A stretch of DNA of 64,000 bases, taken from Arenibacter sp. 6A1. Its GTDB lineage: Bacteria > Bacteroidota > Bacteroidia > Flavobacteriales > Flavobacteriaceae. The notes beneath the pieces were generated by a model. It saw only the letters and a list, made by a program, of their open reading frames with translations, was not told the origin of the DNA and did no database searches. The translations under genes and the position numbers were made by a program. Location of the stretch: contig NZ_JAAXCQ010000010.1 in NCBI RefSeq assembly GCF_012272855.1, forward strand, positions 1-64,000, read 5' to 3'. Positions 1-64,000 of the stretch are shown here, piece after piece; position 1 is the stretch's first letter; the number at the start of each line of letters is the position of its first letter.

Positions 1-49
1 CACCTGCCTTCTAAGCAGGCGGTCGAAGGTTCGAATCCTTCTGCCATCA
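1..49 (+). tRNA. tRNA-Arg (anticodon TCT), 3' part only
   Basis: The 5' acceptor strand and D-arm lie before the window. What remains folds as an anticodon stem CCTGC/GCAGG around the 7-base loop CTTCTAA (anticodon TCT, Arg), a short variable loop, a T-arm GAAGG/CCTTC around TTCGAAT, the 7-base acceptor strand TGCCATC and an A discriminator. CCA is not encoded, which is common in this phylum. Confidence 0.9.
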
Positions 50-60
50 CGACACTCTCA

Positions 61-90
61 AAACCACGCCATTTGGCGTGGTTTTTTGTT
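61..90 (+). terminator. Rho-independent terminator after the tRNA
   Basis: A 9-bp perfect stem AACCACGCC/GGCGTGGTT with an ATTT loop is followed by a T-rich run. It lies 12 bases after the tRNA end, so it most likely ends the tRNA transcript. Confidence 0.85.
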
Positions 91-101
91 TTATGAAAAA
101 G

Positions 102-379
102 CCAAACTTGTTTGAGCTTTGGAATAAAACAAAAAACAGCCAGCGATAGCTGGTGGGTTTTGAATTTGCAACATTGATAAAAAAGGATCACCGAAGGTAA
201 TCCTGAAATCTTTTGGAAAGTCCAAACTTGTTTGAGCTTTGGAATAAAACAAAAAACAGCCAGCGATAGCTTTTCTCCAACGCTCCTTCTGGCACCACTA
301 AAAAAAGATAAATCGTTATCTTTTTCTAGGCGGTCCCGAATTTGCTCCATTGATAATGAAGGATCACCGAAGGTAATCC
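102..379. repeat. Imperfect tandem duplication next to the tRNA
   Basis: A 50-bp block at 102-151 is repeated exactly at 222-271. A second 21-bp block at 183-203 is repeated exactly at 359-379, with similar sequence just before it. The upstream copy is therefore a shorter version that lacks about 56 bases of the middle. That middle, kept only in the second copy, includes a 10-bp hairpin at 302-325. The minus strand of the longer copy is open for about 60 codons and looks weakly coding, but I recognise no protein. No gene is supported from 92 to 618. Confidence 0.8.
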
Positions 380-618
380 GGATCAAGTCCATTTTCTGGG
401 TTTTTACATATTTATGCAAATAGTTGTGTTAATCTAAAAAGAAAGACTTCTTGTTTTTTCCCAAAATTCCGTTTTGTTCATCCGACCGTAGAAAATGAAT
501 TTCAGTTACCCCTTAATAATCAATTGTTTGTTAAGGATTTCATAGTATATTGTAACATGCTTAGCATATGAATTCCATAACTTAGGTTAAAGATGTAATC
601 GCAAATACGACAGCTACT

Positions 619-1953
619 ATGAAGAAAATATGGGTTTGGTCAATTACAGCGGCCTTGGCAGGGTTCCTTTTTGGTTTTGACACGGTAGTAATTTCTGGTG
701 CCGACAAAAAGCTTCAAATGTTATGGGGGTCGTCAGATGTGTTCCATGGCACCGTAGTCATGGCCATGGCCTTATGGGGTACCGTTGTTGGTGCCTTGTT
801 CGGGGGGATTCCTACCAATAGGCTTGGACGCAAAAAAACACTGATCTGGATTGGGGTTTTGTATACCGTATCTGCCTTAGGTTCGGCCTTTGCCAACGAC
901 CCTATTACCTTTGCCACTTTTAGGTTTATAGGTGGTTTGGGGGTAGGGGCATCTACGATTGCAGCACCTGCTTATATTTCCGAAATTGCCCCGGCCAAGG
1001 ATAGGGGCAAACTGGTGGGCCTGTACCAATTTAATATTGTCTTTGGTATATTGGTCGCTTTTCTTTCCAATTATTTGCTAAGCGGTATAGGAGAAAATGC
1101 CTGGCGTTGGATGCTAGGGGTAGAGGCCATACCGGCTGTTATCTATACTGTATTTGTTTTTGGGGTTCCACGGAGCCCTAGATGGCTGTTGACCAAGCAG
1201 TGGCACGAAGAAGCCAAGCAGGTACTGCAACTTATTAATCCTGGGCAGGATGTAGCTAAATTGATGTCGGAAATAAGTCTGGAAAATGATAACAAATCTT
1301 CTGGAGAGGGTATCTTTATGAAGAAATATCGCTTTCCGCTGATCCTTGCCTTTTGCATTGCTTTTTTTAATCAGGCTTCCGGGATCAATGCCTTTTTGTA
1401 CTATGCGCCCAGAATATTAGAAGAATCGGGCCTTGGGGAAAGCACCGCTTTACTGAGCAGTATAGGCATAGGCGTTACCAATTTGCTTTTTACACTTTTA
1501 GGCATTTTTCTGATCGACAGATATGGAAGAAAGCAATTAATGTACTTAGGGTCTTTCGGGTATATCGTGTCCTTGTCGCTAGTGTCATGCGCTTTTTTCT
1601 TCCAATGGGAAGGCATGGCCGTAGCCATATTCCTCTTTTTGTTCATTGCCGCCCACGCCATTGGCCAAGGAACGGTAATTTGGGTATTTATATCAGAAAT
1701 TTTCCCCAACCATTTACGAGGTTCCGGCCAGTCTTTTGGCAGTTCCGTACACTGGGTCCTTGCCGCCATAATACCATCTATGATCCCCGTATTGTTCACG
1801 GCCATAGGCGCCGGAACCGTTTTCGCATTCTTTGCCTTTATGATGGTGCTACAGCTGCTTTTTGTGGCTTTTATAATGCCCGAAACCAAAGGTAGGTCCT
1901 TGGAAGAACTCAGTAAATCCCTTAGCAAACCCAAGTCGGTTACAGATAAATAA
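619..1953 (+). CDS. MFS sugar porter (XylE/GalP-like)
   Basis: Inner-membrane monosaccharide symporter of the sugar-porter branch of the major facilitator superfamily, 444 aa with about 12 membrane helices. Visible family marks are FGFDTVVISGA in helix 1, the loop motif NRLGRKK, GGLGVGAS in helix 4, IDRYGRK after helix 8 and the C-terminal signature PETKGRSLEEL. The start directly precedes helix 1. The gene stands alone, followed by a GC-rich repeat. The substrate cannot be read from sequence; the nearby sugar-oxidation genes make a hexose, or a keto-sugar product, plausible. Confidence 0.88.
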   Translation: MKKIWVWSITAALAGFLFGFDTVVISGADKKLQMLWGSSDVFHGTVVMAMALWGTVVGALFGGIPTNRLGRKKTLIWIGVLYTVSALGSAFANDPITFATFRFIGGLGVGASTIAAPAYISEIAPAKDRGKLVGLYQFNIVFGILVAFLSNYLLSGIGENAWRWMLGVEAIPAVIYTVFVFGVPRSPRWLLTKQWHEEAKQVLQLINPGQDVAKLMSEISLENDNKSSGEGIFMKKYRFPLILAFCIAFFNQASGINAFLYYAPRILEESGLGESTALLSSIGIGVTNLLFTLLGIFLIDRYGRKQLMYLGSFGYIVSLSLVSCAFFFQWEGMAVAIFLFLFIAAHAIGQGTVIWVFISEIFPNHLRGSGQSFGSSVHWVLAAIIPSMIPVLFTAIGAGTVFAFFAFMMVLQLLFVAFIMPETKGRSLEELSKSLSKPKSVTDK

Positions 1954-1990
1954 GCAGGGTCAGAATTCTAATGAGTGGCGGTATAATTAT

Positions 1991-2072
1991 TTGGGCGTTC
2001 CCTCCTTTGTCGGGCGGGCCCTTGTCTATATCCCTTGCTCCGCTGCGGGGATGCCGCCGCGGTCCCTAACGC
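1991..2072 (+). repeat. GC-rich interspersed repeat, copy 1
   Basis: An 82-bp GC-rich element in AT-rich surroundings, starting TTGGGCGTTCCC and ending GGTCCCTAACGC. Its ends are inverted (GGCGTT/AACGC) and its interior holds short GC stems. It matches copies at 49431-49510 and 58349-58432 closely. It lies between two converging genes, and the rest of 1954-2277 holds nothing I can recognise. Confidence 0.85.
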
Positions 2073-2277
2073 GGCATTCAATGTACATTAACAAATTAGC
2101 AATAATCATGTGAGAGTCAAAATTTGGTGATTTTAAGGGGGAATAATTTAGCGGTATAGCAAAGCGAATATGAAGCCATTGATTCATGTATATCCAAACT
2201 AAAAGTTGTGGGGTTTTAGGCAGGGCCTGAACGCGGCAAAATGGATAATATACATCTTAGGGCATACCGGTTATTTT

Positions 2278-2808
2278 TTATTTATTCCCTTTATCGTTGT
2301 AATCAAATATTAGGGACTCCCCTTCGAAATATGGAGTCAGTTTTTCTCCAAGGATTTTAATATTATACTTTTTAAGTACATTCTTTCTCAATCTTTTATC
2401 TTGCTTCTTCTGTTTCTCGGAAATTTTAGTAGGAGGGCCGCCAATAGTCATATTATCCATAAGGTGATTTGACGCCAGTTTAATTTCTCCAAAATCGATA
2501 TGGTTATATCCACTCGGGATATTAAGAAACTTAATAGGATAAAAGCCTAGATGATAAAATTTAAGTGTCCCTGTATTGCCTTGTAATTTTAGTTCAAAAT
2601 TTCCATAAAAGTCAGTGAGTGTTCCATTTTGAGTGTTATTTAAATCTGTAATATTTACTCCTGTTATAGATTGATTTGTTTCATAATCAATTATTCTCCC
2701 TTTTATAATAGACTCCTGACTATAGGTTTGATTACCTAATAAAATAAGGAAGGTGGTAATAATGAACTTAAGTTTCATCATGTAGATAGTGTTGGTTTTA
2801 GTTTTCAT
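2278..2808 (-). CDS. Secreted carboxypeptidase-regulatory-like domain protein
   Basis: A 176-aa protein with an N-terminal signal (hydrophobic FIITTFLILLGNQTYS, cleavage likely before QES) and one CarboxypepD_reg-like beta-sandwich at about residues 33-110, seen from IKGRIIDYETNQSITGVNI and the following TDFYGNFELKL. This domain normally sits at the N-terminus of TonB-dependent receptors. Here it is alone with a charged C-terminal tail of about 50 residues containing KKQKKQDKRLRKN. Methionines at positions 10 and 11 are alternative starts that give a more ordinary signal peptide. No operon partner is present and the function is unknown. Confidence 0.7.
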   Translation of the reverse strand: MKTKTNTIYMMKLKFIITTFLILLGNQTYSQESIIKGRIIDYETNQSITGVNITDLNNTQNGTLTDFYGNFELKLQGNTGTLKFYHLGFYPIKFLNIPSGYNHIDFGEIKLASNHLMDNMTIGGPPTKISEKQKKQDKRLRKNVLKKYNIKILGEKLTPYFEGESLIFDYNDKGNK

Positions 2809-3523
2809 GCGGTTCTATATTTGGCCTAACATACTTGTGTATTATTATGTTTTAAGGTATTTTTTCCTTGCGAAACAGTTTCACTAGGCCTTCACTAAAG
2901 CCTCAGCGATACACAGTTAGCAAAATATGGAGAGAAACCTATCTAAAGTTTCAATTTAAAGAAAATATTGTTTGTACGGAAATTCTTCAACCATCAATTT
3001 CACTGTTTAGAGGTGACTGCTTTAGTTAATGGCTAGCGAAAAACTATAATATGACTAAACTGTATTTGTTTATTTTTAGCAAAGGTCATACTGGCCGGTA
3101 GTCCCGCCGCTTAGTGTGGGAAGTACTGATTACTTTTTTCATTGTGTATTGTTCAATGAATCCTGCGTTAGCTATTGCAGCGGCATCCTTTTTTAAGGGG
3201 CCATGGGACCTTTAAAAAAGATACAGCGGAAAGAGCGACCCGATAGGGGAACGCCTATAGAAATAAAACACTTATTTTAGGTAGGCTTGGACAGGGAGAT
3301 TCCTTTAAATCCTGTGCGGAAGAAGTGTCATTTAGCGCTCTGTAGGGATGGTATCTCCGAACTATGATACGATTCTTCCCAGAATTTTTACGGTGCGAAT
3401 AGCTGTTTTGACTGAAATATTAATTAGCGCTATCCTAATAGTTTTGGAGATAATATGGTATATTTCGAGCTTAATTAAAATAGAAAATCAAAATTCAGTA
3501 TAATTATATAAACACACCTATTA
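2809..3523. other. Long intergenic region without a supported gene
   Basis: About 715 bases between divergent genes. It contains one diverged copy of the GC-rich repeat (3165-3255). No open frame here has a convincing start, length or family resemblance. The promoter of the DUF1080 gene should lie in the last 100 bases, but no good TAnnTTTG box is visible there. Confidence 0.6.
3165..3255 (-). repeat. GC-rich interspersed repeat, diverged copy 4
   Basis: Read on the minus strand it starts GGCGTTCCCC and ends GGATGCCGCTGCAATAGC followed by TAACGC, matching the two ends of the other three copies. Its middle differs and carries an A/T-rich stem (TCTTTTTTAAAGG with CCTTAAAAAAGGA). It keeps the inverted GGCGTT/AACGC ends. 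Confidence 0.65.
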
Positions 3524-4372
3524 ATGAAAAACAATTCTAAATTTAAACTTTTGGCCTTATCCGTAGTTATCGGTTCGGTCGTATTTTATTTGGGAAGCTC
3601 TTTTAAAAAACATACCGACTGGGTACAGTTATTTAATGGAAAGGACCTTAAAAATTGGCAGATTAAAATCACAGGTCACGAATTAAACGAAAATTTCGGT
3701 AATACCTTTAAGGTAGAAGACGGAAATATTCAGGTTAGGTACGATGAATACGATGCCTTTGATCAGAAATTTGGCCATCTTTTTTACGAAAAGCCATTTT
3801 CAACTTATTTATTCGCTGTAGAATATAGGTTTGTTGGTGACCAAGTAAAAGGGGGACCAGGATGGGCGTACCGTAACAGTGGGGTCATGATTCACGGACA
3901 AGATCCGGCAGAGATGACCGTAGATCAGGATTTTCCAAACTCTATTGAAGTACAGCTTTTGGGTGGTAACGGCAAAGACGAGCGATCTACCGCTAACCTT
4001 TGTACTCCTGGTACACAATATGAAAAAGACGGAAAAATAATGAAGCAACATTGTTTTAATTCTAATTCTAAAACCTACCATGGTGAGCAATGGGTACGTG
4101 CAGAAATATTGGCATTGGGCGATTCTTTGATCGTACACTACGTGAACGGAGAAGAAGTAATGCGTTATGAAAAGCCACAATTAGACCCAGTGAACGGAGC
4201 AGAACAGGGAGCCTTGTTAAAAGGAGGTACTATTTCCCTTCAAAGCGAAAGTCACCCAGTCGATTTTAGAAAAGTTGAGATCATCAATTTGGAAAAGTAT
4301 GCCGATAATCCTAAAAAGCTTCAAAAGGTGGTTAAAAAGCTGATGGCCGAAAAAAGAGTGCCAAAACAATAG
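3524..4372 (+). CDS. 3-keto-disaccharide hydrolase family protein (DUF1080)
   Basis: A 282-aa exported protein with an N-terminal hydrophobic anchor (LLALSVVIGSVVFYLG) and a single DUF1080 jelly-roll domain at about residues 30-258. Family marks are WVQLFNGKDLKNWQ near the start, YRNSGVMIHGQ, and PNSIEVQLLGG. Known members hydrolyse glycosidic bonds after the sugar has been oxidised at C3. That fits the nearby Gfo/Idh oxidoreductases and sugar epimerases, but activity here is inferred. It is monocistronic and converges on the ThuA gene across a shared terminator. Confidence 0.85.
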   Translation: MKNNSKFKLLALSVVIGSVVFYLGSSFKKHTDWVQLFNGKDLKNWQIKITGHELNENFGNTFKVEDGNIQVRYDEYDAFDQKFGHLFYEKPFSTYLFAVEYRFVGDQVKGGPGWAYRNSGVMIHGQDPAEMTVDQDFPNSIEVQLLGGNGKDERSTANLCTPGTQYEKDGKIMKQHCFNSNSKTYHGEQWVRAEILALGDSLIVHYVNGEEVMRYEKPQLDPVNGAEQGALLKGGTISLQSESHPVDFRKVEIINLEKYADNPKKLQKVVKKLMAEKRVPKQ

Positions 4373-4395
4373 TAAAATAAATTGTTTTTAAATAA

Positions 4396-4435
4396 AAAAG
4401 GCCTGTAGCTATAATTTGCTACAGGCCTTTTTTTA
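4396..4435. terminator. Bidirectional terminator
   Basis: Stem AAAGGCCTGTAGC/GCTACAGGCCTTT with an 8-base loop, A-rich on the left and T-rich on the right, so it can work in both directions. It lies between the converging DUF1080 and ThuA genes. Confidence 0.9.
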
Positions 4436-4456
4436 GTGATTTATGGCTATTATATA

Positions 4457-5569
4457 CTATTTAAAATCTTCTACTTTTAATTGCTTGTTTTGCCAGTAGG
4501 CTTCGTTTCTAAACTCGTAAGTAGTCGGTTGGTAATCGCCTACAAGAGTTACGTTGGCCTTAGAAGGAACCGGTAATTCTAGCGCCCAGTAAACACCGTT
4601 GACCAATAGTCTACGGGTACCTTCTATTAGTAAATCATTGGCAGCTCCTACGGTAGAAGTAAAGACCTTTCCTTTTTTTCCTTCTGGCAACTGGTAGCTT
4701 TTGGTCCAAGCAATGGGCATCATAGGGTTGTTTACATCGACTCCCTGGTCATTGGTGCCGGGAAGTTCAGCATCGGTTGGTTTCATTCCATAAAAAATAT
4801 CCGCTGGGTCAAACTCTCCTTTTCTGTTCACCACTTGCCCTAATAAAATAGGTTGTGAATCTCCCGGAAGAGGAAGTCGAACTCCATACACATCGGTAGG
4901 CCCCCAAACATCGCCATCGGAAATACCATTGGTAATATCGTGATTCATAGCAGTAGGTGCTATAATTCCACGGGTACTTTGGTGTTTGTGTGAGCCGTGA
5001 TGGGAAATCCATTTTTCTCCCAATACTAAACGGCCAAAGCCGTCTTTCCAAGCTGTTTTTTCTCCTTGGTAGCCATTGCTGTAATGGGTAAATTGGGAGT
5101 CGGAATCCTTGTCAAAATTAAAGGCATGGGTCGCTGTTCGGATGCCCATTACAGGTTTTCCTTTCCTTAGGTAATTGTCGATATGTTGCATCTGCTTGTC
5201 CGGCAGGGCTCTAAACCTTGTAAAAATGACCATCATATCTGCATCGGTTAGGGTTTCTAGGCCCGGGATATTGTAGCTGTAATTGGCATTGATGATACCG
5301 GGTTTCTCTGGGTCTTGAGCAAATAATACCGTGCATTTAAAACCATGTCTTTTTGATAAGATTTTGGCTAGCTGCGCCATGGCTTCCTCGGAACGGTATT
5401 CTTCATCGCCCGTTATGAACACAATATGTTTTGATGTTTTCTTTTTCCCTTCAAAGGTCAACCATTGTGTAGCGTTTTCAGTTACTTGTTCCGCATTGGG
5501 AGTCATTGCTTTTTGTCCGCTACAGGCCATTAATACGGCACAAAGAAGAACATATACTAGGTTTTTCAT
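4457..5569 (-). CDS. ThuA-like lipoprotein
   Basis: A 370-aa protein with a lipoprotein signal (lipobox LMAC, lipidated Cys16). The ThuA-like domain, a class I glutamine-amidotransferase-like fold, spans about residues 45-330. Visible marks include IVFITGDEEYRSEEAM, FTRFRALPDKQM, GIRTATHAF and WISHHGSHKH. ThuA proteins accompany sugar-oxidation genes and DUF1080 proteins in many Bacteroidota and Planctomycetota; their chemistry is poorly known. It is last in a minus-strand series after an MFS transporter and a sugar epimerase, 83 bases after the epimerase. The product is probably outer-membrane or periplasmic. Confidence 0.85.
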   Translation of the reverse strand: MKNLVYVLLCAVLMACSGQKAMTPNAEQVTENATQWLTFEGKKKTSKHIVFITGDEEYRSEEAMAQLAKILSKRHGFKCTVLFAQDPEKPGIINANYSYNIPGLETLTDADMMVIFTRFRALPDKQMQHIDNYLRKGKPVMGIRTATHAFNFDKDSDSQFTHYSNGYQGEKTAWKDGFGRLVLGEKWISHHGSHKHQSTRGIIAPTAMNHDITNGISDGDVWGPTDVYGVRLPLPGDSQPILLGQVVNRKGEFDPADIFYGMKPTDAELPGTNDQGVDVNNPMMPIAWTKSYQLPEGKKGKVFTSTVGAANDLLIEGTRRLLVNGVYWALELPVPSKANVTLVGDYQPTTYEFRNEAYWQNKQLKVEDFK

Positions 5570-5652
5570 GAAAATAGAATAAATTATTTTTAAATAGTTA
5601 CTATTAGTTTTTCCTTGGAGATTATAATTAGAGCGCCTTGGAAAGGGTATCG

Positions 5653-6495
5653 TTAAGAACGATCTATACCTTCTTTAATAAATTTTAGCCCCTCGGTATA
5701 CACCTCCTCGGCAGGGGAATAATCCCTCCAGACATTAATGGCATTGGCAAACTCGGGGATTATGGTACTAAATGCTTCTATAGTAAGCCAGCCGTTGTAG
5801 TTGACTTCTTTTAGAGTACTAAAAACCTCTTTCCAATGTACCTGCCCGCTGCCAGGGGTACCTCGGTCGTTTTCACTGATGTGTACGTGTTTTAGGTGGG
5901 GAGCAATAGTTTTTATGGCTTGGGCCTGACCTTTTTCTTCAATATGCGCATGATGGGTGTCGTACATGGCACCCAAGTTGGGATGGTTCACTTGGCTCGC
6001 CAAGGAGCTTAAGTCTGCCATAGTATTGTACAAATAGCATTCAAACCTATTTAAGGCTTCGGGAGCGAGAACAATGCCTGCGGCAGCGGCGTACTCAGAT
6101 CCTTTTTGTAGCATTTCTACACTCCACTGTCGTTCACTTTCAGTAGGAGGTTGACGGGTGAAATATGCAAAACTAGAATGGAAAGGACCGCAAATTACTT
6201 CTGCATTCATGGCTGCTCCCATATCTATGGACCATTTTAATTTCGCCAAGCCGGCAGCCCTTGTTTTGGCATCTGGACTAGCTATATTTTCCTCCGGAGC
6301 TAAGGAAGCAACACAGGTAACCCCCATGTTTATATCAGTAAAATGCGTGCCCAGTTTTGAATAGTGCTCTAAATTACCCTCGCCTAAAAACAGCTCAATG
6401 CCGTCGTAGCCGGTGTTTTTTATTTTATCTATGATGTTGTAGTGTGCTTCTGTCACATGATTGGTCCAGAGCAACATATTCATTCCAATCTTCAT
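5653..6495 (-). CDS. Sugar 3-epimerase-like TIM barrel protein
   Basis: A 280-aa cytoplasmic protein of the xylose-isomerase-like TIM-barrel fold, close in layout to D-psicose/D-tagatose 3-epimerases. The four expected metal ligands are visible as Glu in LAPEALNRFE, Asp in MYDTHHAH, His in LKHVHISEN and Glu in WLTIEAF. The family interconverts ketoses by a metal-bound enediolate. It lies 206 bases behind the MFS transporter, separated from it by a strong stem-loop, and 83 bases before ThuA. Together these suggest uptake and epimerisation of an unusual keto-sugar. The exact substrate is unknown. Confidence 0.83.
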   Translation of the reverse strand: MKIGMNMLLWTNHVTEAHYNIIDKIKNTGYDGIELFLGEGNLEHYSKLGTHFTDINMGVTCVASLAPEENIASPDAKTRAAGLAKLKWSIDMGAAMNAEVICGPFHSSFAYFTRQPPTESERQWSVEMLQKGSEYAAAAGIVLAPEALNRFECYLYNTMADLSSLASQVNHPNLGAMYDTHHAHIEEKGQAQAIKTIAPHLKHVHISENDRGTPGSGQVHWKEVFSTLKEVNYNGWLTIEAFSTIIPEFANAINVWRDYSPAEEVYTEGLKFIKEGIDRS

Positions 6496-6621
6496 TTGTT
6501 TAGGTATAGGTGTTAATATTGAGATCCTGTGTGGGCAGTGTTCCTCCTTTTAGGTCTTTGTAAATATGAAATTACATTTGGCTATACATTGTTTTATGGG
6601 TCCGATTCGGACAAAAAGAAT

Positions 6622-6697
6622 TTGGCCCATCCCTAGCATAGGTTTGGTTGGAAATTTTTAGTATAACTAAAATTATAAGGTACTAGGGATGGGCCAA
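6622..6697 (-). terminator. Large stem-loop between transporter and epimerase
   Basis: A perfect 15-bp inverted repeat, TTGGCCCATCCCTAG at 6622-6636 and its complement at 6683-6697, encloses 46 bases that hold a smaller A/T stem. It begins 5 bases after the MFS stop. On the minus strand it is followed by ATTCTTTTTG, so it may be a leaky terminator or an mRNA-stabilising end that changes the ratio of transporter to epimerase. Confidence 0.6.
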
Positions 6698-6701
6698 GTA
6701 T

Positions 6702-7922
6702 TTATGCCATAGCAAATTGGGCTTTTCTTTTCTTGACCCAAAATAATAGTATGGTAAAGAGGACAACTAAAATGGCAGGAAAAAATACCATTGTTCCCAA
6801 AGTTGCTTGTCCTGACACTAACTCTAGTTGATCACCGGTTAGTCCCTGGGACGCGGCGGCGGCCTTGTCTGCATCTATCCAGCTTCCAATAATAGGTTGG
6901 AATATAGAAGAAGAAAACATCCCTACGGCTCCTATAATAGACATCCCTAAGGCGCCACTTTGTGGGATTTTGTCAGCTATAAAACCGATCATATTTGGCC
7001 AGAAATAGGCAATGCCCAGAGCAAAAAAGATAGCGGCAACATAGGCCATGCCCCCTGTCTGCGTACTAAAAAGATAGACGCCAATAGTAGCCAGTACTGC
7101 AGAGCCCAAAAGTACTCCCGTTTGATCGAACTTTTGAACCACTTCTCCACCAAAATAACGGGCAAAGGCCATTAGTCCTGTTACCAACGCTAATACCAAC
7201 ATGGGCTTGGCACCACTTTTAGCTAAAATTAGTCCGACCCATTGTTGAGGACCAAACTCAGAAATAGCGGTTAAAGCCATACAGACCATCATAAAAATAA
7301 ACAAAGGTGAAACCATTGCTTTTAAATTGCCTTTTAAGGAGGCAGCTTCCTCTACCTTCGGCTGTGGCCATGATTGTCCAAAGAACAAATAGGCATATAT
7401 TAAGGTAGGGATTAATATAAGCCAAATCTGTGTTTGCCACCCAAATCCGGCACTGGTCATAAATTCTGATACTAAACTTCCTATTACAATACCGCCTGGA
7501 AACCACATATGAAAACGATTCATCATTTTGCTCATGGTATTCCCTTGAAAAGCATCGGCAATCATCGGGTTACATGCAGCTTCTGTACAACCATTACCCA
7601 ATCCTATGAGCAGGGTTGAAACAAGTAAACCAATGTAACTGCCCGAATAAATGGTCATTATAATACCAATAGCATGGGCGAAAAAAGCAAATTGCATAAT
7701 TATTTTTCCACCTACCGTATTATAAATAAGGCCGCCTATGACCATCGATATTGGAAAACCCAAAAACCACATAGAATTTATAAAACCTAACTGTTCTCCA
7801 GAAAGGTTCAATTCTTGTCCTAGTTGGGGTAAAATTCCAGCCCTTATACTAAAAGATAGAGCCGTTGTTATTAAAGCAAAACAACTTGCATAAAAGAGTT
7901 TCTTGTTATTTGCGTTTTCCAT
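6702..7922 (-). CDS. MFS transporter, sugar-type
   Basis: A 406-aa inner-membrane protein with about 12 helices. Helix 1 follows ENANNKKLFYASCFALI; a conserved stretch GLGNGCTEAACNPMIADAF lies between helices 4 and 5, and the C-terminus is KKRKAQFAMA. It belongs to the major facilitator superfamily; the layout resembles FucP/NanT-type sugar carriers more than drug exporters. It heads the minus-strand series transporter-epimerase-ThuA. Its promoter carries a 41-bp block shared with the divergent oxidoreductase operon, so it is likely AraC-controlled. The substrate is probably the sugar or keto-sugar that operon handles. Confidence 0.82.
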   Translation of the reverse strand: MENANNKKLFYASCFALITTALSFSIRAGILPQLGQELNLSGEQLGFINSMWFLGFPISMVIGGLIYNTVGGKIIMQFAFFAHAIGIIMTIYSGSYIGLLVSTLLIGLGNGCTEAACNPMIADAFQGNTMSKMMNRFHMWFPGGIVIGSLVSEFMTSAGFGWQTQIWLILIPTLIYAYLFFGQSWPQPKVEEAASLKGNLKAMVSPLFIFMMVCMALTAISEFGPQQWVGLILAKSGAKPMLVLALVTGLMAFARYFGGEVVQKFDQTGVLLGSAVLATIGVYLFSTQTGGMAYVAAIFFALGIAYFWPNMIGFIADKIPQSGALGMSIIGAVGMFSSSIFQPIIGSWIDADKAAAASQGLTGDQLELVSGQATLGTMVFFPAILVVLFTILLFWVKKRKAQFAMA

Positions 7923-8088
7923 AGTTTTAAAATGTATTTAGGTTTTGGTTTATTTTATTGTTCGTGATGTATTTATGATAAATTATAGTTGTAAATGCAA
8001 TTTATTTTAAGCCGATTTTATATCAATTTGATTAAAAATATGATCACAAATAATGTATATCTTATATTTTAAGGAAAATGTTAAGTAA

Positions 8089-8151
8089 CAAATCTAAAAC
8101 TTATAGCGATTTTAAATTTCCTATTTCTTACTAAAAGATGACACTATTTTA
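8089..8151 (-). promoter_or_regulatory. AraC-type operator and -7 box for the MFS operon
   Basis: On the minus strand, 8151 down to 8111 matches the block at 9206-9246 in 34 of 41 positions (core AGTGTCAT, TTTTAGTAAG, AGGAAAT). After 14 bases comes TAGATTTG (8096-8089), a perfect TAnnTTTG box identical to the one in the other promoter. No -33 TTG is present, which fits an activator-dependent promoter. Transcription would start near 8084, giving a leader of about 160 bases. The rest of 7923-8281 shows no gene. Confidence 0.75.
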
Positions 8152-8281
8152 TCTTATCCGCTGTATTTTGGGAAATAATATGCAAGGTTCTTAAAAGAAT
8201 AATATCATAAATAGGGCAGATTTTGGCCAGTGGATAACTCCCTTTCGGGAAACTACTGAACAGTTTCTTTTTAGCAGTTTA

Positions 8282-9166
8282 TTAAGAAATACTAGTTTTA
8301 ATATCTAGAAACAGTTTACGGTATTCTAGTGGACTCATATTAGTAATAGCCTTAAATTGACGGTTAAAATTGGAGAGGGTATTAAATCCACATTCATAAC
8401 AGATTTGAGATACATTGAAGTTGTCTTCTAGAAGAAGTTTACGGGCATGGCCAATTCGAATATCATTTACAAATCGTGTAAATGTTTTATTTGCCCTTGG
8501 CTTAAAGTAGCGACAAAAGGAGGTAGTGGTCATATTTAATAATTCAGAAATTTCTTCCAAGGAGATTTGAGATTTAAAATGAGTCATCACATAATCGTAC
8601 ACCAAATGCATTTTTTCGGCATCGTCTCCTTTAAACAAGTTGGTGTATCCTGGACTCGAAAGCAAATGGAACTCTTCGCTATTGGCTAGAAGATTAATGA
8701 TTTTAAAGAGTTTGATGATGCGTTTAAAACCCGTTTCATTGGCTATTTTAAGAAGTGATTTATTGACCTTTTTTTTAGTCTCCCCATAAAACTCCATACC
8801 TCTATAAGAGTTTTCTACCAATTTGTTAATTTTATAGAACTCTTCCTTACTTAAAAGGGATTCATTCAATAGTTCGTGGTCAAAATAAATCACCAAGCCC
8901 CTAGTGTTTAATTCACTGTCTTTATCAAAAAAAGCCTCATCACTCCGCCATAGATGAGGAAGGTTGGGGCCCGTCAGCACTAAGTCTCCTTCGGTGAAAT
9001 TCTGAACATGGTCACCTATAAATCGAGTACCATATCCATTTACAATAAAGGAAATTTGAAACTCTGGATGAAAGTGCCATTTAGGGTTAAAGTATGGTCC
9101 GGTGATGTCCTTGTAGATAAAAGTCTCCTTAGGGGTGAGGGTTTTTTCTATGTTGGCCGTGCGCAT
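8282..9166 (-). CDS. AraC family transcriptional regulator
   Basis: A 294-aa regulator with an N-terminal cupin sensor (WHFHPEFQISFIVNG, then EGDLVLTGPNLPHLW) and a C-terminal AraC domain with two helix-turn-helix motifs at about residues 190-288. The first is in SLEEISELLNMTTTSFCRYF; the second runs from NVSQICYECGFNTLSNFNRQ to MSPLEYRK. Such cupin-AraC proteins usually respond to a sugar. It sits between the MFS operon and the divergent oxidoreductase operon. A matching operator and -7 box lies on each side, so it is the obvious activator of both; its own promoter is not clear. Confidence 0.9.
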   Translation of the reverse strand: MRTANIEKTLTPKETFIYKDITGPYFNPKWHFHPEFQISFIVNGYGTRFIGDHVQNFTEGDLVLTGPNLPHLWRSDEAFFDKDSELNTRGLVIYFDHELLNESLLSKEEFYKINKLVENSYRGMEFYGETKKKVNKSLLKIANETGFKRIIKLFKIINLLANSEEFHLLSSPGYTNLFKGDDAEKMHLVYDYVMTHFKSQISLEEISELLNMTTTSFCRYFKPRANKTFTRFVNDIRIGHARKLLLEDNFNVSQICYECGFNTLSNFNRQFKAITNMSPLEYRKLFLDIKTSIS

Positions 9167-9205
9167 AATTTTTCTGTTTTTTTTCTAGTCCGAGCTAATT
9201 TAGGA

Positions 9206-9268
9206 TAAAAAAGTGTCACTTTTTAGTAAAAAAAAGGAAATATCAAGTTTAAATCTGTTCTAGATTTG
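9206..9268 (+). promoter_or_regulatory. AraC-type operator and -7 box for the oxidoreductase operon
   Basis: The block 9206-9246 contains the 17-bp palindrome AAAAAGTGTCACTTTTT and matches 8151-8111 of the minus strand in 34 of 41 positions. It is followed after 14 bases by TAGATTTG at 9261-9268. Spacing and -7 octamer are the same as in the MFS promoter. There is no -33 TTG. Transcription would start near 9273, leaving a leader of about 235 bases before the first gene. The rest of 9167-9507 holds no gene. Confidence 0.75.
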
Positions 9269-9507
9269 TAAGGTGTCATTACATCTGTATAAATATAAGG
9301 CTGTGATTTTTATGAATAATATAATTATTTGTAGGCTTATTTAAAGGATTGATACTGTAGATTTTTTATTGAGGCTAATGAGAAATTGATGGGCTGAGCA
9401 CATAAAAACAGCTTTTGAAGGCACCATCATTTTAATGTTGAAAGAGTAGCCATGAAAAAGTCTATACTCCCTGACCATAAAAGATATAATGAATAAAATG
9501 TATAGTT

Positions 9508-10557
9508 ATGCAAGAAAATAATTTCCCTAAACTCCATAACGCTTCATGGCCAGGCGTGGTGGGGAAAGGACCAGATTCGGAGCCTACAATTTCTATAGAT
9601 ACCATGATAGATCTTACTGCCAAGGCATCGGTAGACGGGGTGAAGTTTGATGGATTTGATCTTTTTTTATTCGAACCACATTTAGATATCAATGCCTCCG
9701 ATGATGGCATAAAAATAATAGCAGACAAAGCTAGGGCCAAAAATCTGGAAATAGGGAGTCTTGTCGCTCCTGTATGGGCACCAGTTGGTGGCGGTTCTGC
9801 GATGGGATCAAAGGCTGAACGCGATAAGTTTTTGGAACAAATTAAAAAAGCGAGTAAAATAGCTTTTAAACTGCGCGAATTAGGGGTGAGGCCCCATGGT
9901 GTAATAAGAATCGATTCTTCCGCGGACCCGGCCAGTTGGGCTAAAGATCCGGTAGGGAATACCAAGCTAATAGCCCAGACCTTCAGGGAAGCCTGTGATA
10001 TAGCCGCCGATTACGGGGAGTCCTTGGCAGCCGAAGGAGAGATTTGTTGGGGAGGCATGCACGGGTGGAAAGCTATGGTAGATACCCTTGAGGCAGTAAA
10101 CAGACCTAATATCGGATTTCAAGCAGATATGGCACATACCTTATTATATCTGTTGGGGTACAACAAACCAGACGAAAGAATTTTGCCTCAAGACTTTCAG
10201 TGGGAAGATAGAGCCACTTTAACCGAAGGCCTTAAAACTCTAACAGCAGCATTACGACCTTGGACGATCGATTTCCACGTCGCTCAAAACGACGGTACAG
10301 TGTTTGGCGCTGGTTCACACGATAAAACAGGGAGACATTGCTTGGCTTCGGACCCCAATGGGAAACTCAATATTACCGAGGATGCCGGATTTTGGCTAAG
10401 GGACGATCAGGGAGAATTGACCAAAAAATTTAAACATATATGTTGGGACGGTTGTATGTTTCCTAATGAGGTAATGATGCAACCAAAAACATGGAACGAT
10501 ATTCTCAAAGCTATGATAAACGTCCGCCAAAAACATGGTTGGTACGAGGCAGAATAA
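9508..10557 (+). CDS. Xylose-isomerase-like TIM barrel protein
   Basis: A 349-aa cytoplasmic protein of the sugar-phosphate isomerase/epimerase superfamily. Likely metal ligands are Glu in LAAEGEICW, Asp in GFQADMAHT, His in [10 protein letters not shown] and Asp in HICWDGCMF, spaced as in xylose-isomerase-like barrels. It is longer than the 280-aa epimerase upstream and only distantly related to it. It is the first gene of a six-gene operon, 64 bases before the Gfo/Idh gene. It probably isomerises or epimerises an oxidised sugar made by its neighbours; no precise substrate can be named. Confidence 0.78.
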
Positions 10558-10621
10558 CTCTAATAGCTTTAAAGATTAGTAGAAAAAATAGAGACGATAA
10601 TTTAAAAAGAACATTTAAAAT

Positions 10622-11806
10622 ATGTCAACAAAAAAAATTGTACGAATAGGATTGATCGGATACGGATTTATGGGAAGAACCCATACCAATGCCTATAAAA
10701 GGGTAGGTGATTTTTTTCCTGAATTAGAGTACCGGCCTGTTTTAAAGGCAGTATGTGCCCGTAATCTAGAAAGGGTACAGGCGTTTGCCGAGCAATGGGG
10801 CTACGAATCAGTGGAAACAGATTGGAGAGCATTGATAGCTCGTGACGATATTGATGCTGTAGATATATGTACCCCCAATAATATGCATGCAGAAATTGCC
10901 ATTGCGGCAGCAGCGGCAGGAAAAATGGTGCTTTGTGAAAAGCCATTGGCCAGAACCGTAGCCGAGGCCCAGCCCATGGTAGATGCCGTGGAGAAAGCAG
11001 GTGTTAGGAATACGGTTTGGTACAATTACCGCAGGGTGCCGGCAGTTACCCTAGCCAAAAAATTGATTGATGCCGGAAAATTGGGAAAAATATTCCATTA
11101 CCGTGCCAATTTCTTGCAAGACTGGACCATTAGTCCAGAACTACCACAAGGTGGAGAAGGCTTATGGCGTTTAGACAATGAGGCGGCAGGATCCGGGGTT
11201 ACCGGAGATCTTCTCGCCCATTGTATCGATACGGCCATGTGGCTAAATGGCGGCATAAAGGATGTGTCGGCAGTAACAGAAACCTTTATTAAAGAACGAT
11301 TGCACTCCGGAACAGGAGAGGTAACGCAAGTAGGGATAGACGACGCTTGTATTTTTCACTGCCATTTTGAGAATGGTTCCTTAGGAGTTTTCGAATCTAC
11401 ACGCTATGCCCGTGGCCATAAGGCCCTTAATACCTTTGAAATTAATGGGGAACACGCTTCCATTCGTTGGGATCTGCACGACCTGAATCGCTTGGAATAT
11501 TTTGACCATAGGGACGATCCTCTGATTAGGGGCTGGCGAACTATTCATGTCACCGATGGCGATCAGCCCTATATGGATAAATGGTGGGTACCTGGTTTGT
11601 CAATCGGTTATGAGCACACCTTTGTACATCAAGTAGCCGACTTTTTACAAAGTATAGAAGAACAAAAGATCTGTTCCCCTACCTTTAGAGAGGCACAGGA
11701 AACCCAAAAGGTCTGTGAGGCCGTATTGGAGTCCGCCGTCACAAGAAGCTGGAAAGATACAGGAGTACGCTGGGAGGCCAGTCGATTAATAAATGCTGAA
11801 CATTAA
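10622..11806 (+). CDS. Gfo/Idh/MocA family oxidoreductase
   Basis: A 394-aa NAD(P)-dependent sugar or cyclitol dehydrogenase. The N-terminal Rossmann fold has [15 protein letters not shown], followed by the family motif CEKPLA at about residue 105. The C-terminal alpha/beta domain contains [16 protein letters not shown], where His is the likely catalytic residue. The family oxidises hydroxyl groups of sugars, often at C3, using bound or free NAD. The stop codon is followed directly by the ATG of the zinc dehydrogenase, so translation is probably coupled. It has no export signal. Confidence 0.87.
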
Positions 11807-12919
11807 ATGAGTACAGAGTTAAAAGGGTTTTGCCTTCATGGCAAACAGAAGATAAGCCCTAGTTCGGGAATTCCCATCATGAGCAATACGGAAGTCGTAG
11901 CCCTAGAAATACCTTCCTTGAAGGAAGGGGAAATATTGGCAAAGACATTGTATACCGGTATTTGCGGATCTGATAATAGCGCTTCCTTGGGGAAGGCCAA
12001 TTTTGATTGGGTAGAACGGCCTAGAGTGATTGGGCACGAATTTAGTGCTGAAATCTTGGCTTTGGGACCTGGCGACCATGGCAATCTTAAAGTGGGCGAT
12101 GTCTTTACCCCCTTGGCCATGCTGGGGTGTAGAGAGGAAGCATGTCCTGCCTGTAGCGTGTCCAAGTGGAATTTATGTCCGTCCAAACAAATTATCGGTT
12201 TTCATAGAAACGGAGGTTTTGGCCAACAGGTGGTGTTAGAGTCAGACAGGGTGGTTCCCTTAATGAAAGGCTTAACACCGGCACAAGGGGCTTTAGTAGA
12301 ACCCTTGTCCGTGGTGGTTAATGCCTTGCATAACAAGTGTCATATCAAACCGGGACAAGATGTAGTTGTCACAGGATGTGGGATTATAGGGTTAATGGCG
12401 GCAGAGTTAGCCAAGGCGGCAGGGGCTAGGGTAGCAATTACCGGTTTGGCTAGCGATAAGGAAATTCGCCTAAAAGCAGCAAAAGAACGCGGCTTTATCA
12501 CTATAGAAGTATCCCCAGAGAATAGCTTATCAACGCAATTGTCAGCAGGAATTACCGATGCTAATGGTATTCCCTTTGGAGTGCTTGGAAAGGTAGACCT
12601 ACTGATAGAATGTTCCGGAGTGCCACAGGTATTATCCGAAGCTATATCGGTGGTAAGGCCAGAAGGAGATATTTGTGTTATAGCGACTTATGGACAGGAC
12701 GTTGCCATCAATGCTACGCATCTTACCCGTACTTCTTTAAATATGAGAGGCTCTATGGGATCGTGTAGAGAAGATTATATGGTGGCGCAGAAACTCATGG
12801 TAACCGGTGTATTCCCCTCAGAACACTATACCAATATATATGACTTTAAAGACATTCGCCAAGCTTTTGAAGACTCTATACTAGCCAACAACGTCAAGGC
12901 AGTCATAAAAATGAATTGA
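11807..12919 (+). CDS. Zinc-dependent alcohol (polyol/sugar) dehydrogenase
   Basis: A 370-aa medium-chain dehydrogenase. The catalytic zinc site is formed by Cys53 (TGICGSD), His77-Glu78 (IGHEF) and Glu in ALVEPLSV. A structural zinc loop with Cys108, 113, 116 and 124 follows. The NAD site is VVVTGCGIIGLMAAE. It resembles sorbitol and L-threonine 3-dehydrogenases. It begins at the base after the preceding stop codon. In this operon it offers a second oxidation step, or a reduction of a keto-sugar; the direction is not known. Confidence 0.86.
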   Translation: MSTELKGFCLHGKQKISPSSGIPIMSNTEVVALEIPSLKEGEILAKTLYTGICGSDNSASLGKANFDWVERPRVIGHEFSAEILALGPGDHGNLKVGDVFTPLAMLGCREEACPACSVSKWNLCPSKQIIGFHRNGGFGQQVVLESDRVVPLMKGLTPAQGALVEPLSVVVNALHNKCHIKPGQDVVVTGCGIIGLMAAELAKAAGARVAITGLASDKEIRLKAAKERGFITIEVSPENSLSTQLSAGITDANGIPFGVLGKVDLLIECSGVPQVLSEAISVVRPEGDICVIATYGQDVAINATHLTRTSLNMRGSMGSCREDYMVAQKLMVTGVFPSEHYTNIYDFKDIRQAFEDSILANNVKAVIKMN

Positions 12920-12950
12920 ACCATGGGGCTCCCATTTTAAAAAATAATAC

Positions 12951-13970
12951 ATGCATACAATATTTATAACTGGCGGTACAGGTTGTATAGGGTCAGTTAC
13001 CATTTATAAATTATTACAATCCAAAGAAGTAGGGAAAATTGTGGTTGCTTCGAGGTCCAATAACACAGCTCCCCTCAAATTATGGTTGGGAGAAGATTTA
13101 GATCCTAGAGTAGAATTCATATCCTTGGATGTGGCAGACTATAGGGCTATTGAAGAGGTTGTTCTAACGGTAAACCCAACCCATATCATTCACTTAGGAG
13201 CGTATCAAAGTCCGGATTGTTCTAAATACCATATCCAGGGAATGGAAATTAATACGGGAGGTACTATGGCATTATTTGATGCTGCAGAAAAATTGCCCAA
13301 TTTACAACGGTTTGTATTTGCTAGTTCCGCCGCCGTTTATGGAATGAGAGCTATGTATCCTGAACCGGGAATTGCCGAGGACGCTCCATTGGCACCACCC
13401 AACCATTACGGAATTTGGAAATTGGCAGGAGAGCATTTGGCCCGATTGTTTTATGATAATACCAAAGTGCCTACCGTTTGCCTAAGAATAAATACCACCT
13501 ATGGCAAAGGCAGGGACCAAGGTAAAACCTCGGCACCTACCAATGCCCTTAAAGCAATCGCAACCGGAGCAATTATTGGGGCTTCTATACCTTTTGAAAT
13601 GCCGTATCAGGGCCGCGAAAATTATCACTTTGTAGAAGATGTAGGAGCGCATTTTGCAGCTTGTACCTTGCAACCGTACAAGGGCTTTGGAGCATTTAAT
13701 ATTAAGGGAGAAACAATAGCGATCACCGAATTTTTAGCCATCGTAAAACAACAGGCCAACGAAATGGGGATAGGCGAATTTGCAGAACTCTCCATAGTAG
13801 CAGGGGCAGATCCAAATTTATTTGTTTCAGATTTAAGTCATGATAAAATTGCAGCTACCTTTAAAGATTTGCCGTTGACCAGTATTGCTGAGGGAGTAAG
13901 GAGGTCTCTAGAGGAATTCCTAGAAATGGCAAAAACCGGAAGTTTAAATTATTCATTAAAAAGTATATGA
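12951..13970 (+). CDS. NAD-dependent epimerase/dehydratase (extended SDR)
   Basis: A 339-aa extended short-chain dehydrogenase/reductase. It has the nucleotide motif GGTGCIG at residues 8-14 and the catalytic set Ser126, Tyr153 and Lys157 (YGIWK). Family members act on nucleotide sugars or free sugars and sugar acids. With no nucleotide-sugar genes nearby, a free keto- or aldonic sugar is more likely. Its last four bases ATGA hold the start of the next gene, so the two are translationally coupled. The start is 31 bases after the zinc dehydrogenase. Confidence 0.85.
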   Translation: MHTIFITGGTGCIGSVTIYKLLQSKEVGKIVVASRSNNTAPLKLWLGEDLDPRVEFISLDVADYRAIEEVVLTVNPTHIIHLGAYQSPDCSKYHIQGMEINTGGTMALFDAAEKLPNLQRFVFASSAAVYGMRAMYPEPGIAEDAPLAPPNHYGIWKLAGEHLARLFYDNTKVPTVCLRINTTYGKGRDQGKTSAPTNALKAIATGAIIGASIPFEMPYQGRENYHFVEDVGAHFAACTLQPYKGFGAFNIKGETIAITEFLAIVKQQANEMGIGEFAELSIVAGADPNLFVSDLSHDKIAATFKDLPLTSIAEGVRRSLEEFLEMAKTGSLNYSLKSI

Positions 13971-14941
13971 AAACGATAGGGATTGGATTTCTTGGTGCCG
14001 GGGATATTGCAGATCTACATGCCGAAGCCATAAACGGTTTGGAAGGGGCAACCCTAGTGGGACTATGGAATCGGACGGCAGAGAAAGGAAAGGTCAAAGC
14101 CCTGAAATATGGCTGTAAGACCTATAATACCGAGGACGATTTGTTAAACGACCCTGCTATAGATGCTGTGTTTATCCTGACCAATATGGAAACCCATTGC
14201 GAATACACCCTTCGGGCAGCAAAGGCAGGGAAACATATTTTGGTCGAAAAACCGGCGGCATCGAGTATTGCAGAATTGGAAAAAATGAATAAGGCCGTGA
14301 TGGAGGCTGAGGTGCACTGCATGCCCGTACATAATTATATTTATGAAAGCGGTATAGAACGGGCCAAATCTATGATAGATAGTGGGAAATTAGGCGATAT
14401 CACCCAGTTTTATATGATGTATAACATCCATCATGCCGATGATGTCAGGGCGCGCTACCCAGGAGTAATACGTCAAATACTGACACACCATAGTTATACC
14501 ATGCTATTTTTAGCCGGGCTCCCTAGGACTATTTCTTGTATGAAACATACGGTAGATGCGACTATAGCTCCTCAAGAAAATGTAGCCATGGTCAATATAA
14601 AAATGGAAAATGGCGCCTTGAGTCACCTTAGTGCAAGCTTTGCCAATGATGATCATGCTGGGGATCCGTGGAGCTGTATTATAAAAGTAATAGGCACCAA
14701 AGGAAGTACCCGGTATAGTTACCGAGACTGGGTAATTAATGAAAGGAACGGGGCACACTCCCAAACATATTATGCCTATCCCGAATCTATTAAAAATACC
14801 ACCACCCATTTTATAAATAAAGTGATCCGAGAGGGGGGACAACCCTTATCAAGTCTAGAAGATGCCATCAATTGTCAAAAAATCATTGAGGCCTGCGAAC
14901 GGTCTGTTGCAGAAGAAGTCCATGTTAAATTTCAAAAATAA
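13967..14941 (+). CDS. Gfo/Idh/MocA family oxidoreductase, second copy
   Basis: A 324-aa protein with the Rossmann motif IGIGFLGAGDIADLH and EKPAA at the usual place. The C-terminal domain has an HH pair (ILTHHSYTMLF) where the family has its catalytic His. It is not a close paralogue of the first Gfo/Idh protein; it is shorter and diverged, so the two probably act on different intermediates. It overlaps the SDR gene by 4 bases, and the next gene begins 19 bases after its stop. Confidence 0.86.
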   Translation: MKTIGIGFLGAGDIADLHAEAINGLEGATLVGLWNRTAEKGKVKALKYGCKTYNTEDDLLNDPAIDAVFILTNMETHCEYTLRAAKAGKHILVEKPAASSIAELEKMNKAVMEAEVHCMPVHNYIYESGIERAKSMIDSGKLGDITQFYMMYNIHHADDVRARYPGVIRQILTHHSYTMLFLAGLPRTISCMKHTVDATIAPQENVAMVNIKMENGALSHLSASFANDDHAGDPWSCIIKVIGTKGSTRYSYRDWVINERNGAHSQTYYAYPESIKNTTTHFINKVIREGGQPLSSLEDAINCQKIIEACERSVAEEVHVKFQK

Positions 14942-14960
14942 CCTCGAGCCAAATAAAATT

Positions 14961-17900
14961 ATGAGAATAAAACTTAATCTTTCCTTGATAAAATACAGCC
15001 TTCTTTTTGGGGTATTCCTAGCTATAAGCAGCTGTAATAAACAAGGACCTACTTTGCATATAAGCGAGAATTCCCATATTGTGATTTTAGGGAATAATTT
15101 AGGATCTAGAATGACCCATTTTGGTCATTTTGAGACCGAAATGCAATTGCGCTATCCCGACAGCCTTCTTTTTATCAGGAATATGGCCGACGGTGGAAAC
15201 ACACCGGGATTTAGGCCGCACCCCTCCCGAGATTCCCCTTGGGCCTTTCCGGGGGCAGAGGTGTTTCAGACAGAACTTGCGCAGAAATCGGGAAATACCG
15301 GTCATTTTGACTCTCCGGACCAATGGTTGACCAAGCTGAAGGCCGATATCATCATAGCTTTTTTTGGCTATAATGAATCTTTTGAAGGAGCGGCCGGGCT
15401 AGAAAACTATAAGGCAGAACTTCAGGCCTTTATACAACATACCCTCAACCAGCAATACAATGGTACCGCTGCCCCACAATTGGCACTAGTATCACCCATA
15501 GCTTTTGAAGATCTTTCTGCAAAAATGGATTTGCCCAATGGCGTAAATGAAAATAAAAACTTAGCGCTTTATACAGCCGCAATGAAGGAAGTTGCAGCTG
15601 CGAATAATGTGTTGTTTGTTGATGCCTTTGAGCCCACACAAAAATGGTATGACAACGAAAAGCAAGATTTGACGGCCGATGGATTTCAACTGAATGATTT
15701 TGGTTATAAGAAATTTTCGAAACTATTGGCAGATCAGATATTTGGAAATAGAAAAGTTAAGGCTGAAGAAAATCGAGCTTTGGTTCTTGATGCGGTAAAG
15801 GAAAAAAATTGGTTTTGGCTCAACGATTATAAAATTCCTAATGGGGTACATGCCTATGGAAGGCGTTATGATCCCTTTGGTCCAGATAATTATCCGGCCG
15901 AGATTGAGAAAATACGACAAATGACGGCGATCAGGGATACTGCCATTTGGGAGGCTGTTAAGGGTGTGTCGAAAGATTTGGCCGCTGCAGATGCCAAGAC
16001 TCGAGAACTTCCGGTGATAGAAACCAATTATAGGTACAAAGGGACTAATGGAGGTCCAGCATACCTATACGGGAAAGAAGCCGAAGAAACCATAGAAGTG
16101 GCCGAAGGATATAAAATAGAGCTTTTTGCCTCTGAGGAGGAATTTACCGATCTGGCCAATCCGGTGCAGCTATCCTTTGATAACAAAGGTCGTTTATGGG
16201 TAGGGGTTATGCCTAGTTATCCACATTATAAAGCTGGGGATAGCAAGCCAAATGATAAGCTATTGATTTTGGAAGATACCGATAATGATGGAAAGGCCGA
16301 TAAACAAACTGTTTTTGCTGATGGCCTACACCTTACTATTGGGTTTGAATTTGCCCCAGAAGGAGTGTATGTTTCCCAAGGGACAAATTTAGTGTTGTTA
16401 AAAGATACCGACGGAGACGATAAGGCCGATGTCACCGAGGTTGTTTTAAGTGGCTTCGACGATCATGATACGCATCACGCCATCAGTGCATTTACTACAG
16501 ATCCTTCAGGAGCGATCTATATGGGCGAAGGTGTATTTTTACATACCAATGTAGAGACTGCTTATGGACCGGTAAGGGGAACCAATGGCGGATTTTACCG
16601 ATATAGCCCACAGCGGCACCATTTGGAACGAACCGCTCAGTTATCTATTCCTAATCCCTGGGGAATCGCCTTTGATGATTGGGGTCAGAATTTCTTTGCA
16701 CATACCTCTGGGCCAGATATGACTTGGATGATGCCAGGAACTATTAAACCACGTTATGGAAAGGCGTCTCCACTGCCGAAAAACCTGATTCAGGCAGAAC
16801 ACAGGGTGCGACCAACCTCGGGACTAGAATTTATATCTAGTAGACATTTCCCAGAAGAAGTTCAAGGAGATATCATTATCAATAATACGATTGGTTTCTT
16901 AGGGACAAAACAACATACTATGGTCGATGATCCTGAGTCTGCAGGCTATATCAGTACCCATAGGTTAGATTTAATGAGATCTACGGATACTAACTTTCGA
17001 CCTGTTGATATGGAGTTTGCTCCAGATGGGTCCTTATACTTTTTAGACTGGCACAATGTATTAATCGGTCATATGCAGCACAATGCTCGTGATCCGTTAC
17101 GCGATCATGTACACGGTAGAGTGTATCGAATTACGTACCCGTCCAGACCATTAGTAGAACCAGCTAAAATTGTTGACGCCAGTATTGGAGAATTGTTAGA
17201 TAATTTAAAGCTGCCAGAATACCGAACAAGGTATCGTACCAAAAGAGAGTTACGTGCTAGAAATCAGGACGAGGTATTAGCTGAATTAAAAGATTGGGTT
17301 AAAAACCTGGATAAAAACGACCCTAGATACGAGCATCAATTATTAGAGGGCCTTTGGGTAAGTTGGGGGCTTAACAAAGTAGACGGCGATATATTGAACC
17401 AAGTATTAAAAGCAGATGATTTTAGGGCACGTGCAGCCGCTGTTAAGGTGTTGCGATATGCCGGACATCAGATTGCCGATCAACCTCAATTATTAATGCA
17501 AGCAGCAACCGACGAGCATCCGCGGGTTCGATTAGAGGCCTTGGTTGCCAGTTCGTGGTTACCAAAAGAAATAGGGCTGCCCATTGTTGAGGCAGCCGGA
17601 AAAATGCCTTTGGACGATTGGATGCAAAAACCTTACGAAGCGGCGATTGCCCATTTAAACGGACATAATTTAGGGGAAGATCCAGATGCAGTTAAGGTAC
17701 AAACCGATTTGAAAGGAAAAGATAAGGATCTGTATGTAAAGGGAGCCGCTATTTATGCAAGAGAAGGGTTTTGTATTACCTGTCACCAACCCAATGGAAA
17801 AGGACTAGAATCCTCGGGCTTTCCTCCATTAGATGGTTCCGAGTGGGTAACGGGTAGTCAAGAACGTCTCATTAAATTAACCTTAAAAGGGATGATGGGA

Positions 17901-18131
17901 CCTATAGAAGTAAAAGGAAAAAAATATCCTGGACAGGTACCCATGACACCATTTGGAGGCATGTTGAACGATGAGGAAATGGCATCGGTATTAACCTATG
18001 TCAGAAATACCTTTGGCAACAAAGCTTCGGCAATTGCTCCGGAAAAAGTGAAGGAAATAAGAGCGCAGATTAAAGATAAAGAAGGGTTCTATAGCGCAGA
18101 GGAATTATTAAAAGAACACCCGAATAACTAA
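14961..18131 (+). CDS. Pseudo-SGNH / PVC-type dehydrogenase / HEAT / cytochrome c lipoprotein
   Basis: A 1056-aa protein. I start it at 14961, where a lipoprotein signal begins (FGVFLAISSC, Cys25); the open frame continues upstream but overlaps the previous gene. The domains are: SGNH-hydrolase-like (about 35-290); a six-bladed propeller of the membrane-bound sugar dehydrogenase type with Asp-rich calcium loops such as DTDNDGKADKQ (about 370-770); a helical HEAT-like stretch (about 790-900); and a cytochrome c with CITCH at about 938-942 and a likely axial Met in PGQVPMTPFGG. In the SGNH part the Ser of block I is Asn (LGNNLG) and the His of the last block is Gln (DGFQLND), so it is probably not catalytic. 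The protein likely oxidises a sugar in the periplasm and passes electrons to the respiratory chain. Confidence 0.85.
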   Translation: MRIKLNLSLIKYSLLFGVFLAISSCNKQGPTLHISENSHIVILGNNLGSRMTHFGHFETEMQLRYPDSLLFIRNMADGGNTPGFRPHPSRDSPWAFPGAEVFQTELAQKSGNTGHFDSPDQWLTKLKADIIIAFFGYNESFEGAAGLENYKAELQAFIQHTLNQQYNGTAAPQLALVSPIAFEDLSAKMDLPNGVNENKNLALYTAAMKEVAAANNVLFVDAFEPTQKWYDNEKQDLTADGFQLNDFGYKKFSKLLADQIFGNRKVKAEENRALVLDAVKEKNWFWLNDYKIPNGVHAYGRRYDPFGPDNYPAEIEKIRQMTAIRDTAIWEAVKGVSKDLAAADAKTRELPVIETNYRYKGTNGGPAYLYGKEAEETIEVAEGYKIELFASEEEFTDLANPVQLSFDNKGRLWVGVMPSYPHYKAGDSKPNDKLLILEDTDNDGKADKQTVFADGLHLTIGFEFAPEGVYVSQGTNLVLLKDTDGDDKADVTEVVLSGFDDHDTHHAISAFTTDPSGAIYMGEGVFLHTNVETAYGPVRGTNGGFYRYSPQRHHLERTAQLSIPNPWGIAFDDWGQNFFAHTSGPDMTWMMPGTIKPRYGKASPLPKNLIQAEHRVRPTSGLEFISSRHFPEEVQGDIIINNTIGFLGTKQHTMVDDPESAGYISTHRLDLMRSTDTNFRPVDMEFAPDGSLYFLDWHNVLIGHMQHNARDPLRDHVHGRVYRITYPSRPLVEPAKIVDASIGELLDNLKLPEYRTRYRTKRELRARNQDEVLAELKDWVKNLDKNDPRYEHQLLEGLWVSWGLNKVDGDILNQVLKADDFRARAAAVKVLRYAGHQIADQPQLLMQAATDEHPRVRLEALVASSWLPKEIGLPIVEAAGKMPLDDWMQKPYEAAIAHLNGHNLGEDPDAVKVQTDLKGKDKDLYVKGAAIYAREGFCITCHQPNGKGLESSGFPPLDGSEWVTGSQERLIKLTLKGMMGPIEVKGKKYPGQVPMTPFGGMLNDEEMASVLTYVRNTFGNKASAIAPEKVKEIRAQIKDKEGFYSAEELLKEHPNN

Positions 18132-18159
18132 AGTATAGCTATATACACATAATAGAAGA

Positions 18160-18199
18160 ATGCCGGGAATAGATTAAAACCTATTGCCGGCATTTTTTT
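18160..18199 (+). terminator. Terminator of the sugar-oxidation operon
   Basis: Stem ATGCCGG/CCGGCAT, extended by AATAG/CTATT, then a T7 run. It overlaps the last codons of the converging PepSY gene, whose stop codon (18174-18176) lies in the loop. Confidence 0.8.
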
Positions 18200-19268
18200 G
18201 TTTTTTCTTAATTTTAGAATAATATATTTTAATTCCACTAACATATAGGATAGCTGGAACAAATCCGGCTAAAAATACCAGAAACCTTCCAAAATACCCA
18301 GCGATTTCCCCAATGTGAAATGGGTAGAACTGCGCTGCTATCTTCTGGTTAGCTAAATCACTGTCATAGTCCGTTAAACTGTTGATATGGCCACTACTAT
18401 CTACCTTTAGCTCTTTGGTTTTTCTTAGTCCCATACCAATAGCTCTATTTTTGATGTATCTGAAATGATAGGGGGATGTTCTTTTCTTAGGGAAATAAAT
18501 GGCCCTTAGAGCATAGTCCGGATCAGGATTGTCAATATAATGCTGGTAACCTGTAGATGCCGCTACCGCTTTGGTAGGTGTATCCTGGGGAAGCGATTTT
18601 TCAGTATTGAAAACCTCCAAGGCTTTTTTATAATAACTGTGATAGGTAAAATAGCCGCCCGAGAAAGCCATAAGCAAAAGTGGTATAAAGAAACATATTC
18701 CCAATACCTTGTGTAAATTATAGTTAAAAAGTTTTTTCTTGGGTTTCCATTTAATTTTAAACCCCTGTTTTAGGTTGTTGCTATACGCCTTATACCACAT
18801 AAAAAAACCAGAAAGCAAGAGGAGGACGAAAAAAATAAGGGTACTTCCGCCAACGATATATTTTCCAATATCGGGTATGCCCAAGGTGCGATGGATCTTT
18901 ATTAAATCTTCAAAAAATTGAATAGAGGTCGACTTTTCCCCTAAATAGATGGCGTTTTGTGGGTGATAATAATGTGTTTCACCGTTGTTGAAAAGTATAG
19001 AAATACTTTGTTGTTCCCTATAAGGTAGGTTTACCCTATCGATACTGTCCCTATGTTTTTCTATTAAAGAAGCAGTCGTACTATGCAAGCTGGTTTCCGA
19101 GATGTTTTCAAATAAGGGAACCTGTAATAAATGTGGGTTTAAAGTACTAACTATTTCTGGCTGCCAAACATACAGCGCTCCTGTTAGTCCGGAAATAGAA
19201 GCCAAAAGTCCACAACTTAGGCCCAACCACAAATGAACCTTCTTAATATATCGCAAGCTTTTTTTCAT
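18174..19268 (-). CDS. PepSY-domain membrane protein (ferric-siderophore reductase-like)
   Basis: A 364-aa inner-membrane protein with four main helices: one near the N-terminus (HLWLGLSCGLLASISGLTGA), one near residue 145, one near 195 and one at the C-terminus. PepSY-type periplasmic segments lie between them. This arrangement is that of the PepSY_TM family, whose members act with TonB receptors as reductases releasing iron from siderophores. It follows the TonB receptor gene by 63 bases, with a perfect hairpin between them, and is probably cotranscribed. Confidence 0.82.
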   Translation of the reverse strand: MKKSLRYIKKVHLWLGLSCGLLASISGLTGALYVWQPEIVSTLNPHLLQVPLFENISETSLHSTTASLIEKHRDSIDRVNLPYREQQSISILFNNGETHYYHPQNAIYLGEKSTSIQFFEDLIKIHRTLGIPDIGKYIVGGSTLIFFVLLLLSGFFMWYKAYSNNLKQGFKIKWKPKKKLFNYNLHKVLGICFFIPLLLMAFSGGYFTYHSYYKKALEVFNTEKSLPQDTPTKAVAASTGYQHYIDNPDPDYALRAIYFPKKRTSPYHFRYIKNRAIGMGLRKTKELKVDSSGHINSLTDYDSDLANQKIAAQFYPFHIGEIAGYFGRFLVFLAGFVPAILYVSGIKIYYSKIKKKQKNAGNRF

Positions 19269-19293
19269 GAAATAGGGGAGTTCTTAAACAAAA

Positions 19294-19321
19294 CAAGGTA
19301 TGCCCTTGTGGGCATACCTTG
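19294..19321 (-). terminator. Perfect hairpin between receptor and PepSY genes
   Basis: A 12-bp perfect stem CAAGGTATGCCC/GGGCATACCTTG with a 4-base loop. On the minus strand it is followed by TTTTGTTTAAG. It may end most transcripts after the receptor and allow some read-through into the PepSY gene. Confidence 0.7.
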
Positions 19322-19331
19322 GGAGTAGTAA

Positions 19332-21716
19332 TTAAAAGTTGTAAAGTAAACTTAGTTTTAGGTTAGCACCTTCCCCGGTTCCGGAAAAAGATTTTAAGGG
19401 TGCCGCCCATTGCGCTCTTGCCGGTAGGTAATATTCGTTGAATAAATTATTGACGGCCAAAGAAGCGGTCATATTGGACTGTAGCTTGTACGAGGCACTC
19501 AAATTTACCAGGGTATAACCGTTCACAGGGAATTCTGTATGGCGATAGGCCCAATTTTGGTTGTTGTCCAAAAACGGATCAAACCTTTTTCGATCTCCTA
19601 AATGGGTCATTCTAATAGAAGTGCTTAGTTTTTCAGTAGCATTCCAATTGACGTAGGCCGTTAATTTTGGAGCAGAAATAACATCACCACCGAGATAAGT
19701 CAGTTCACTTTTGTTGTCCAAGCTTTCCTTCATCCCTTCTACATAAGAGTAGGAAGTACCCAATGCTATTTTCTTGTTCCAAGTGGTATAATCTATGGCA
19801 ACTTCCCCGCCGAAAATCTTTTGCGGTTGTACGGACGGTAAAAAGGCATTTAGATCGTCATTGAAAGTAACACCGGTTCCCAAATTAGAGGTACTGTAAT
19901 ATCCCACAGCTTCTATGCGCAAGGAATTGAAATTTGAAATAAAACCAAATTCATAATTTTCGGTTACCGCTGGTTCCAATTGTATGTCATTGACATTTTC
20001 AGCCACGGCCGACTTTAATACAGCTCCTAAATCGGCAATAGAAAATCCTTGTGAAAAACTAACGTATGGAATAAATTCTTGATGCGCTATATACCTTAGT
20101 CCCAGGTTGTATGCTACATTATTAAACTCAAGGTCTCCTCCTTTTACGGCTACGGAAGTATTGTAATTTCCGTCTCCCTTGGCCGAATACGGTAGGGTTT
20201 GGTAGTCGGCAATTTCCATATTCATATCATCATACCTTAAGCCAGCTTTTAAGACCCATTCCTTATTGAGTTTTACGGTCGATTGAAGGTAGGGAGCCCA
20301 ACTGATAAGATTAACATTTGGTACCCAAAGTCTGCCATCTAACAATCCTTGGTTGGTTTTGTCTTTTAATACATCTAGTCCGTAAGTGAAAGACATGTCT
20401 ATGTCTTCAAATTGGTTGATGCTAGTATTGAAATTAGGTCTAATACCCCATTTTTCGGCATTGATAACAGACTGCCCGCCGTTCTCAAATTTATCGGAAT
20501 AGAAAAAAATGTTTTCGGTATTTTGGTAATAGATATCCGTTTCAAAATCGGTGGTTCCCGAAAAAATATTGTTTAAATTATATTGTAGCTGTCCATTGAT
20601 CAAGGTAGCTCCTGTAGCTTTCTCGCCCGGAACGGAACCCTTAATACCATAGGCTGGTACTATATTGTAGTCGCCTTGTTCATTAAAAACCTCCACATCG
20701 GCATATACCGGGATAAACGGAGTGTCGTGCACAGATTTATAAAGGTTGGCATTCAAGCTTATTTTTTGATTATCACTAATATTATAACTTAATTTTCCTA
20801 AAGAGCTGTAGATGTTAGAGTTGTCTAGTCCGTATGTCGGCAACAATACATTTCCTTTGGCATCGTATTTATTGCCAGTTTGTTCTAAACTACCACTGAT
20901 GTAGTAATTAAACTTATTCAATTTTCCTTTGAGGGACTGATAAACTCCCCATCCTAAGGCATCCTCAGTACTAGCGAGGTTCGAAGTTCCCCAAAGGTTC
21001 GTACTGCCTTCTATTTTTTTGTTGGACGTTGGTTTTTTGGTGATATAGTTTATAAAACCACCGTTACCACCATTACCAAAAATAGAAGTAGCTCCTTTAA
21101 TTACTTCTACTCGACTAATATCATTGGGGTTTATAGATTTGATACCTAATTGGCCGTTTCTGATGGGTGTAGATTGTGGGATACCGTCTACCATAACCAA
21201 TAACGAACGCCCTCTTAAGGTCTGTCCCCAGTTAGAATAAGTTCCCGTAGATACGGCAAGTCCGGGAACCGTGAATTCTAGGATTTCGTTGATATTAGAG
21301 GTCGCCTTCGAAAACTCCTGAAGTTGTACCTCATTGACCACAGTGATAGAGGCAGGAATTTCAGAAAGATATTCTGAGTTTCTACTGGCAGATACTACCA
21401 CTTCGTCTAAACTGCTATAGTCTTCTATTAAAACAGTATTATATGTAGTTACAGCTTTATCGGTAAAAGTAATCGTCTTGTTTTGTGGTTGGTAGCCCAA
21501 CATCCTAAAGGTAACGGTATAAGTTCCTGGGGGAATGTTTTGTAAAGTATAGGCACCATCAAAATTGGTCATAACCCCACTTTGTAGCTCCTGGATAGAT
21601 ATGGATGCTCCGGCGATGGGGGCGTTGTTGGCATCTGTTATAACTCCTTTTAACGCTGATTGCGAAAATAGGTACGTAGAAATGAACAGGGTGAATAGCA
21701 ATGCAATTTGCTTCAT
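19332..21716 (-). CDS. TonB-dependent receptor, siderophore/metal type
   Basis: A 794-aa outer-membrane receptor. I take the start at 21716 (MKQIALLFTLFISTYLFSQ, a good signal peptide) because the open upstream codons cover the promoter. Domains are a CarboxypepD_reg-like beta-sandwich (about 20-95), a plug (about 105-215, with EVVVSASRNSEYLSEIPASI) and a 22-strand barrel to the C-terminal LKLSLLYNF. No SusD partner follows, and the next gene is a PepSY reductase. That points to ferric-siderophore or metal uptake rather than glycan import. A good promoter is present just upstream. Confidence 0.88.
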   Translation of the reverse strand: MKQIALLFTLFISTYLFSQSALKGVITDANNAPIAGASISIQELQSGVMTNFDGAYTLQNIPPGTYTVTFRMLGYQPQNKTITFTDKAVTTYNTVLIEDYSSLDEVVVSASRNSEYLSEIPASITVVNEVQLQEFSKATSNINEILEFTVPGLAVSTGTYSNWGQTLRGRSLLVMVDGIPQSTPIRNGQLGIKSINPNDISRVEVIKGATSIFGNGGNGGFINYITKKPTSNKKIEGSTNLWGTSNLASTEDALGWGVYQSLKGKLNKFNYYISGSLEQTGNKYDAKGNVLLPTYGLDNSNIYSSLGKLSYNISDNQKISLNANLYKSVHDTPFIPVYADVEVFNEQGDYNIVPAYGIKGSVPGEKATGATLINGQLQYNLNNIFSGTTDFETDIYYQNTENIFFYSDKFENGGQSVINAEKWGIRPNFNTSINQFEDIDMSFTYGLDVLKDKTNQGLLDGRLWVPNVNLISWAPYLQSTVKLNKEWVLKAGLRYDDMNMEIADYQTLPYSAKGDGNYNTSVAVKGGDLEFNNVAYNLGLRYIAHQEFIPYVSFSQGFSIADLGAVLKSAVAENVNDIQLEPAVTENYEFGFISNFNSLRIEAVGYYSTSNLGTGVTFNDDLNAFLPSVQPQKIFGGEVAIDYTTWNKKIALGTSYSYVEGMKESLDNKSELTYLGGDVISAPKLTAYVNWNATEKLSTSIRMTHLGDRKRFDPFLDNNQNWAYRHTEFPVNGYTLVNLSASYKLQSNMTASLAVNNLFNEYYLPARAQWAAPLKSFSGTGEGANLKLSLLYNF

Positions 21717-21751
21717 TTTATCCTTATTTAGATTTATTAAAAATAGAGGCG

Positions 21752-21782
21752 CAAATATATGGGCCAACAATAAGGTTGGCAA
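21752..21782 (-). promoter_or_regulatory. Promoter of the TonB receptor with a palindrome between boxes
   Basis: On the minus strand a -33 TTG (21782-21780), 20 bases, then -7 TATATTTG (21759-21752). Between them lies a perfect inverted repeat GCCAAC-N6-GTTGGC (21763-21780), well placed for a repressor. The leader would be about 30 bases. Confidence 0.65.
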
Positions 21783-22033
21783 GAAGATTTAAATATTTTT
21801 TTGACGAAAGGATTTAGTATGATCGTTTAAGGTTGTAAACGAGTTTGTTACAGGGTAAAAAGGATAAAAAAGAACTTGGATTTAAAGCCTAATAATCATT
21901 TTATCATCTCTATAGGATTATTTTAAGCGCGATATTATCCTTTTATGTGGATATAAAGTTTAATAGTACCTAGGTAATCGTTGCTTATAAGTAGAGTAAA
22001 GTGTAGGTTCCTTTAGCCAAGAAATTATTAAGA

Positions 22034-22056
22034 TAACTTTGTAACAATTGTTACAA
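22034..22056 (+). promoter_or_regulatory. -7 box overlapping an 18-bp perfect palindrome
   Basis: TAACTTTG (22034-22041) is a perfect TAnnTTTG box. Its last bases begin the perfect palindrome TTGTAACAATTGTTACAA (22039-22056). The palindrome covers the expected transcription start, 37 bases before the small ORF that leads the DoxX-DsrE genes. A dimeric regulator would act here as repressor. Confidence 0.65.
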
Positions 22057-22092
22057 GTAGATTCTTATGATAGATTTATATTTGAAGATTAA

Positions 22093-22443
22093 ATGAATGT
22101 AAAAACGCTCATAGCACCCTTCATTATCCTTGTGTTTTTAACGAGGCTTTTTATTATTGATGCAGGTTTATTTACCTATGTCAATGAGGGCTCCGAGGTG
22201 ACTATCTCCAAACCATTTTGCGAAAAAAGGGCTTATAAAGAAAGTCGGGCGTTACCAATACTCGAAAATGTCACAATCATAGATCAGTTTAACCTAGAGT
22301 TGTTTTGCACTCATCAGATTTGTTTTAGTTTCGCGGAAATTCCTTCCTTTAATCTTCTAGATAATTTTAAAGGATATGGCTATACTTCAAGCTTAAAAAT
22401 CAATACCCATCCAGATAAACTGTATCCTCCCCCTAAGATATAA
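22093..22443 (+). CDS. Small exported protein of unknown function
   Basis: A 116-aa protein with an N-terminal hydrophobic segment (LIAPFIILVFLTRLFIIDA), two cysteines (FCEKRAY and LFCTHQICF region) and a C-terminal YPPPKI. I do not recognise the family. Its size, export signal and proline-rich tail resemble the DUF6660-type protein at 24760 and the CxGKC protein at 49861, which also precede metal-handling genes. It leads a likely operon with DoxX and two DsrE-like genes and has a clear promoter upstream. Confidence 0.6.
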   Translation: MNVKTLIAPFIILVFLTRLFIIDAGLFTYVNEGSEVTISKPFCEKRAYKESRALPILENVTIIDQFNLELFCTHQICFSFAEIPSFNLLDNFKGYGYTSSLKINTHPDKLYPPPKI

Positions 22444-22546
22444 CCACACTTCGGAAGACTGCTTTTTGGCAGTTTAGTTAAGGGTGGTCCCATTGGGTTT
22501 CCCTTGATGAGATGAAAATATTTTAAGTGTAAATAATATAATTAGT

Positions 22547-22942
22547 ATGACTTCAAAAGTTGTGGTAAGCTTGCGTTCTATACAGCTATTACGAATATTT
22601 GTTAGCAGTATCTTTATAATAGCGAGTATAAGCCATTTGTTTAATGTCGAAAAAACGGTAAGACGTTTAGAGTCGGCCAAATTAGGGTATTTAGCCCTTT
22701 TCCTTGGAAATCCTACCATATTAGTCGTCGCTTCAGGGATTGTAATGCTCATTGCTGGAATCAGTTTTTGTGTTGGTTATAAGACCCGATGGTCGGCCAT
22801 AGTGCTCCTAGCAGTCTTAATTCCTATTACCATAACCATTCAAATGGGGCAGGTGACAACACTAGGGCCATTATTTAAAAATATAGCCATTTTAGGTGGA
22901 CTCCTATTTTTTATCCTAAATGATATACCTAAGAAAATTTGA
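22547..22942 (+). CDS. DoxX family membrane protein
   Basis: A 131-aa protein with four membrane helices, beginning LLRIFVSSIFIIASISHLFN and ending in the cytoplasmic NDIPKKI. The conserved first helix with an arginine before it and the helix-2 turn are typical of DoxX. The family is loosely tied to thiosulfate-quinone oxidation and redox stress. It lies 103 bases after the small exported protein and 5 bases before the first DsrE-like gene, so it probably works with those sulfur-type proteins. Confidence 0.8.
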   Translation: MTSKVVVSLRSIQLLRIFVSSIFIIASISHLFNVEKTVRRLESAKLGYLALFLGNPTILVVASGIVMLIAGISFCVGYKTRWSAIVLLAVLIPITITIQMGQVTTLGPLFKNIAILGGLLFFILNDIPKKI

Positions 22943-22947
22943 TCCTT

Positions 22948-23364
22948 ATGAAAATAAAATCTTTGATGTTAGTAGCATGTGGTATGCTGTTTTTACCCCT
23001 GCTGGGAATGGCGCAAAATACAGTTCAGCCAACGAATTACACTTCCTTGGTTAAAAATGACGGTTTCTTGACTGCAGTCATTGAAACAACGGATGATCTT
23101 ATTGCTTCCGAGACCAAAAATTTTGGAGAAATACAAATTGTTTTCTGTGGTAAGAAAATTGATCAGTTGACCGATGAGGCTATTATGAAGCCTATTTTAG
23201 AGAAAATAAAAGGTAAGCCCGTTACCCTAATGGCCTGTGGATTCTCCCTAAATAAATTTCAGGTCGATCGCACTATAGTGCCAAAGGAAATATTAGTGGT
23301 AGATAACGGTATCTTACATCAATTTCAATTATTAAAAAAGGGTTATCTAAGTTTGGACCTTTAA
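22948..23364 (+). CDS. Exported DsrE-like protein, copy 1
   Basis: A 138-aa protein. The ATG at 22948 is preferred over an in-frame TTG nine bases earlier. A signal peptide (LVACGMLFLPLLGMAQ) is followed by a DsrE-like fold from about residue 45, seen in GEIQIVFCGKKIDQL, TLMACGFSLNKFQV and VDNGILHQFQLLKKGY. The cysteine in MACGFS lies where DsrE-type proteins carry sulfur. A paralogue follows 107 bases later. Export makes a periplasmic sulfur or redox role more likely than tRNA thiolation. Confidence 0.75.
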   Translation: MKIKSLMLVACGMLFLPLLGMAQNTVQPTNYTSLVKNDGFLTAVIETTDDLIASETKNFGEIQIVFCGKKIDQLTDEAIMKPILEKIKGKPVTLMACGFSLNKFQVDRTIVPKEILVVDNGILHQFQLLKKGYLSLDL

Positions 23365-23470
23365 TAAAGTAGTATTAACAAAAATAAGTTTCCCATACAA
23401 CACAGCTTTCTGGAAGTATTGACTTTCGGGTAAACTGTAATGGGATTAAAAACAAAAAACATTAATTCAG

Positions 23471-23887
23471 ATGAAATCAACATTTTTAAAAATATCCTTG
23501 GTATTCCTAGCCTTAATTTTTAACCATACTATGAAGGCTCAAGAAATAGAAAAGCTCAACTATGCGATGATGACCTCAAAACTTGAACAATTAAAACCAA
23601 TTACACTGGCAGCAGGGGAATTGCATAAGGAAGATGGAGCAGGTTTTGGCGCTTTTGAAACCATTATATACGGAAAAGAGGTGGTTGCCTTGACCGATAA
23701 AAAGATTATGAAGCCTTACTTGAAAGAAGCAAGGAAAGCTAATGTTTCCCTGGTGGTTTGTAAGATGGCCTTGGATAAATTTGAGATCAAAGAGAAGGAT
23801 CTGCCCAAGGAACTAAAGGTTGTCCCTAATGCCTTCTTGTACTATTTACAGCTACAGAAAAAAGGCTATTTGACCTTAAGTTTATAA
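23471..23887 (+). CDS. Exported DsrE-like protein, copy 2
   Basis: A 138-aa paralogue of the preceding protein with signal peptide (LVFLALIFNHTMKAQ) and the same blocks: GAFETIIYGKEVVALTDKKI, LVVCKMALDKFEI and QLQKKGYLTLSL. One Cys (VVCKM) is shared with copy 1 in the second conserved block; the Cys of the first block (VFCGK) is replaced by Tyr (IIYGK). The pair probably arose by tandem duplication and may form a heteromer, as DsrE/F-type proteins do. Confidence 0.75.
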   Translation: MKSTFLKISLVFLALIFNHTMKAQEIEKLNYAMMTSKLEQLKPITLAAGELHKEDGAGFGAFETIIYGKEVVALTDKKIMKPYLKEARKANVSLVVCKMALDKFEIKEKDLPKELKVVPNAFLYYLQLQKKGYLTLSL

Positions 23888-24061
23888 GGGGTAAAAATAG
23901 TTCTCTTTTAATAGAGATTTGTTGCTGGCCTAAATAAAAAATAAGGATTTAGATGATATAGCGTTTAAAGCGCCTCAAGAAAATCTATGCCTTTAGGTCA
24001 ATAAATTTAATAATCAAGGGAAGCCGAAAAATGAAATGGTAACCCAACAAGAAAATATACG

Positions 24062-24646
24062 ATGAATACAAAAAATAAAAAATCGATCATAAAATATTCG
24101 GTACTACTAGGTTTAGTTCTTGTACTATATACCACCGGATTGCACGCACAAGTAATAGGCTTTTTTCAGCAAGGAATATTAATGACCGGCCTAATGAATC
24201 CTAAAGTGGAGAATACCGCTAAGGAAACGAACTATACACCGGCAGATTATAACCTTCGTCTCATAAATTCTAAAGGAGAAAAGCTGCATTTGCAAGACCT
24301 TAAAGGAAAAGTAATTTTTATGAATCTATGGGCCACATGGTGCCCTCCTTGTATTGCAGAAATGCCCACCATTAATGAATTGTACAACAAAATGGATAAG
24401 GAAGATGTAAAGTTTATTATGCTTTCTTTGGACAATAATTTTGAAAAAGCAAAAAAGTTTAATGAGAATAAGGGGTATGATTTTGAGGTGTACCAGGTAG
24501 ATGGATACCTTCCTAGCATGTATAACACCCCAAGCATTCCTACTACTTTTGTAATTGATGCCAAAGGTAATTTGGCCTTGACCCATAAGGGAATGGCCGA
24601 TTATAGCACTCAAGAGTTCCAGGACTTTTTAAATGGACTAAAATAA
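24062..24646 (+). CDS. TlpA-like exported thiol-disulfide oxidoreductase
   Basis: A 194-aa protein with an N-terminal membrane signal (YSVLLGLVLVLYTTGLHAQ) and a thioredoxin/TlpA fold from about residue 60. The active site is WATWCPPC, with Cys94 and Cys97, and the cis-Pro lies in TPSIPTTFVID. TlpA-type proteins reduce periplasmic disulfides or help load metals. It follows the DsrE-like pair by 174 bases and ends in a strong terminator, so it is probably the last gene of that group. Confidence 0.85.
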   Translation: MNTKNKKSIIKYSVLLGLVLVLYTTGLHAQVIGFFQQGILMTGLMNPKVENTAKETNYTPADYNLRLINSKGEKLHLQDLKGKVIFMNLWATWCPPCIAEMPTINELYNKMDKEDVKFIMLSLDNNFEKAKKFNENKGYDFEVYQVDGYLPSMYNTPSIPTTFVIDAKGNLALTHKGMADYSTQEFQDFLNGLK

Positions 24647-24649
24647 TCA

Positions 24650-24695
24650 GATACCGTAGAAAAAGGCTGTGAGAGCAGCTTTTTTCTACGGTATA
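24650..24695 (+). terminator. Terminator after the TlpA-like gene
   Basis: A near-perfect stem of about 19 bp, ATACCGTAGAAAAA(G)GCTG with GCAGCTTTTTTCTACGGTAT, with a small loop. It ends the DoxX/DsrE/TlpA group. Confidence 0.85.
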
Positions 24696-24747
24696 CAGTT
24701 TTCTTGTAAAATACCTACTTTGCAATACTGCTGCATGTTAGTATTCT

Positions 24748-24755
24748 TATATTTG
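24748..24755 (+). promoter_or_regulatory. -7 box directly before a GTG start
   Basis: TATATTTG is a perfect TAnnTTTG box whose last base is 4 bases before the GTG start at 24760. TTTG at 24719-24722 is a candidate -33 element but is 25 bases away. If used, the transcript would be leaderless. Confidence 0.45.
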
Positions 24756-24759
24756 TAAG

Positions 24760-25074
24760 GTGAAGTTGATAACAATTATATTATCTTTTTATTTTTTAGC
24801 CCTTAATTTTATGCCATGTGCCGATGAAGTTCAAGTTGCTAAGGATAGTGTTGTCGAAAATATTATGGCGGTAGACCACAGTCAAGAACACAATGGAATA
24901 GCCGATTTATGCTCGCCATTCTGTCTTTGCAATTGTTGTCATGTGAATTCTGTTGATTTTGGGATCACTTCCTTTGAACCAATATCTGCTGTAATACCTT
25001 CTAAAATCTACATTCATTTTGATAGTCTTGGTGAAGAAGTAATACATTCTATCCTCCAACCACCAAAAGTTTAA
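24760..25074 (+). CDS. DUF6660-type small exported protein
   Basis: A 104-aa protein with a GTG start, because the signal peptide (ITIILSFYFLALNFMPCAD) needs it. It has a cysteine cluster CSPFCLCNCCHV and the C-terminal SILQPPKV. Proteins of this kind are found just before CusA-type pumps in many Flavobacteriaceae. The Cys/His cluster suggests periplasmic metal binding, but no function is established. It lies 118 bases before the CusA fusion gene. Confidence 0.75.
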   Translation: MKLITIILSFYFLALNFMPCADEVQVAKDSVVENIMAVDHSQEHNGIADLCSPFCLCNCCHVNSVDFGITSFEPISAVIPSKIYIHFDSLGEEVIHSILQPPKV

Positions 25075-25192
25075 TTCAGTTTTTAGGATTCTTATATCCT
25101 GTTATTAAGGAATCTGCGAAGGTTTCCTTGGCTTAGCTATACTTTGTTTGAAAAAACGATAGCGGTATTTTTAACTGAATTAACCACTTTAT

Positions 25193-28100
25193 ATGATCAA
25201 TAGAATCATCGATTATTCAATCGATAACAAATTTATTATCGGTCTGCTCACTTTTGCCCTAATCGGGGCAGGGATTTGGAGTATGACCCAAGTACCTATA
25301 GATGCCGTACCTGATATTACCAATAATCAGGTCCAGGTAATAACCCAATCTCCCAATTTAGGAACAGAAGATATAGAACTGTTTGTCACCTACCCTGTGG
25401 AGGTGGCCATGAGTAACTTACCTAAGGTCCATGAAATAAGATCTATTTCTAGATTTGGGCTCTCGGTGGTAACCATTGTTTTTGATGACGATATGGGGAA
25501 CTATCTGCCGCGACAGTTGGTAGCCGAAAAGCTTAAGGAGGTGCAAGAACAAATTCCTTCAGGCTTTGGAAAACCCGAAATGGGACCAATCTCGACCGGA
25601 CTAGGAGAGATTTATCAATATACCCTAGAGGTGTCGAAAGACTTTAAGGATCAATACACCCTAACCGAATTAAGGACTATGCAGGATTGGATTATTCGCC
25701 GCCAAATGGCCATGGTGCCGGGGGTAGTGGAGGTAAATGCCTTTGGTGGCACCCAAAAGCAATATGAGGTGGCCGTAGATCCAAATGAACTTAATGCGAT
25801 TGGAGTGACTATTACAGAGATCTTTACGGCCTTGGAAAACAATAACCAAAATACAGGTGGTGCTTATATTGAACGGAATCACCAGGCTAATTTTATCCGT
25901 GGAGAAGGCCTAGCAAGAAGTATTGGAGATATTGAAAATATCGTGGTAAAAACCCACAATGGTATTCCCATAAAAATAAGAGATGTTGGGGAAGTGTCCT
26001 TAGGTAGTGCCGTACGGTATGGTGCCTTGACCAAGGACGGGAAAGGAGAAGCTGTAGGCGGGATGATTTTGATGCTAAAAGGAGCAAATTCTAACCAAGT
26101 GGTAACCAAGGTGAAACATAGAATAGAGCAGATTCAGAAATCTATGCCAGAAGGGGTTACGATTACACCTTTTCTAGATCGTAGTACCCTGATTACCGAG
26201 ACTACAGGGACGATTACCGGCAATTTACTAGAAGGTGGACTTATCGTTATTTTTGTATTAGTTCTATTGCTGGGAAATTGGCGGGGCGGACTTATAGTAG
26301 CCTCTACCATACCTCTGTCCCTGTTGTTTGCATTTATATTGATGAATGTATTTGATGTATGGGCAAATCTGATGAGTTTAGGGGCTATAGATTTTGGTAT
26401 TATTGTAGATGGGGCCGTGATTATCGTAGAAGGTTCAGTTTTTCTTATGTATAGTTATGTGGTAAAAAAGAAAATAATAACCAAGGATACCCAAAATGAA
26501 ATTGCAGGGAAGGCCGCAAAAAAAATGATGAATGCCGCCTTTTTTGGACAGTTGATTATCCTTATTGTTTTCTTGCCGATTTTGGCCCTAGAAGGGGTAG
26601 AAGGAAAAATGTTTAGACCTATGGCATTGACCTTTATTTTTGCCATGATTGGGGCTATGATCCTTTGTTTAACCTATGTTCCCATGGTGTCTGCCCTGTT
26701 TTTAAAGGCTCCTAAGCGCACAAAAGAGTCTTATGGAGATAAATTTGTGCATTGGGTACAACGGAAGTACGAACCTATATTGGCTAAGGCCCTAACAAAG
26801 GGAAAACTTATTATAGGAAGCTCCATAGTTCTTTTTGCCTTGGCAGTATTTATGTTTACACGGATGGGAGGCGAATTTATTCCACAGCTCGATGAAGGCG
26901 ATATCGCGTTTCATGCCCTCTTAAAACCAGGAAGTTCCCTGAGCGAAACCGTAGAAACAACTACAAAAATTGAGCAAATCGTGATGGCACAGTTTCCCGA
27001 AGTAGAAACCGTAGTGAGCCGTATTGGGGTCGCCGATGTGCCTACCGATCCTATGCCCATGGATATAGCCGACGTATTTGTAATCATGAAGCCTATCAAG
27101 GAATGGACAAGTACCACCTCAAAAGATGAGATGGTAACGTTGATGAAAAATGCGGTGAGCATTCTTCCTGGGGTAAATTTTGAATTTACCCAGCCTATAG
27201 AAATGCGTTTTAACGAATTGCTTACCGGAGTACGGGAAGATGTGGCGATAAAACTATTTGGAGAAGACCTGGAAATATTGGCAATAAAGGCCGAAGAAAT
27301 AGGGAGGCTAATCGCTACGGTGCCAGGAGTAGCCGATATGAAAGTAGAAGCGATCGATGGCCTGCCTCAAATAACCATCGATTACGACCGTGGTAAATTA
27401 GCACAATACGGTCTTAATATTACCGCAGTAAATAGTATTGTCCAAGCTGCCTTTGCAGGAGCTAAAGCCGGAGTTGTTTTTGAAGGAGAGAAACGCTTCG
27501 ACCTAGTGGTAAGACTAAATAAAGAAAACCGAAGCAGTATAACCGATATTCAAAATCTTTATATAAACTTGTCCAACGGTTCACAAATTCCTTTAAGTGA
27601 AATAGCAAAAGTAAGCTACGAACCAGGGCCCATGCAAATAAGTAGGGATAATACCAACCGTAGGACCTATGTGGGGATTAATATCAGGGATCGGGATGTA
27701 AAATCTGTAGTGAAAGATATTCAAGCTATTTTAGAGCGTGAATTAGACTTGCCACCAGGATATTTTATCCGTTACGGTGGGGCGTTCGAAAATCTGGAAC
27801 GTGCCAGTAATAAGCTGATAACGGTGGTTCCCATTGCTTTGCTGCTTATTTTTGTTCTGATTTATTTAGCCCTAAAATCGTTTCCCCAAACCTTAATGAT
27901 TTACGTAGCCATTCCTATGGCGACTATTGGTGGGGTATTTGCCTTGTGGATTAGAGATATGCCTTTTAGTATTTCGGCAGGAATAGGTTTTATAGTACTA
28001 TTTGGAGTGGCTGTACTAAATGGTTTGGTCATGATAAGTGGTTTAAACGAACTAAAGGAAGAAGGAAGTACCTCATTAAAAGAACGGATCTTTGAAGGGA

Positions 28101-29566
28101 CAAAACGAAGGATCAGGCCTATTATGCTTACTGCACTCACCGATGTATTAGGGTTCTTACCTATGGCCATGTCTTCATCGGCAGGGGCAGAAGTACAACG
28201 GCCCTTGGCGACTGTGGTTATAGGGGGACTTTTAACAGCTACCTTGCTTACCCTATTTATTCTCCCCATCTTATACCAATGGGTAGAGAATAGAACAGCA
28301 ATAGAGGCATCGCCAAAAAAAATGGTGCCGGTAACCGTAGTGGTAACATTGTTCTTGCTGCTACCGATTACTTCCATTGCACAACAAACAGTTCCAGTTG
28401 TCGCATCGGAAGGCCAAAGTCTTGCTGAAAAGACCTTTTCAGAAATTTCCTTGCAAGCAGCGATAGAACTAGGCGTCGCTAATTATCCCTTGTTAAAGGC
28501 AAATCAATTGGAAATAGAAAAACAACAGGCTTTAAAAAACACGGTTACGGACCTAGGAACCACCAATTTGTTTACAGGAGGAGAGGAAATTAGGGGGGAT
28601 GATGGAATATATACGATAGTGGGTTTAGGCCAATCCGATATCGATGTTTTTGGGATCGCTCCCAATAAACGTTTACAAAAAACACGTATACAGTTGGCCG
28701 AGACCGCCTATGACCTATCGGAATTAGTGCTGATTAGGGAAGTGAAAAGATCCTGGTCAGCAGCCTTTCAGGCCAATCGGAAATATCGCCTGTATCGCGA
28801 ATTGGATTCGATTTATGACAAATTCCAAAAATCGGTGAGCCTGAATTTCGAGGTGAAGGCAATTTCCAAGTTGGAGTATTCATCGGCAAAAAATCAAGCC
28901 TTACAAATAAACAACAAAAAACAAGAGGCTTATAGTAACTACCAAATAGCCTTGGAGCGACTTAATTTGTGGTTGGTCAGTGATACTTTTTACGATGTGC
29001 CTAAGGGTTTGGACGTATCAGAAACAATGGGTTTGAGAGGTGTTGCTGACTTGGAGAGTCACCCTCAAAATATACTATTCCAAAAGCGTGTCGCCGAAGC
29101 AGTTGGTAATTACAAAGTTTCAAAAGCCAGTATGTTGCCCAAGGTTAGTCTGCAAGCAGGCTGGCAAGAAGAAGGAAATATGAGCAAATATTATAGTTAT
29201 CAGGCCGGTATTTCTATGCCACTATTATCAGGATTGCAAAAGAGAAAAGTTAAGGAAGCTAGGATTGCTGTTGAACAGGCCAAAGAAAATGGCATTATTG
29301 CAGAAAGAAAAATTAAATCCGAATATCAACAAGCCGTATATAACTATCAAAAATGGTTGAGGTCTTGGCAGTTTTATGATCAAGAAGCCCTGCCATTAGC
29401 AAAAGAAAATCGGTTAGGTGGCCTACTGGCGTACCAAGAAGGGGCAATAGATTATTTTGGCTTTACTCAAATTATTAAAGATGCCATCCAGACAGAAATG
29501 GATGCCATGGATGCTTTAAACAATTTCCTAAATACCCGTTTCGAATTAGAGTATTATACCAAATAA
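25193..29566 (+). CDS. CusA/CzcA RND metal pump fused to a TolC-like domain
   Basis: A 1457-aa fusion. Residues 1 to about 1035 are a complete heavy-metal RND pump with 12 helices and two large periplasmic loops (IDAVPDITNNQVQV near the start, DFGIIVDGAVIIVEG in helix 4, GGEFIPQLDEGDIAF before the second loop). After a hydrophobic signal-like helix (about 1044-1065, ending SIAQQ), residues 1070-1457 form a TolC/CusC-type outer-membrane factor domain, beginning ISLQAAIELGVANYPLLKAN. The family exports Cu(I)/Ag(I) or Zn/Co/Cd by proton antiport. The fused order requires the TolC part to be periplasmic, perhaps after cleavage at the internal signal. The adaptor gene follows by 49 bases. Confidence 0.9.
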   Translation: MINRIIDYSIDNKFIIGLLTFALIGAGIWSMTQVPIDAVPDITNNQVQVITQSPNLGTEDIELFVTYPVEVAMSNLPKVHEIRSISRFGLSVVTIVFDDDMGNYLPRQLVAEKLKEVQEQIPSGFGKPEMGPISTGLGEIYQYTLEVSKDFKDQYTLTELRTMQDWIIRRQMAMVPGVVEVNAFGGTQKQYEVAVDPNELNAIGVTITEIFTALENNNQNTGGAYIERNHQANFIRGEGLARSIGDIENIVVKTHNGIPIKIRDVGEVSLGSAVRYGALTKDGKGEAVGGMILMLKGANSNQVVTKVKHRIEQIQKSMPEGVTITPFLDRSTLITETTGTITGNLLEGGLIVIFVLVLLLGNWRGGLIVASTIPLSLLFAFILMNVFDVWANLMSLGAIDFGIIVDGAVIIVEGSVFLMYSYVVKKKIITKDTQNEIAGKAAKKMMNAAFFGQLIILIVFLPILALEGVEGKMFRPMALTFIFAMIGAMILCLTYVPMVSALFLKAPKRTKESYGDKFVHWVQRKYEPILAKALTKGKLIIGSSIVLFALAVFMFTRMGGEFIPQLDEGDIAFHALLKPGSSLSETVETTTKIEQIVMAQFPEVETVVSRIGVADVPTDPMPMDIADVFVIMKPIKEWTSTTSKDEMVTLMKNAVSILPGVNFEFTQPIEMRFNELLTGVREDVAIKLFGEDLEILAIKAEEIGRLIATVPGVADMKVEAIDGLPQITIDYDRGKLAQYGLNITAVNSIVQAAFAGAKAGVVFEGEKRFDLVVRLNKENRSSITDIQNLYINLSNGSQIPLSEIAKVSYEPGPMQISRDNTNRRTYVGINIRDRDVKSVVKDIQAILERELDLPPGYFIRYGGAFENLERASNKLITVVPIALLLIFVLIYLALKSFPQTLMIYVAIPMATIGGVFALWIRDMPFSISAGIGFIVLFGVAVLNGLVMISGLNELKEEGSTSLKERIFEGTKRRIRPIMLTALTDVLGFLPMAMSSSAGAEVQRPLATVVIGGLLTATLLTLFILPILYQWVENRTAIEASPKKMVPVTVVVTLFLLLPITSIAQQTVPVVASEGQSLAEKTFSEISLQAAIELGVANYPLLKANQLEIEKQQALKNTVTDLGTTNLFTGGEEIRGDDGIYTIVGLGQSDIDVFGIAPNKRLQKTRIQLAETAYDLSELVLIREVKRSWSAAFQANRKYRLYRELDSIYDKFQKSVSLNFEVKAISKLEYSSAKNQALQINNKKQEAYSNYQIALERLNLWLVSDTFYDVPKGLDVSETMGLRGVADLESHPQNILFQKRVAEAVGNYKVSKASMLPKVSLQAGWQEEGNMSKYYSYQAGISMPLLSGLQKRKVKEARIAVEQAKENGIIAERKIKSEYQQAVYNYQKWLRSWQFYDQEALPLAKENRLGGLLAYQEGAIDYFGFTQIIKDAIQTEMDAMDALNNFLNTRFELEYYTK

Positions 29567-29615
29567 AACTTCTCTTAGAGGACAGATTAGAATACATAAA
29601 ATTAAAAATACAGAG

Positions 29616-30830
29616 ATGCAAATAAAAAAAATATCTATCTATAAAATGGTATTCCTAGCTATGCTGGCTTTTGGAATTACCGCTTGTGGCAACAGTAAGC
29701 CAACCGATATAAAACACGAGAGAGATAAGAGCGAGACTCCATTAGCGAAAAAAGACCTCCATAAGGAAGGAAAAGAGGAAGTGATGCTAACCAACCAGCA
29801 GTTTGAAGCCTTACAATTAAAAATTGATACGGTAAGTAGCCGAAATATGTCCGCTTTCCTAGCTGCTAATGGTCAGTTAGAAGTACCGCCGCAAAATGAG
29901 GCAATAATAACTTCGGTAATAGGGGCCAATGTGGTTGCTATAGAAGTGATAGAAGGAGATAAGGTCAAAAAAGGGCAAGTGGTAGCCTATTTATCACACC
30001 CCAATATAATCCAAAAACAAACCGACTACCTAAATGCTTATAACAATAATAAATTTCTTAAAACGGAATTTGAAAGACAAAAGAAACTGTTCGAGGGCGG
30101 CGTTGCTTCCGGAATGAATTTTCAAAAAGCTGAAGCCGAATATAAAGTCGCCGAGGCTATGGTAAATGGATTGGCAGCACAATTGCTTCAATTAAATATA
30201 AGTGTCGGCGGACTTCAAAAAGGCCATATTTATCAACGCATTAGCCTACGGAGTCCTATTGGTGGCTATGTGCAGGATGTAGCCGTGAAAACAGGACAAT
30301 ACGTAGATCCACAGACGGCCTTGTTAGAAGTCGTAAATACCGACCATGTGCATGCCGATTTGATGGTTTTTGAAAAGGATGTACATAAAATAAAGGAAGG
30401 CCAAACGGTACGATTTAAAGTGCAATCTCCAGATGGAGAAGAACTGACCGCTACAATATTTTCTATAAGCAAAACATTCGAAAAAGAACCAAAGGCCTTG
30501 CATGTACATGCCGATATTGAAAATAAGGAAGCCCTCTTAATTCCTGGAATGTATATTAAAGGTCGTATTGAAACTGGAAATGTGAAAACCCTCGCATTTC
30601 CAGAAAGTGCCATTAGTAGGGAGGGGGATAAATTCTTTGTTTTTTCCGCGGAAAAGGAAGGAGACGATTGGCGTTTTGTGCCAATAGAAGTAACTTTAGG
30701 GGAAAATGACGGGGAATGGATTGCAGTAAGATTTTTGCAATCAGTACAACCAAGTACATTATTTGCCCAAAACAATGCCTATTATTTAATGGCTGAAATG
30801 AAAAAGGAAGAAGCAGAACATACACACTAA
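29616..30830 (+). CDS. CusB/CzcB-type periplasmic adaptor lipoprotein
   Basis: A 404-aa membrane-fusion lipoprotein (lipobox ITAC, Cys24). It has the lipoyl and beta-barrel halves of RND adaptors: IITSVIGANVVAIEVIEGDKV, a helical hairpin at about 130-195, then LRSPIGGYVQDVAVKTGQYV. A His-rich end (EEAEHTH) could bind metal. It links the pump to its outer-membrane part. The fur-family gene begins 4 bases after its stop, so the three genes form one operon. Confidence 0.9.
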   Translation: MQIKKISIYKMVFLAMLAFGITACGNSKPTDIKHERDKSETPLAKKDLHKEGKEEVMLTNQQFEALQLKIDTVSSRNMSAFLAANGQLEVPPQNEAIITSVIGANVVAIEVIEGDKVKKGQVVAYLSHPNIIQKQTDYLNAYNNNKFLKTEFERQKKLFEGGVASGMNFQKAEAEYKVAEAMVNGLAAQLLQLNISVGGLQKGHIYQRISLRSPIGGYVQDVAVKTGQYVDPQTALLEVVNTDHVHADLMVFEKDVHKIKEGQTVRFKVQSPDGEELTATIFSISKTFEKEPKALHVHADIENKEALLIPGMYIKGRIETGNVKTLAFPESAISREGDKFFVFSAEKEGDDWRFVPIEVTLGENDGEWIAVRFLQSVQPSTLFAQNNAYYLMAEMKKEEAEHTH

Positions 30831-30834
30831 GACC

Positions 30835-31254
30835 ATGGCTGAAATAGAAGATTATTTACAACAAAAAGAAATACGCCCCACAGCCATGAGAATGCTTATT
30901 TATAAGTATCTCGCCGCTCAAAACATAGCTAGTGCCTTGGTAGATATAGAAAATGCTTTCGATAAAGCAGATAGAACAACCTTGTATCGGACTATGAAGA
31001 CCTTTGAAAAAAAAGGTATTGTACATCAGATCAATGATGGATCTGGAACCCCTAAATATGCCATGTGCGAACAAGATTGTAATTGCGAGATAGATAATGA
31101 TCTTCACCTCCATTTTCATTGTACCAAATGTGGTGAAACTGTTTGTTTAACCGACTATAAAATCCCTAATGTAAGTTTGCCAAAAGGGTATTTGGCAGAA
31201 GATATGAATCTATTGGTCAAAGGCATTTGTGACAAATGCAATGGGAAAAAATAA
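30835..31254 (+). CDS. Fur-family transcriptional regulator
   Basis: A 139-aa Fur/Zur/PerR-type regulator with winged helix at residues 10-75 (RPTAMRMLIYKYL, ADRTTLYRTMKTFEKKG), a His-rich regulatory segment (DLHLHFHCTKCGETVCL) and a second CxxC (GICDKC). The two CxxC pairs form the structural zinc site. Being last in the pump operon, it most likely senses the exported metal or zinc and represses the operon. No clear operator could be picked out. Confidence 0.88.
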   Translation: MAEIEDYLQQKEIRPTAMRMLIYKYLAAQNIASALVDIENAFDKADRTTLYRTMKTFEKKGIVHQINDGSGTPKYAMCEQDCNCEIDNDLHLHFHCTKCGETVCLTDYKIPNVSLPKGYLAEDMNLLVKGICDKCNGKK

Positions 31255-31322
31255 TGCTTGGGAAAATGAATAATAAACACAGCTCATGACTGTTTTTATT
31301 TGAAACCTTGTAAATTGATCTT

Positions 31323-31357
31323 ATGCAAATCTATCCACTTCCGGATAGATTTGCATT
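31323..31357. terminator. Bidirectional terminator
   Basis: Stem TGCAAATCTATCC/GGATAGATTTGCA with a short loop and TTTTAT after it, between the converging fur and thioesterase genes. Confidence 0.75.
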
Positions 31358-31444
31358 TTATAAGTTTAGCATTAAAAATGTTTGCCTAATTTTAAGGAAT
31401 AGTTTGTAAGCGATTGATGTCGCAAATGTTCTTATAAAGCCATC

Positions 31445-32308
31445 TTACCCCTTTATTTGCCGCATCAGCCCTTCTTGGGCTACGGAAGCAACCAAAACCC
31501 CGTTTTTGTCAAAAATACTTCCCCTAGAGAAACCTCTAGCATTGGAGGCACTAGGACTATCCATAGCGTACAATAACCAATCATCAATCTTAAAATCGCG
31601 ATGAAACCATATGGCGTGATCTAAACTGGCATAAAACGTCCTTGAGGGACTTAGCTGTTCCCGATGGGGTAGAGAAGCGGTCATCAATATATTATAATCG
31701 GAGGCATAGGCCAAAATTTGTTGTTGAAGCGGTAAACTAGCCTTTATGGGTTGGGTGGTGCGCATCCACATATGGTTCAAAGGAGGGCCGTTTTTTACAA
31801 GTTTATAGGTTAACCGATCAGTAGGCTTAAATTCAAATATCTTTGGATGAGTGCTTTTAATAATCTCATAAGTCTCGGGGTCCGTATTTTTCATCGCCAA
31901 TATCTGTTCCATACTCGTCATTAATTGATCAGGATTAAGGACGTTGGGCATGTTAATTTGATGATCTGGGCCCTCTTCAGCCACTTGAAAAGAAGCAGAC
32001 ATATTAAAGATGGCCTTTCCATTTTGCTTGGCCACCACTCGTCTAGTAGTAAAACTATTTCCATCTCTAATGTTGTCTACCTCATAAGTAATAGGAATAT
32101 CCAAATCTCCTCCTAAAATAAAATATCCGTGCATGGAATGGGCTATCCTATCCTTGGCTACAGTTTGGTACGCAGCATATAAGGATTGTCCTAAAACCTG
32201 ACCTCCAAATACGCGTCCCCAAGGAGCCTGGTAGTTTTGTCCTATAAAGGTTTGGTCATTAATACGCTCTAAGCTAAGTAAGTTTATGAGGTCTTCTAGT
32301 TGATTCAT
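31445..32308 (-). CDS. tesB: Acyl-CoA thioesterase II
   Basis: A 287-aa double hot-dog thioesterase. I prefer the start at 32308 (MNQLEDLINLLSLERIN), since an earlier start would overlap the preceding gene. Family marks are FGGQVLGQSLYAA, MHGYFILGGD, SLDHAIWFH with the catalytic Asp, and VASVAQEGL with the catalytic Gln. It hydrolyses acyl-CoA to free acid and CoA. It is last in the carboxylase operon, 28 bases after the carboxyltransferase gene. It may drain excess acyl-CoA when the carboxylase is overloaded. Confidence 0.9.
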   Translation of the reverse strand: MNQLEDLINLLSLERINDQTFIGQNYQAPWGRVFGGQVLGQSLYAAYQTVAKDRIAHSMHGYFILGGDLDIPITYEVDNIRDGNSFTTRRVVAKQNGKAIFNMSASFQVAEEGPDHQINMPNVLNPDQLMTSMEQILAMKNTDPETYEIIKSTHPKIFEFKPTDRLTYKLVKNGPPLNHMWMRTTQPIKASLPLQQQILAYASDYNILMTASLPHREQLSPSRTFYASLDHAIWFHRDFKIDDWLLYAMDSPSASNARGFSRGSIFDKNGVLVASVAQEGLMRQIKG

Positions 32309-32336
32309 AAGGTGTTGTGGGATTATATTTTTAGGG

Positions 32337-33878
32337 TTACAAGGGGATATTTCCATGTTTTTTCTTAGGAAGGTTTACCACCTTATTGGCTAACAAGGCA
32401 TAGGCTTTTATAAGTTTTCGTCTTGTATCCTTCGGATAGATTACTTCATCAATAAACCCTCTTTCGGCAGCACTGTAGGGGTTGGCAAATTTATCGGCAT
32501 ATTCCTGTTCTTTCTCACGTAATTTTTCTTCGGGGTCCTGTGCCGAATTAATTTCTTTTTTAAAAATAATTTCACTGGCTCCCTTGGCACCCATGACTGC
32601 GATTTCGGCCCCGGGCCAAGCATAATTTAAATCGGCTCCTATATGCTTAGAATTCATAACGTCATAGGCTCCGCCATACGCCTTTCTGGTAATTACAGTA
32701 ACCTTAGGTACGGTAGCTTCGCTAAGGGCGTACAATAACTTGGCACCATTGGTGATAATACCGTTCCATTCCTGATCGGTACCAGGAAGGAAACCTGGGA
32801 CATCGACCAATACCAACAAAGGAATATTAAAACAATCGCAAAAACGAGTAAATCGGGCCGCTTTTTTAGAACTGTTTACATCCAAAACTCCCGCTAATTG
32901 CATGGGTTGATTGGCAACAATACCGATACTCCTGCCTGCTAACCTGCCAAAACCGACAACGATATTTTCGGCATAGTCTTTATGGATTTCAAAAAAAGAC
33001 TCCCTATCTATAATTTCATGGATAACATGCCTCATATTATAGGGCTGATTGGCATTTTCAGGGATGATGTTTTCCAAGGCTTTCCTAGTTTCGTCCTCTA
33101 TGGAATAGTCTAACGGTTTTGGAGATTCCTCACAATTTTGAGGGAAATAGCTAATAAGTTGTCGCAGCTGCTGTATGCATTCGATATCGTTTTCTGCCGT
33201 TACATGGGTAACCCCAGATTTGGTAGCATGGGTAAGGGCACCGCCTAGCTCCTCCGAAGTAACGGTTTCATTAGTGACGGTTTTTACCACATTAGGACCT
33301 GTAACGAACATATAACTAGAGTTTTCTACCATCAGGGTAAAGTCTGTCATGGCAGGGGAATAAACCGCCCCTCCCGCACAGGGCCCCATAATTGCCGATA
33401 ATTGTGGAACAACCCCAGAGGCCATTACATTCCTATGGAAGATATCGGCATAGCCTCCCAAGGACCGCACTCCTTCTTGTATCCTGGCACCGCCACTATC
33501 GTTTAAGCCAATTATCGGAACACCGATTTTCATGGCCATATCCATTATTTTACATATTTTTTCGGCATGGGTCTCGGAAAGTGATCCGCCAAAAACAGTG
33601 AAATCTTGTGCAAACACACATACCTGTCGCCCAGCAATGGTGCCATAGCCAGTAACAACCCCATCGCCATAAATAACATTCTTCTCCATACCAAAATCGG
33701 TCGTCCTATGCGTAACCAAAGCTCCCATTTCTTCAAAAGACCCATCGTCTAATAAAAAATGCAGTCGTTCACGGGCCGTTAGTTTGCCTTTGCCGTGTTG
33801 GGTTTCTATACGTTTTAGACCACCTCCTAATTGGGCTTTGGCTATTTTGTCTTCTAGTATTTTTATTTTGTTCTTCAT
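32337..33878 (-). CDS. pccB: Acyl-CoA carboxylase carboxyltransferase (propionyl-CoA type)
   Basis: A 513-aa carboxyltransferase beta subunit with two crotonase-like halves. Visible blocks are [14 protein letters not shown], the oxyanion hole glycines in [17 protein letters not shown] and [15 protein letters not shown], and VDVPGFLPG in the second half. The Asp in AYGGAYDVM is the residue that favours propionyl-CoA over acetyl-CoA in characterised enzymes. It transfers the carboxyl group from biotin to propionyl-CoA, giving methylmalonyl-CoA. The biotin carboxylase gene ends 6 bases upstream. Confidence 0.88.
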
Positions 33879-33884
33879 TAAATC

Positions 33885-35363
33885 CTACTTTATGGTTCTT
33901 TTTAACAGCCAGTTAGATTGCTCGTTCGCAGGGACCTTTAATTTGTCTTTAAATTCAAGGAATAATTTTAATCCCATTGCCGCCGCTATGTGGCGTTCCT
34001 TATCGTATTGGGCCAACAAAAGCTCTGGGGTGTAGTGATTCGCTACAAAATGAGTGTTGAAGTTTCCCGATGTAAAAGCTTGATGGCGGAAGACAAATTT
34101 ACCAAAGGGAAGGGTGGTAGCAACGCCCTTGATTTTATATGCATCTATGGCTTCCAACATCAGCTGTATGGCTTCGGACCGGGTGTTGCCATACGTGATC
34201 AATTTGGCCAACATAGGATCGTAATAAATAGGGATGGTCATGCCTTCTTCAAACCCATCATCAACCCGGATGCCAATCCCTACAGGGCAAACGTAGGTTT
34301 TAAGAGTACCTATACTAGGGGAAAAATTATCCACGGGGTCTTCGGCATATACGCGGAGCTCTAAAGCATGTCCTTTTATGCTCACATCGTTTTGTCCCAG
34401 TTGTAGTACTTCGTTATTTGCTATTTTCAGTTGTTGTTCTACTAGGTCTACTTGGGTAATCAGTTCGGTAACCGGGTGCTCTACCTGTAAGCGAGTGTTC
34501 ATTTCTAAGAAATAAAAATTCTTGTCCTTATCCATTAAAAACTCTACCGTTCCGGCACCTACGTAATTACAGGCCTTGGCAACCTTTACAGCCGCTGCCC
34601 CCATGGCAGCTCTTATTTCGGAAGTAATAAATACAGAAGGAGCTTCTTCGACAACCTTCTGGTGTCTACGCTGAATACTGCATTCCCGTTCAAATAGATG
34701 TATTATATTTCCCTTGGTATCGGCTAAAATTTGAATTTCGATATGCCGAGGTGCTTCGATATATTTTTCAATGAAGACCGCACCGTTTCCGAAAGCTGCC
34801 GTTGCTTCGCTAATAGCACGTTTCATTTGGCCCGGCAGTTCTTCCGATTCATGGACTACACGCATTCCTTTTCCTCCTCCTCCGGCAGAAGCCTTTATCA
34901 AAATAGGGAACCCGATTTCTTTGGATATTTCTTGGGCGAGTGAAATATCGGTAATCGCGGTTTCTATACCCGGAACCATAGGGATATCATACTTTTTTAC
35001 GGCTTCTTTTGCAGCCAATTTATCGCCCATGATCTTTATGGCATGGGTGGGTGGACCTATAAAAGTAATGCCGTTATCGGATACCATTTGAGCAAAAGTG
35101 GCATTTTCACTTAAAAATCCGTACCCAGGGTGTATGGCATCGGCACCGGTTTTTAAAGCTGCATGGATTATTTTATCCTTGGCCAAGTACGATTCGGAAG
35201 AAACTGAATTTCCTAAAAATACCGCTTCATCGGCATAGCGTACATGAGGTGCATTTCGGTCGGCTTCGGAATAAACAGCCACGGTACCAATACCCATTTT
35301 TTTGGCCGTCTTCATAACCCGTAACGCTATTTCCCCTCGGTTGGCAATTAAGATTTTTTTCAT
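33885..35363 (-). CDS. accC: Biotin carboxylase subunit of acyl-CoA carboxylase
   Basis: A 492-aa ATP-grasp enzyme that carboxylates biotin with ATP and bicarbonate. The start at 35363 (MKKILIANRGEIALRVMKTA) matches the family; an earlier in-frame ATG would overlap the carrier gene. Marks are the Gly-rich ATP loop SAGGGGKGMRVV, EMNTRLQVEHPVTE with the catalytic Glu and Arg, and VDDGFEEGMTIPIYYDPML in the C-terminal part. It lacks the biotin-carrier domain, which is encoded by the separate upstream gene. Confidence 0.9.
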   Translation of the reverse strand: MKKILIANRGEIALRVMKTAKKMGIGTVAVYSEADRNAPHVRYADEAVFLGNSVSSESYLAKDKIIHAALKTGADAIHPGYGFLSENATFAQMVSDNGITFIGPPTHAIKIMGDKLAAKEAVKKYDIPMVPGIETAITDISLAQEISKEIGFPILIKASAGGGGKGMRVVHESEELPGQMKRAISEATAAFGNGAVFIEKYIEAPRHIEIQILADTKGNIIHLFERECSIQRRHQKVVEEAPSVFITSEIRAAMGAAAVKVAKACNYVGAGTVEFLMDKDKNFYFLEMNTRLQVEHPVTELITQVDLVEQQLKIANNEVLQLGQNDVSIKGHALELRVYAEDPVDNFSPSIGTLKTYVCPVGIGIRVDDGFEEGMTIPIYYDPMLAKLITYGNTRSEAIQLMLEAIDAYKIKGVATTLPFGKFVFRHQAFTSGNFNTHFVANHYTPELLLAQYDKERHIAAAMGLKLFLEFKDKLKVPANEQSNWLLKRTIK

Positions 35364-35385
35364 GGTTTTGATTTCAAACGTTTCC

Positions 35386-35865
35386 CTAATCGATTTCAAT
35401 AATAATTTGACCCTTTTCTACCGTTTCATTTTTAAGGACCGATATGGTTTTAACGATACCTTCCCCAGTAGAAGTGATGATGTTTTCCATTTTCATGGCC
35501 GATAATACCAAAAGTGGCGTGCCTTTGCTGATCTCTTGTCCTTCACTGACCATGATATCTATAATTAAGCCGGGCATAGGGGCTTTTATATTGTTTATTT
35601 TATGCGCTTTTTGGGTTAATAATCCCATTTGCTTAACCTTTAAATCGTATTCATCCTCTAATACCAATTCATAGGTATTGCCATTAACTTCAATAGACAT
35701 TGTTTTAGTCATAAAATCGAACGCTATAACCCGGATTGCATAAGATTTCTCTTCGTGCAAAACATGGTATTTCGAAGTTTTGGTTGGAATAACATCTAAA
35801 GACAATATATCTTTTTGGGAAAGGCAAAATTGTTCGTTATCAATAGTAATGGTATAGTTGGTCAT
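35386..35865 (-). CDS. Biotin carrier protein
   Basis: A 159-aa protein ending in a biotinyl domain (about residues 90-159) with VLSAMKMENI, where the Lys between the two Met is biotinylated. The N-terminal part carries a mostly beta linker that docks to the carboxylase subunits in pyruvate/propionyl carboxylases. It is first in the minus-strand operon carrier, biotin carboxylase, carboxyltransferase, thioesterase, with 22 bases to the next start. Confidence 0.9.
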   Translation of the reverse strand: MTNYTITIDNEQFCLSQKDILSLDVIPTKTSKYHVLHEEKSYAIRVIAFDFMTKTMSIEVNGNTYELVLEDEYDLKVKQMGLLTQKAHKINNIKAPMPGLIIDIMVSEGQEISKGTPLLVLSAMKMENIITSTGEGIVKTISVLKNETVEKGQIIIEID

Positions 35866-35883
35866 GTTATACTGTTTTTTTAA

Positions 35884-36033
35884 TCGATTAAAACAAGTGT
35901 TAAGATCAATGGAAACCTTACCATCTAAGATATAGAAAAGATTTTACAAGAACTTGGAGAAGAGTGCAATTTCGATGTTTTGGAAATCGGGGAAGGCTAT
36001 CTTAAACCAATATTATTGTATGAAAGTTTATGA
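35884..36033 (+). pseudogene. Possible coding fossil with an in-frame stop
   Basis: One plus-strand frame reads SIKTSVKINGNLTI, a TAA at 35926-35928, then DIEKILQELGEECNFDVLEI and GEGYLKPILLYESL before a TGA at 36031. The composition (amphipathic, Glu/Leu/Ile rich) looks like real protein, but there is no start codon and no complete gene. I do not recognise it. The rest of 35866-36421 holds no gene apart from the nos promoter. Confidence 0.35.
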
Positions 36034-36347
36034 AGGAGTAGAGAGGTTTTGGTTGTTTATTAAATTCTACAAAAGAATAAGCCACTAACTTATATAAAGC
36101 AGAATCCTTATCAATCTACATCAAGCTTCGAGTGAAATAGCTGCGTTTAGGGGTTTCATTGAGCAGTCATTAATTGGTTCAATTAAAGTAATTGGATGTT
36201 TTTTTAGGGTCATGACTGCAATGTTAGGAAGTATTTTTAATTCAAATTTCACTTCCAAACATTCTTAAAGAGCGAGCAGTTGTTGTTGTTCGAACGCTTT
36301 TAAATAGGGGATCAGAGACTGGTCAAAAAAAAGACAAATTTATCCTG

Positions 36348-36394
36348 AATATGACTTTTGTCATATTTTTTCTACTAATGCAGCCATAATTTTG
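36348..36394 (+). promoter_or_regulatory. Crp/Fnr-type site and -7 box of the nos operon
   Basis: The perfect palindrome AATATGACTTTTGTCATATT (36348-36367; core TGAC-N4-GTCA) is centred 36.5 bases before the end of TAATTTTG (36387-36394), a perfect TAnnTTTG box. This places the site near -42 from the predicted start, the class II position for Fnr-like activators. No -33 TTG is present at the usual distance. The target is the cytochrome gene at 36422. Confidence 0.78.
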
Positions 36395-36421
36395 ACCAGA
36401 ATTCAATAAACAATCAATCCT

Positions 36422-36931
36422 ATGAAAATAATATTAAGAAGTAACGCAGTTCTTTTCTCTGTTTTATTAATGAGTTGCGGTGGCAAAGAAGAAAAGAGAA
36501 AGGATGGGTTTAGCCTTGATAGAGCAAAATCCAAAACTGAGCAAGCTGTTGCAAAAACGGAAAATAAAAGTACCGTAAAAGCATCTGAAACGATCGATCT
36601 AACCAATAAAGGGGTTGGTCCTATCAAATCGGTAAGCCTAGGGGCAGAAATAGATACTGATATGGCCAAGCAAGGAGAAGAGGTCTTTAAACAAATGTGT
36701 ATGGCTTGTCATAGAGTTGGTAAAAAGTTTATCGGGCCGGCACCTGATGGGATTTTAAAACGACGTACCCCAGAATGGGTTATGAACATGATCTTGAATC
36801 CTGATGGTATGGTTAAGGAAGATCCGTTGGCAAAAGAATTGCTGCAAGAATTTAACGGTTCGCCAATGGCTAACCAAGGGCTTACAGAAGATCAGGCGAG
36901 AGCCGTAGTAGAATACTTTAGAACCCTTTAA
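36422..36931 (+). CDS. Cytochrome c lipoprotein of the nos cluster
   Basis: A 169-aa lipoprotein (lipobox LMSC, Cys19) with a charged linker to about residue 75 and a class I cytochrome c domain with the haem site CMACH. The likely axial Met lies in FNGSPMANQGLTEDQ. It is the first gene of the nos operon and probably delivers electrons to NosZ in the periplasm. Flavobacterial nos clusters commonly carry such a lipoprotein cytochrome. Confidence 0.88.
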   Translation: MKIILRSNAVLFSVLLMSCGGKEEKRKDGFSLDRAKSKTEQAVAKTENKSTVKASETIDLTNKGVGPIKSVSLGAEIDTDMAKQGEEVFKQMCMACHRVGKKFIGPAPDGILKRRTPEWVMNMILNPDGMVKEDPLAKELLQEFNGSPMANQGLTEDQARAVVEYFRTL

Positions 36932-37029
36932 TATTCAATTATAAAATAAGCATGACCGAAAACTAGTCGCACATAAGAAAGAAGATATATGAGTTACATA
37001 TAACCGTTAAAACCAATAAAGAGCTACAT

Positions 37030-37614
37030 ATGAAAATAACCTCCAAATTTAAATTATTAATTGGGTCGCTTTGCATCTTAGGACTTGTCCTAAGTTGTAA
37101 ATCGGATGCCAAATCAGGAACTAAGGAAGCTGTTCCGGAAACGTCCAAAACAGTACCGTCCCCACAAAAAGGCCAGGCCTTTATTAAAGACGATGGGTCT
37201 ACGCCCAATGTTTTGCAAATAGCTATTGGCTCTCCTGATCATACCACTCTAGTAGCGGCTGTACAAGCAGCTGAATTGGAAAACGTGCTCGTTAATGCCG
37301 GACCCTTAATGGTTTTTGCACCGACCAATGAAGCCTTTGCGGCATTACCTGCAGGTACCGTGGAAGATTTGCTCAAGCCCGAAAATAAAGAAGCCTTGGC
37401 CAATATCTTAAAACACCATGTAACGCCAGGGAACTATAGCAAAGAGTTTTTAAAGAAATTCAAGAAACTGGGACAGGCCAATAACCAAAATACACTGGTA
37501 GAGGTGAAGGGTGAAGATGTATATGTAGGTGGCGCAAAAATTATAGCCAGCATTCCTGGAGGAAACGGAATTGTCCATGTGGTAGACAAAGTAATATTAC
37601 CACCAAACGAATAA
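37030..37614 (+). CDS. Fasciclin-domain lipoprotein
   Basis: A 194-aa lipoprotein (LVLSC, Cys18) with one FAS1 domain at about residues 60-194. The two conserved blocks are VFAPTNEAFAALPAGTVEDL and GIVHVVDKVILPP. FAS1 domains usually mediate surface or protein contacts. It lies between the cytochrome and nosZ genes, 28 bases before nosZ. A role in holding the N2O reductase complex at the membrane is only an inference. Confidence 0.87.
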   Translation: MKITSKFKLLIGSLCILGLVLSCKSDAKSGTKEAVPETSKTVPSPQKGQAFIKDDGSTPNVLQIAIGSPDHTTLVAAVQAAELENVLVNAGPLMVFAPTNEAFAALPAGTVEDLLKPENKEALANILKHHVTPGNYSKEFLKKFKKLGQANNQNTLVEVKGEDVYVGGAKIIASIPGGNGIVHVVDKVILPPNE

Positions 37615-37642
37615 ATGTAAATCAAATAATAAATTAAAATAA

Positions 37643-39601
37643 ATGAGAAAATATAGTTTTATAGCACTCGTAGCCCTAGGCTTTGCCGCATTGTTAAACA
37701 GTTGCGGAAAGGGAGAGAAATCCGCATCAAGCGGTGCACTGGCATCGAACGCAGCTGAGAAGGTGTATGTGAAACCAGGGACACATGATGATTTTTATGC
37801 CTTTGTTTCTGGTGGTTTTAGTGGACAGTTGTCGGTATATGGCTTGCCTTCCGGTAGACTTTTTAAAGTGATACCTGTTTTTTCCCAAGATCCTGAAAAG
37901 GCCTATGGATATAATGAGGAAACAAAACCGATGTTGAATACTTCCCATGGTTTTATTCCTTGGGACGATGCTCACCATCCGGACATTTCGCAGACCAATG
38001 GGGAGTTAGACGGACGATTTGTTTTTATTAATGGGAACAATACCCCTAGAATAGCAAAAATAGATTTGACCACCTTTGAAACGACCGAAATTATTGAAAT
38101 ACCCAATAGTGCGGGGAACCACAGTTCTTCCTTTGTTACGGAAAACACCGAGTATGTGGTGGCAGGAACACGTTTTTCTGTGCCTGTACCACAGCGCGAT
38201 ATGCCGATCAATGAGTATAAAGGTAATTTTAAAGGAGCCTTATCATTTATTAGTGTAGATCCCGAAGACGGTGGAATGGATATTAAATTCCAGTTGATGA
38301 TGCCAGGATTCGATTATGATCTATCACACCCTGGAAGAGGGAAGTCCCATGGATGGTTTTTCTTTACCACCTACAACACTGAGGAGGCCAATACACTGTT
38401 AGAGGTTAATGCATCACAAAATGACAAAGATTTTATTGCTGCCGTTAACTGGAAGGTAATAGAAGAATATGTAAATAATGGAGGAGGTACTAAAATGCCT
38501 GCCAATTATGCCCATAATGTATATGATGAGGCAACCCATATGGCTACTTCTACCATGAAAAAAGAAGTTTTAGTGGTAAATCCTATAGATGTCCCTGGAG
38601 CCGTATACTTCTTGCCAACCCCAAAATCTCCGCATGGTTGTGATGTCGATCCTTCCGGAGAGTATATTATTGGAAATGGAAAACTATCTGCCGATTTAAC
38701 GGTACACTCTTTTACCAAAATGTTAGATGTTATTGAGAAGAAAAAATTTGATGGTGAAGCCTATGGGATTCCTATTCTTAAATTTGAAGATGTATTGGCA
38801 GGAACTGTAAATAGTGGCGGTCTTGGACCCTTGCATACAGAGTTTGACGGAAAAGGAAATGCCTATACTACCTTCTTTATTTCTTCTGAAGTTGTAAAAT
38901 GGAAATTGGATACTTGGGAAGTGGTAGACAGACAGCCTTGTTACTATTCGGTGGGACATTTGATGATCCCAGGAGGAAACTCTAGAAAACCATTCGGAAA
39001 ATATGTGATGGCCATGAATAAGATTACCAAAGACCGTTATTTACCAACAGGACCAGAGGTAACACAATCAGCCCAGTTATATGATATATCTGGAGAAAAA
39101 ATGGAACTGCTATTAGATTTCCCAACCATTGGTGAGCCACATTATGCAGCTGGTATTCCGGCAGATATCGTTAAAAAGAATTCTAAGAAAATATTTAAAC
39201 TAAGCGAGAACAAACATCCACATGCAACCTTAAACGATAGCGAGGTTAGAGTAGAACGAGACGGAAATGTAGTTCGTATCTATATGACCATGATCCGTAG
39301 CCATTTTAATCCCGATAATATTGAAGGGGTAAAGGTAGGAGACAAGGTGTATTTCCATGTTACGAATCTAGAGCAAGATTATGATGTACCGCATGGTATT
39401 AGTATGATTGGAGCCCAAACCTCAGAGCTGTTAATTATGCCTGGACAAACAGAAACCTTTGTATGGGAACCAAAACAAGTAGGTGTATGGCCATTTTACT
39501 GTCCAGATTTCTGCTCTGCCCTTCACCAAGAAATGCAAGGTTATGTTAGGGTATCCCCAGCAGATTCTGATATAGAACTAACGGGAACCTTAGGAGAATA
39601 G
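37643..39601 (+). CDS. nosZ: Nitrous oxide reductase, clade II
   Basis: A 652-aa enzyme that reduces N2O to N2 in the periplasm. It has a lipoprotein-type Sec signal (LLNSC, Cys21) rather than a Tat signal, typical of clade II. The N-terminal seven-bladed propeller carries CuZ histidines, including His111-His112 (DDAHHPD), HNVYDEATH, SPHGCDVDPSG, LHTEFDGKG and EPHYAAG. The C-terminal cupredoxin domain carries the CuA ligands in CPDFCSALHQEM: Cys620, Cys624, His628 and Met631. All key ligands appear intact. It is third in the operon and followed by a stem-loop. Confidence 0.97.
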   Translation: MRKYSFIALVALGFAALLNSCGKGEKSASSGALASNAAEKVYVKPGTHDDFYAFVSGGFSGQLSVYGLPSGRLFKVIPVFSQDPEKAYGYNEETKPMLNTSHGFIPWDDAHHPDISQTNGELDGRFVFINGNNTPRIAKIDLTTFETTEIIEIPNSAGNHSSSFVTENTEYVVAGTRFSVPVPQRDMPINEYKGNFKGALSFISVDPEDGGMDIKFQLMMPGFDYDLSHPGRGKSHGWFFFTTYNTEEANTLLEVNASQNDKDFIAAVNWKVIEEYVNNGGGTKMPANYAHNVYDEATHMATSTMKKEVLVVNPIDVPGAVYFLPTPKSPHGCDVDPSGEYIIGNGKLSADLTVHSFTKMLDVIEKKKFDGEAYGIPILKFEDVLAGTVNSGGLGPLHTEFDGKGNAYTTFFISSEVVKWKLDTWEVVDRQPCYYSVGHLMIPGGNSRKPFGKYVMAMNKITKDRYLPTGPEVTQSAQLYDISGEKMELLLDFPTIGEPHYAAGIPADIVKKNSKKIFKLSENKHPHATLNDSEVRVERDGNVVRIYMTMIRSHFNPDNIEGVKVGDKVYFHVTNLEQDYDVPHGISMIGAQTSELLIMPGQTETFVWEPKQVGVWPFYCPDFCSALHQEMQGYVRVSPADSDIELTGTLGE

Positions 39602-39621
39602 AGTATTGAATATTGAAATAA

Positions 39622-39664
39622 AAAAAGGCGGGACGTAAAACCAAAAAAGCTTCCCGCTTTTTTT
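39622..39664 (+). terminator. Stem-loop after nosZ
   Basis: Stem AAAAGGCGGGA/TCCCGCTTTTT with an 18-base loop and a T7 run. It lies between nosZ and the maturation genes, so it should lower their expression relative to nosZ. Confidence 0.7.
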
Positions 39665-39727
39665 ATAACTACTAAACCAAATAGCAACACAACAACCATT
39701 TAGTTGTGTTAGCATAAAATCATACGG

Positions 39728-40360
39728 ATGAAAAAGTCAGGAATAATAATGTGTATCGGCTCCTTGCTTTTATTGGGCTTGTTTGCTTTTCCGCTTTGGA
39801 ATATCATGTTGGGTGCACCGCAATATCCTATTCCGATGGGCATGAATATTTATATCGACGGTATACAAGGCGTAGAAGAATTTGATATACAGAATATAGA
39901 TGGATTAAATCACTATATAGGAATGAAAACCATTCCGAAACCAGAAGAAATGTGGGAATTTCGTGTGTTTCCTATGGTAATAGGTGGGATGGCGGCTATC
40001 GGATTGCTTCTAGGTGTATTGAGATTTATGGGTAAAATTAGTTACAAATGGTTTTTGGGCTGGTTTATCGTAATGGCAGTTTTAGGAGTTATGGGGATGT
40101 ACGATTTTAACGTATGGCTCACTTCCTATGGCAATGATCTAGACCCCCATGCGATCATGAAAATCACGAAACCCGATGGGACGCCTATGACCTATAAGCC
40201 ACCACTTTTAGGGTTTCAAAAAATGCTGAATTTTGATGTGACATCCCTGCCAAGTACTGGGGCATATATGATGTTTGTTGGGATGCTGCTTACAGTGGTT
40301 GCCTTTTTTATAGGGAAAAAAGAAAGTGCTGTGATGAAGAATAAAGGAAAGAATTACTAA
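39728..40360 (+). CDS. nos-cluster membrane protein of unknown function
   Basis: A 210-aa inner-membrane protein with four predicted helices: residues 5-27, about 82-102, 108-126 and 182-202. Periplasmic loops between them contain APQYPIPMGMNIYIDGIQGV and YGNDLDPHAIM. It is found directly after nosZ in clade II clusters (the nosB position). The Met/His content of the loops may indicate copper contact, but no function is proven. The stop codon overlaps the nosL start (TAATG). Confidence 0.75.
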   Translation: MKKSGIIMCIGSLLLLGLFAFPLWNIMLGAPQYPIPMGMNIYIDGIQGVEEFDIQNIDGLNHYIGMKTIPKPEEMWEFRVFPMVIGGMAAIGLLLGVLRFMGKISYKWFLGWFIVMAVLGVMGMYDFNVWLTSYGNDLDPHAIMKITKPDGTPMTYKPPLLGFQKMLNFDVTSLPSTGAYMMFVGMLLTVVAFFIGKKESAVMKNKGKNY

Positions 40361-40818
40361 TGAATAATACCCCCAATGCTATGAAACCGTTTTATTTTAT
40401 ATTAAGTGCTGTTTTACTAATGCTTAGCTCGTGTAAAATAGCTCCTCAACCCATAGATTACGGCAGTGACGGGTGTTATTTTTGTAGTATGACCATTGTA
40501 GATAGGCAACATGCAGCCCAAATTGTAACTAAAAAAGGAAAAGCTTTTAAGTTTGATGCCATAGAATGCATGCTCAATCATTTAAAAGAAATAGATCAAA
40601 AGGAAGTGTCCCTTTTTCTGGTGAATGATTATGGAAACCCGGGCGAATTGATCGATGCCAGAATAGGACATTTTTTAATCAGTAGTGAAATATCCAGTCC
40701 TATGGGCGCTAATTTATCGGCCTTTAGCCGAGCTGGAGAATCCAAAGATCACATCAAAGCATACGATGGGGTATGGTATAGCTGGAAAGAAATACTTCAG
40801 CATTTTAAATCAATGTAA
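40360..40818 (+). CDS. nosL: NosL copper chaperone lipoprotein
   Basis: A 152-aa lipoprotein (LSSC, Cys25) with the NosL metal motif CYFCSM (Cys39, Cys42, Met44). The NosL fold covers residues 35-145 (FKFDAIECML, VNDYGNPGELIDA). NosL binds Cu(I) and delivers it to NosZ for CuZ assembly. The start overlaps the preceding stop by one base; an in-frame ATG at 40381 would also leave the signal peptide intact. Confidence 0.93.
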   Translation: MNNTPNAMKPFYFILSAVLLMLSSCKIAPQPIDYGSDGCYFCSMTIVDRQHAAQIVTKKGKAFKFDAIECMLNHLKEIDQKEVSLFLVNDYGNPGELIDARIGHFLISSEISSPMGANLSAFSRAGESKDHIKAYDGVWYSWKEILQHFKSM

Positions 40819-40820
40819 CT

Positions 40821-41114
40821 ATGTACGAAATAGACGATAGTATCCTTATACAGGAATATAAAGAATTGCAGATCAAGAAAATCTGTAAAACAGAACAATT
40901 AGAGATTTTGTCTATTTGTTTAGAAAAAGGGGCCACGTTTCCCGAACATACTTCCCCTAAAAATGCGGAATTAATAGTACTGGAAGGCAGTATCCTTTTT
41001 TATATAAATGGAGAATCATATCAATTAAAAAAACACCAACATTTCAGTTTTCAAAAAGAAACCGCCCATTGGGTAAAAGCCAAGGAAAACTCAAAATTTT
41101 TGATCATAAGATAG
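40821..41114 (+). CDS. Small cupin-domain protein
   Basis: A 97-aa single-domain cupin with no signal, containing GATFPEHTSPKNAELIVLEG and HQHFSFQKETAHWVKA. The His, Glu and His positions fit a cupin metal site only partly. It lies 2 bases after nosL and 9 before nosD. A cupin of similar size opens the NO-defence operon at 47888-48184, so the two may be related sensors or buffers. The function is unknown. Confidence 0.75.
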   Translation: MYEIDDSILIQEYKELQIKKICKTEQLEILSICLEKGATFPEHTSPKNAELIVLEGSILFYINGESYQLKKHQHFSFQKETAHWVKAKENSKFLIIR

Positions 41115-41123
41115 CCTGTAAGT

Positions 41124-42383
41124 ATGCGAACTCTATTGTTACTTTTTTGTGCCCTACTTTTTTTAGGAAACTCCCTAAAAGCCAATACTATTACAGTATG
41201 TGCTTCTTGTGAGGTTAACTCTATAAAAGAGGGGGTTAGAATTGCCGCAGATTTTGATACCTTACTGATCAAGAAAGGTACTTATAAGGAATTTAATATC
41301 AGAATAGACAAACCACTAACCCTTTTAGGAGAAAACAATCCGGTAATAGATGGCCAGGAAAAAGGCGAAATTATAACTATAGTTTCAGATAACGTTACCC
41401 TAGACGGATTAGTTATAGTCAATGTAGGAACAAGCTATACCGCAGATTATGCGGCGGTAAGAGTAGTTAAAAGTGCCGATTTCCTAATTCAGAACTTGGT
41501 GTTGGAGAAGCTCTTTTTTGGTATTTACTTGGAAAAGTCCAATAACGGAAAAATATACCGGAATAAAATTAAAGGCGATGCCGTAGATGAATACAATTCT
41601 GGCAATGGCATACAACTATGGTACTCTAAGAATATTGTAGTAGAACAAAATACCGTACAACAGGTAAGGGATGGTATTTATTTAGAATTCTCGGACAACA
41701 TTAGCATCATAAATAACATAAGCTCCAAGAACCTTAGGTATGGCCTTCATTTTATGTTCTCTAATGATGATCTGTATGAAGGCAATACCTTCGAAAATAA
41801 TGGTGCCGGTGTAGCAGTGATGTTTTCAAAAAAAATAAAAATGCGAAACAATACCTTTAAGAAAAATTGGGGTACCGCCTCTTTCGGGTTATTGTTAAAA
41901 GAGATCAACGATGCCGATATTTCTGGAAATACCTTTGAGGAAAACACTATTGGGATTAATATAGAAGGATCTAACCGTATTAACTATAACAACAATAATT
42001 TTATCAAAAACGGATGGGCCATAAAAGTTCGTGGAGCATGTTATACCAATACATTTATGCATAATAATTTTATGTACAACTCCTTTGATATTGCCTATAA
42101 TAGTAATTTAAACGATAATATATTTAAGGAGAATTATTGGAGTAATTATACCGGATATGATTTAGATAAAAACGGATTTGGGGATATTCCCTATAGACCT
42201 GTGAAATTATTTTCCTATATCGTCAATAGAACGCCAGAAACCATTATTCTATTGAGAAGCCTGTTTATGGATATTATTGATTTTTCTGAAAAAGTATCCC
42301 CCGTTTTTACTCCGGACGATTTGGTGGATTCACACCCCTTAATGAAACCCGTGGTAAGGGAAAATAAAATAGTAAAAAAGTGA
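41124..42383 (+). CDS. nosD: NosD, copper-insertion accessory protein
   Basis: A 419-aa exported protein with a signal peptide (LLLLFCALLFLGNSLKA) and right-handed parallel beta-helix repeats over residues 60-340, seen as repeated NxI/NxF turns (NNISIINNISSKN, GNTFENNGAGVAVMF). NosD works with the NosFY transporter to supply sulfur for the CuZ centre of NosZ. The stop overlaps the nosF start by one base. Confidence 0.93.
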   Translation: MRTLLLLFCALLFLGNSLKANTITVCASCEVNSIKEGVRIAADFDTLLIKKGTYKEFNIRIDKPLTLLGENNPVIDGQEKGEIITIVSDNVTLDGLVIVNVGTSYTADYAAVRVVKSADFLIQNLVLEKLFFGIYLEKSNNGKIYRNKIKGDAVDEYNSGNGIQLWYSKNIVVEQNTVQQVRDGIYLEFSDNISIINNISSKNLRYGLHFMFSNDDLYEGNTFENNGAGVAVMFSKKIKMRNNTFKKNWGTASFGLLLKEINDADISGNTFEENTIGINIEGSNRINYNNNNFIKNGWAIKVRGACYTNTFMHNNFMYNSFDIAYNSNLNDNIFKENYWSNYTGYDLDKNGFGDIPYRPVKLFSYIVNRTPETIILLRSLFMDIIDFSEKVSPVFTPDDLVDSHPLMKPVVRENKIVKK

Positions 42384-43081
42384 TGATACAAGTAGATAAC
42401 TTACATAAGAAGTTTGGCAAAAACCAAGTGCTTTCAGCCTTGGACCTAAAGATTGAAGGTGGGGGCATATTTGCCATACTAGGACCTAACGGTTCAGGAA
42501 AGACCACCCTCATCAAGAGTATTCTAGGAATGGTAGTGCCCAACAAAGGGAGTATTTCCGTATTAGATAAACCTATTAAAAGCGGGTGGAAGTATCGACA
42601 AGAAATTAACTATTTGCCGCAGATTGCAAATTTTCCAGGAAACCTAAAAGTCAAGGAACTTATAGCGATGATCAAGGACCTAAGGCAAAAGCCTTCCGAG
42701 GAAAACAAACTGATTACCTTATTTGGTCTAGAGCCTTTTATGGACAAAAAATTAAGCACTCTCTCTGGCGGAACCAAACAAAAGGTAAACCTGGTCCTTA
42801 CTTTTATGTTCAATAGTCCTTTGATTATTTTGGACGAACCTACTAACGGTTTAGATCCGGCAACACATATCAAGTTGAAAAACCTGATAAAAGAAGAAAA
42901 GGCAAAAGGTAAAACCCTATTGATTACTTCTCATATAATGCAGTTTGTAGAAGATGTAGCCGATGAGATTGTATTTTTATTAGAAGGTAAAATATATTTT
43001 AAGGGGAGTATAGAAGCCTTGAAAACTAAAACCGAACAAACAAATTTTGAACATGCCATAGCGGCAATATCATCCAATTAA
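42383..43081 (+). CDS. nosF: NosF, ABC transporter ATPase
   Basis: A 232-aa ATPase with Walker A GPNGSGKTTL, signature LSGGTKQKVNL, Walker B LIILDEPTNGLDP and the switch His in LLITSHIM. I take the ATG at 42383, which overlaps the nosD stop as TGATG; a GTG one codon earlier is possible. It energises NosY for CuZ maturation. Confidence 0.94.
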   Translation: MIQVDNLHKKFGKNQVLSALDLKIEGGGIFAILGPNGSGKTTLIKSILGMVVPNKGSISVLDKPIKSGWKYRQEINYLPQIANFPGNLKVKELIAMIKDLRQKPSEENKLITLFGLEPFMDKKLSTLSGGTKQKVNLVLTFMFNSPLIILDEPTNGLDPATHIKLKNLIKEEKAKGKTLLITSHIMQFVEDVADEIVFLLEGKIYFKGSIEALKTKTEQTNFEHAIAAISSN

Positions 43082-43085
43082 AGCC

Positions 43086-43868
43086 ATGATAAAAATACTA
43101 AAATATAGTTTTTACGATTTAATGCGTAGCCGTTGGAGTTATGTATACTTTTTATTTTATCTCCTATTGGGTTTTGTGTTATTGTTTTTAAATAACGATC
43201 TGTCCAAGGCGGTTATAACCTTGATGAATGTTATCATAGTTTTGGTCCCCCTTATAGGTACTATATTTGGAGTTATGTATTTTTATAATTCTAAAGAATT
43301 TACAGAGCTTTTATTGGCACAGCCTATAAAAAGGTCGTCTATTTTTATCGGACAATACCTTGGGGTGGCAGGTTCTCTGAGTATGAGCTTAGTTCTGGGA
43401 CTTGGAATCCCCTTTGTTATGTACGGGCTTTTTGAAAGTAACGCCATTTGGGATTTCTCTTTGCTATTGATTACAGGCGCATTTTTAACATTGATATTTA
43501 CCGCCCTGTCATTTAATATAGCCTTATCTAACGAAAATAAGATAAAAGGGTTTGGGTATGCCGTTTTAATGTGGTTGTTTTTAGCAGTAATATATGATGG
43601 CTTGTTCTTGATGTCCTTGATTGTTTTTGAACAATATCCCTTGGATAGTTTTTCCTTGGCGGCAACAATGTTTAATCCTATAGACCTTTCTAGAACCCTA
43701 ATATTATTAAAATTGGATATTTCCGCACTTTTAGGATATACAGGTGCTGTTTTTAAGCAGTTCTTCGGAACCTACATTGGGGTTGTCATTTCTTTTGTTA
43801 TGCTGGGATTTTGGACGTTGTTGCCAATATTGCGTTTGAGTTTTAAGGCAAAGAGGAAAGATTTTTAA
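43086..43868 (+). CDS. nosY: NosY, ABC transporter permease
   Basis: A 260-aa inner-membrane permease with six helices, beginning ILKYSFYDLMRSRWSYVYFL, with NSKEFTELLLAQPIKRSSIF in the first cytoplasmic loop and the LSFKAKRKDF tail. This matches NosY of the ABC-2 type. It lies 4 bases after nosF. Confidence 0.92.
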   Translation: MIKILKYSFYDLMRSRWSYVYFLFYLLLGFVLLFLNNDLSKAVITLMNVIIVLVPLIGTIFGVMYFYNSKEFTELLLAQPIKRSSIFIGQYLGVAGSLSMSLVLGLGIPFVMYGLFESNAIWDFSLLLITGAFLTLIFTALSFNIALSNENKIKGFGYAVLMWLFLAVIYDGLFLMSLIVFEQYPLDSFSLAATMFNPIDLSRTLILLKLDISALLGYTGAVFKQFFGTYIGVVISFVMLGFWTLLPILRLSFKAKRKDF

Positions 43869-43883
43869 TTTAGGGTTTTTTAC

Positions 43884-45098
43884 ATGGGCAGTACCTACAC
43901 TATCAATACCAAACTACATCTCAAAATAGCCTTGACATATTTTTTGTTGGCAGCTTTATTAGGAGTGTTGTTGCGAAGTTTTGTGGTGGTTCCATTTCCT
44001 GTGAACTATCGATTTATTGTACACACCCATTCCCATATAGCACTTTTGGGATGGGTGTATGTAGCATTTACCAGCGTATTGTACCATTTCTTTTTAAAAG
44101 AGCAAGGTCGGCATAAACAGTATAGATTTATTTTTTGGTTTACACAATGTACGCTGCTTGGAATGTTGGCAAGTTTCCCTTGGCAAGGGTATGCCGTATT
44201 TTCTATTATTTTTTCTACACTGTTCCTTTTTGCCTCTTACTGGTTTACTTATTTCTTTATAAGAAGCATTCCTATAGCGTTTAAACGCACCTATTCCTAT
44301 AGGTGTATTCATATAGCGTTATGGTTCTTGGTCCTATCTAGTGCAGGGCCATGGGCCTTAGGGGGCATCATGACAATTTTAGGGCCAGAATCTATATGGT
44401 ACCGATTGGCTATTTATTTCTACCTCCATTTTCAATACAACGGTTGGATGTTGTTTGCCTTACTAGGACTGTTGTTCTACATGTTGGAACAAGTGCAAAT
44501 ATCCATTCCACTACAAAGGTTTAGGCTGTTCTTTTGGAGTATGTCCATTGGAACGATATTGAGCTCTTTTTTATCCACCTTATGGACAAGTCCGAGTGTT
44601 TCTTTTTACGTATTGGGGGGAATAGGGGCAAGCCTACAGTTAATTGGTTTTGGCACATTACTGTCTATATGGTATAAAAACAAACCACGCCTACATGGGG
44701 TTCTGTCCGAGTTTCAACGAGGTATAATGGTTGTTCTTACCCTACTTTTAGGTGTAAAGTTGAGTTTACAATGGCTAACGGCGATACCTTATTTTGCCAA
44801 CCTGGCCGTATCCATTATCGATTTTACTATAGGATATTTACATTGGACTTTCTTAGGAGTGATCACCGTAGGTATTTTGTTTTTTATACATTTTTTTAGG
44901 TTGATCGATATAACTAGGAGGGGATATATACTTTATCTTTTAGGGTTTATAGCTACGGAGCTCCTTATTTTTTACAAGGGACTCGTTATTTGGCAAAAGT
45001 GGTCGCTTTTTGATGGGTATATGGAAATTTTGGCTGGATTCAGCTTTTTAATACCCTTAAGCTTGTTTCTAATACTTTGGAAAAATAGGAGGCAGTAA
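43884..45098 (+). CDS. Polytopic His-rich membrane protein at the end of the nos operon
   Basis: A 404-aa protein with about 12 helices, 15 bases after nosY. I do not recognise a named family with certainty. Histidines fall inside helices: His47, 49 and 51 (HTHSHIALLGW), His68, His182 (YLHFQYNGW), His320 (GYLHWTFLG) and His336. This pattern recalls subunit I of haem-copper oxidases and NO reductases, or NnrS, but the usual full motifs are missing. It may bind haem or copper. Its position suggests a part in N-oxide respiration or in protection of NosZ. Confidence 0.65.
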   Translation: MGSTYTINTKLHLKIALTYFLLAALLGVLLRSFVVVPFPVNYRFIVHTHSHIALLGWVYVAFTSVLYHFFLKEQGRHKQYRFIFWFTQCTLLGMLASFPWQGYAVFSIIFSTLFLFASYWFTYFFIRSIPIAFKRTYSYRCIHIALWFLVLSSAGPWALGGIMTILGPESIWYRLAIYFYLHFQYNGWMLFALLGLLFYMLEQVQISIPLQRFRLFFWSMSIGTILSSFLSTLWTSPSVSFYVLGGIGASLQLIGFGTLLSIWYKNKPRLHGVLSEFQRGIMVVLTLLLGVKLSLQWLTAIPYFANLAVSIIDFTIGYLHWTFLGVITVGILFFIHFFRLIDITRRGYILYLLGFIATELLIFYKGLVIWQKWSLFDGYMEILAGFSFLIPLSLFLILWKNRRQ

Positions 45099-45284
45099 CC
45101 TTATAAAACTTTGGAGGAAACAATATGGCTCTAATAGTAGCCTAGAACACAATATGTACAGTTTAAAGCTGAATTTTTAGGTCTAAAAGCGCTGAGGAAT
45201 AGAAATATATTACAACCAAAGAAATAAGGTAACCTTAAAGAGTTTCTTAAACGTTTTTTTAAAACTAGAGCTTCTGTCCAGAGG

Positions 45285-45680
45285 TTAGTCATTATGTCTG
45301 TGCTGATACATGTGCATGTATAACATTGTCGACATTTTTTGAGCCCTATTTTTAGCAATATGGGCAATGTCACCTTCAAAAAGCTCATCAATGGTGGCAT
45401 ACCATTCATTTAGCCAAAGGCCAAAGTGCTCTGGTGTAATACTATGGTTTATTTTCGCATCAACCTCTTGGTGGGCGACGATGGGGTTGCCAACATATTT
45501 TCGTTGTAGTAGGAGCTGACTTTCCCAAAAATCGGTCAATAATTCTAAATGGGATTCCCAATCCTTGATAATACCATTAAATATTGGCCCTAAGATAGGG
45601 TGCTGTCTGATTTTGCCATAAAAGGTAATGACTAATAAGTTGACATCTTTTCTATTTCTTATTTCCGTTTTTATAACCAT
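45285..45680 (-). CDS. Group III truncated haemoglobin
   Basis: A 131-aa globin with FYGKIRQHPILGPIF in the B helix region, ESHLELLTDFWESQLL, YVGNPIVAH and the proximal His85 in PEHFGLWLNEW. This matches group III truncated globins, which convert NO to nitrate or bind toxic ligands. It is last in the minus-strand NO-defence series, 83 bases after the ferredoxin gene, which could supply electrons. Confidence 0.88.
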   Translation of the reverse strand: MVIKTEIRNRKDVNLLVITFYGKIRQHPILGPIFNGIIKDWESHLELLTDFWESQLLLQRKYVGNPIVAHQEVDAKINHSITPEHFGLWLNEWYATIDELFEGDIAHIAKNRAQKMSTMLYMHMYQHRHND

Positions 45681-45763
45681 TTGGGGATACTGCTGTTACT
45701 GTTATTAATAAAATAAATGACCCTTTGAAGAAGGATCTAAAACTTTTAAACTTACATAATAAA

Positions 45764-46099
45764 TCAATATGTATTGTCTGAAATAATTTTAAAAAAAATA
45801 TTGTTTAATTCAATGTTTAAGGGTATTTGGCACGCTAAGCGACTCGTTTCAGTGGTGTCATCCATTTTGGAGAGCGTGTGCCTTTCCTGATCGTCAATGC
45901 TTATAGGTAAACATCCATCAATAAGCTGGATATGGCAGGTGCCACACCAGGCTCGCCCTTTGCAGTCCCCCCATTCCTCTAAATATTTGTCAAAAAGGAG
46001 TTCCATTAAACTGTGATACTCATTGGTGCTAAAATTGGCTACACATCTTTCGGCAAATTCGTTGTAATAGGTTAGTTGAAATTCTTTTTGCCTATCCAT
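45764..46099 (-). CDS. 2Fe-2S ferredoxin
   Basis: A 111-aa plant/adrenodoxin-type ferredoxin with Cys46-x5-Cys52-x2-Cys55 (DCKGRAWCGTC) and Cys90 (SRLACQIPL), the complete set of cluster ligands. It probably donates electrons to the neighbouring truncated haemoglobin or to the di-iron proteins upstream. It starts 12 bases after the small membrane gene. Confidence 0.88.
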   Translation of the reverse strand: MDRQKEFQLTYYNEFAERCVANFSTNEYHSLMELLFDKYLEEWGDCKGRAWCGTCHIQLIDGCLPISIDDQERHTLSKMDDTTETSRLACQIPLNIELNNIFFKIISDNTY

Positions 46100-46111
46100 A
46101 TGGGTGTTGTG

Positions 46112-46396
46112 CTATATCAGGTTCATAATGATGGTCATAAGGCTAAATGATAAACTCAATAGTAATAAGTTAAAGGTAATCTTTGAGTTTAATTGTGCCA
46201 AAACAGCCCCGTTATAGGCCATGCATAAAATAGTGACAAAAAATAAAAGCACAAACTTTGGCAGAGAATTTATATCGCTCATGAGTAAGAGCATGGCAGC
46301 AACAGAGCCAATACAACTCTGCGCAATGATGCCACTGGTAGAATAACCTGTTTGTTCTCGTTTAAATTCGCTCAATAAATTTTGATATAGTCTCAT
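46112..46396 (-). CDS. Small three-helix membrane protein
   Basis: I take the start at 46396 (MRLYQNLLSEFKREQTGYS), giving 94 aa with three helices (about 18-40, 44-62, 72-94); the longer frame upstream adds a basic, unlikely N-terminus. No family is recognised. It sits between the hemerythrin and ferredoxin genes of the NO-defence operon. Similar small membrane proteins occur with hemerythrin-RIC genes, but nothing is known of their job. Confidence 0.6.
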   Translation of the reverse strand: MRLYQNLLSEFKREQTGYSTSGIIAQSCIGSVAAMLLLMSDINSLPKFVLLFFVTILCMAYNGAVLAQLNSKITFNLLLLSLSFSLMTIIMNLI

Positions 46397-46493
46397 GATT
46401 TTATTTTTTAGATTGTAATTTTTTTGATTGGTACTCGTTTTCTTTTGCTTAATTGGGTTCAATCCGGTTCCTATTATTTTCATGACATAAGCC

Positions 46494-46955
46494 TTATTCC
46501 CAAAATATATCTACGGTGTTTTCTTGAAATTTTTCCGCTGTATGCGCCATGGATATCCATTGTAGTTGTTCTTCCGTAGCTAGATTTTGAATTTCATTAA
46601 ATAAGATGCGTTCTTCAAACCTTATATGACTTGCCAGTTCCTTTTCAATCGAACGAATCGTTGTAGCCAAATCATCGGTTTTTCTAAATAGAGCTCGTAG
46701 TCTTTTGTGATCGTGAAGAGCTTTTTTTATGAGGACATGTTGGTCTCCGAGAATTGGAAAAATCAGGTTTTCTTCTATGATAAAATGAGGTTGTATATGA
46801 TGTTCAAAAAACCAATCGGCATATCGTTTTATTCGTATTGGGTCCATACCTTTAGAAATCCCTGTCCTAATTTTCCAGCATAACAATAAACTGTGATGAT
46901 GATCGTGGCTTATTGGCTGCATAGAAATATGTCTTTTAATAGGTTTTGTTTTCAT
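46494..46955 (-). CDS. Hemerythrin-like domain protein
   Basis: A four-helix di-iron HHE protein of 153 aa if started at 46955 (MKTKPIKRHISMQ), or 171 aa from 47009. Iron ligands are visible as SHDHHHSLLL, EHHIQPHFIIEENLIF, DHKRLRALF and HIRFEERILFNEI. Such proteins bind O2 or NO. It lies after RIC and before the membrane protein and ferredoxin. Confidence 0.83.
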   Translation of the reverse strand: MKTKPIKRHISMQPISHDHHHSLLLCWKIRTGISKGMDPIRIKRYADWFFEHHIQPHFIIEENLIFPILGDQHVLIKKALHDHKRLRALFRKTDDLATTIRSIEKELASHIRFEERILFNEIQNLATEEQLQWISMAHTAEKFQENTVDIFWE

Positions 46956-47156
46956 CGGTTTTATTTTCGTTAAGGAACTGATTTGCTTTCTTGAATTTTT
47001 GAATGCCATTTGATTGCGATCTTATAGGCAATCATTTTTGTGTTTAAGGTCTATAGCTGTAAGGGGACAAGGAAGAGATTTTTAAAAGGGTACTGCCAAA
47101 TGGCCTCTTACAGCTAAAGTTTTCCTGATCTGACTACTATCGTTTAAATAGATGCC

Positions 47157-47882
47157 TTAAACATTTAAAAGCTTCTCCAAAGCAAGGGCCTTAGGGAATA
47201 AGATGTTATTCTCTAAATGAATATGACGATGTAAATCCTCTTCAAATTCTTGAAGCAAGGAAAAAGCTACCCTATAAGTGTTACAACCATCGGCAGGAGG
47301 AGTGTAATTGTTACTCAAACTATCGATCAGTCTAAATCGTTCTCCTTCATTCTCATGTTCTTCCATCATAATTTGAATAGGGGTGTTGATCGTTCCAAAC
47401 TTATCGGGAGTCAGTTTGGTCCCTTCTTTTTTAGCTTTTAACAAATTGCTTATGGCCGGGAAAACAATTAATTCTTCCTTCTTCATATGCATGGTCAGTT
47501 CTCCTGCACATTTGTTAAAATGTTCGGTGATTTCAAGTAATTCAGGATGACGCTCCCCATGAACCCTACAGAGTTTACTTAAATATTGCTTCAATACTGG
47601 AATTTGTTCCGCTACATACCTGTGGTGTTTTTTCTCAATATAATCGGCCAAAAGATCTAAAGGCCATTCCTTAAAATCAATAGAATCGTCCGTACTTTTT
47701 TGTGATACCGTTTCTATTTCCTGTAATAGGATATTAGCATCTAATTTGTTGTATTCAGCAACCTCCTGGATGCTTCTATTCCCCTTACAACAAAAATCGA
47801 TTTTATGATTTTTGAAAATCTGTGCGGTTCGGTAGTTTTCAGCTACTATTTCCCCAATGTTTTTGGTCATTAAATTTTCCAT
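47157..47882 (-). CDS. ric: Iron-sulfur cluster repair protein RIC (YtfE/ScdA)
   Basis: A 241-aa di-iron protein. The N-terminal DUF542 segment has IDFCCKGNRSIQEVA. The hemerythrin-like bundle from about residue 80 has ligands in KKHHRYVAEQ, CRVHGERHPEL, TMHMKKEELIVFP, MMEEHENEGE and HRHIHLENNILFP. RIC repairs Fe-S centres damaged by NO and oxidants and may degrade NO. An ATG at 47870 is an alternative start. It follows the cupin gene by 5 bases. Confidence 0.94.
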   Translation of the reverse strand: MENLMTKNIGEIVAENYRTAQIFKNHKIDFCCKGNRSIQEVAEYNKLDANILLQEIETVSQKSTDDSIDFKEWPLDLLADYIEKKHHRYVAEQIPVLKQYLSKLCRVHGERHPELLEITEHFNKCAGELTMHMKKEELIVFPAISNLLKAKKEGTKLTPDKFGTINTPIQIMMEEHENEGERFRLIDSLSNNYTPPADGCNTYRVAFSLLQEFEEDLHRHIHLENNILFPKALALEKLLNV

Positions 47883-47887
47883 GTTAT

Positions 47888-48184
47888 TTAATTTTTAAAA
47901 TTTATATTAGAATCAATTGCCATTACGACAACCGCTTTAAAATCTTTTAGAATGGTAAGGCTATGTTCTAAGCCGGCAGGGATTAAAAAAGAACTACCCT
48001 TTTGTAAGAAAAAAATATTATTCTTAGACTTTAGCCTTGCCTCTCCTTGTTGAACTATAATTACGCCTTCCTTGGTGCTGTGATGAAGCGGCATTCCCAT
48101 ACCGGCAGTAGCGTTTATTTTTAAAACTTTTAAGGCGCTTCCTATATGTAAATGCGTTAGATCGGGATTGTTAATTACTTCCAT
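47888..48184 (-). CDS. Small cupin, first gene of the NO-defence operon
   Basis: A 98-aa cupin with GMPLHHSTKEGVIIVQQGEA and SFLIPAGLEHSLTIL, holding a His-His-Glu-His type metal site. It is immediately before RIC and is the first gene after a good promoter, with a leader of about 265 bases. Its role is unknown; a metal- or ligand-binding sensor is possible. Confidence 0.78.
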   Translation of the reverse strand: MEVINNPDLTHLHIGSALKVLKINATAGMGMPLHHSTKEGVIIVQQGEARLKSKNNIFFLQKGSSFLIPAGLEHSLTILKDFKAVVVMAIDSNINFKN

Positions 48185-48857
48185 AATACCTGTGATTAAA
48201 GGTTGTTTCCTAAATTTGTTTTTCTAGCCTATAGATACTTTATTTATTCATAAAAAATATAAAAAGACCTTTTTATCCTTAAATAAATTAAATCAAAACC
48301 CTAAGCGTTAAAAAACATACTTTAAAAATCACCATTATTTCATGCTGCTTAGGCAAAATCACTCCTTAAAAGAACATTCCCTAGGGCTTTTTATAAGGTT
48401 TCCGAACAGTATTTAGATGTCTTTAAATACGTTGAAAACGTATTTTACGTATGACAAAAGTACACATTATTTCTATTTAAGACAAAATTATCCGAAATAA
48501 AACAACGATACTTTTTCGGAGTAAAGAATACCTTTAAGTAGTAAGTCGAGGGGTACGTTGCGCTAACTTGCATTAAATTTTTCCCCACAGTCTGTAGAAG
48601 CACTCAAATATTTAAAAGTTGATCCAGTACAATGACAAGCTTGTGTGGGTATAAGGATGTTGGTTATTCTAGTTTCTGGGGAAGGGGAATGGTTTTACGC
48701 ATCCAATGGCATATTTCCCTAGTATATCCTAGGTGTAAAGGCCAAGCTGCCAAAATACGCCAATAGAATATAGAATAGGGTAGTACCCACTCGTATCTTT
48801 GAGGTAAAGCTTAGATGGTATTCTTATTTATGCTCGGATAGATGTTTGCACCAAGGT
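48185..48857. other. Long leader and promoter region of the NO-defence operon
   Basis: About 670 bases without a supported gene. It contains the promoter and operator at 48425-48486 (minus strand). The 240 or more bases between the predicted start and the cupin gene are AT-rich; I could not assign a known riboswitch to them. Confidence 0.55.
48425..48486 (-). promoter_or_regulatory. Promoter with TACGTATT operator for the NO-defence operon
   Basis: On the minus strand: -33 TTTG (48486-48483), 20 bases, -7 TACTTTTG (48462-48455). Just after the -7 box lies AAATACGT-N5-ACGTATTT (48425-48445, perfect arms) plus a further TACGTA (48447-48452). The site covers the transcription start. A matching AATACGTATT overlaps the -7 box of the rrf2 gene, so the Rrf2 protein is the likely repressor. 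Confidence 0.75.
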
Positions 48858-49292
48858 TTACCTTTTTAACTGGGTAAGACCAATATCTAGTCCTGTGGCT
48901 AGTTCAAACATACTTGTTTTTTGTAACATAGTCGTGAGGTTGTCCCTAATGGCAATAAATTTATCATGTACCGGACAGGGGTGCTCAGCATCGCAGTGTT
49001 TTAATCCAAGACCGCAGCCATTAAAAATCTTATCCCCGTCAATCGCACAAACAATATCATATACCTTTACATTGTCTATTCCTGTCCTATCCATCTGAAA
49101 CCCGCCTGTAGGGCCTTTATGAGAATCTACAATACCGCTTTTTGCCAATAATTGTAGAATTTTAGCAGTAAAAGCTACGGGCGAATCTATTTCTTCGGCA
49201 ATTTCCTTTAGACTCACACGTTGGTCATGTAAAGATTTAACAGCAATAAAAATAGTGGCTTTAATACCGTATTCGCAGGCCTTAGAAAACAT
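48858..49292 (-). CDS. Rrf2-family regulator, likely NO/Fe-S responsive
   Basis: A 144-aa Rrf2 winged-helix regulator with MFSKACEYGIKATIFIAV, VSLKEIAEEIDSPVAFTAKI and the wing SHKGPTGGFQM. Three cysteines, Cys93, Cys100 and Cys106 (NGCGLGLKHCDAEHPCPVH), fit an Fe-S cluster site as in NsrR and IscR. Next to an NO-defence operon, an NsrR-like role is likely. It carries a possible self-binding site over its own promoter. Confidence 0.9.
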   Translation of the reverse strand: MFSKACEYGIKATIFIAVKSLHDQRVSLKEIAEEIDSPVAFTAKILQLLAKSGIVDSHKGPTGGFQMDRTGIDNVKVYDIVCAIDGDKIFNGCGLGLKHCDAEHPCPVHDKFIAIRDNLTTMLQKTSMFELATGLDIGLTQLKR

Positions 49293-49314
49293 TGATAATA
49301 AATTTAGTGTTAAG

Positions 49315-49328
49315 CAAAAATACGTATT
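49315..49328 (-). promoter_or_regulatory. rrf2 promoter -7 box with palindromic operator
   Basis: On the minus strand TATTTTTG (49322-49315) is a perfect -7 box, overlapped by the palindrome AATACGTATT (49319-49328). TTTG at 49340-49337 is a possible -33 element, but the 14-base spacing is short. This fits autorepression. Confidence 0.65.
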
Positions 49329-49430
49329 ATTTCTCTCAAAGATTGCTTTGTCCCGTTTTTAGATGAAAGTAGAGAGATGTCGTCATAATAGGTGGTCAAC
49401 TTCTAGTCGATATAATGTGTTTAAAAATTA

Positions 49431-49510
49431 TTTGGGCGTTTCCCTAACGGGCCGGGCCCTTGGCTATATCCCTTGCGCCGCTGCGGGGATGCCGCCGCGG
49501 TCCCTAACGC
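49431..49510 (+). repeat. GC-rich interspersed repeat, copy 2
   Basis: An 80-bp element, TTTGGGCGTTTCCC to GGTCCCTAACGC, followed by AAAAAAATG as in copy 3. The second half matches copies 1 and 3 almost exactly; the first stem differs (TAACGGGCCGGGCC). The short frames that read through it (motif AAGMPPRSLTQKN) are repeat artefacts. The rest of 49293-49860 carries only the two promoters. Confidence 0.85.
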
Positions 49511-49740
49511 AAAAAAATGTATTTAGAACAAATCCCGTAAATAGCAGTAAACGAAATAAGAGCCGTGCAAATAGAAACAACTTCCTTTTTAGAAGGGGCT
49601 ATAGCTATGCTGCGGCAAAATATAATGACAGACGGGAATGTTTGTACCGGATAGCATTGTAATATAAAAGGAATATCACTAAACCCCATGTTCTTTTGGT
49701 TGATACAATTTTACATGCCCAAAGCTTAATTTGAAAAAAC

Positions 49741-49784
49741 TGACATCCGTCATTTTTATTTTATAACTCCCAGCGCTATCTTCG
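49741..49784 (+). promoter_or_regulatory. Crp/Fnr-type site and -7 box of the copper-receptor operon
   Basis: TGACATCCGTCA (49741-49752) has the same TGAC-N4-GTCA form as the nos site. It is centred 37.5 bases before the end of TATCTTCG (49777-49784), a near match to TAnnTTTG. The distance agrees within one base with the nos promoter. The predicted start is near 49789, about 72 bases before the first gene. Confidence 0.7.
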
Positions 49785-49860
49785 CACTGTAATTGGTTTT
49801 ATAGTTTGTTAGAAGCCTTTTGGAAACTACTAAGTGCCGTTACGCTAAATTAAATATAAA

Positions 49861-50235
49861 TTGAGGAAACAATTCGTCTTGTTTGTTGGGATACTAATGC
49901 TGATAAAGCCATTTTGGCCGGTAGCAGAGTACGCAATAAATTATGATTATATTGTTGAAAATTTATGTGAGAACCGTGATAAACCGCTACTAAATTGTGA
50001 CGGAAAATGCTATTTGGCAAAACAATTGGCCAAGGAATCTGAGGGGAGTGAAGAAAACCCCTTTGAAGCCAATCCTTCCAAACTAGAAATTCAGTTTATT
50101 ACCTCTTTTGAATCCGTATTTAATTTTGGTTTGGAAAACTACAACGATACTGTTCAAGACAATTTTAAATCTACTCAAAATCTATTCTCTAGAGAATTCT
50201 TAACAGATATTGCCAAACCGCCAGAAGGAGTATAA
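49861..50235 (+). CDS. Small exported CxGKC protein
   Basis: A 124-aa protein starting at TTG (a stop codon lies just upstream and no ATG keeps the signal). A hydrophobic N-terminus (FVLFVGILMLIKPFWPVAEY) is followed by CENRDKPLLNCDGKCYLAKQ, with three Cys, and a C-terminal AKPPEGV. Similar short proteins precede TonB receptors in Flavobacteriaceae. The cysteines suggest metal binding; no function is proven. It opens the operon with the OprC/NosA-like receptor. Confidence 0.7.
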   Translation: MRKQFVLFVGILMLIKPFWPVAEYAINYDYIVENLCENRDKPLLNCDGKCYLAKQLAKESEGSEENPFEANPSKLEIQFITSFESVFNFGLENYNDTVQDNFKSTQNLFSREFLTDIAKPPEGV

Positions 50236-50444
50236 CCTCCATACTGCTATATAGGTTGTTCCTAGGACTTATGTCCAACAACTTCATATGGGCTTCCGTT
50301 TATTTTTTTATAAATAGAATCAAATAAAACCGACTTGGTTACAATACTCATTGCACCTTATTGGAAATGATTATTGATATCACAGCTGTGCTGTGCCTTG
50401 GCCTCACGTTTTGTTAGACTTTTTAAAATCTTTAAAACTTACAG

Positions 50445-52508
50445 ATGAAAGTAAAGGAATCTGTCCAAAGGGTTTGTCATACACTTTTGGCATTGTATAC
50501 ACATAGGTTATGTAAGAGAATTGTAATGGGGTGTGTAGCCTTCCCTAGCTTTATCTCGGCCCAGGAATTGGTACTTCCCCAGGACTCTATTATCATGATC
50601 AATCTAGATGAGGTTATTATGATTTCGGCCCAAAAGGCATTTAATTTCCACAAACAGGCAAAGCCACTATCATCTTTAGATGAGTTTTTGGAATCTTCCA
50701 AAAAGGTAGCCATGGTAAAAAGAGGAGGTTATGCTTGGGAGCCTACCTTAAACAATATGTTTTCGGAACGTCTTTCAGTGACCATAGACGGGATGCGAAT
50801 TTTTGGTGCCTGTACCGATAAAATGGATCCTATAACCTCCTATGTAGATGCCTCTAATTTATCAAAGGCGCACATCGCATCAGGACAACAAGGCGCGAAA
50901 CACGGAAATACTATCGGTGGAGCCATAGATTTAGAGCTCGATAAGAGCAATTTTAGAAATACAGGTTTTAGAGGAGGTGTGGAGTCCGGATTTGAAGGCA
51001 ATAACCAACAATCCATTATAGGGGGTGAGTTGAATTATTCCGGTGCTAAATTTTATGCCGATACGGATATCATTTATCGCAAGGCAGAAAATTATAAGGC
51101 TGGTGGCGATAAGGAAGTGCTGTTTTCACAGTTTACAAAATATAATATTTCTGCAAATATAGGCTATAAATTGGCCGATGATAATGCCATAACCGCAAGT
51201 TTTATATTTGATGAGGCCCGTGATGTGGGCTATCCGGCATTGCCTATGGATGTTTCTTCGGCACAGGCTATTATAGGCTCGCTAAGGTATGAGCAGGACT
51301 CCTTGTGGGGGCGTTTACATCATTGGAATTCTAAACTCTACATGAATACCATTACCCATGTGATGGACGATACCAATCGTCCCGATGTGGCCATACATAT
51401 GGATATGCCTGGCTGGAGCGATACCTATGGGTTTTTCTCCGAAGCACGTCTTAATGGTAACATCAATAAATTAATGTTCAAGGTAGATGGGTATTACAAT
51501 AGGTCTTTGGCAGAAATGACGATGTACCCACAGGACCCCAATGAGAAACCAATGTTTATGCTTACTTGGCCCGATGTGCGCACTGCTAATGGCGGAATTT
51601 ATGTTGAGGATGAATTGAGTTTAAAAGGGAGTTCCTTAAAAATCGCAACTAGAATAGCGCTACAGAATCAGAATGTAGCCGATGAATTTGGCCTAAATAG
51701 CCTGCGGATATTTTATCCAGAGATGGAAGCTTCCAAAACCCGTTTCCTAAAAAGTATTTCCGGGCAATGGCACAAAATGTGGATGCCTTGGCACCTAAAT
51801 GCCGGAGTATCCTATGGTGATAGGGCTCCTTCGGTCACCGAAGGATATGGGTTTTATATTTTTAACAGTTTTGATAACCACGATTATGTAGGGGACCCAG
51901 GACTTAAAAATGAAAAATCTATGGAGGTCAATGCCAAACTATCCTATGAGAAGCCCAAGTTTAATATAAGTGCCGAGGCTAATTTTTTCCATATCCCGGA
52001 TTATATAATAGGGGTGGTAGACCCTTCACTAAGTACTATGACCCTTGGGGCCGATGGCGTAAAGTTATATAGAAATTTGGAGTATGCCAGATTGTTTAAT
52101 ACCGCTTTAGAATCCGAGTACTCCCTTCTGCCAGAATTAAAATGGACAGGGTTTATCTCCTATCACTTAGGAGGCGATAGCGAAGGGGAAAATTTGCCAT
52201 TCATTAGTCCTCTTTCTTATCGTTCTGCACTACAGTACGATAAAAACACATTCTCTGTGGCCGTTAAGATGTCTGGGGCGACCAAGCAAGTAAATTATAA
52301 CCCCGAATACGGGGAAGATCAAACTTTGGCCTATACCGTCTTTTCCATCTCCTTAGGGAAGACATTTTATATGAACAATGACTCCGTTATGGCAAAATTT
52401 GGAGTCGAAAATATTTTTGACAAAGAGTATTCTACCTATACAGATTGGAAAAATATTCCAAGAATGGGAAGAAATATATTCTTAACACTGACTTATTCAA
52501 TTAAATAA
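50445..52508 (+). CDS. nosA: OprC/NosA-like copper TonB-dependent receptor
   Basis: A 687-aa outer-membrane receptor with an N-terminal signal ending near FPSFISAQ, a plug (about 70-170) and a barrel ending in LTLTYSIK. The plug has Cys123-x3-Met127 (GACTDKM) and the barrel has His305-x-Met307 (THVMDD). These match the CxxxM and HxM copper ligands known in Pseudomonas OprC, with nearly the same spacing (178 against 176 residues). It therefore probably imports copper. The upstream Fnr-like site links it to NosZ maturation. The gene symbol is by similarity. Confidence 0.82.
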   Translation: MKVKESVQRVCHTLLALYTHRLCKRIVMGCVAFPSFISAQELVLPQDSIIMINLDEVIMISAQKAFNFHKQAKPLSSLDEFLESSKKVAMVKRGGYAWEPTLNNMFSERLSVTIDGMRIFGACTDKMDPITSYVDASNLSKAHIASGQQGAKHGNTIGGAIDLELDKSNFRNTGFRGGVESGFEGNNQQSIIGGELNYSGAKFYADTDIIYRKAENYKAGGDKEVLFSQFTKYNISANIGYKLADDNAITASFIFDEARDVGYPALPMDVSSAQAIIGSLRYEQDSLWGRLHHWNSKLYMNTITHVMDDTNRPDVAIHMDMPGWSDTYGFFSEARLNGNINKLMFKVDGYYNRSLAEMTMYPQDPNEKPMFMLTWPDVRTANGGIYVEDELSLKGSSLKIATRIALQNQNVADEFGLNSLRIFYPEMEASKTRFLKSISGQWHKMWMPWHLNAGVSYGDRAPSVTEGYGFYIFNSFDNHDYVGDPGLKNEKSMEVNAKLSYEKPKFNISAEANFFHIPDYIIGVVDPSLSTMTLGADGVKLYRNLEYARLFNTALESEYSLLPELKWTGFISYHLGGDSEGENLPFISPLSYRSALQYDKNTFSVAVKMSGATKQVNYNPEYGEDQTLAYTVFSISLGKTFYMNNDSVMAKFGVENIFDKEYSTYTDWKNIPRMGRNIFLTLTYSIK

Positions 52509-52519
52509 AACTAATAACG

Positions 52520-53374
52520 ATGAAAACAATAAAAATAATTTTAGCTACTTTTATTCTTAGCATGGGAGCAATTTCTTGTTCCAAGGACGATGGTTCCGCA
52601 ATAATTGAAGAGAATCCTATGGCCCAATTTAATATGGTAAGCCAAATGGAAGCCAATGGGCATACCATAGAACTTTATACCGAGGGCGAAGGTTTTACTA
52701 CGGGTTACAATGAAATTTATATCCGAATAAAGGACAATGACCGGGAAACTTATTTTGCCGATCCAGAAATTACATGGACCCCAATGATGCATATGCAGAC
52801 TATGATGCATTCAGGGCCAAAATCTTTATTAAGTACAACGGAAAATAATACTGTCCTAAAAGGTTATTTGGTATTTCAAATGGCAGGCAAGGCAGAAGAA
52901 TATTGGGAGTTGACCCTTAATTATAAGGTAGATGGAACGGATTATACGGCCTCAAAAACCATAGATGTTAACCATCCGACCGATGGTAAGCAAAAGGTAA
53001 CCACATTCACTGGTAGCGATAATGTAAAATATGTGTTGGCCATGGTTTCGCCGCAAAAGCCTAAAGAAGGTTTAAATAATATGGCGGCGGTGTTGTATAA
53101 AATGGAGAGCATGAAAGAATTTTCACTGGTAGAGAATTATACCGTCACCCTAGACCCGAGAATGACCAGTATGGGGAACCACGGTTCTCCCAATAATAAG
53201 GATTTAACCTATGATGCAACATCCCAAATGTATCAAGGACAATTGTCCTTGAGTATGACAGGATATTGGAAATTGAATTTAAAGGTATTGAATGACTCCG
53301 GAGAGCTGTTAAAGGGAGAAGATGTAACTGAAGATAATGAGGCGAGTAGCCTATATTTTGAATTGGAATTTTAG
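52520..53374 (+). CDS. Met/His-rich lipoprotein, probable copper handling
   Basis: A 284-aa lipoprotein (ISC, Cys20) with two beta-rich halves of immunoglobulin-like character (about 40-150 and 160-284). Two Met/His clusters stand out: TPMMHMQTMMHSGPK and RMTSMGNHGSPNNK, both typical of periplasmic Cu(I)/Cu(II) binding. It starts 11 bases after the copper receptor stop, so both are cotranscribed, and it may receive copper from the receptor. No family name is certain; FixH/YtkA-like folds are possible. Confidence 0.72.
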   Translation: MKTIKIILATFILSMGAISCSKDDGSAIIEENPMAQFNMVSQMEANGHTIELYTEGEGFTTGYNEIYIRIKDNDRETYFADPEITWTPMMHMQTMMHSGPKSLLSTTENNTVLKGYLVFQMAGKAEEYWELTLNYKVDGTDYTASKTIDVNHPTDGKQKVTTFTGSDNVKYVLAMVSPQKPKEGLNNMAAVLYKMESMKEFSLVENYTVTLDPRMTSMGNHGSPNNKDLTYDATSQMYQGQLSLSMTGYWKLNLKVLNDSGELLKGEDVTEDNEASSLYFELEF

Positions 53375-53390
53375 AACAATTACCTTTATA

Positions 53391-53428
53391 AAAAAAAGAG
53401 GCTGCCCGATAAGGCAGCCTCTTTTATA
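53391..53428. terminator. Bidirectional terminator
   Basis: Stem AAAAGAGGCTGCC/GGCAGCCTCTTTT with a 6-base loop between the converging lipoprotein and NagB-LmbE genes. Confidence 0.9.
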
Positions 53429-53444
53429 TGGTTCTTAGTTCGGA

Positions 53445-55373
53445 TTAAAATATATATCGAACAAAGGCTTCCATTGCCGCATAGTGGGCAAGGCCTAAAT
53501 CATCATATTTAGCTGCAGTTTCGCCGTTTCGGTCTTCTGCACGTTGCCAGAATTCCCTAGAATCTGACCCTTGGAATACCACACCATCTTTTTGAGATTG
53601 ATGTTTAAAGATTCCATATCGTTTCGCCAAAACCTGACTAGGACTCATAGGTACTGCCATTTCAATATCTTCGATATCCCATTCTTGCCAAGCACCTCTG
53701 TACAACCAAACCCAACAGTCTTTCATGTAATCTTCATTTTTCAATCGCTTTAAAGATTCAAAAATGATATCCAAACATACTTTATGAGTTCCGTGCGGAT
53801 CGGCTAAATCTCCAGCGGCGTAAATTTGATGAGGTTTAATTTGCTCAATTAAATCCATCGTAATTTTGATATCGGCTTCTCCCCAAGGATTTTTTTCAAT
53901 GGTACCAGTTTCGTAAAACGGTAAATCGTTAAAATGAATTTGATCATCGGAAAGTCCAACATAGTGACTCGTTGCTCTTGCTTCACTACGACGAATAAGA
54001 CCTTTGATGTTTCTAACCTCAGGAATGTCTATTTCACTAGTTTTCTTGTGTTTTATAAACTCGGTAGCCTTTTTGTAAATTCCAACAGACTTCTCATTGT
54101 CTATTCCAAAAGAACGGTTGTAGTCGATAACAAAATCGGAGAAACGAAGTGCCTCATCATCGGCAACAGCGATATTCCCAGAAGTTTGGTATGCTACGTG
54201 TACTTCATGACCTTGTTCTTGCAAACGCATAAAAGTACCTCCCATACTAATGATATCATCGTCTGGATGCGGGCTGAAAATTAGAACACGTTTTTTTGCA
54301 GGTTCTGCTCTTTCAGGTCTATTGGTGTCATCAGCATTAGGTTTACCTCCTGGCCATCCAGTGATAGTGTGCTGAAGTTTGTTGAATATTTTAATGTTAA
54401 TGTCATAAGCATTACCAACTTCCGTCAATAAGTCGCTCATACCATTCTCAATATAATCGGCTTCGGTAAGCATTAATACCGGCTTGTCCAATTTTAAGGC
54501 CAACCCTACAACGGCTTTCTTGATAAGTTTTGCGTCCCACTTCACCTCTTCTACGATCCATGGCGTGCTTACTCTTGTCAATTGAGAAGAAGAGCCTTGG
54601 TCTAAAATAAAAATACTATTAGGGTGTTCCTGTAAATAAGAAGCAGGGACTTTTTCAGTGATTGGTCCTTCAACAGATTCTCTAATAATGGAAGATTTAC
54701 CTTCTCCCCAAGCCATTAAAAGAACTTGTTTGGCTTGCATTATTTGCTTAATACCAAGGGTGATGGCTGTTTTTGGAGTATTGTTTAAGCCCTGGAAATC
54801 TGAACTGGCAGCAACTCTTGTGATATGGTCTAAAGTTACCAACCTTGTTTTTGAGTTTGGTAATGATCCAGATTCGTTAAAACCAATATGACCATTTCCA
54901 CCAATCCCTAAAATCTGTAAATCTATACCACCTAAGGCATCAATCTTAGCTTCGTACTCTTTACAGTAGTCAGCAATATCTTCCTTGGATAACATTCCAT
55001 CCGGAATATGGTAGTTTTCAGGAGCAATATCCACATGGTTAAAAAGAAGCTCTTTCATAAAACGGACATAGCTCTGAATCGCATCCGGTTCCATTGGATA
55101 GTACTCGTCCAAGTTAAAGGTGATGACATTTTTAAAGCTAAGACCCTCTTCCTTATGTAAACGAACTAGTTCGGCATACAAGCGTTTTGGAGTAGATCCT
55201 GTAGCAAGTCCAAGCACACACATCTCATTTGCATCCTGCTTTTTCTTAATTAGTGTGGCAATTTCCAAAGCGGCTGCTTTGGACGCAACCTCAGAAGTTT
55301 CAAAGATAACCGTGTTGATTTTTTCGAATCGTTTTTCAAAACTGGTTACCTTATCAAATTTACTTTTAATCAT
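53445..55373 (-). CDS. nagB: Glucosamine-6-phosphate deaminase fused to an LmbE-like deacetylase domain
   Basis: A 642-aa cytoplasmic protein. Residues 20-270 form NagB (LGLATGSTPKRLYAEL, FNLDEYYPMEPDAIQSY, GIGGNGHIGFNESGS), which converts glucosamine-6-phosphate to fructose-6-phosphate and ammonia. Residues 365-642 form a PIG-L/LmbE domain with HPDDD zinc ligands and, later, DPHGTH. This fusion is widespread in Bacteroidota; the LmbE half may deacetylate GlcNAc-6-phosphate, but that is not proven. The gene is monocistronic. Confidence 0.92.
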   Translation of the reverse strand: MIKSKFDKVTSFEKRFEKINTVIFETSEVASKAAALEIATLIKKKQDANEMCVLGLATGSTPKRLYAELVRLHKEEGLSFKNVITFNLDEYYPMEPDAIQSYVRFMKELLFNHVDIAPENYHIPDGMLSKEDIADYCKEYEAKIDALGGIDLQILGIGGNGHIGFNESGSLPNSKTRLVTLDHITRVAASSDFQGLNNTPKTAITLGIKQIMQAKQVLLMAWGEGKSSIIRESVEGPITEKVPASYLQEHPNSIFILDQGSSSQLTRVSTPWIVEEVKWDAKLIKKAVVGLALKLDKPVLMLTEADYIENGMSDLLTEVGNAYDINIKIFNKLQHTITGWPGGKPNADDTNRPERAEPAKKRVLIFSPHPDDDIISMGGTFMRLQEQGHEVHVAYQTSGNIAVADDEALRFSDFVIDYNRSFGIDNEKSVGIYKKATEFIKHKKTSEIDIPEVRNIKGLIRRSEARATSHYVGLSDDQIHFNDLPFYETGTIEKNPWGEADIKITMDLIEQIKPHQIYAAGDLADPHGTHKVCLDIIFESLKRLKNEDYMKDCWVWLYRGAWQEWDIEDIEMAVPMSPSQVLAKRYGIFKHQSQKDGVVFQGSDSREFWQRAEDRNGETAAKYDDLGLAHYAAMEAFVRYIF

Positions 55374-55688
55374 GAATAGATAGATTTTTGTTCATTTTTG
55401 GTTGAATCAATAAAATTACTATAAACTATCCAATTTAAAGGCCTTGTACAAACAAATTTAAGGCAAAAATGGACTTATTTCAGAAATCATAGTTATTTGC
55501 CGTAAATAATACGGTTATGGCAAAATATTGGGCTCAAAAAGGGAGGAATTTTATACATTTTTTACAGCCTTTCCCAAGGCGTTATGGGAAGTTAAAGCTT
55601 TTTTATAAAATATATAACACCAAGCTAGATTATTGTTGAAATATTGATAGGTTCTTATCTGAAAAAACAGCCATTTTGCGGTGAAACA
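55374..55688. other. Intergenic region upstream of nagB
   Basis: No gene. A minus-strand TAAATTTG (55460-55453) is a possible -7 box for nagB. At 55496-55524 lies TTTGCC...GGCAAA enclosing CCGTA-N5-TACGG, a nested palindrome about 40 bases upstream of that box. Confidence 0.5.
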
Positions 55689-56756
55689 CTACAAGGGCTT
55701 TCCTTTTTTATACGCTTTACCATAGGAGATGTTTTCTTTGGTAATGATTTCCAATGGGGAGTATATTCTTGATAGAGGAAGCATTTTTTTTATAAAAAAG
55801 TCAGAAAAACAAAGAACAGCCTGATACCCTTGGTCAAAAGATTTTTGAGAAATTAAAAATGTTACTTTGTCTTCTTTTAAAGACTGAATATTAGGGGCTG
55901 TAGTATCATAGCCGATCATTCTAATTTGTTTTAACCGCTGGCTTTCTATTTCATTGGCAATAGTTGAAATTCTGCTCGAAGGGACATAAATTCCCCTTAT
56001 ATGGGGATGTGCACTTAAAATTGAATGTAAGCCTTCTTTTACGATGGTTTTGTTATCTAGGGTATGAAGGTTTAAATGTACTACTTTTAAAGTGGCAATC
56101 TGATCTTTATAATAGGAGGTGAAGCCTTCTATTCTTTTTTTGGTGACGTGATAATTATGGTCTTGCAAGTGTGTTTGGACAATTAAAACCTGATGCTCCC
56201 CTCTGGTACACAAATGCATAAGTTTACCAGCTAAATATCCACCGTCAAAGGAATTTTGGCCTATAAAAGACAGGTTTTTAAACCCTTTAAGATCTATGTT
56301 TAAAAACAGATAAGGAATGTTCTTTTCTTCTAATCTTGTGACAATATCCTTGGTTTCCTCATAAAAGGTCGGCGCTATGATTACGGCATCGGGTTTGGTA
56401 TCTATCAGATGGTTTCCCTCTTGAATATAAGAGCTTTGCGAGTCTTGTTCATAGAGAAAATTAGTAACCTTGACCCCATACTCCTCCACTTCCTTGGCGG
56501 CTTCCAAGATGCCTAAAAGAGGCGATTTCCAGAATAAATTAGAAGAGTTGTGTTTGGGGATTAAAGCAGCTATGTGGTATTTTTTTCGCGAAGCGAGTCT
56601 GCTAGCGATAACATTTAGCGTGAAATTATTTTCCTTTAGAACTCTCTTTACGCTTTCTTCCGTCTTTTTGGAGACTCCTCCGCGGTTGTGCAGGACTCTA
56701 TCTACCGTCCCTGCCGAAACTTTGGCTTTTTCTGCAATTTCTTTAATTGTAATCAT
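55689..56756 (-). CDS. LacI-family transcriptional regulator
   Basis: A 355-aa regulator with N-terminal helix-turn-helix and hinge (MITIKEIAEKAKVSAGTVDR, then NVIASRLASRKKYHIAALIP) and a periplasmic-binding-like effector domain at residues 62-350. It is divergent from uxuA, with a LacI-type operator between. It probably controls the hexuronate genes in response to KDG or a related sugar acid. Confidence 0.9.
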   Translation of the reverse strand: MITIKEIAEKAKVSAGTVDRVLHNRGGVSKKTEESVKRVLKENNFTLNVIASRLASRKKYHIAALIPKHNSSNLFWKSPLLGILEAAKEVEEYGVKVTNFLYEQDSQSSYIQEGNHLIDTKPDAVIIAPTFYEETKDIVTRLEEKNIPYLFLNIDLKGFKNLSFIGQNSFDGGYLAGKLMHLCTRGEHQVLIVQTHLQDHNYHVTKKRIEGFTSYYKDQIATLKVVHLNLHTLDNKTIVKEGLHSILSAHPHIRGIYVPSSRISTIANEIESQRLKQIRMIGYDTTAPNIQSLKEDKVTFLISQKSFDQGYQAVLCFSDFFIKKMLPLSRIYSPLEIITKENISYGKAYKKGKPL

Positions 56757-56852
56757 AGTGCCTTATTGACATAATAAAATGTATATAATGTCGCTGTTTT
56801 AGGAATAGGTGTTTCCAAGATGTCTTAGGATAAGATGCCTTAGGTTGTATGG

Positions 56853-56860
56853 CAAAGGTA
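56853..56860 (-). promoter_or_regulatory. -7 box of the lacI gene
   Basis: On the minus strand TACCTTTG is a perfect TAnnTTTG box about 97 bases before the lacI start. No clear -33 TTG is seen. The LacI operator lies about 50 bases further upstream. Confidence 0.4.
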
Positions 56861-56910
56861 TTAAAGGAGTTGAGATTTAAAAAGATTTTTGAATTGGGTT
56901 TTTTTATTTT

Positions 56911-56922
56911 GTGTACGTACAC
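56911..56922. promoter_or_regulatory. LacI-type operator
   Basis: The perfect 12-bp palindrome GTGTACGTACAC has the central CG typical of LacI operators. It lies between the lacI and uxuA genes, 89 bases before the uxuA start. A weak -7 box TATCTTAG for uxuA is at 56956-56963. Confidence 0.8.
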
Positions 56923-57011
56923 GGTAAAATTTTTATCTTGCATGTTAATTAGAGGTATCTTAGTTTAAATATCGAAATAAAAACAGAAGGGGTCCCTATA
57001 AATACAACTAA

Positions 57012-58208
57012 ATGAGTTTAAGATTAGAAAATACTTGGCGTTGGTACGGCCCTAAGGATCCGGTATCTTTAATGGATATAAAACAAGCTGGTGCTACGGG
57101 TATTGTTACGGCGCTGCACCATATTCCTAATGGGGAAATATGGCCTGTACACGAAATTGAAAAGCGAAAAAAACTACTGACGGAAGCAGGGCTTACTTGG
57201 TCCGTGGTAGAAAGCGTGCCAGTGCACGAGTGTATTAAAACCCGACAAGGAAACTTTCAGTTGTATATTGACAATTACAAGAAGACCATCATAAATTTGG
57301 CGGCGGCCGGAATAGATACTATCTGTTATAACTTTATGCCGGTTTTAGATTGGACAAGGACCCATTTAGAGTATCCTTTAGAAAATGGAGCTACTGCCTT
57401 GCGTTTTGAAAAGGATGCTTTTGCTGCTTTTGAACTCTTTTTGTTACAACGACCGGGGTCAGAGGTGAGATATAGCGATAAAGAAAAAGAAGCGGCTAAG
57501 AGTTACTTAGAAAAATTGAGTACAACCGAACAAGCCGTTTTGGTGAACAATATTATTGCTGGACTACCCGGAGCCGAGGAGGGGTATAGCTTGGAGGAAT
57601 TCAATAAAATATTGGCTACCTACAATACTATTGATGCAGTAGCATTAAAAAACAATTTGTTCTCTTTTTTGAAGGAGATTATTCCTGTAGCCGAAAGCAC
57701 AGGTGTAAACATGTGTATACATCCAGACGATCCTCCGTTTTCAATTTTGGGACTGCCAAGAGTAGTGAGTACCGAAGCGGATATCATGGAAATGTACGAA
57801 GCCGTTAATAGCCCCCATAACGGACTTACATTTTGTACCGGATCCTTTGGGGTTCGGCCGGACAACGATTTGGTTCAAATGGTAAAAAACCTAGGAGATC
57901 GCATTCATTTTATTCACCTGAGAAGTACACAAAGAGATGAGGAGGGCAATTTTCATGAGGCCAATCACTTAGAGGGCGATGTAGATATGTATGGTGTAAT
58001 TAAGGCATTGGTAGAAGAACAACTTAAACGCAGCAGACAAGGCAGGAAGGATGTCAGAATGCCGATGCGCCCCGATCATGGGCATAAAATGTTAGACGAT
58101 CTTAAGAAAACAACAAATCCAGGCTATTCGGCCATAGGAAGGTTAAAGGGACTTGCAGAATTACGGGGATTAGAAATGGGAATACGGAAATCTATGCTGC
58201 CACTTTAA
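57012..58208 (+). CDS. uxuA: Mannonate dehydratase
   Basis: A 398-aa TIM-barrel enzyme that dehydrates D-mannonate to 2-keto-3-deoxygluconate. Family marks are [20 protein letters not shown] at the N-terminus, [13 protein letters not shown], the metal site around [34 protein letters not shown] and [11 protein letters not shown]. The length is near that of the Escherichia coli enzyme (394). It provides KDG for the kinase and aldolase encoded at 58563-60270. Confidence 0.95.
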
Positions 58209-58348
58209 AAGTAGCCCGATGAGGTTTTGGTATTATTTGCAATCCTTCTATGTTCGGGGGTAGATTGCTGGGGTTCTTCTAAGTAGGGCCCAATAAGCTT
58301 TAGGTTTACTAATTTTAAGCTGATTCGACTTTGGTGAGGCATTTTTTT

Positions 58349-58432
58349 GCGTTAGGGACCGCGGCGGCATCCCCGCAGCGTAGCAAGGGATATAGACAAG
58401 GGCCCGCCCGACGAAGGAGGGAACGCCCAAAT
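58349..58432 (-). repeat. GC-rich interspersed repeat, copy 3
   Basis: Minus-strand element from TTGGGCGTTCCCTCC to GGTCCCTAACGC, differing from copy 1 at only a few positions, and followed by AAAAAAATG as in copy 2. It lies between the converging uxuA and aldolase genes. Confidence 0.87.
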
Positions 58433-58490
58433 TAATATACTAGGAGCTATTTTTAAATGTTCTTATGAGCGTTTGGGAAGCGTCTTATGA

Positions 58491-58531
58491 TTAAAACGAA
58501 AAGAAGGATAGACACTTTCTTTTCGTTTTAA
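58491..58531. terminator. Bidirectional terminator
   Basis: A perfect 15-bp inverted repeat TTAAAACGAAAAGAA/TTCTTTTCGTTTTAA with an 11-base loop between the converging uxuA and aldolase genes. Confidence 0.75.
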
Positions 58532-58562
58532 TGGCATAAACAAAGAAAATTTTAATTTAAAA

Positions 58563-59231
58563 TTAGGATCGGATATTTTTTATTAAGGCTAACGTTTCCC
58601 TTACTCGAGACTCCAATGCGGCGTAATCCTTATTCTCTAATATAGTTTTACTAATAAGGTTAGACCCCATTCCTACACAGGTTACCCCGGCATCGAACCA
58701 AGCTTTTAAGTTTTCCTCCTCTAAGGTGACCCCTCCGGTAGGCATAACACTGGTCCAAGGCTGTGGACCTTTAATGGCCTTTACAAAATCGGCGCCATAA
58801 TTGGCTCCAGGGAATAATTTTACTATTTCACATCCCAATTCTTCGGCCTTGTTTATTTCTGTAAGACTACCACATCCTGGACTCCATAGTACTTTTCTAC
58901 GATTACAGACAACAGCGATATCTTCTCTCAGGGATGGCGTAACTATAAAGTTGGCCCCCATTTGCATATAAAGAGAGGCCGCTGCGGCATCAGTAATAGA
59001 GCCGACCCCAACGGCCATTTCGGGCAATTCCCGAATGACATATTTATTGAGTTCAGCAAAGACTTCGTGAGCAAAATCTCCACGAGCGGTAAACTCTATA
59101 AGGCGAGCACCCCCATCATAACATGCTTTTAATATTTTTTTTCCCAAGGCCACATCCGGATGATAAAAAAGCGGGACAAGTCCAGTTTCTTTCATTAGTG
59201 CGGCAACTTCTATTCTCGAAAATTGTGACAT
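58563..59231 (-). CDS. eda: KDPG/KHG aldolase
   Basis: A 222-aa class I aldolase that splits 2-keto-3-deoxy-6-phosphogluconate into pyruvate and glyceraldehyde-3-phosphate. The Schiff-base Lys138 lies in VKLFPGANYG, and Glu46 and Arg50 in RLIEFTARG. Other marks are VGVGSITDAA and MPTGGVTLEE. It starts 16 bases after the KDG kinase stop and is the second gene of a two-gene operon. Confidence 0.94.
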   Translation of the reverse strand: MSQFSRIEVAALMKETGLVPLFYHPDVALGKKILKACYDGGARLIEFTARGDFAHEVFAELNKYVIRELPEMAVGVGSITDAAAASLYMQMGANFIVTPSLREDIAVVCNRRKVLWSPGCGSLTEINKAEELGCEIVKLFPGANYGADFVKAIKGPQPWTSVMPTGGVTLEEENLKAWFDAGVTCVGMGSNLISKTILENKDYAALESRVRETLALIKNIRS

Positions 59232-59247
59232 ACTTATTTTATTATCG

Positions 59248-60270
59248 TTATCTACTTACTATGCCCGACGAATCGCCACTGGCTAATTGCTGTATTTCTT
59301 CAAGGGTCGCTAAATTAAAATCGCCTGCAATGCTGTGTTTTAGACAACAGGCGGCTACTGAAAAATCTATGGTCCTTTGTAGATTATTGTCTTCTTGTAA
59401 TAAGCCGTGTATTAAGGCTCCCATAAAGGCATCGCCACTTCCAACCCTGTCAACTACCGGGTTTGCTTCTCTTATAGGGGAGGTGTAAATATCTTTACTG
59501 TCATAAACGATGCCCCCAATTTTCTGATGCGAGGCATTTATGGAATATCGCAAGGTAGTAGCCACTATTTTTAAATTTGGAAACTCCTTAAATAAGGTAT
59601 CATATAAGGCGGGCAAGCTTTCAGTATCCTGATAGTTAGGATGTGCTTTTTCCTTTCCCGTCATAAAAAAAGCGGTATCCAGATCTCCTAAAATAACATG
59701 GCTATAGTGCAATAATTCTGGCATGATCTCCTTAGGTTCTTTGCCGTATTTCCAGAGTTTGGAACGATAATTTAAATCGGCAGATACGGTAAGTCCCATT
59801 TCGTGGGCCACTTTAACAGCTTCTAAACAAACAGCTGCGGCATTGGCAGAAATAGCGGGAGTTACACCGCTCCAATGAAACCAATCGGCACCTTGGAAAA
59901 CAGTCTTCCAATCGATCATGCCTATTTCTATCTCAGCAATAGCACTTTGAGCGCGGTCATAGACTACTTTGCTACCACGAGAACCAGCGCCTGTTTCTAA
60001 AAAATAGATCCCTAAACGATCTCCTCCAAACAACATGTTTTGAGAGGCCACATTTTGTTTTCTTATTTCTTGTAAGGCACTTTGGCCGATATCGTTTTGG
60101 GGCAAGCGACTAACAAATTCGGCCTTATGACCAAAATTGGCCAGGGAAACGGCAACATTAAACTCTCCACCCCCATAATTGGCATTAAAATTTGTCGCTT
60201 GTGAAAACCTAAGGTGTTTTTCCGTGGACAATCTTAGGAGTATTTCGCCAAAAGTTATGACCTTCTTCAT
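59248..60270 (-). CDS. kdgK: 2-Keto-3-deoxygluconate kinase
   Basis: A 340-aa PfkB/ribokinase-family enzyme that phosphorylates KDG to KDPG. Marks are VITFGEILLRLST at the N-terminus, GGGEFNVAVSLANFG (sugar binding) and DRVGSGDAFMGALIHG with the catalytic Asp and anion hole. With uxuA and eda it completes the route from mannonate to pyruvate. Confidence 0.93.
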   Translation of the reverse strand: MKKVITFGEILLRLSTEKHLRFSQATNFNANYGGGEFNVAVSLANFGHKAEFVSRLPQNDIGQSALQEIRKQNVASQNMLFGGDRLGIYFLETGAGSRGSKVVYDRAQSAIAEIEIGMIDWKTVFQGADWFHWSGVTPAISANAAAVCLEAVKVAHEMGLTVSADLNYRSKLWKYGKEPKEIMPELLHYSHVILGDLDTAFFMTGKEKAHPNYQDTESLPALYDTLFKEFPNLKIVATTLRYSINASHQKIGGIVYDSKDIYTSPIREANPVVDRVGSGDAFMGALIHGLLQEDNNLQRTIDFSVAACCLKHSIAGDFNLATLEEIQQLASGDSSGIVSR

Positions 60271-60619
60271 TAAGAAATTTTTAAGTAAAATTAAGAAGCC
60301 CTAAGATATAACTGAAAACCAAAAAAAGAAATCTTTTTATCTTTTATAACGTTAAGCAGCTGTTTTGTTTTAAGTATTAGTCAGTTAAGTAGCCTTTAAT
60401 TAAAAAGGGCGCTATTTGTATATTAAAGCAACGGGTATTAGTGTCCTCTCCATGTTCTACTAGCCCTGCTGTAGTCGATTATAGGAAGTAAAGGAGCGTA
60501 AAATCACTTTAAAATGTCTTACAAGAGAGAAATAAAAAGCCTCTTTAAATAGCTTTCATTTCCATTCATAAATTGAATACAATTATTGTATTTTAGCCCA
60601 AGACTAAATAAAAATCAAC
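60271..60619. other. Intergenic region between kdgK and the DUF255 gene
   Basis: Divergent genes with about 350 bases between them and no ORF of note. The only structured element is the palindrome at 60576-60592. No LacI-type operator like the one before uxuA is seen upstream of kdgK. Confidence 0.5.
60576..60592 (+). promoter_or_regulatory. Palindrome overlapping a possible -7 box
   Basis: AATACAA-TTA-TTGTATT has perfect 7-bp arms. It ends inside TATTTTAG (60589-60596), a near match to TAnnTTTG, 24 bases before the DUF255 gene. Confidence 0.4.
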
Positions 60620-62728
60620 ATGATTCGGCATTATAAACGACTTACCTTTTTAAACCTAATTCTTATATCTTCTTTAATATGCTTATCTTGTTTAGATAGC
60701 AAGGGACAAAAAATGAACCATAAATTCACAAACGATCTTGTTCATGAAACCAGTCCATATTTATTACAGCATGCCCATAATCCGGTTAATTGGAAGCCTT
60801 GGAGTAGTGAGGCTTTAGCAAAAGCTAAAAAAGAAGATAAATTAGTATTGGTTAGTGTTGGGTATTCTTCTTGCCATTGGTGTCATGTGATGGAGGAGGA
60901 GACTTTCGCAGACGAGGAGGTTGCCAAATTGATGAACGAGAATTTTATTAATATCAAAGTCGACAGAGAAGAAAGACCCGATGTTGACCATGTATATATG
61001 ACCGCTTTGCAATTGATCAAAGGCAATGGAGGCTGGCCATTGAATGTCATTACCTTGCCAAATGGGAAGCCGATATATGGGGGTACCTATCATACCAAAG
61101 AACAATGGATGAAGGTGTTGGCCGAGGTAAGTAAACTATATAAAGAAGATCCTAAGAAGGCTAATGAATATGCCGACATGGTGGCCCAAGGAATCGAAGA
61201 TGTAAACATCATTGAGCCAGTGTCGGATTTGGGCGGATTAAAAAAAGAAGTACTCTCCGAAAGCGTTCAGAAATGGAAGGCTAATTGGGATTTGAAATGG
61301 GGAGGAAATAAAGGACACCAGAAATTTATGGTCCCAGTGAACTTGGATTTTCTAATGGATTATGCCGCTATTACTAAGGATGAGGAAACCAAAGTTTTTG
61401 TAAAGACAACCCTAGATAATATTGCTATGGGTGGTGTTTACGATCATATTGCTGGCGGCTTTTACCGATATAGTACAGATGCTCGCTGGAAAATTCCACA
61501 TTTTGAGAAAATGCTTTATGATAATGCACAGTTGTTAAGCGTGTATTCCAAAGCGTATACCATTTTTAAAGATCCTTTGTATAAAAAAGTGGTCGAGCAG
61601 ACCATTGCCTTTTTAGATCGTGAAATGAAAAATGCCGAAGGAGCATATTATTCTGCGATCGATGCCGACAGTGAAGGGGAAGAAGGGAAGTTTTATATAT
61701 GGAAAGAAGAGGAGCTGAAAGCTGTCCTAAAGACCGATTTTGATATCTTTTCCAAATACTTTAACATTAGCCGGTCTAATATTTGGGAGAACGATTCTTA
61801 TGTGCTTTTTAGAAAAATAGGAGATGAGGAATTTGCCAAGGAAAACGGCCTTACCCTAGAAAAATTAGATGCTCTAAAACAAAACTGGCAGGATAAATTA
61901 CTGACCCATAGAAATAAAAGGACTCCTCCGTTAATTGATGATAAGATCATTACCTCATGGAATGCCTTACTCATCAATGGGTTTGTAGAGGCTTACAGTG
62001 CTTTTGGCGATCCTCAGTATTTACAGAAAGCCGAGAAAATCTATAAGTTCATTAAGACTAACAGCCTGCAAAAGGACCAATTGGTTCATTCCTATAAAAA
62101 AGGAGGAAAAAGAAGCGAGGGCTATATAGAAGGGTATGCCTTAATGGCAAATGCTTCTCTTAATTTATATCGTGCAAGTATGTCTACAGAATATTTAGAA
62201 TTTGCCGAAAAGCTAATGCAAGACGCTTCTACAAAATTTTCGGATGAATCATCTGGGATGTTCAGTTTTAACTCTAGTGAAGAATTAATAGCTAAAATAA
62301 TTAAAACAGACGACGGGGTAATGCCTTCCCCAAATGCGGTCATGGCCGAGAATTTGTTGCTTTTGGGACATATAGACTACAATAAAGAGGCAACCAAAAA
62401 AGCAAGAACCATGCTATCTACCATGCTTCCTATGGTAAAAGACAATGCCTATAGCTATGCCAAATGGAACTCCCTGATGTTAAAAACGGTCTATCCATAT
62501 TATGAAATTGCCGTTGTTGGCCCTGATGCCAAGAACTTAATGGCACAGCTGTACAAGGAGCACCTGCCCAATGTGCTGGTGGTGGGGGCTGATAAAAGCA
62601 GTGAATCGCCATTGTTTAAAGGGCGGTTTGTTGAGGATGGTACCTATATCTACGTATGTCAGGACCATACTTGTAAACTTCCGGTAGAGACTTTAGAAGA
62701 GGCCTTGGAACAATTAAATGATTTTTAA
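60620..62728 (+). CDS. DUF255 thioredoxin-like protein (YyaL/SPATA20 type)
   Basis: A 702-aa protein with a short N-terminal hydrophobic/lipoprotein-like segment ([12 protein letters not shown]), then a thioredoxin-like DUF255 domain ([33 protein letters not shown]) and a long alpha/alpha six-barrel-like part with [16 protein letters not shown]. The CxxC in CHWC is the expected redox site. The family is widespread but of unknown function. The probable lipid anchor would put it in the periplasm, unlike cytosolic family members. It is monocistronic. Confidence 0.88.
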
Positions 62729-62816
62729 AAGACTAAAAACTAAAAGGGGTCCTTTAGGGTAAGGGGCTTGTTTCTGGTTTAATTTTTTTTTTCCATTGTT
62801 CGAAGAAAAACTCCAA

Positions 62817-63344
62817 ATGAATAAAAAAGATTACAAGGTGTTGTTTAATACGTTGTATACCCCTTTATGTTTATTCGCGAATAAATATTTAGATAGTTTG
62901 GACGATTCAAAGGATATAGTGCAAGAAGTATTTGTAAAGGTTTGGAAAAAGAACATCGTAATTCGAGATGAAGCAGCGATGAAGTCATATTTGTATACAG
63001 CGGTTAAAAATAAAAGTATAGATTTTTTAAAAAGCAGTTATAATAAAAAGAAGAATTTATCTGTCCAAATAGATTTTAAAGATTTAGAGAGTGATGCATA
63101 TTTAGCCAGAGAAATAATTATCTCTGAAGCTTCCGAAATCATAGAAAAGGCAATGAATACATTGCCTAAAAAGAGTGGTAAGGTTGTGAGGTTGGCCATG
63201 CAGGGACTCTCCAACGAACAAATAGCAGAAGAACTTGGCGTATCGATAAATACGGTAAAAACACAAAAAAAACTGGCATATCGAAAATTGAGGGTATTGT
63301 TAAAAAAAGACATATTTCTTATTTTGATATATCCCATTTTATGA
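62817..63344 (+). CDS. ECF RNA polymerase sigma-70 factor
   Basis: A 175-aa sigma factor started at the ATG 62817; a TTG 21 bases earlier is also in frame. Region 2 has DDSKDIVQEVFVKVWKK and region 4 has LSNEQIAEELGVSINTVKTQ. It is followed by a FecR gene, the usual cell-surface signalling pair that works with a TonB receptor, here probably beyond the window. Confidence 0.9.
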   Translation: MNKKDYKVLFNTLYTPLCLFANKYLDSLDDSKDIVQEVFVKVWKKNIVIRDEAAMKSYLYTAVKNKSIDFLKSSYNKKKNLSVQIDFKDLESDAYLAREIIISEASEIIEKAMNTLPKKSGKVVRLAMQGLSNEQIAEELGVSINTVKTQKKLAYRKLRVLLKKDIFLILIYPIL

Positions 63345-63436
63345 ATTAAATATTTTTTATAAATTTTATTCACCCTCTTTTAGATTATTGTCGTTTTAGA
63401 GGTAATTGTTTTTAGTAATTACCATTAAAATTGTCG

Positions 63437-64000
63437 ATGAATAGTCTAAAAAAGGTTTTTAAGTTATCGAAGGAAATTGCTCATTCTATTTTAGAAGGCA
63501 GGAAGGTCGACGTTGGGGAAAGACAAACGCATTGGTCTCAAAAGGAAGAAGAATATATAGTTCAAAGTCTTACAGAAAAGAATAGTGTATTAGCAAGAAA
63601 AAAACAGCGTAAAGCGATAGAAAAATCGAAGAAGCAAGACTGGAAAAGAATACAGAAAGAACTAAAATTAAAAGAAAGATATGGTTTTGTCAAAAGATTA
63701 TATCGGGCCGCTGCTGTATTGTTAGCAATTACTGGGGCTTCATTTGTCTATTATTATAATTTTTCATCATTTTCTGAACCGATAGGTACTATTGATCCAA
63801 ACGCTATTACATTGAGGATGGAAGACGGAACGGTACAATCGATTAATCCTGAAGTTTCGATTCCTGTCTTAGATAAAAAGGGCAGTACAATTTTCACCCA
63901 GCATAAAGGGATCTTAAAGTATCACGGGGATTATTCATCTGAGGGTTTGATGTACAGTGAATTAACCGTACCTAATGGGAAGAAAATTAAATTAGAACTT
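63437..64000 (+). CDS. FecR-type anti-sigma factor, truncated by window end
   Basis: The first 188 codons, starting ATG at 63437 (MNSLKKVFKLSKEIAHSILE). A Lys/Glu-rich cytoplasmic part binds the sigma factor. One membrane helix follows at about residues 84-105 (AAAVLLAITGASFVYYY), and the periplasmic FecR domain then begins (ITLRMEDGTVQSINPEVSI; ELTVPNGKKIKLEL). It lies 92 bases after the sigma gene. Confidence 0.88.
   Translation, partial: MNSLKKVFKLSKEIAHSILEGRKVDVGERQTHWSQKEEEYIVQSLTEKNSVLARKKQRKAIEKSKKQDWKRIQKELKLKERYGFVKRLYRAAAVLLAITGASFVYYYNFSSFSEPIGTIDPNAITLRMEDGTVQSINPEVSIPVLDKKGSTIFTQHKGILKYHGDYSSEGLMYSELTVPNGKKIKLEL

Follow-up and report, generated by a model that had tools for sequence, protein, structure and literature searches.

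Paired candidate operators flanking an AraC-family regulator gene in Arenibacter sp. 6A1 and their conservation in relatives

Here we report that two similar blocks on either side of an AraC-family regulator gene in Arenibacter sp. 6A1 are probably the operators of that regulator, most likely a class-II activator of the two gene arms that diverge from it. Comparison of relatives shows the sites, their fixed geometry and their tie to this AraC, and on that sequence comparison the proposed control circuit is very likely. The kind of regulation is ordinary and known, that of a local AraC-type class-II activator regulon. What is added here is the extent of the conserved unit (65 bp), its tie to AraC by presence and absence and its apparent use in trans, together with one genome's additional target and a probable control of araC's own promoter by the same operator. 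The outcome, for an AraC regulator of marine Flavobacteriaceae, is an exact predicted binding sequence with its target list and promoter geometry; among the matches listed in open-access papers, none dealt with this operator.

The locus and its paired blocks

The window, by which we mean the whole 64,000-nt stretch of contig NZ_JAAXCQ010000010.1 that was analysed, holds the regulator gene between a leftward and a rightward arm:

8282..9166, minus strand: AraC-family regulator, 294 aa
6702..7922, minus strand: MFS transporter, gene 1 of the left arm
5653..6495, minus strand: EpiA (a label coined here), epimerase-like TIM barrel
4457..5569, minus strand: ThuA-domain protein (37.0 bits, cut-off 33.4)
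9508..10557, plus strand: G1, TIM-barrel protein
10622..11806, plus strand: G2, Gfo/Idh/MocA oxidoreductase, levoglucosan-dehydrogenase-like
11807..12919, plus strand: G3, zinc-type alcohol dehydrogenase
12951..13970, plus strand: G4, NAD-dependent epimerase/dehydratase family protein
13967..14941, plus strand: G5, second Gfo/Idh/MocA oxidoreductase
14862..18131, plus strand: G6, large protein, with its mechanical ORF start

The AraC protein combines an N-terminal ligand-binding domain (AraC_binding, 38.6 bits, cut-off 21.1) with a C-terminal double HTH domain (HTH_18, 78.2 bits, cut-off 33.6; HTH_AraC, 46.0, cut-off 26.6), and is 97% identical to the AraC of Arenibacter nanhaiticus. Two further AraC-family homologs (37% and 39%) stand in tandem at G000:C23:271820-273654.

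The initial annotation had matched 9206-9246 (plus) with 8151-8111 (minus) in 34 of 41 positions and had placed an identical box 14 bases after each, and our recount agrees on both points, the box being TAGATTTG on either side. The extent of the block required revision: the 41-bp match stands, but the block kept in relatives starts 2 bp earlier, at 9204 and 8153, giving a conserved core of 43 bp. Together with a 14-bp spacer and the -7 box, this core makes up a conserved unit of 65 bp:

9204-9268, plus strand: whole right unit, 65 bp
9204..9246, plus strand: right operator core, 43 bp, at a predicted -69 to -27 from the start site
9247..9260, plus strand: right 14-bp spacer, fixed in length and poorly conserved in sequence
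9261..9268, plus strand: right-arm -7 box TAGATTTG, predicted start near 9273
8153-8089, minus strand: whole left unit, 65 bp
8111..8153, minus strand: left operator core, 43 bp
8097..8110, minus strand: left 14-bp spacer
8089..8096, minus strand: left-arm -7 box TAGATTTG, predicted start near 8084
9195..9202, minus strand: candidate -7 box of araC, TAAATTAG (5/6), 1 bp from the right operator

No other place in the 64-kb window matches either block at more than 26 of 41 positions. When the two intergenic regions were shuffled 200 times with dinucleotide content preserved, 41-mers matched at 28 positions at most, the observed best in any register being 35. The pattern AGTGTCANNTTTTAGTAA occurs without mismatch at two places in the 4.67-Mb genome, which are the two blocks beside araC, and at none with exactly one mismatch; with up to three mismatches it gives 61 matches against 80 for a control pattern, which is noise.

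Conservation in relatives and the tie to AraC

An ortholog of this AraC is found in 14 of 299 family genomes including the window's own (68-100% identity), the next best protein reaching 54%. In all 13 other ortholog loci of this family set ThuA and EpiA lie left of araC and G6 lies right of it; G1-G5 are kept in seven and missing in six, and the MFS gene is kept in five. The six-gene oxidoreductase arm described in the initial annotation is therefore not universal: with G1-G5 absent from six of the 13 loci, the regulon genes common to all of them are EpiA, ThuA and G6. This narrows the search for the substrate, possibly a 3-keto-sugar. In each of the 26 gaps beside araC in these loci, forward matches gave a higher top score than reverse ones. 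Left-gap matches are weak in L056, L057, L061, L062 and L064, and the left sites of L055, L056, L057, L061 and L064 are degenerate, with decayed distal halves in L055, L056, L061 and L064; the left site of L057/L092 lacks AGGAA.

We also scanned the 36 named loci with AraC orthologs at 68-97% identity, seven of which were taken for the same genomes as some of the 13 family-set loci (L104-L138, at 47% or less, were left out). In 35 of these, araC is flanked on either side by the 43-bp core, which with the window makes 72 sites; L103, whose araC has lost its neighbours, does not contribute to that number. A -7 box of the Bacteroidota sigma-A type (TAnnTTTG) stands 14 bp from the core at all 72 sites, at 6/6 positions in 54 and 5/6 in 18; the box was not used in the core scan, and offsets that tied were resolved in favour of 14. 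The 72 cores score from 24.2 upwards, against at most 12.4 at 1,258,362 control positions taken from these loci, the core matrix having been trained on the window and the 13 family-set loci, so that loci of those genomes are not independent. At 90% AraC identity the ortholog loci form 17 groups. Conservation in 10-bp bins is 0.62-0.84 inside the core against 0.28-0.39 outside the left block, and left and right sites are slightly more alike within one genome than between genomes (0.724 vs 0.699, p 0.011). The search for the block and its downstream box in relatives, which the initial annotation had proposed as a check, was thus passed in 35 of 36 named ortholog loci, and its naming of the elements as operators and promoters gains backing from the comparison.

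The distribution of the block links it to this regulator. The sequence-only model R1 and alignment A1 comprise 47 of the 72 sites, near-duplicates having been thinned by hand choice. At E ≤1e-4, in a search with filters that can lose weak matches, R1 found the block in 14 of the 299 family genomes, and these are exactly the genomes with the AraC ortholog. Three of them (G011, G050, G227) gave one site at E 1e-4 and the second at E 0.0008-0.0016, and both sites were found in all 14 at E 0.0016 or better. Homologs of G6 at E ≤1e-250 occur in 31 of the 299 genomes, namely the 14 ortholog genomes and 17 without this AraC, and none of those 17 has the block. Twelve of these 17 have a G6 of 72-79% identity (one match partial), compared with 73-78% in the 13 ortholog genomes; Fisher's test on the block (14/14 vs 0/12) gives 1e-7, a value that is a guide only because the genomes are related. 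The initial claim that one activator serves both arms is supported by this pattern, and by the fact that the block stays with the targets when araC is elsewhere, as described below.

In G135, whose AraC homologs are 52-54% identical, R1 had no match better than E 0.1, and one araC upstream region resembles the block with a score of 13.7. The HTH segment FNRQFK is common to all 11 aligned AraC orthologs; both G135 homologs read FNKQFK. The window's own genome has a second G6 copy (73%) at G000:C4:150822-154055, with two stop codons inside the stretch, and no block was found there.

Run at E up to 10 on 17 genomes that include the 14 with the ortholog, R1 gave matches clear of noise at two sites each in those 14, in G299 and in G300, and at a third site in G289. 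The next matches among those listed lie at E 0.001-0.004 in G236, G299, G227 and G203, and the places fetched as further targets in G236 and G227 showed no convincing core. The third G289 site is 98 bp before a second G6 copy (E 6.8e-5), with a 5/6 box at 14 bp and a core score of 23.4, slightly below the lowest-scoring of the 72. G300 is Agaribacillus aureus (Cytophagales; loci L103 and L169), in which the only close AraC ortholog (76%, next 42%) is encoded on contig C4, while the catabolic cluster and both operators are on C33. There the operators diverge (E 7.5e-12 and 8.1e-11); the 336 bp that separate them contain no araC match, and the inter-operator spacing is 401 bp versus about 1.1 kb in the window. 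Upstream of the displaced araC the score of the whole core is -9.6, with a 5/6 box still present 14 bp away; the distal half is readable by eye, the proximal half is not.

The Agaribacillus split and the extra G289 operator show, at the level of comparison, an AraC that would act in trans, and the two genomes are natural experiments for such action. In Splendidivirga corallicola, also of the Cytophagales, both sites lie around araC. The presence in another class of an AraC at 76-78% identity is suggestive of horizontal transfer of the cassette together with its wiring; if so, it has crossed between Bacteroidota classes with that wiring intact.

Promoter geometry, araC autorepression and competing explanations

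AraC-type activators usually have their site upstream of the -7 or -10 box, where it replaces the -33/-35 region, and Bacteroidota sigma-A promoters typically carry a TTTG-like -33 element. In all 72 sites the core ends 14 bp before the -7 box, the class-II position relative to the predicted starts. No TTTG-like -33 element is present, most sites reading GGAA or GGGA some 20-24 bp upstream of the -7 box, as expected for an activator-dependent promoter. A simple sigma-70 scan added no information on the promoters. With the -7 box placed at -12 to -5, as described for Flavobacterium psychrophilum with the consensus TAnnTTTG (PMC9723704), the core would span -69 to -27. Across the 47 aligned sites, core columns 1, 4, 7, 9, 20, 21, 28 and 32-34 are invariant and fall into groups spaced roughly one helical turn apart. 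A direct repeat is best at 21 bp among the summed offsets tested (p 0.03, uncorrected); the 12-column halves prefer 23 bp.

From these features we infer binding, the sign of regulation, the half-site layout and a role for an inducer. An AraC dimer would cover the core, over the span given above, as two half-sites in tandem, with the promoter-proximal half (around GATAnAGGAA) occupying what we take to be the position of the -33 element. From this half AraC would bring sigma-A RNA polymerase to the TAnnTTTG box, fixed 14 bp away, and a single regulator could in this way activate both the leftward transporter-EpiA-ThuA arm and the rightward oxidoreductase arm.

The right operator may have a second function on the other strand. 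The right core begins 35-37 bp from the araC start codon in 34 of the 36 loci and 67 bp from it in two Maribacter loci, and a minus-strand TAnnTTnG-like box adjoins the core at 5/6 or better in 14 of 18 representatives, against 8% of random windows, within a stretch that was chosen after seeing the sequences. The four representatives under 5/6 are L093, L100, L101 and L103. Since the right operator adjoins this box, AraC bound there would probably also limit araC transcription, which suggests autorepression through the right operator. The displaced Agaribacillus araC shows, by eye, the distal half only and the cluster keeps whole operators, from which it could tentatively be proposed that the operator is divided, the distal half, next to the -7 box of araC, serving autorepression and the proximal half activation, a reading to which we give somewhat less than an even chance. 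If true, one 43-bp site would be a two-way switch with separately evolving halves. In the two Maribacter loci (L100, L101) the right operator is shifted by about 31 bp from the araC start, near three helical turns, and is still 14 bp from its own -7 box.

Other explanations of the paired blocks were weighed against this activator circuit. AraC might bind the blocks and repress both arms, or its action might depend on a loop joining the sites, which a distance of about 1.1 kb between operators flanking araC would permit; the sign of regulation is not readable from sequence. We nevertheless consider this improbable, since the site, placed upstream of a -7 box at a constant 14 bp, stands in for the -33 region, the usual layout of AraC-type activators, and since the operator spacing changes to 401 bp in Agaribacillus and the third G289 site stands alone before its G6 copy.

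It is more doubtful still that another regulator reads the blocks and that the neighbouring araC is a bystander. AraC and its putative targets mostly travel together, so that their co-occurrence is partly confounded, but the coincidence of block and ortholog in 14 of 299 genomes, the 17 genomes with a G6 homolog and neither ortholog nor block, and the persistence of the block in Agaribacillus, where araC is non-adjacent yet in the genome, make this reading very unlikely. Inverted blocks flanking a single gene could also be the repeats bounding araC in a mobile or invertible element. The chance of this is negligible: the orientation of araC to the arms is constant in all 13 family-set loci and all 35 named loci with arms, the copies differ at 7 of 41 positions, their similarity stops at the promoter boundaries, and the block is also found without araC between (Agaribacillus) and singly (G289).

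Gene content and comparable systems

One close known relative of the proposed circuit is E. coli AraC, which at araI1-araI2 occupies an activator site just upstream of and overlapping the -35 region, is autoregulated and is encoded beside its targets. Site placement, the position of the regulator beside its targets and, as proposed here, autoregulation are shared with the Arenibacter locus, whereas in the latter two separate operators flank the regulator gene and the promoters have a Bacteroidota -7 box rather than a -10 element. AraC-family regulators of Bacillales, Bacteroides and Enterococcus are described as using direct repeats with 21-bp periodicity (PMC3870299). As with the RhaR-type regulators of Bacteroides and others presented in that work, an AraC-family gene lies beside catabolic genes and the motif was found comparatively; unlike them, the present system has its own motif, targets and lineage, and a 21-bp repeat is weakly supported here.

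The enzymes of the locus make a catabolic route through 3-keto sugars plausible. EpiA resembles ketose 3-epimerases, and a 3-keto-disaccharide hydrolase gene lies nearby at 3524-4372 on the opposite strand, outside the left arm. In a structural database G2 matches PDB 6a3f (E 6.4e-80), annotated as a putative dehydrogenase and presumably a levoglucosan dehydrogenase. No solved-structure relative was found for G1 at E 0.01 or for G5 at E 1e-20. With its mechanical start, G6, which we tentatively take to be a PVC-type dehydrogenase, runs into the end of G5. Its homologs begin to align at about residue 31-57, which puts the probable true start near 14961. The levoglucosan pathway is encoded by lgdA-lgdB1-lgdB2-lgdC (PMC7676230), and the locus resembles it in the LgdA-like G2 and in the sugar-isomerase-like TIM barrels of its cluster. 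It differs in that G2, at 341.5 bits, is far under the cut-off of 650 for the LgdA NCBIfam equivalog, and the gene set named in that description of the pathway includes no counterpart of ThuA, the zinc dehydrogenase, the SDR or G6 (PMC7676230).

Gene content also varies among relatives in other ways. In many Arenibacter loci, as well as in L053, L054 and L065, a further ThuA homolog (37-42%) separates the right operator from G1. The window lacks this gene; a 239-bp leader occupies the position, and no remnant of the gene was detected in that leader. Six genomes with the reduced locus (L181-L186) have another G1/G2 cluster without the operator, with G2 homologs at 76-80% and G1 homologs at 65-69%. 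As a moved G1-G5 arm this cluster was rejected: it has no block (best core score 8.1), and no orthologs of G3, G4 or G5 were detected in the six clusters. Its G1 identity is below that of most intact arms (77-98%; 68% in L101), and we therefore take it for a different locus. In L182 a sugar-isomerase-like gene and a second large protein are also part of the cluster.
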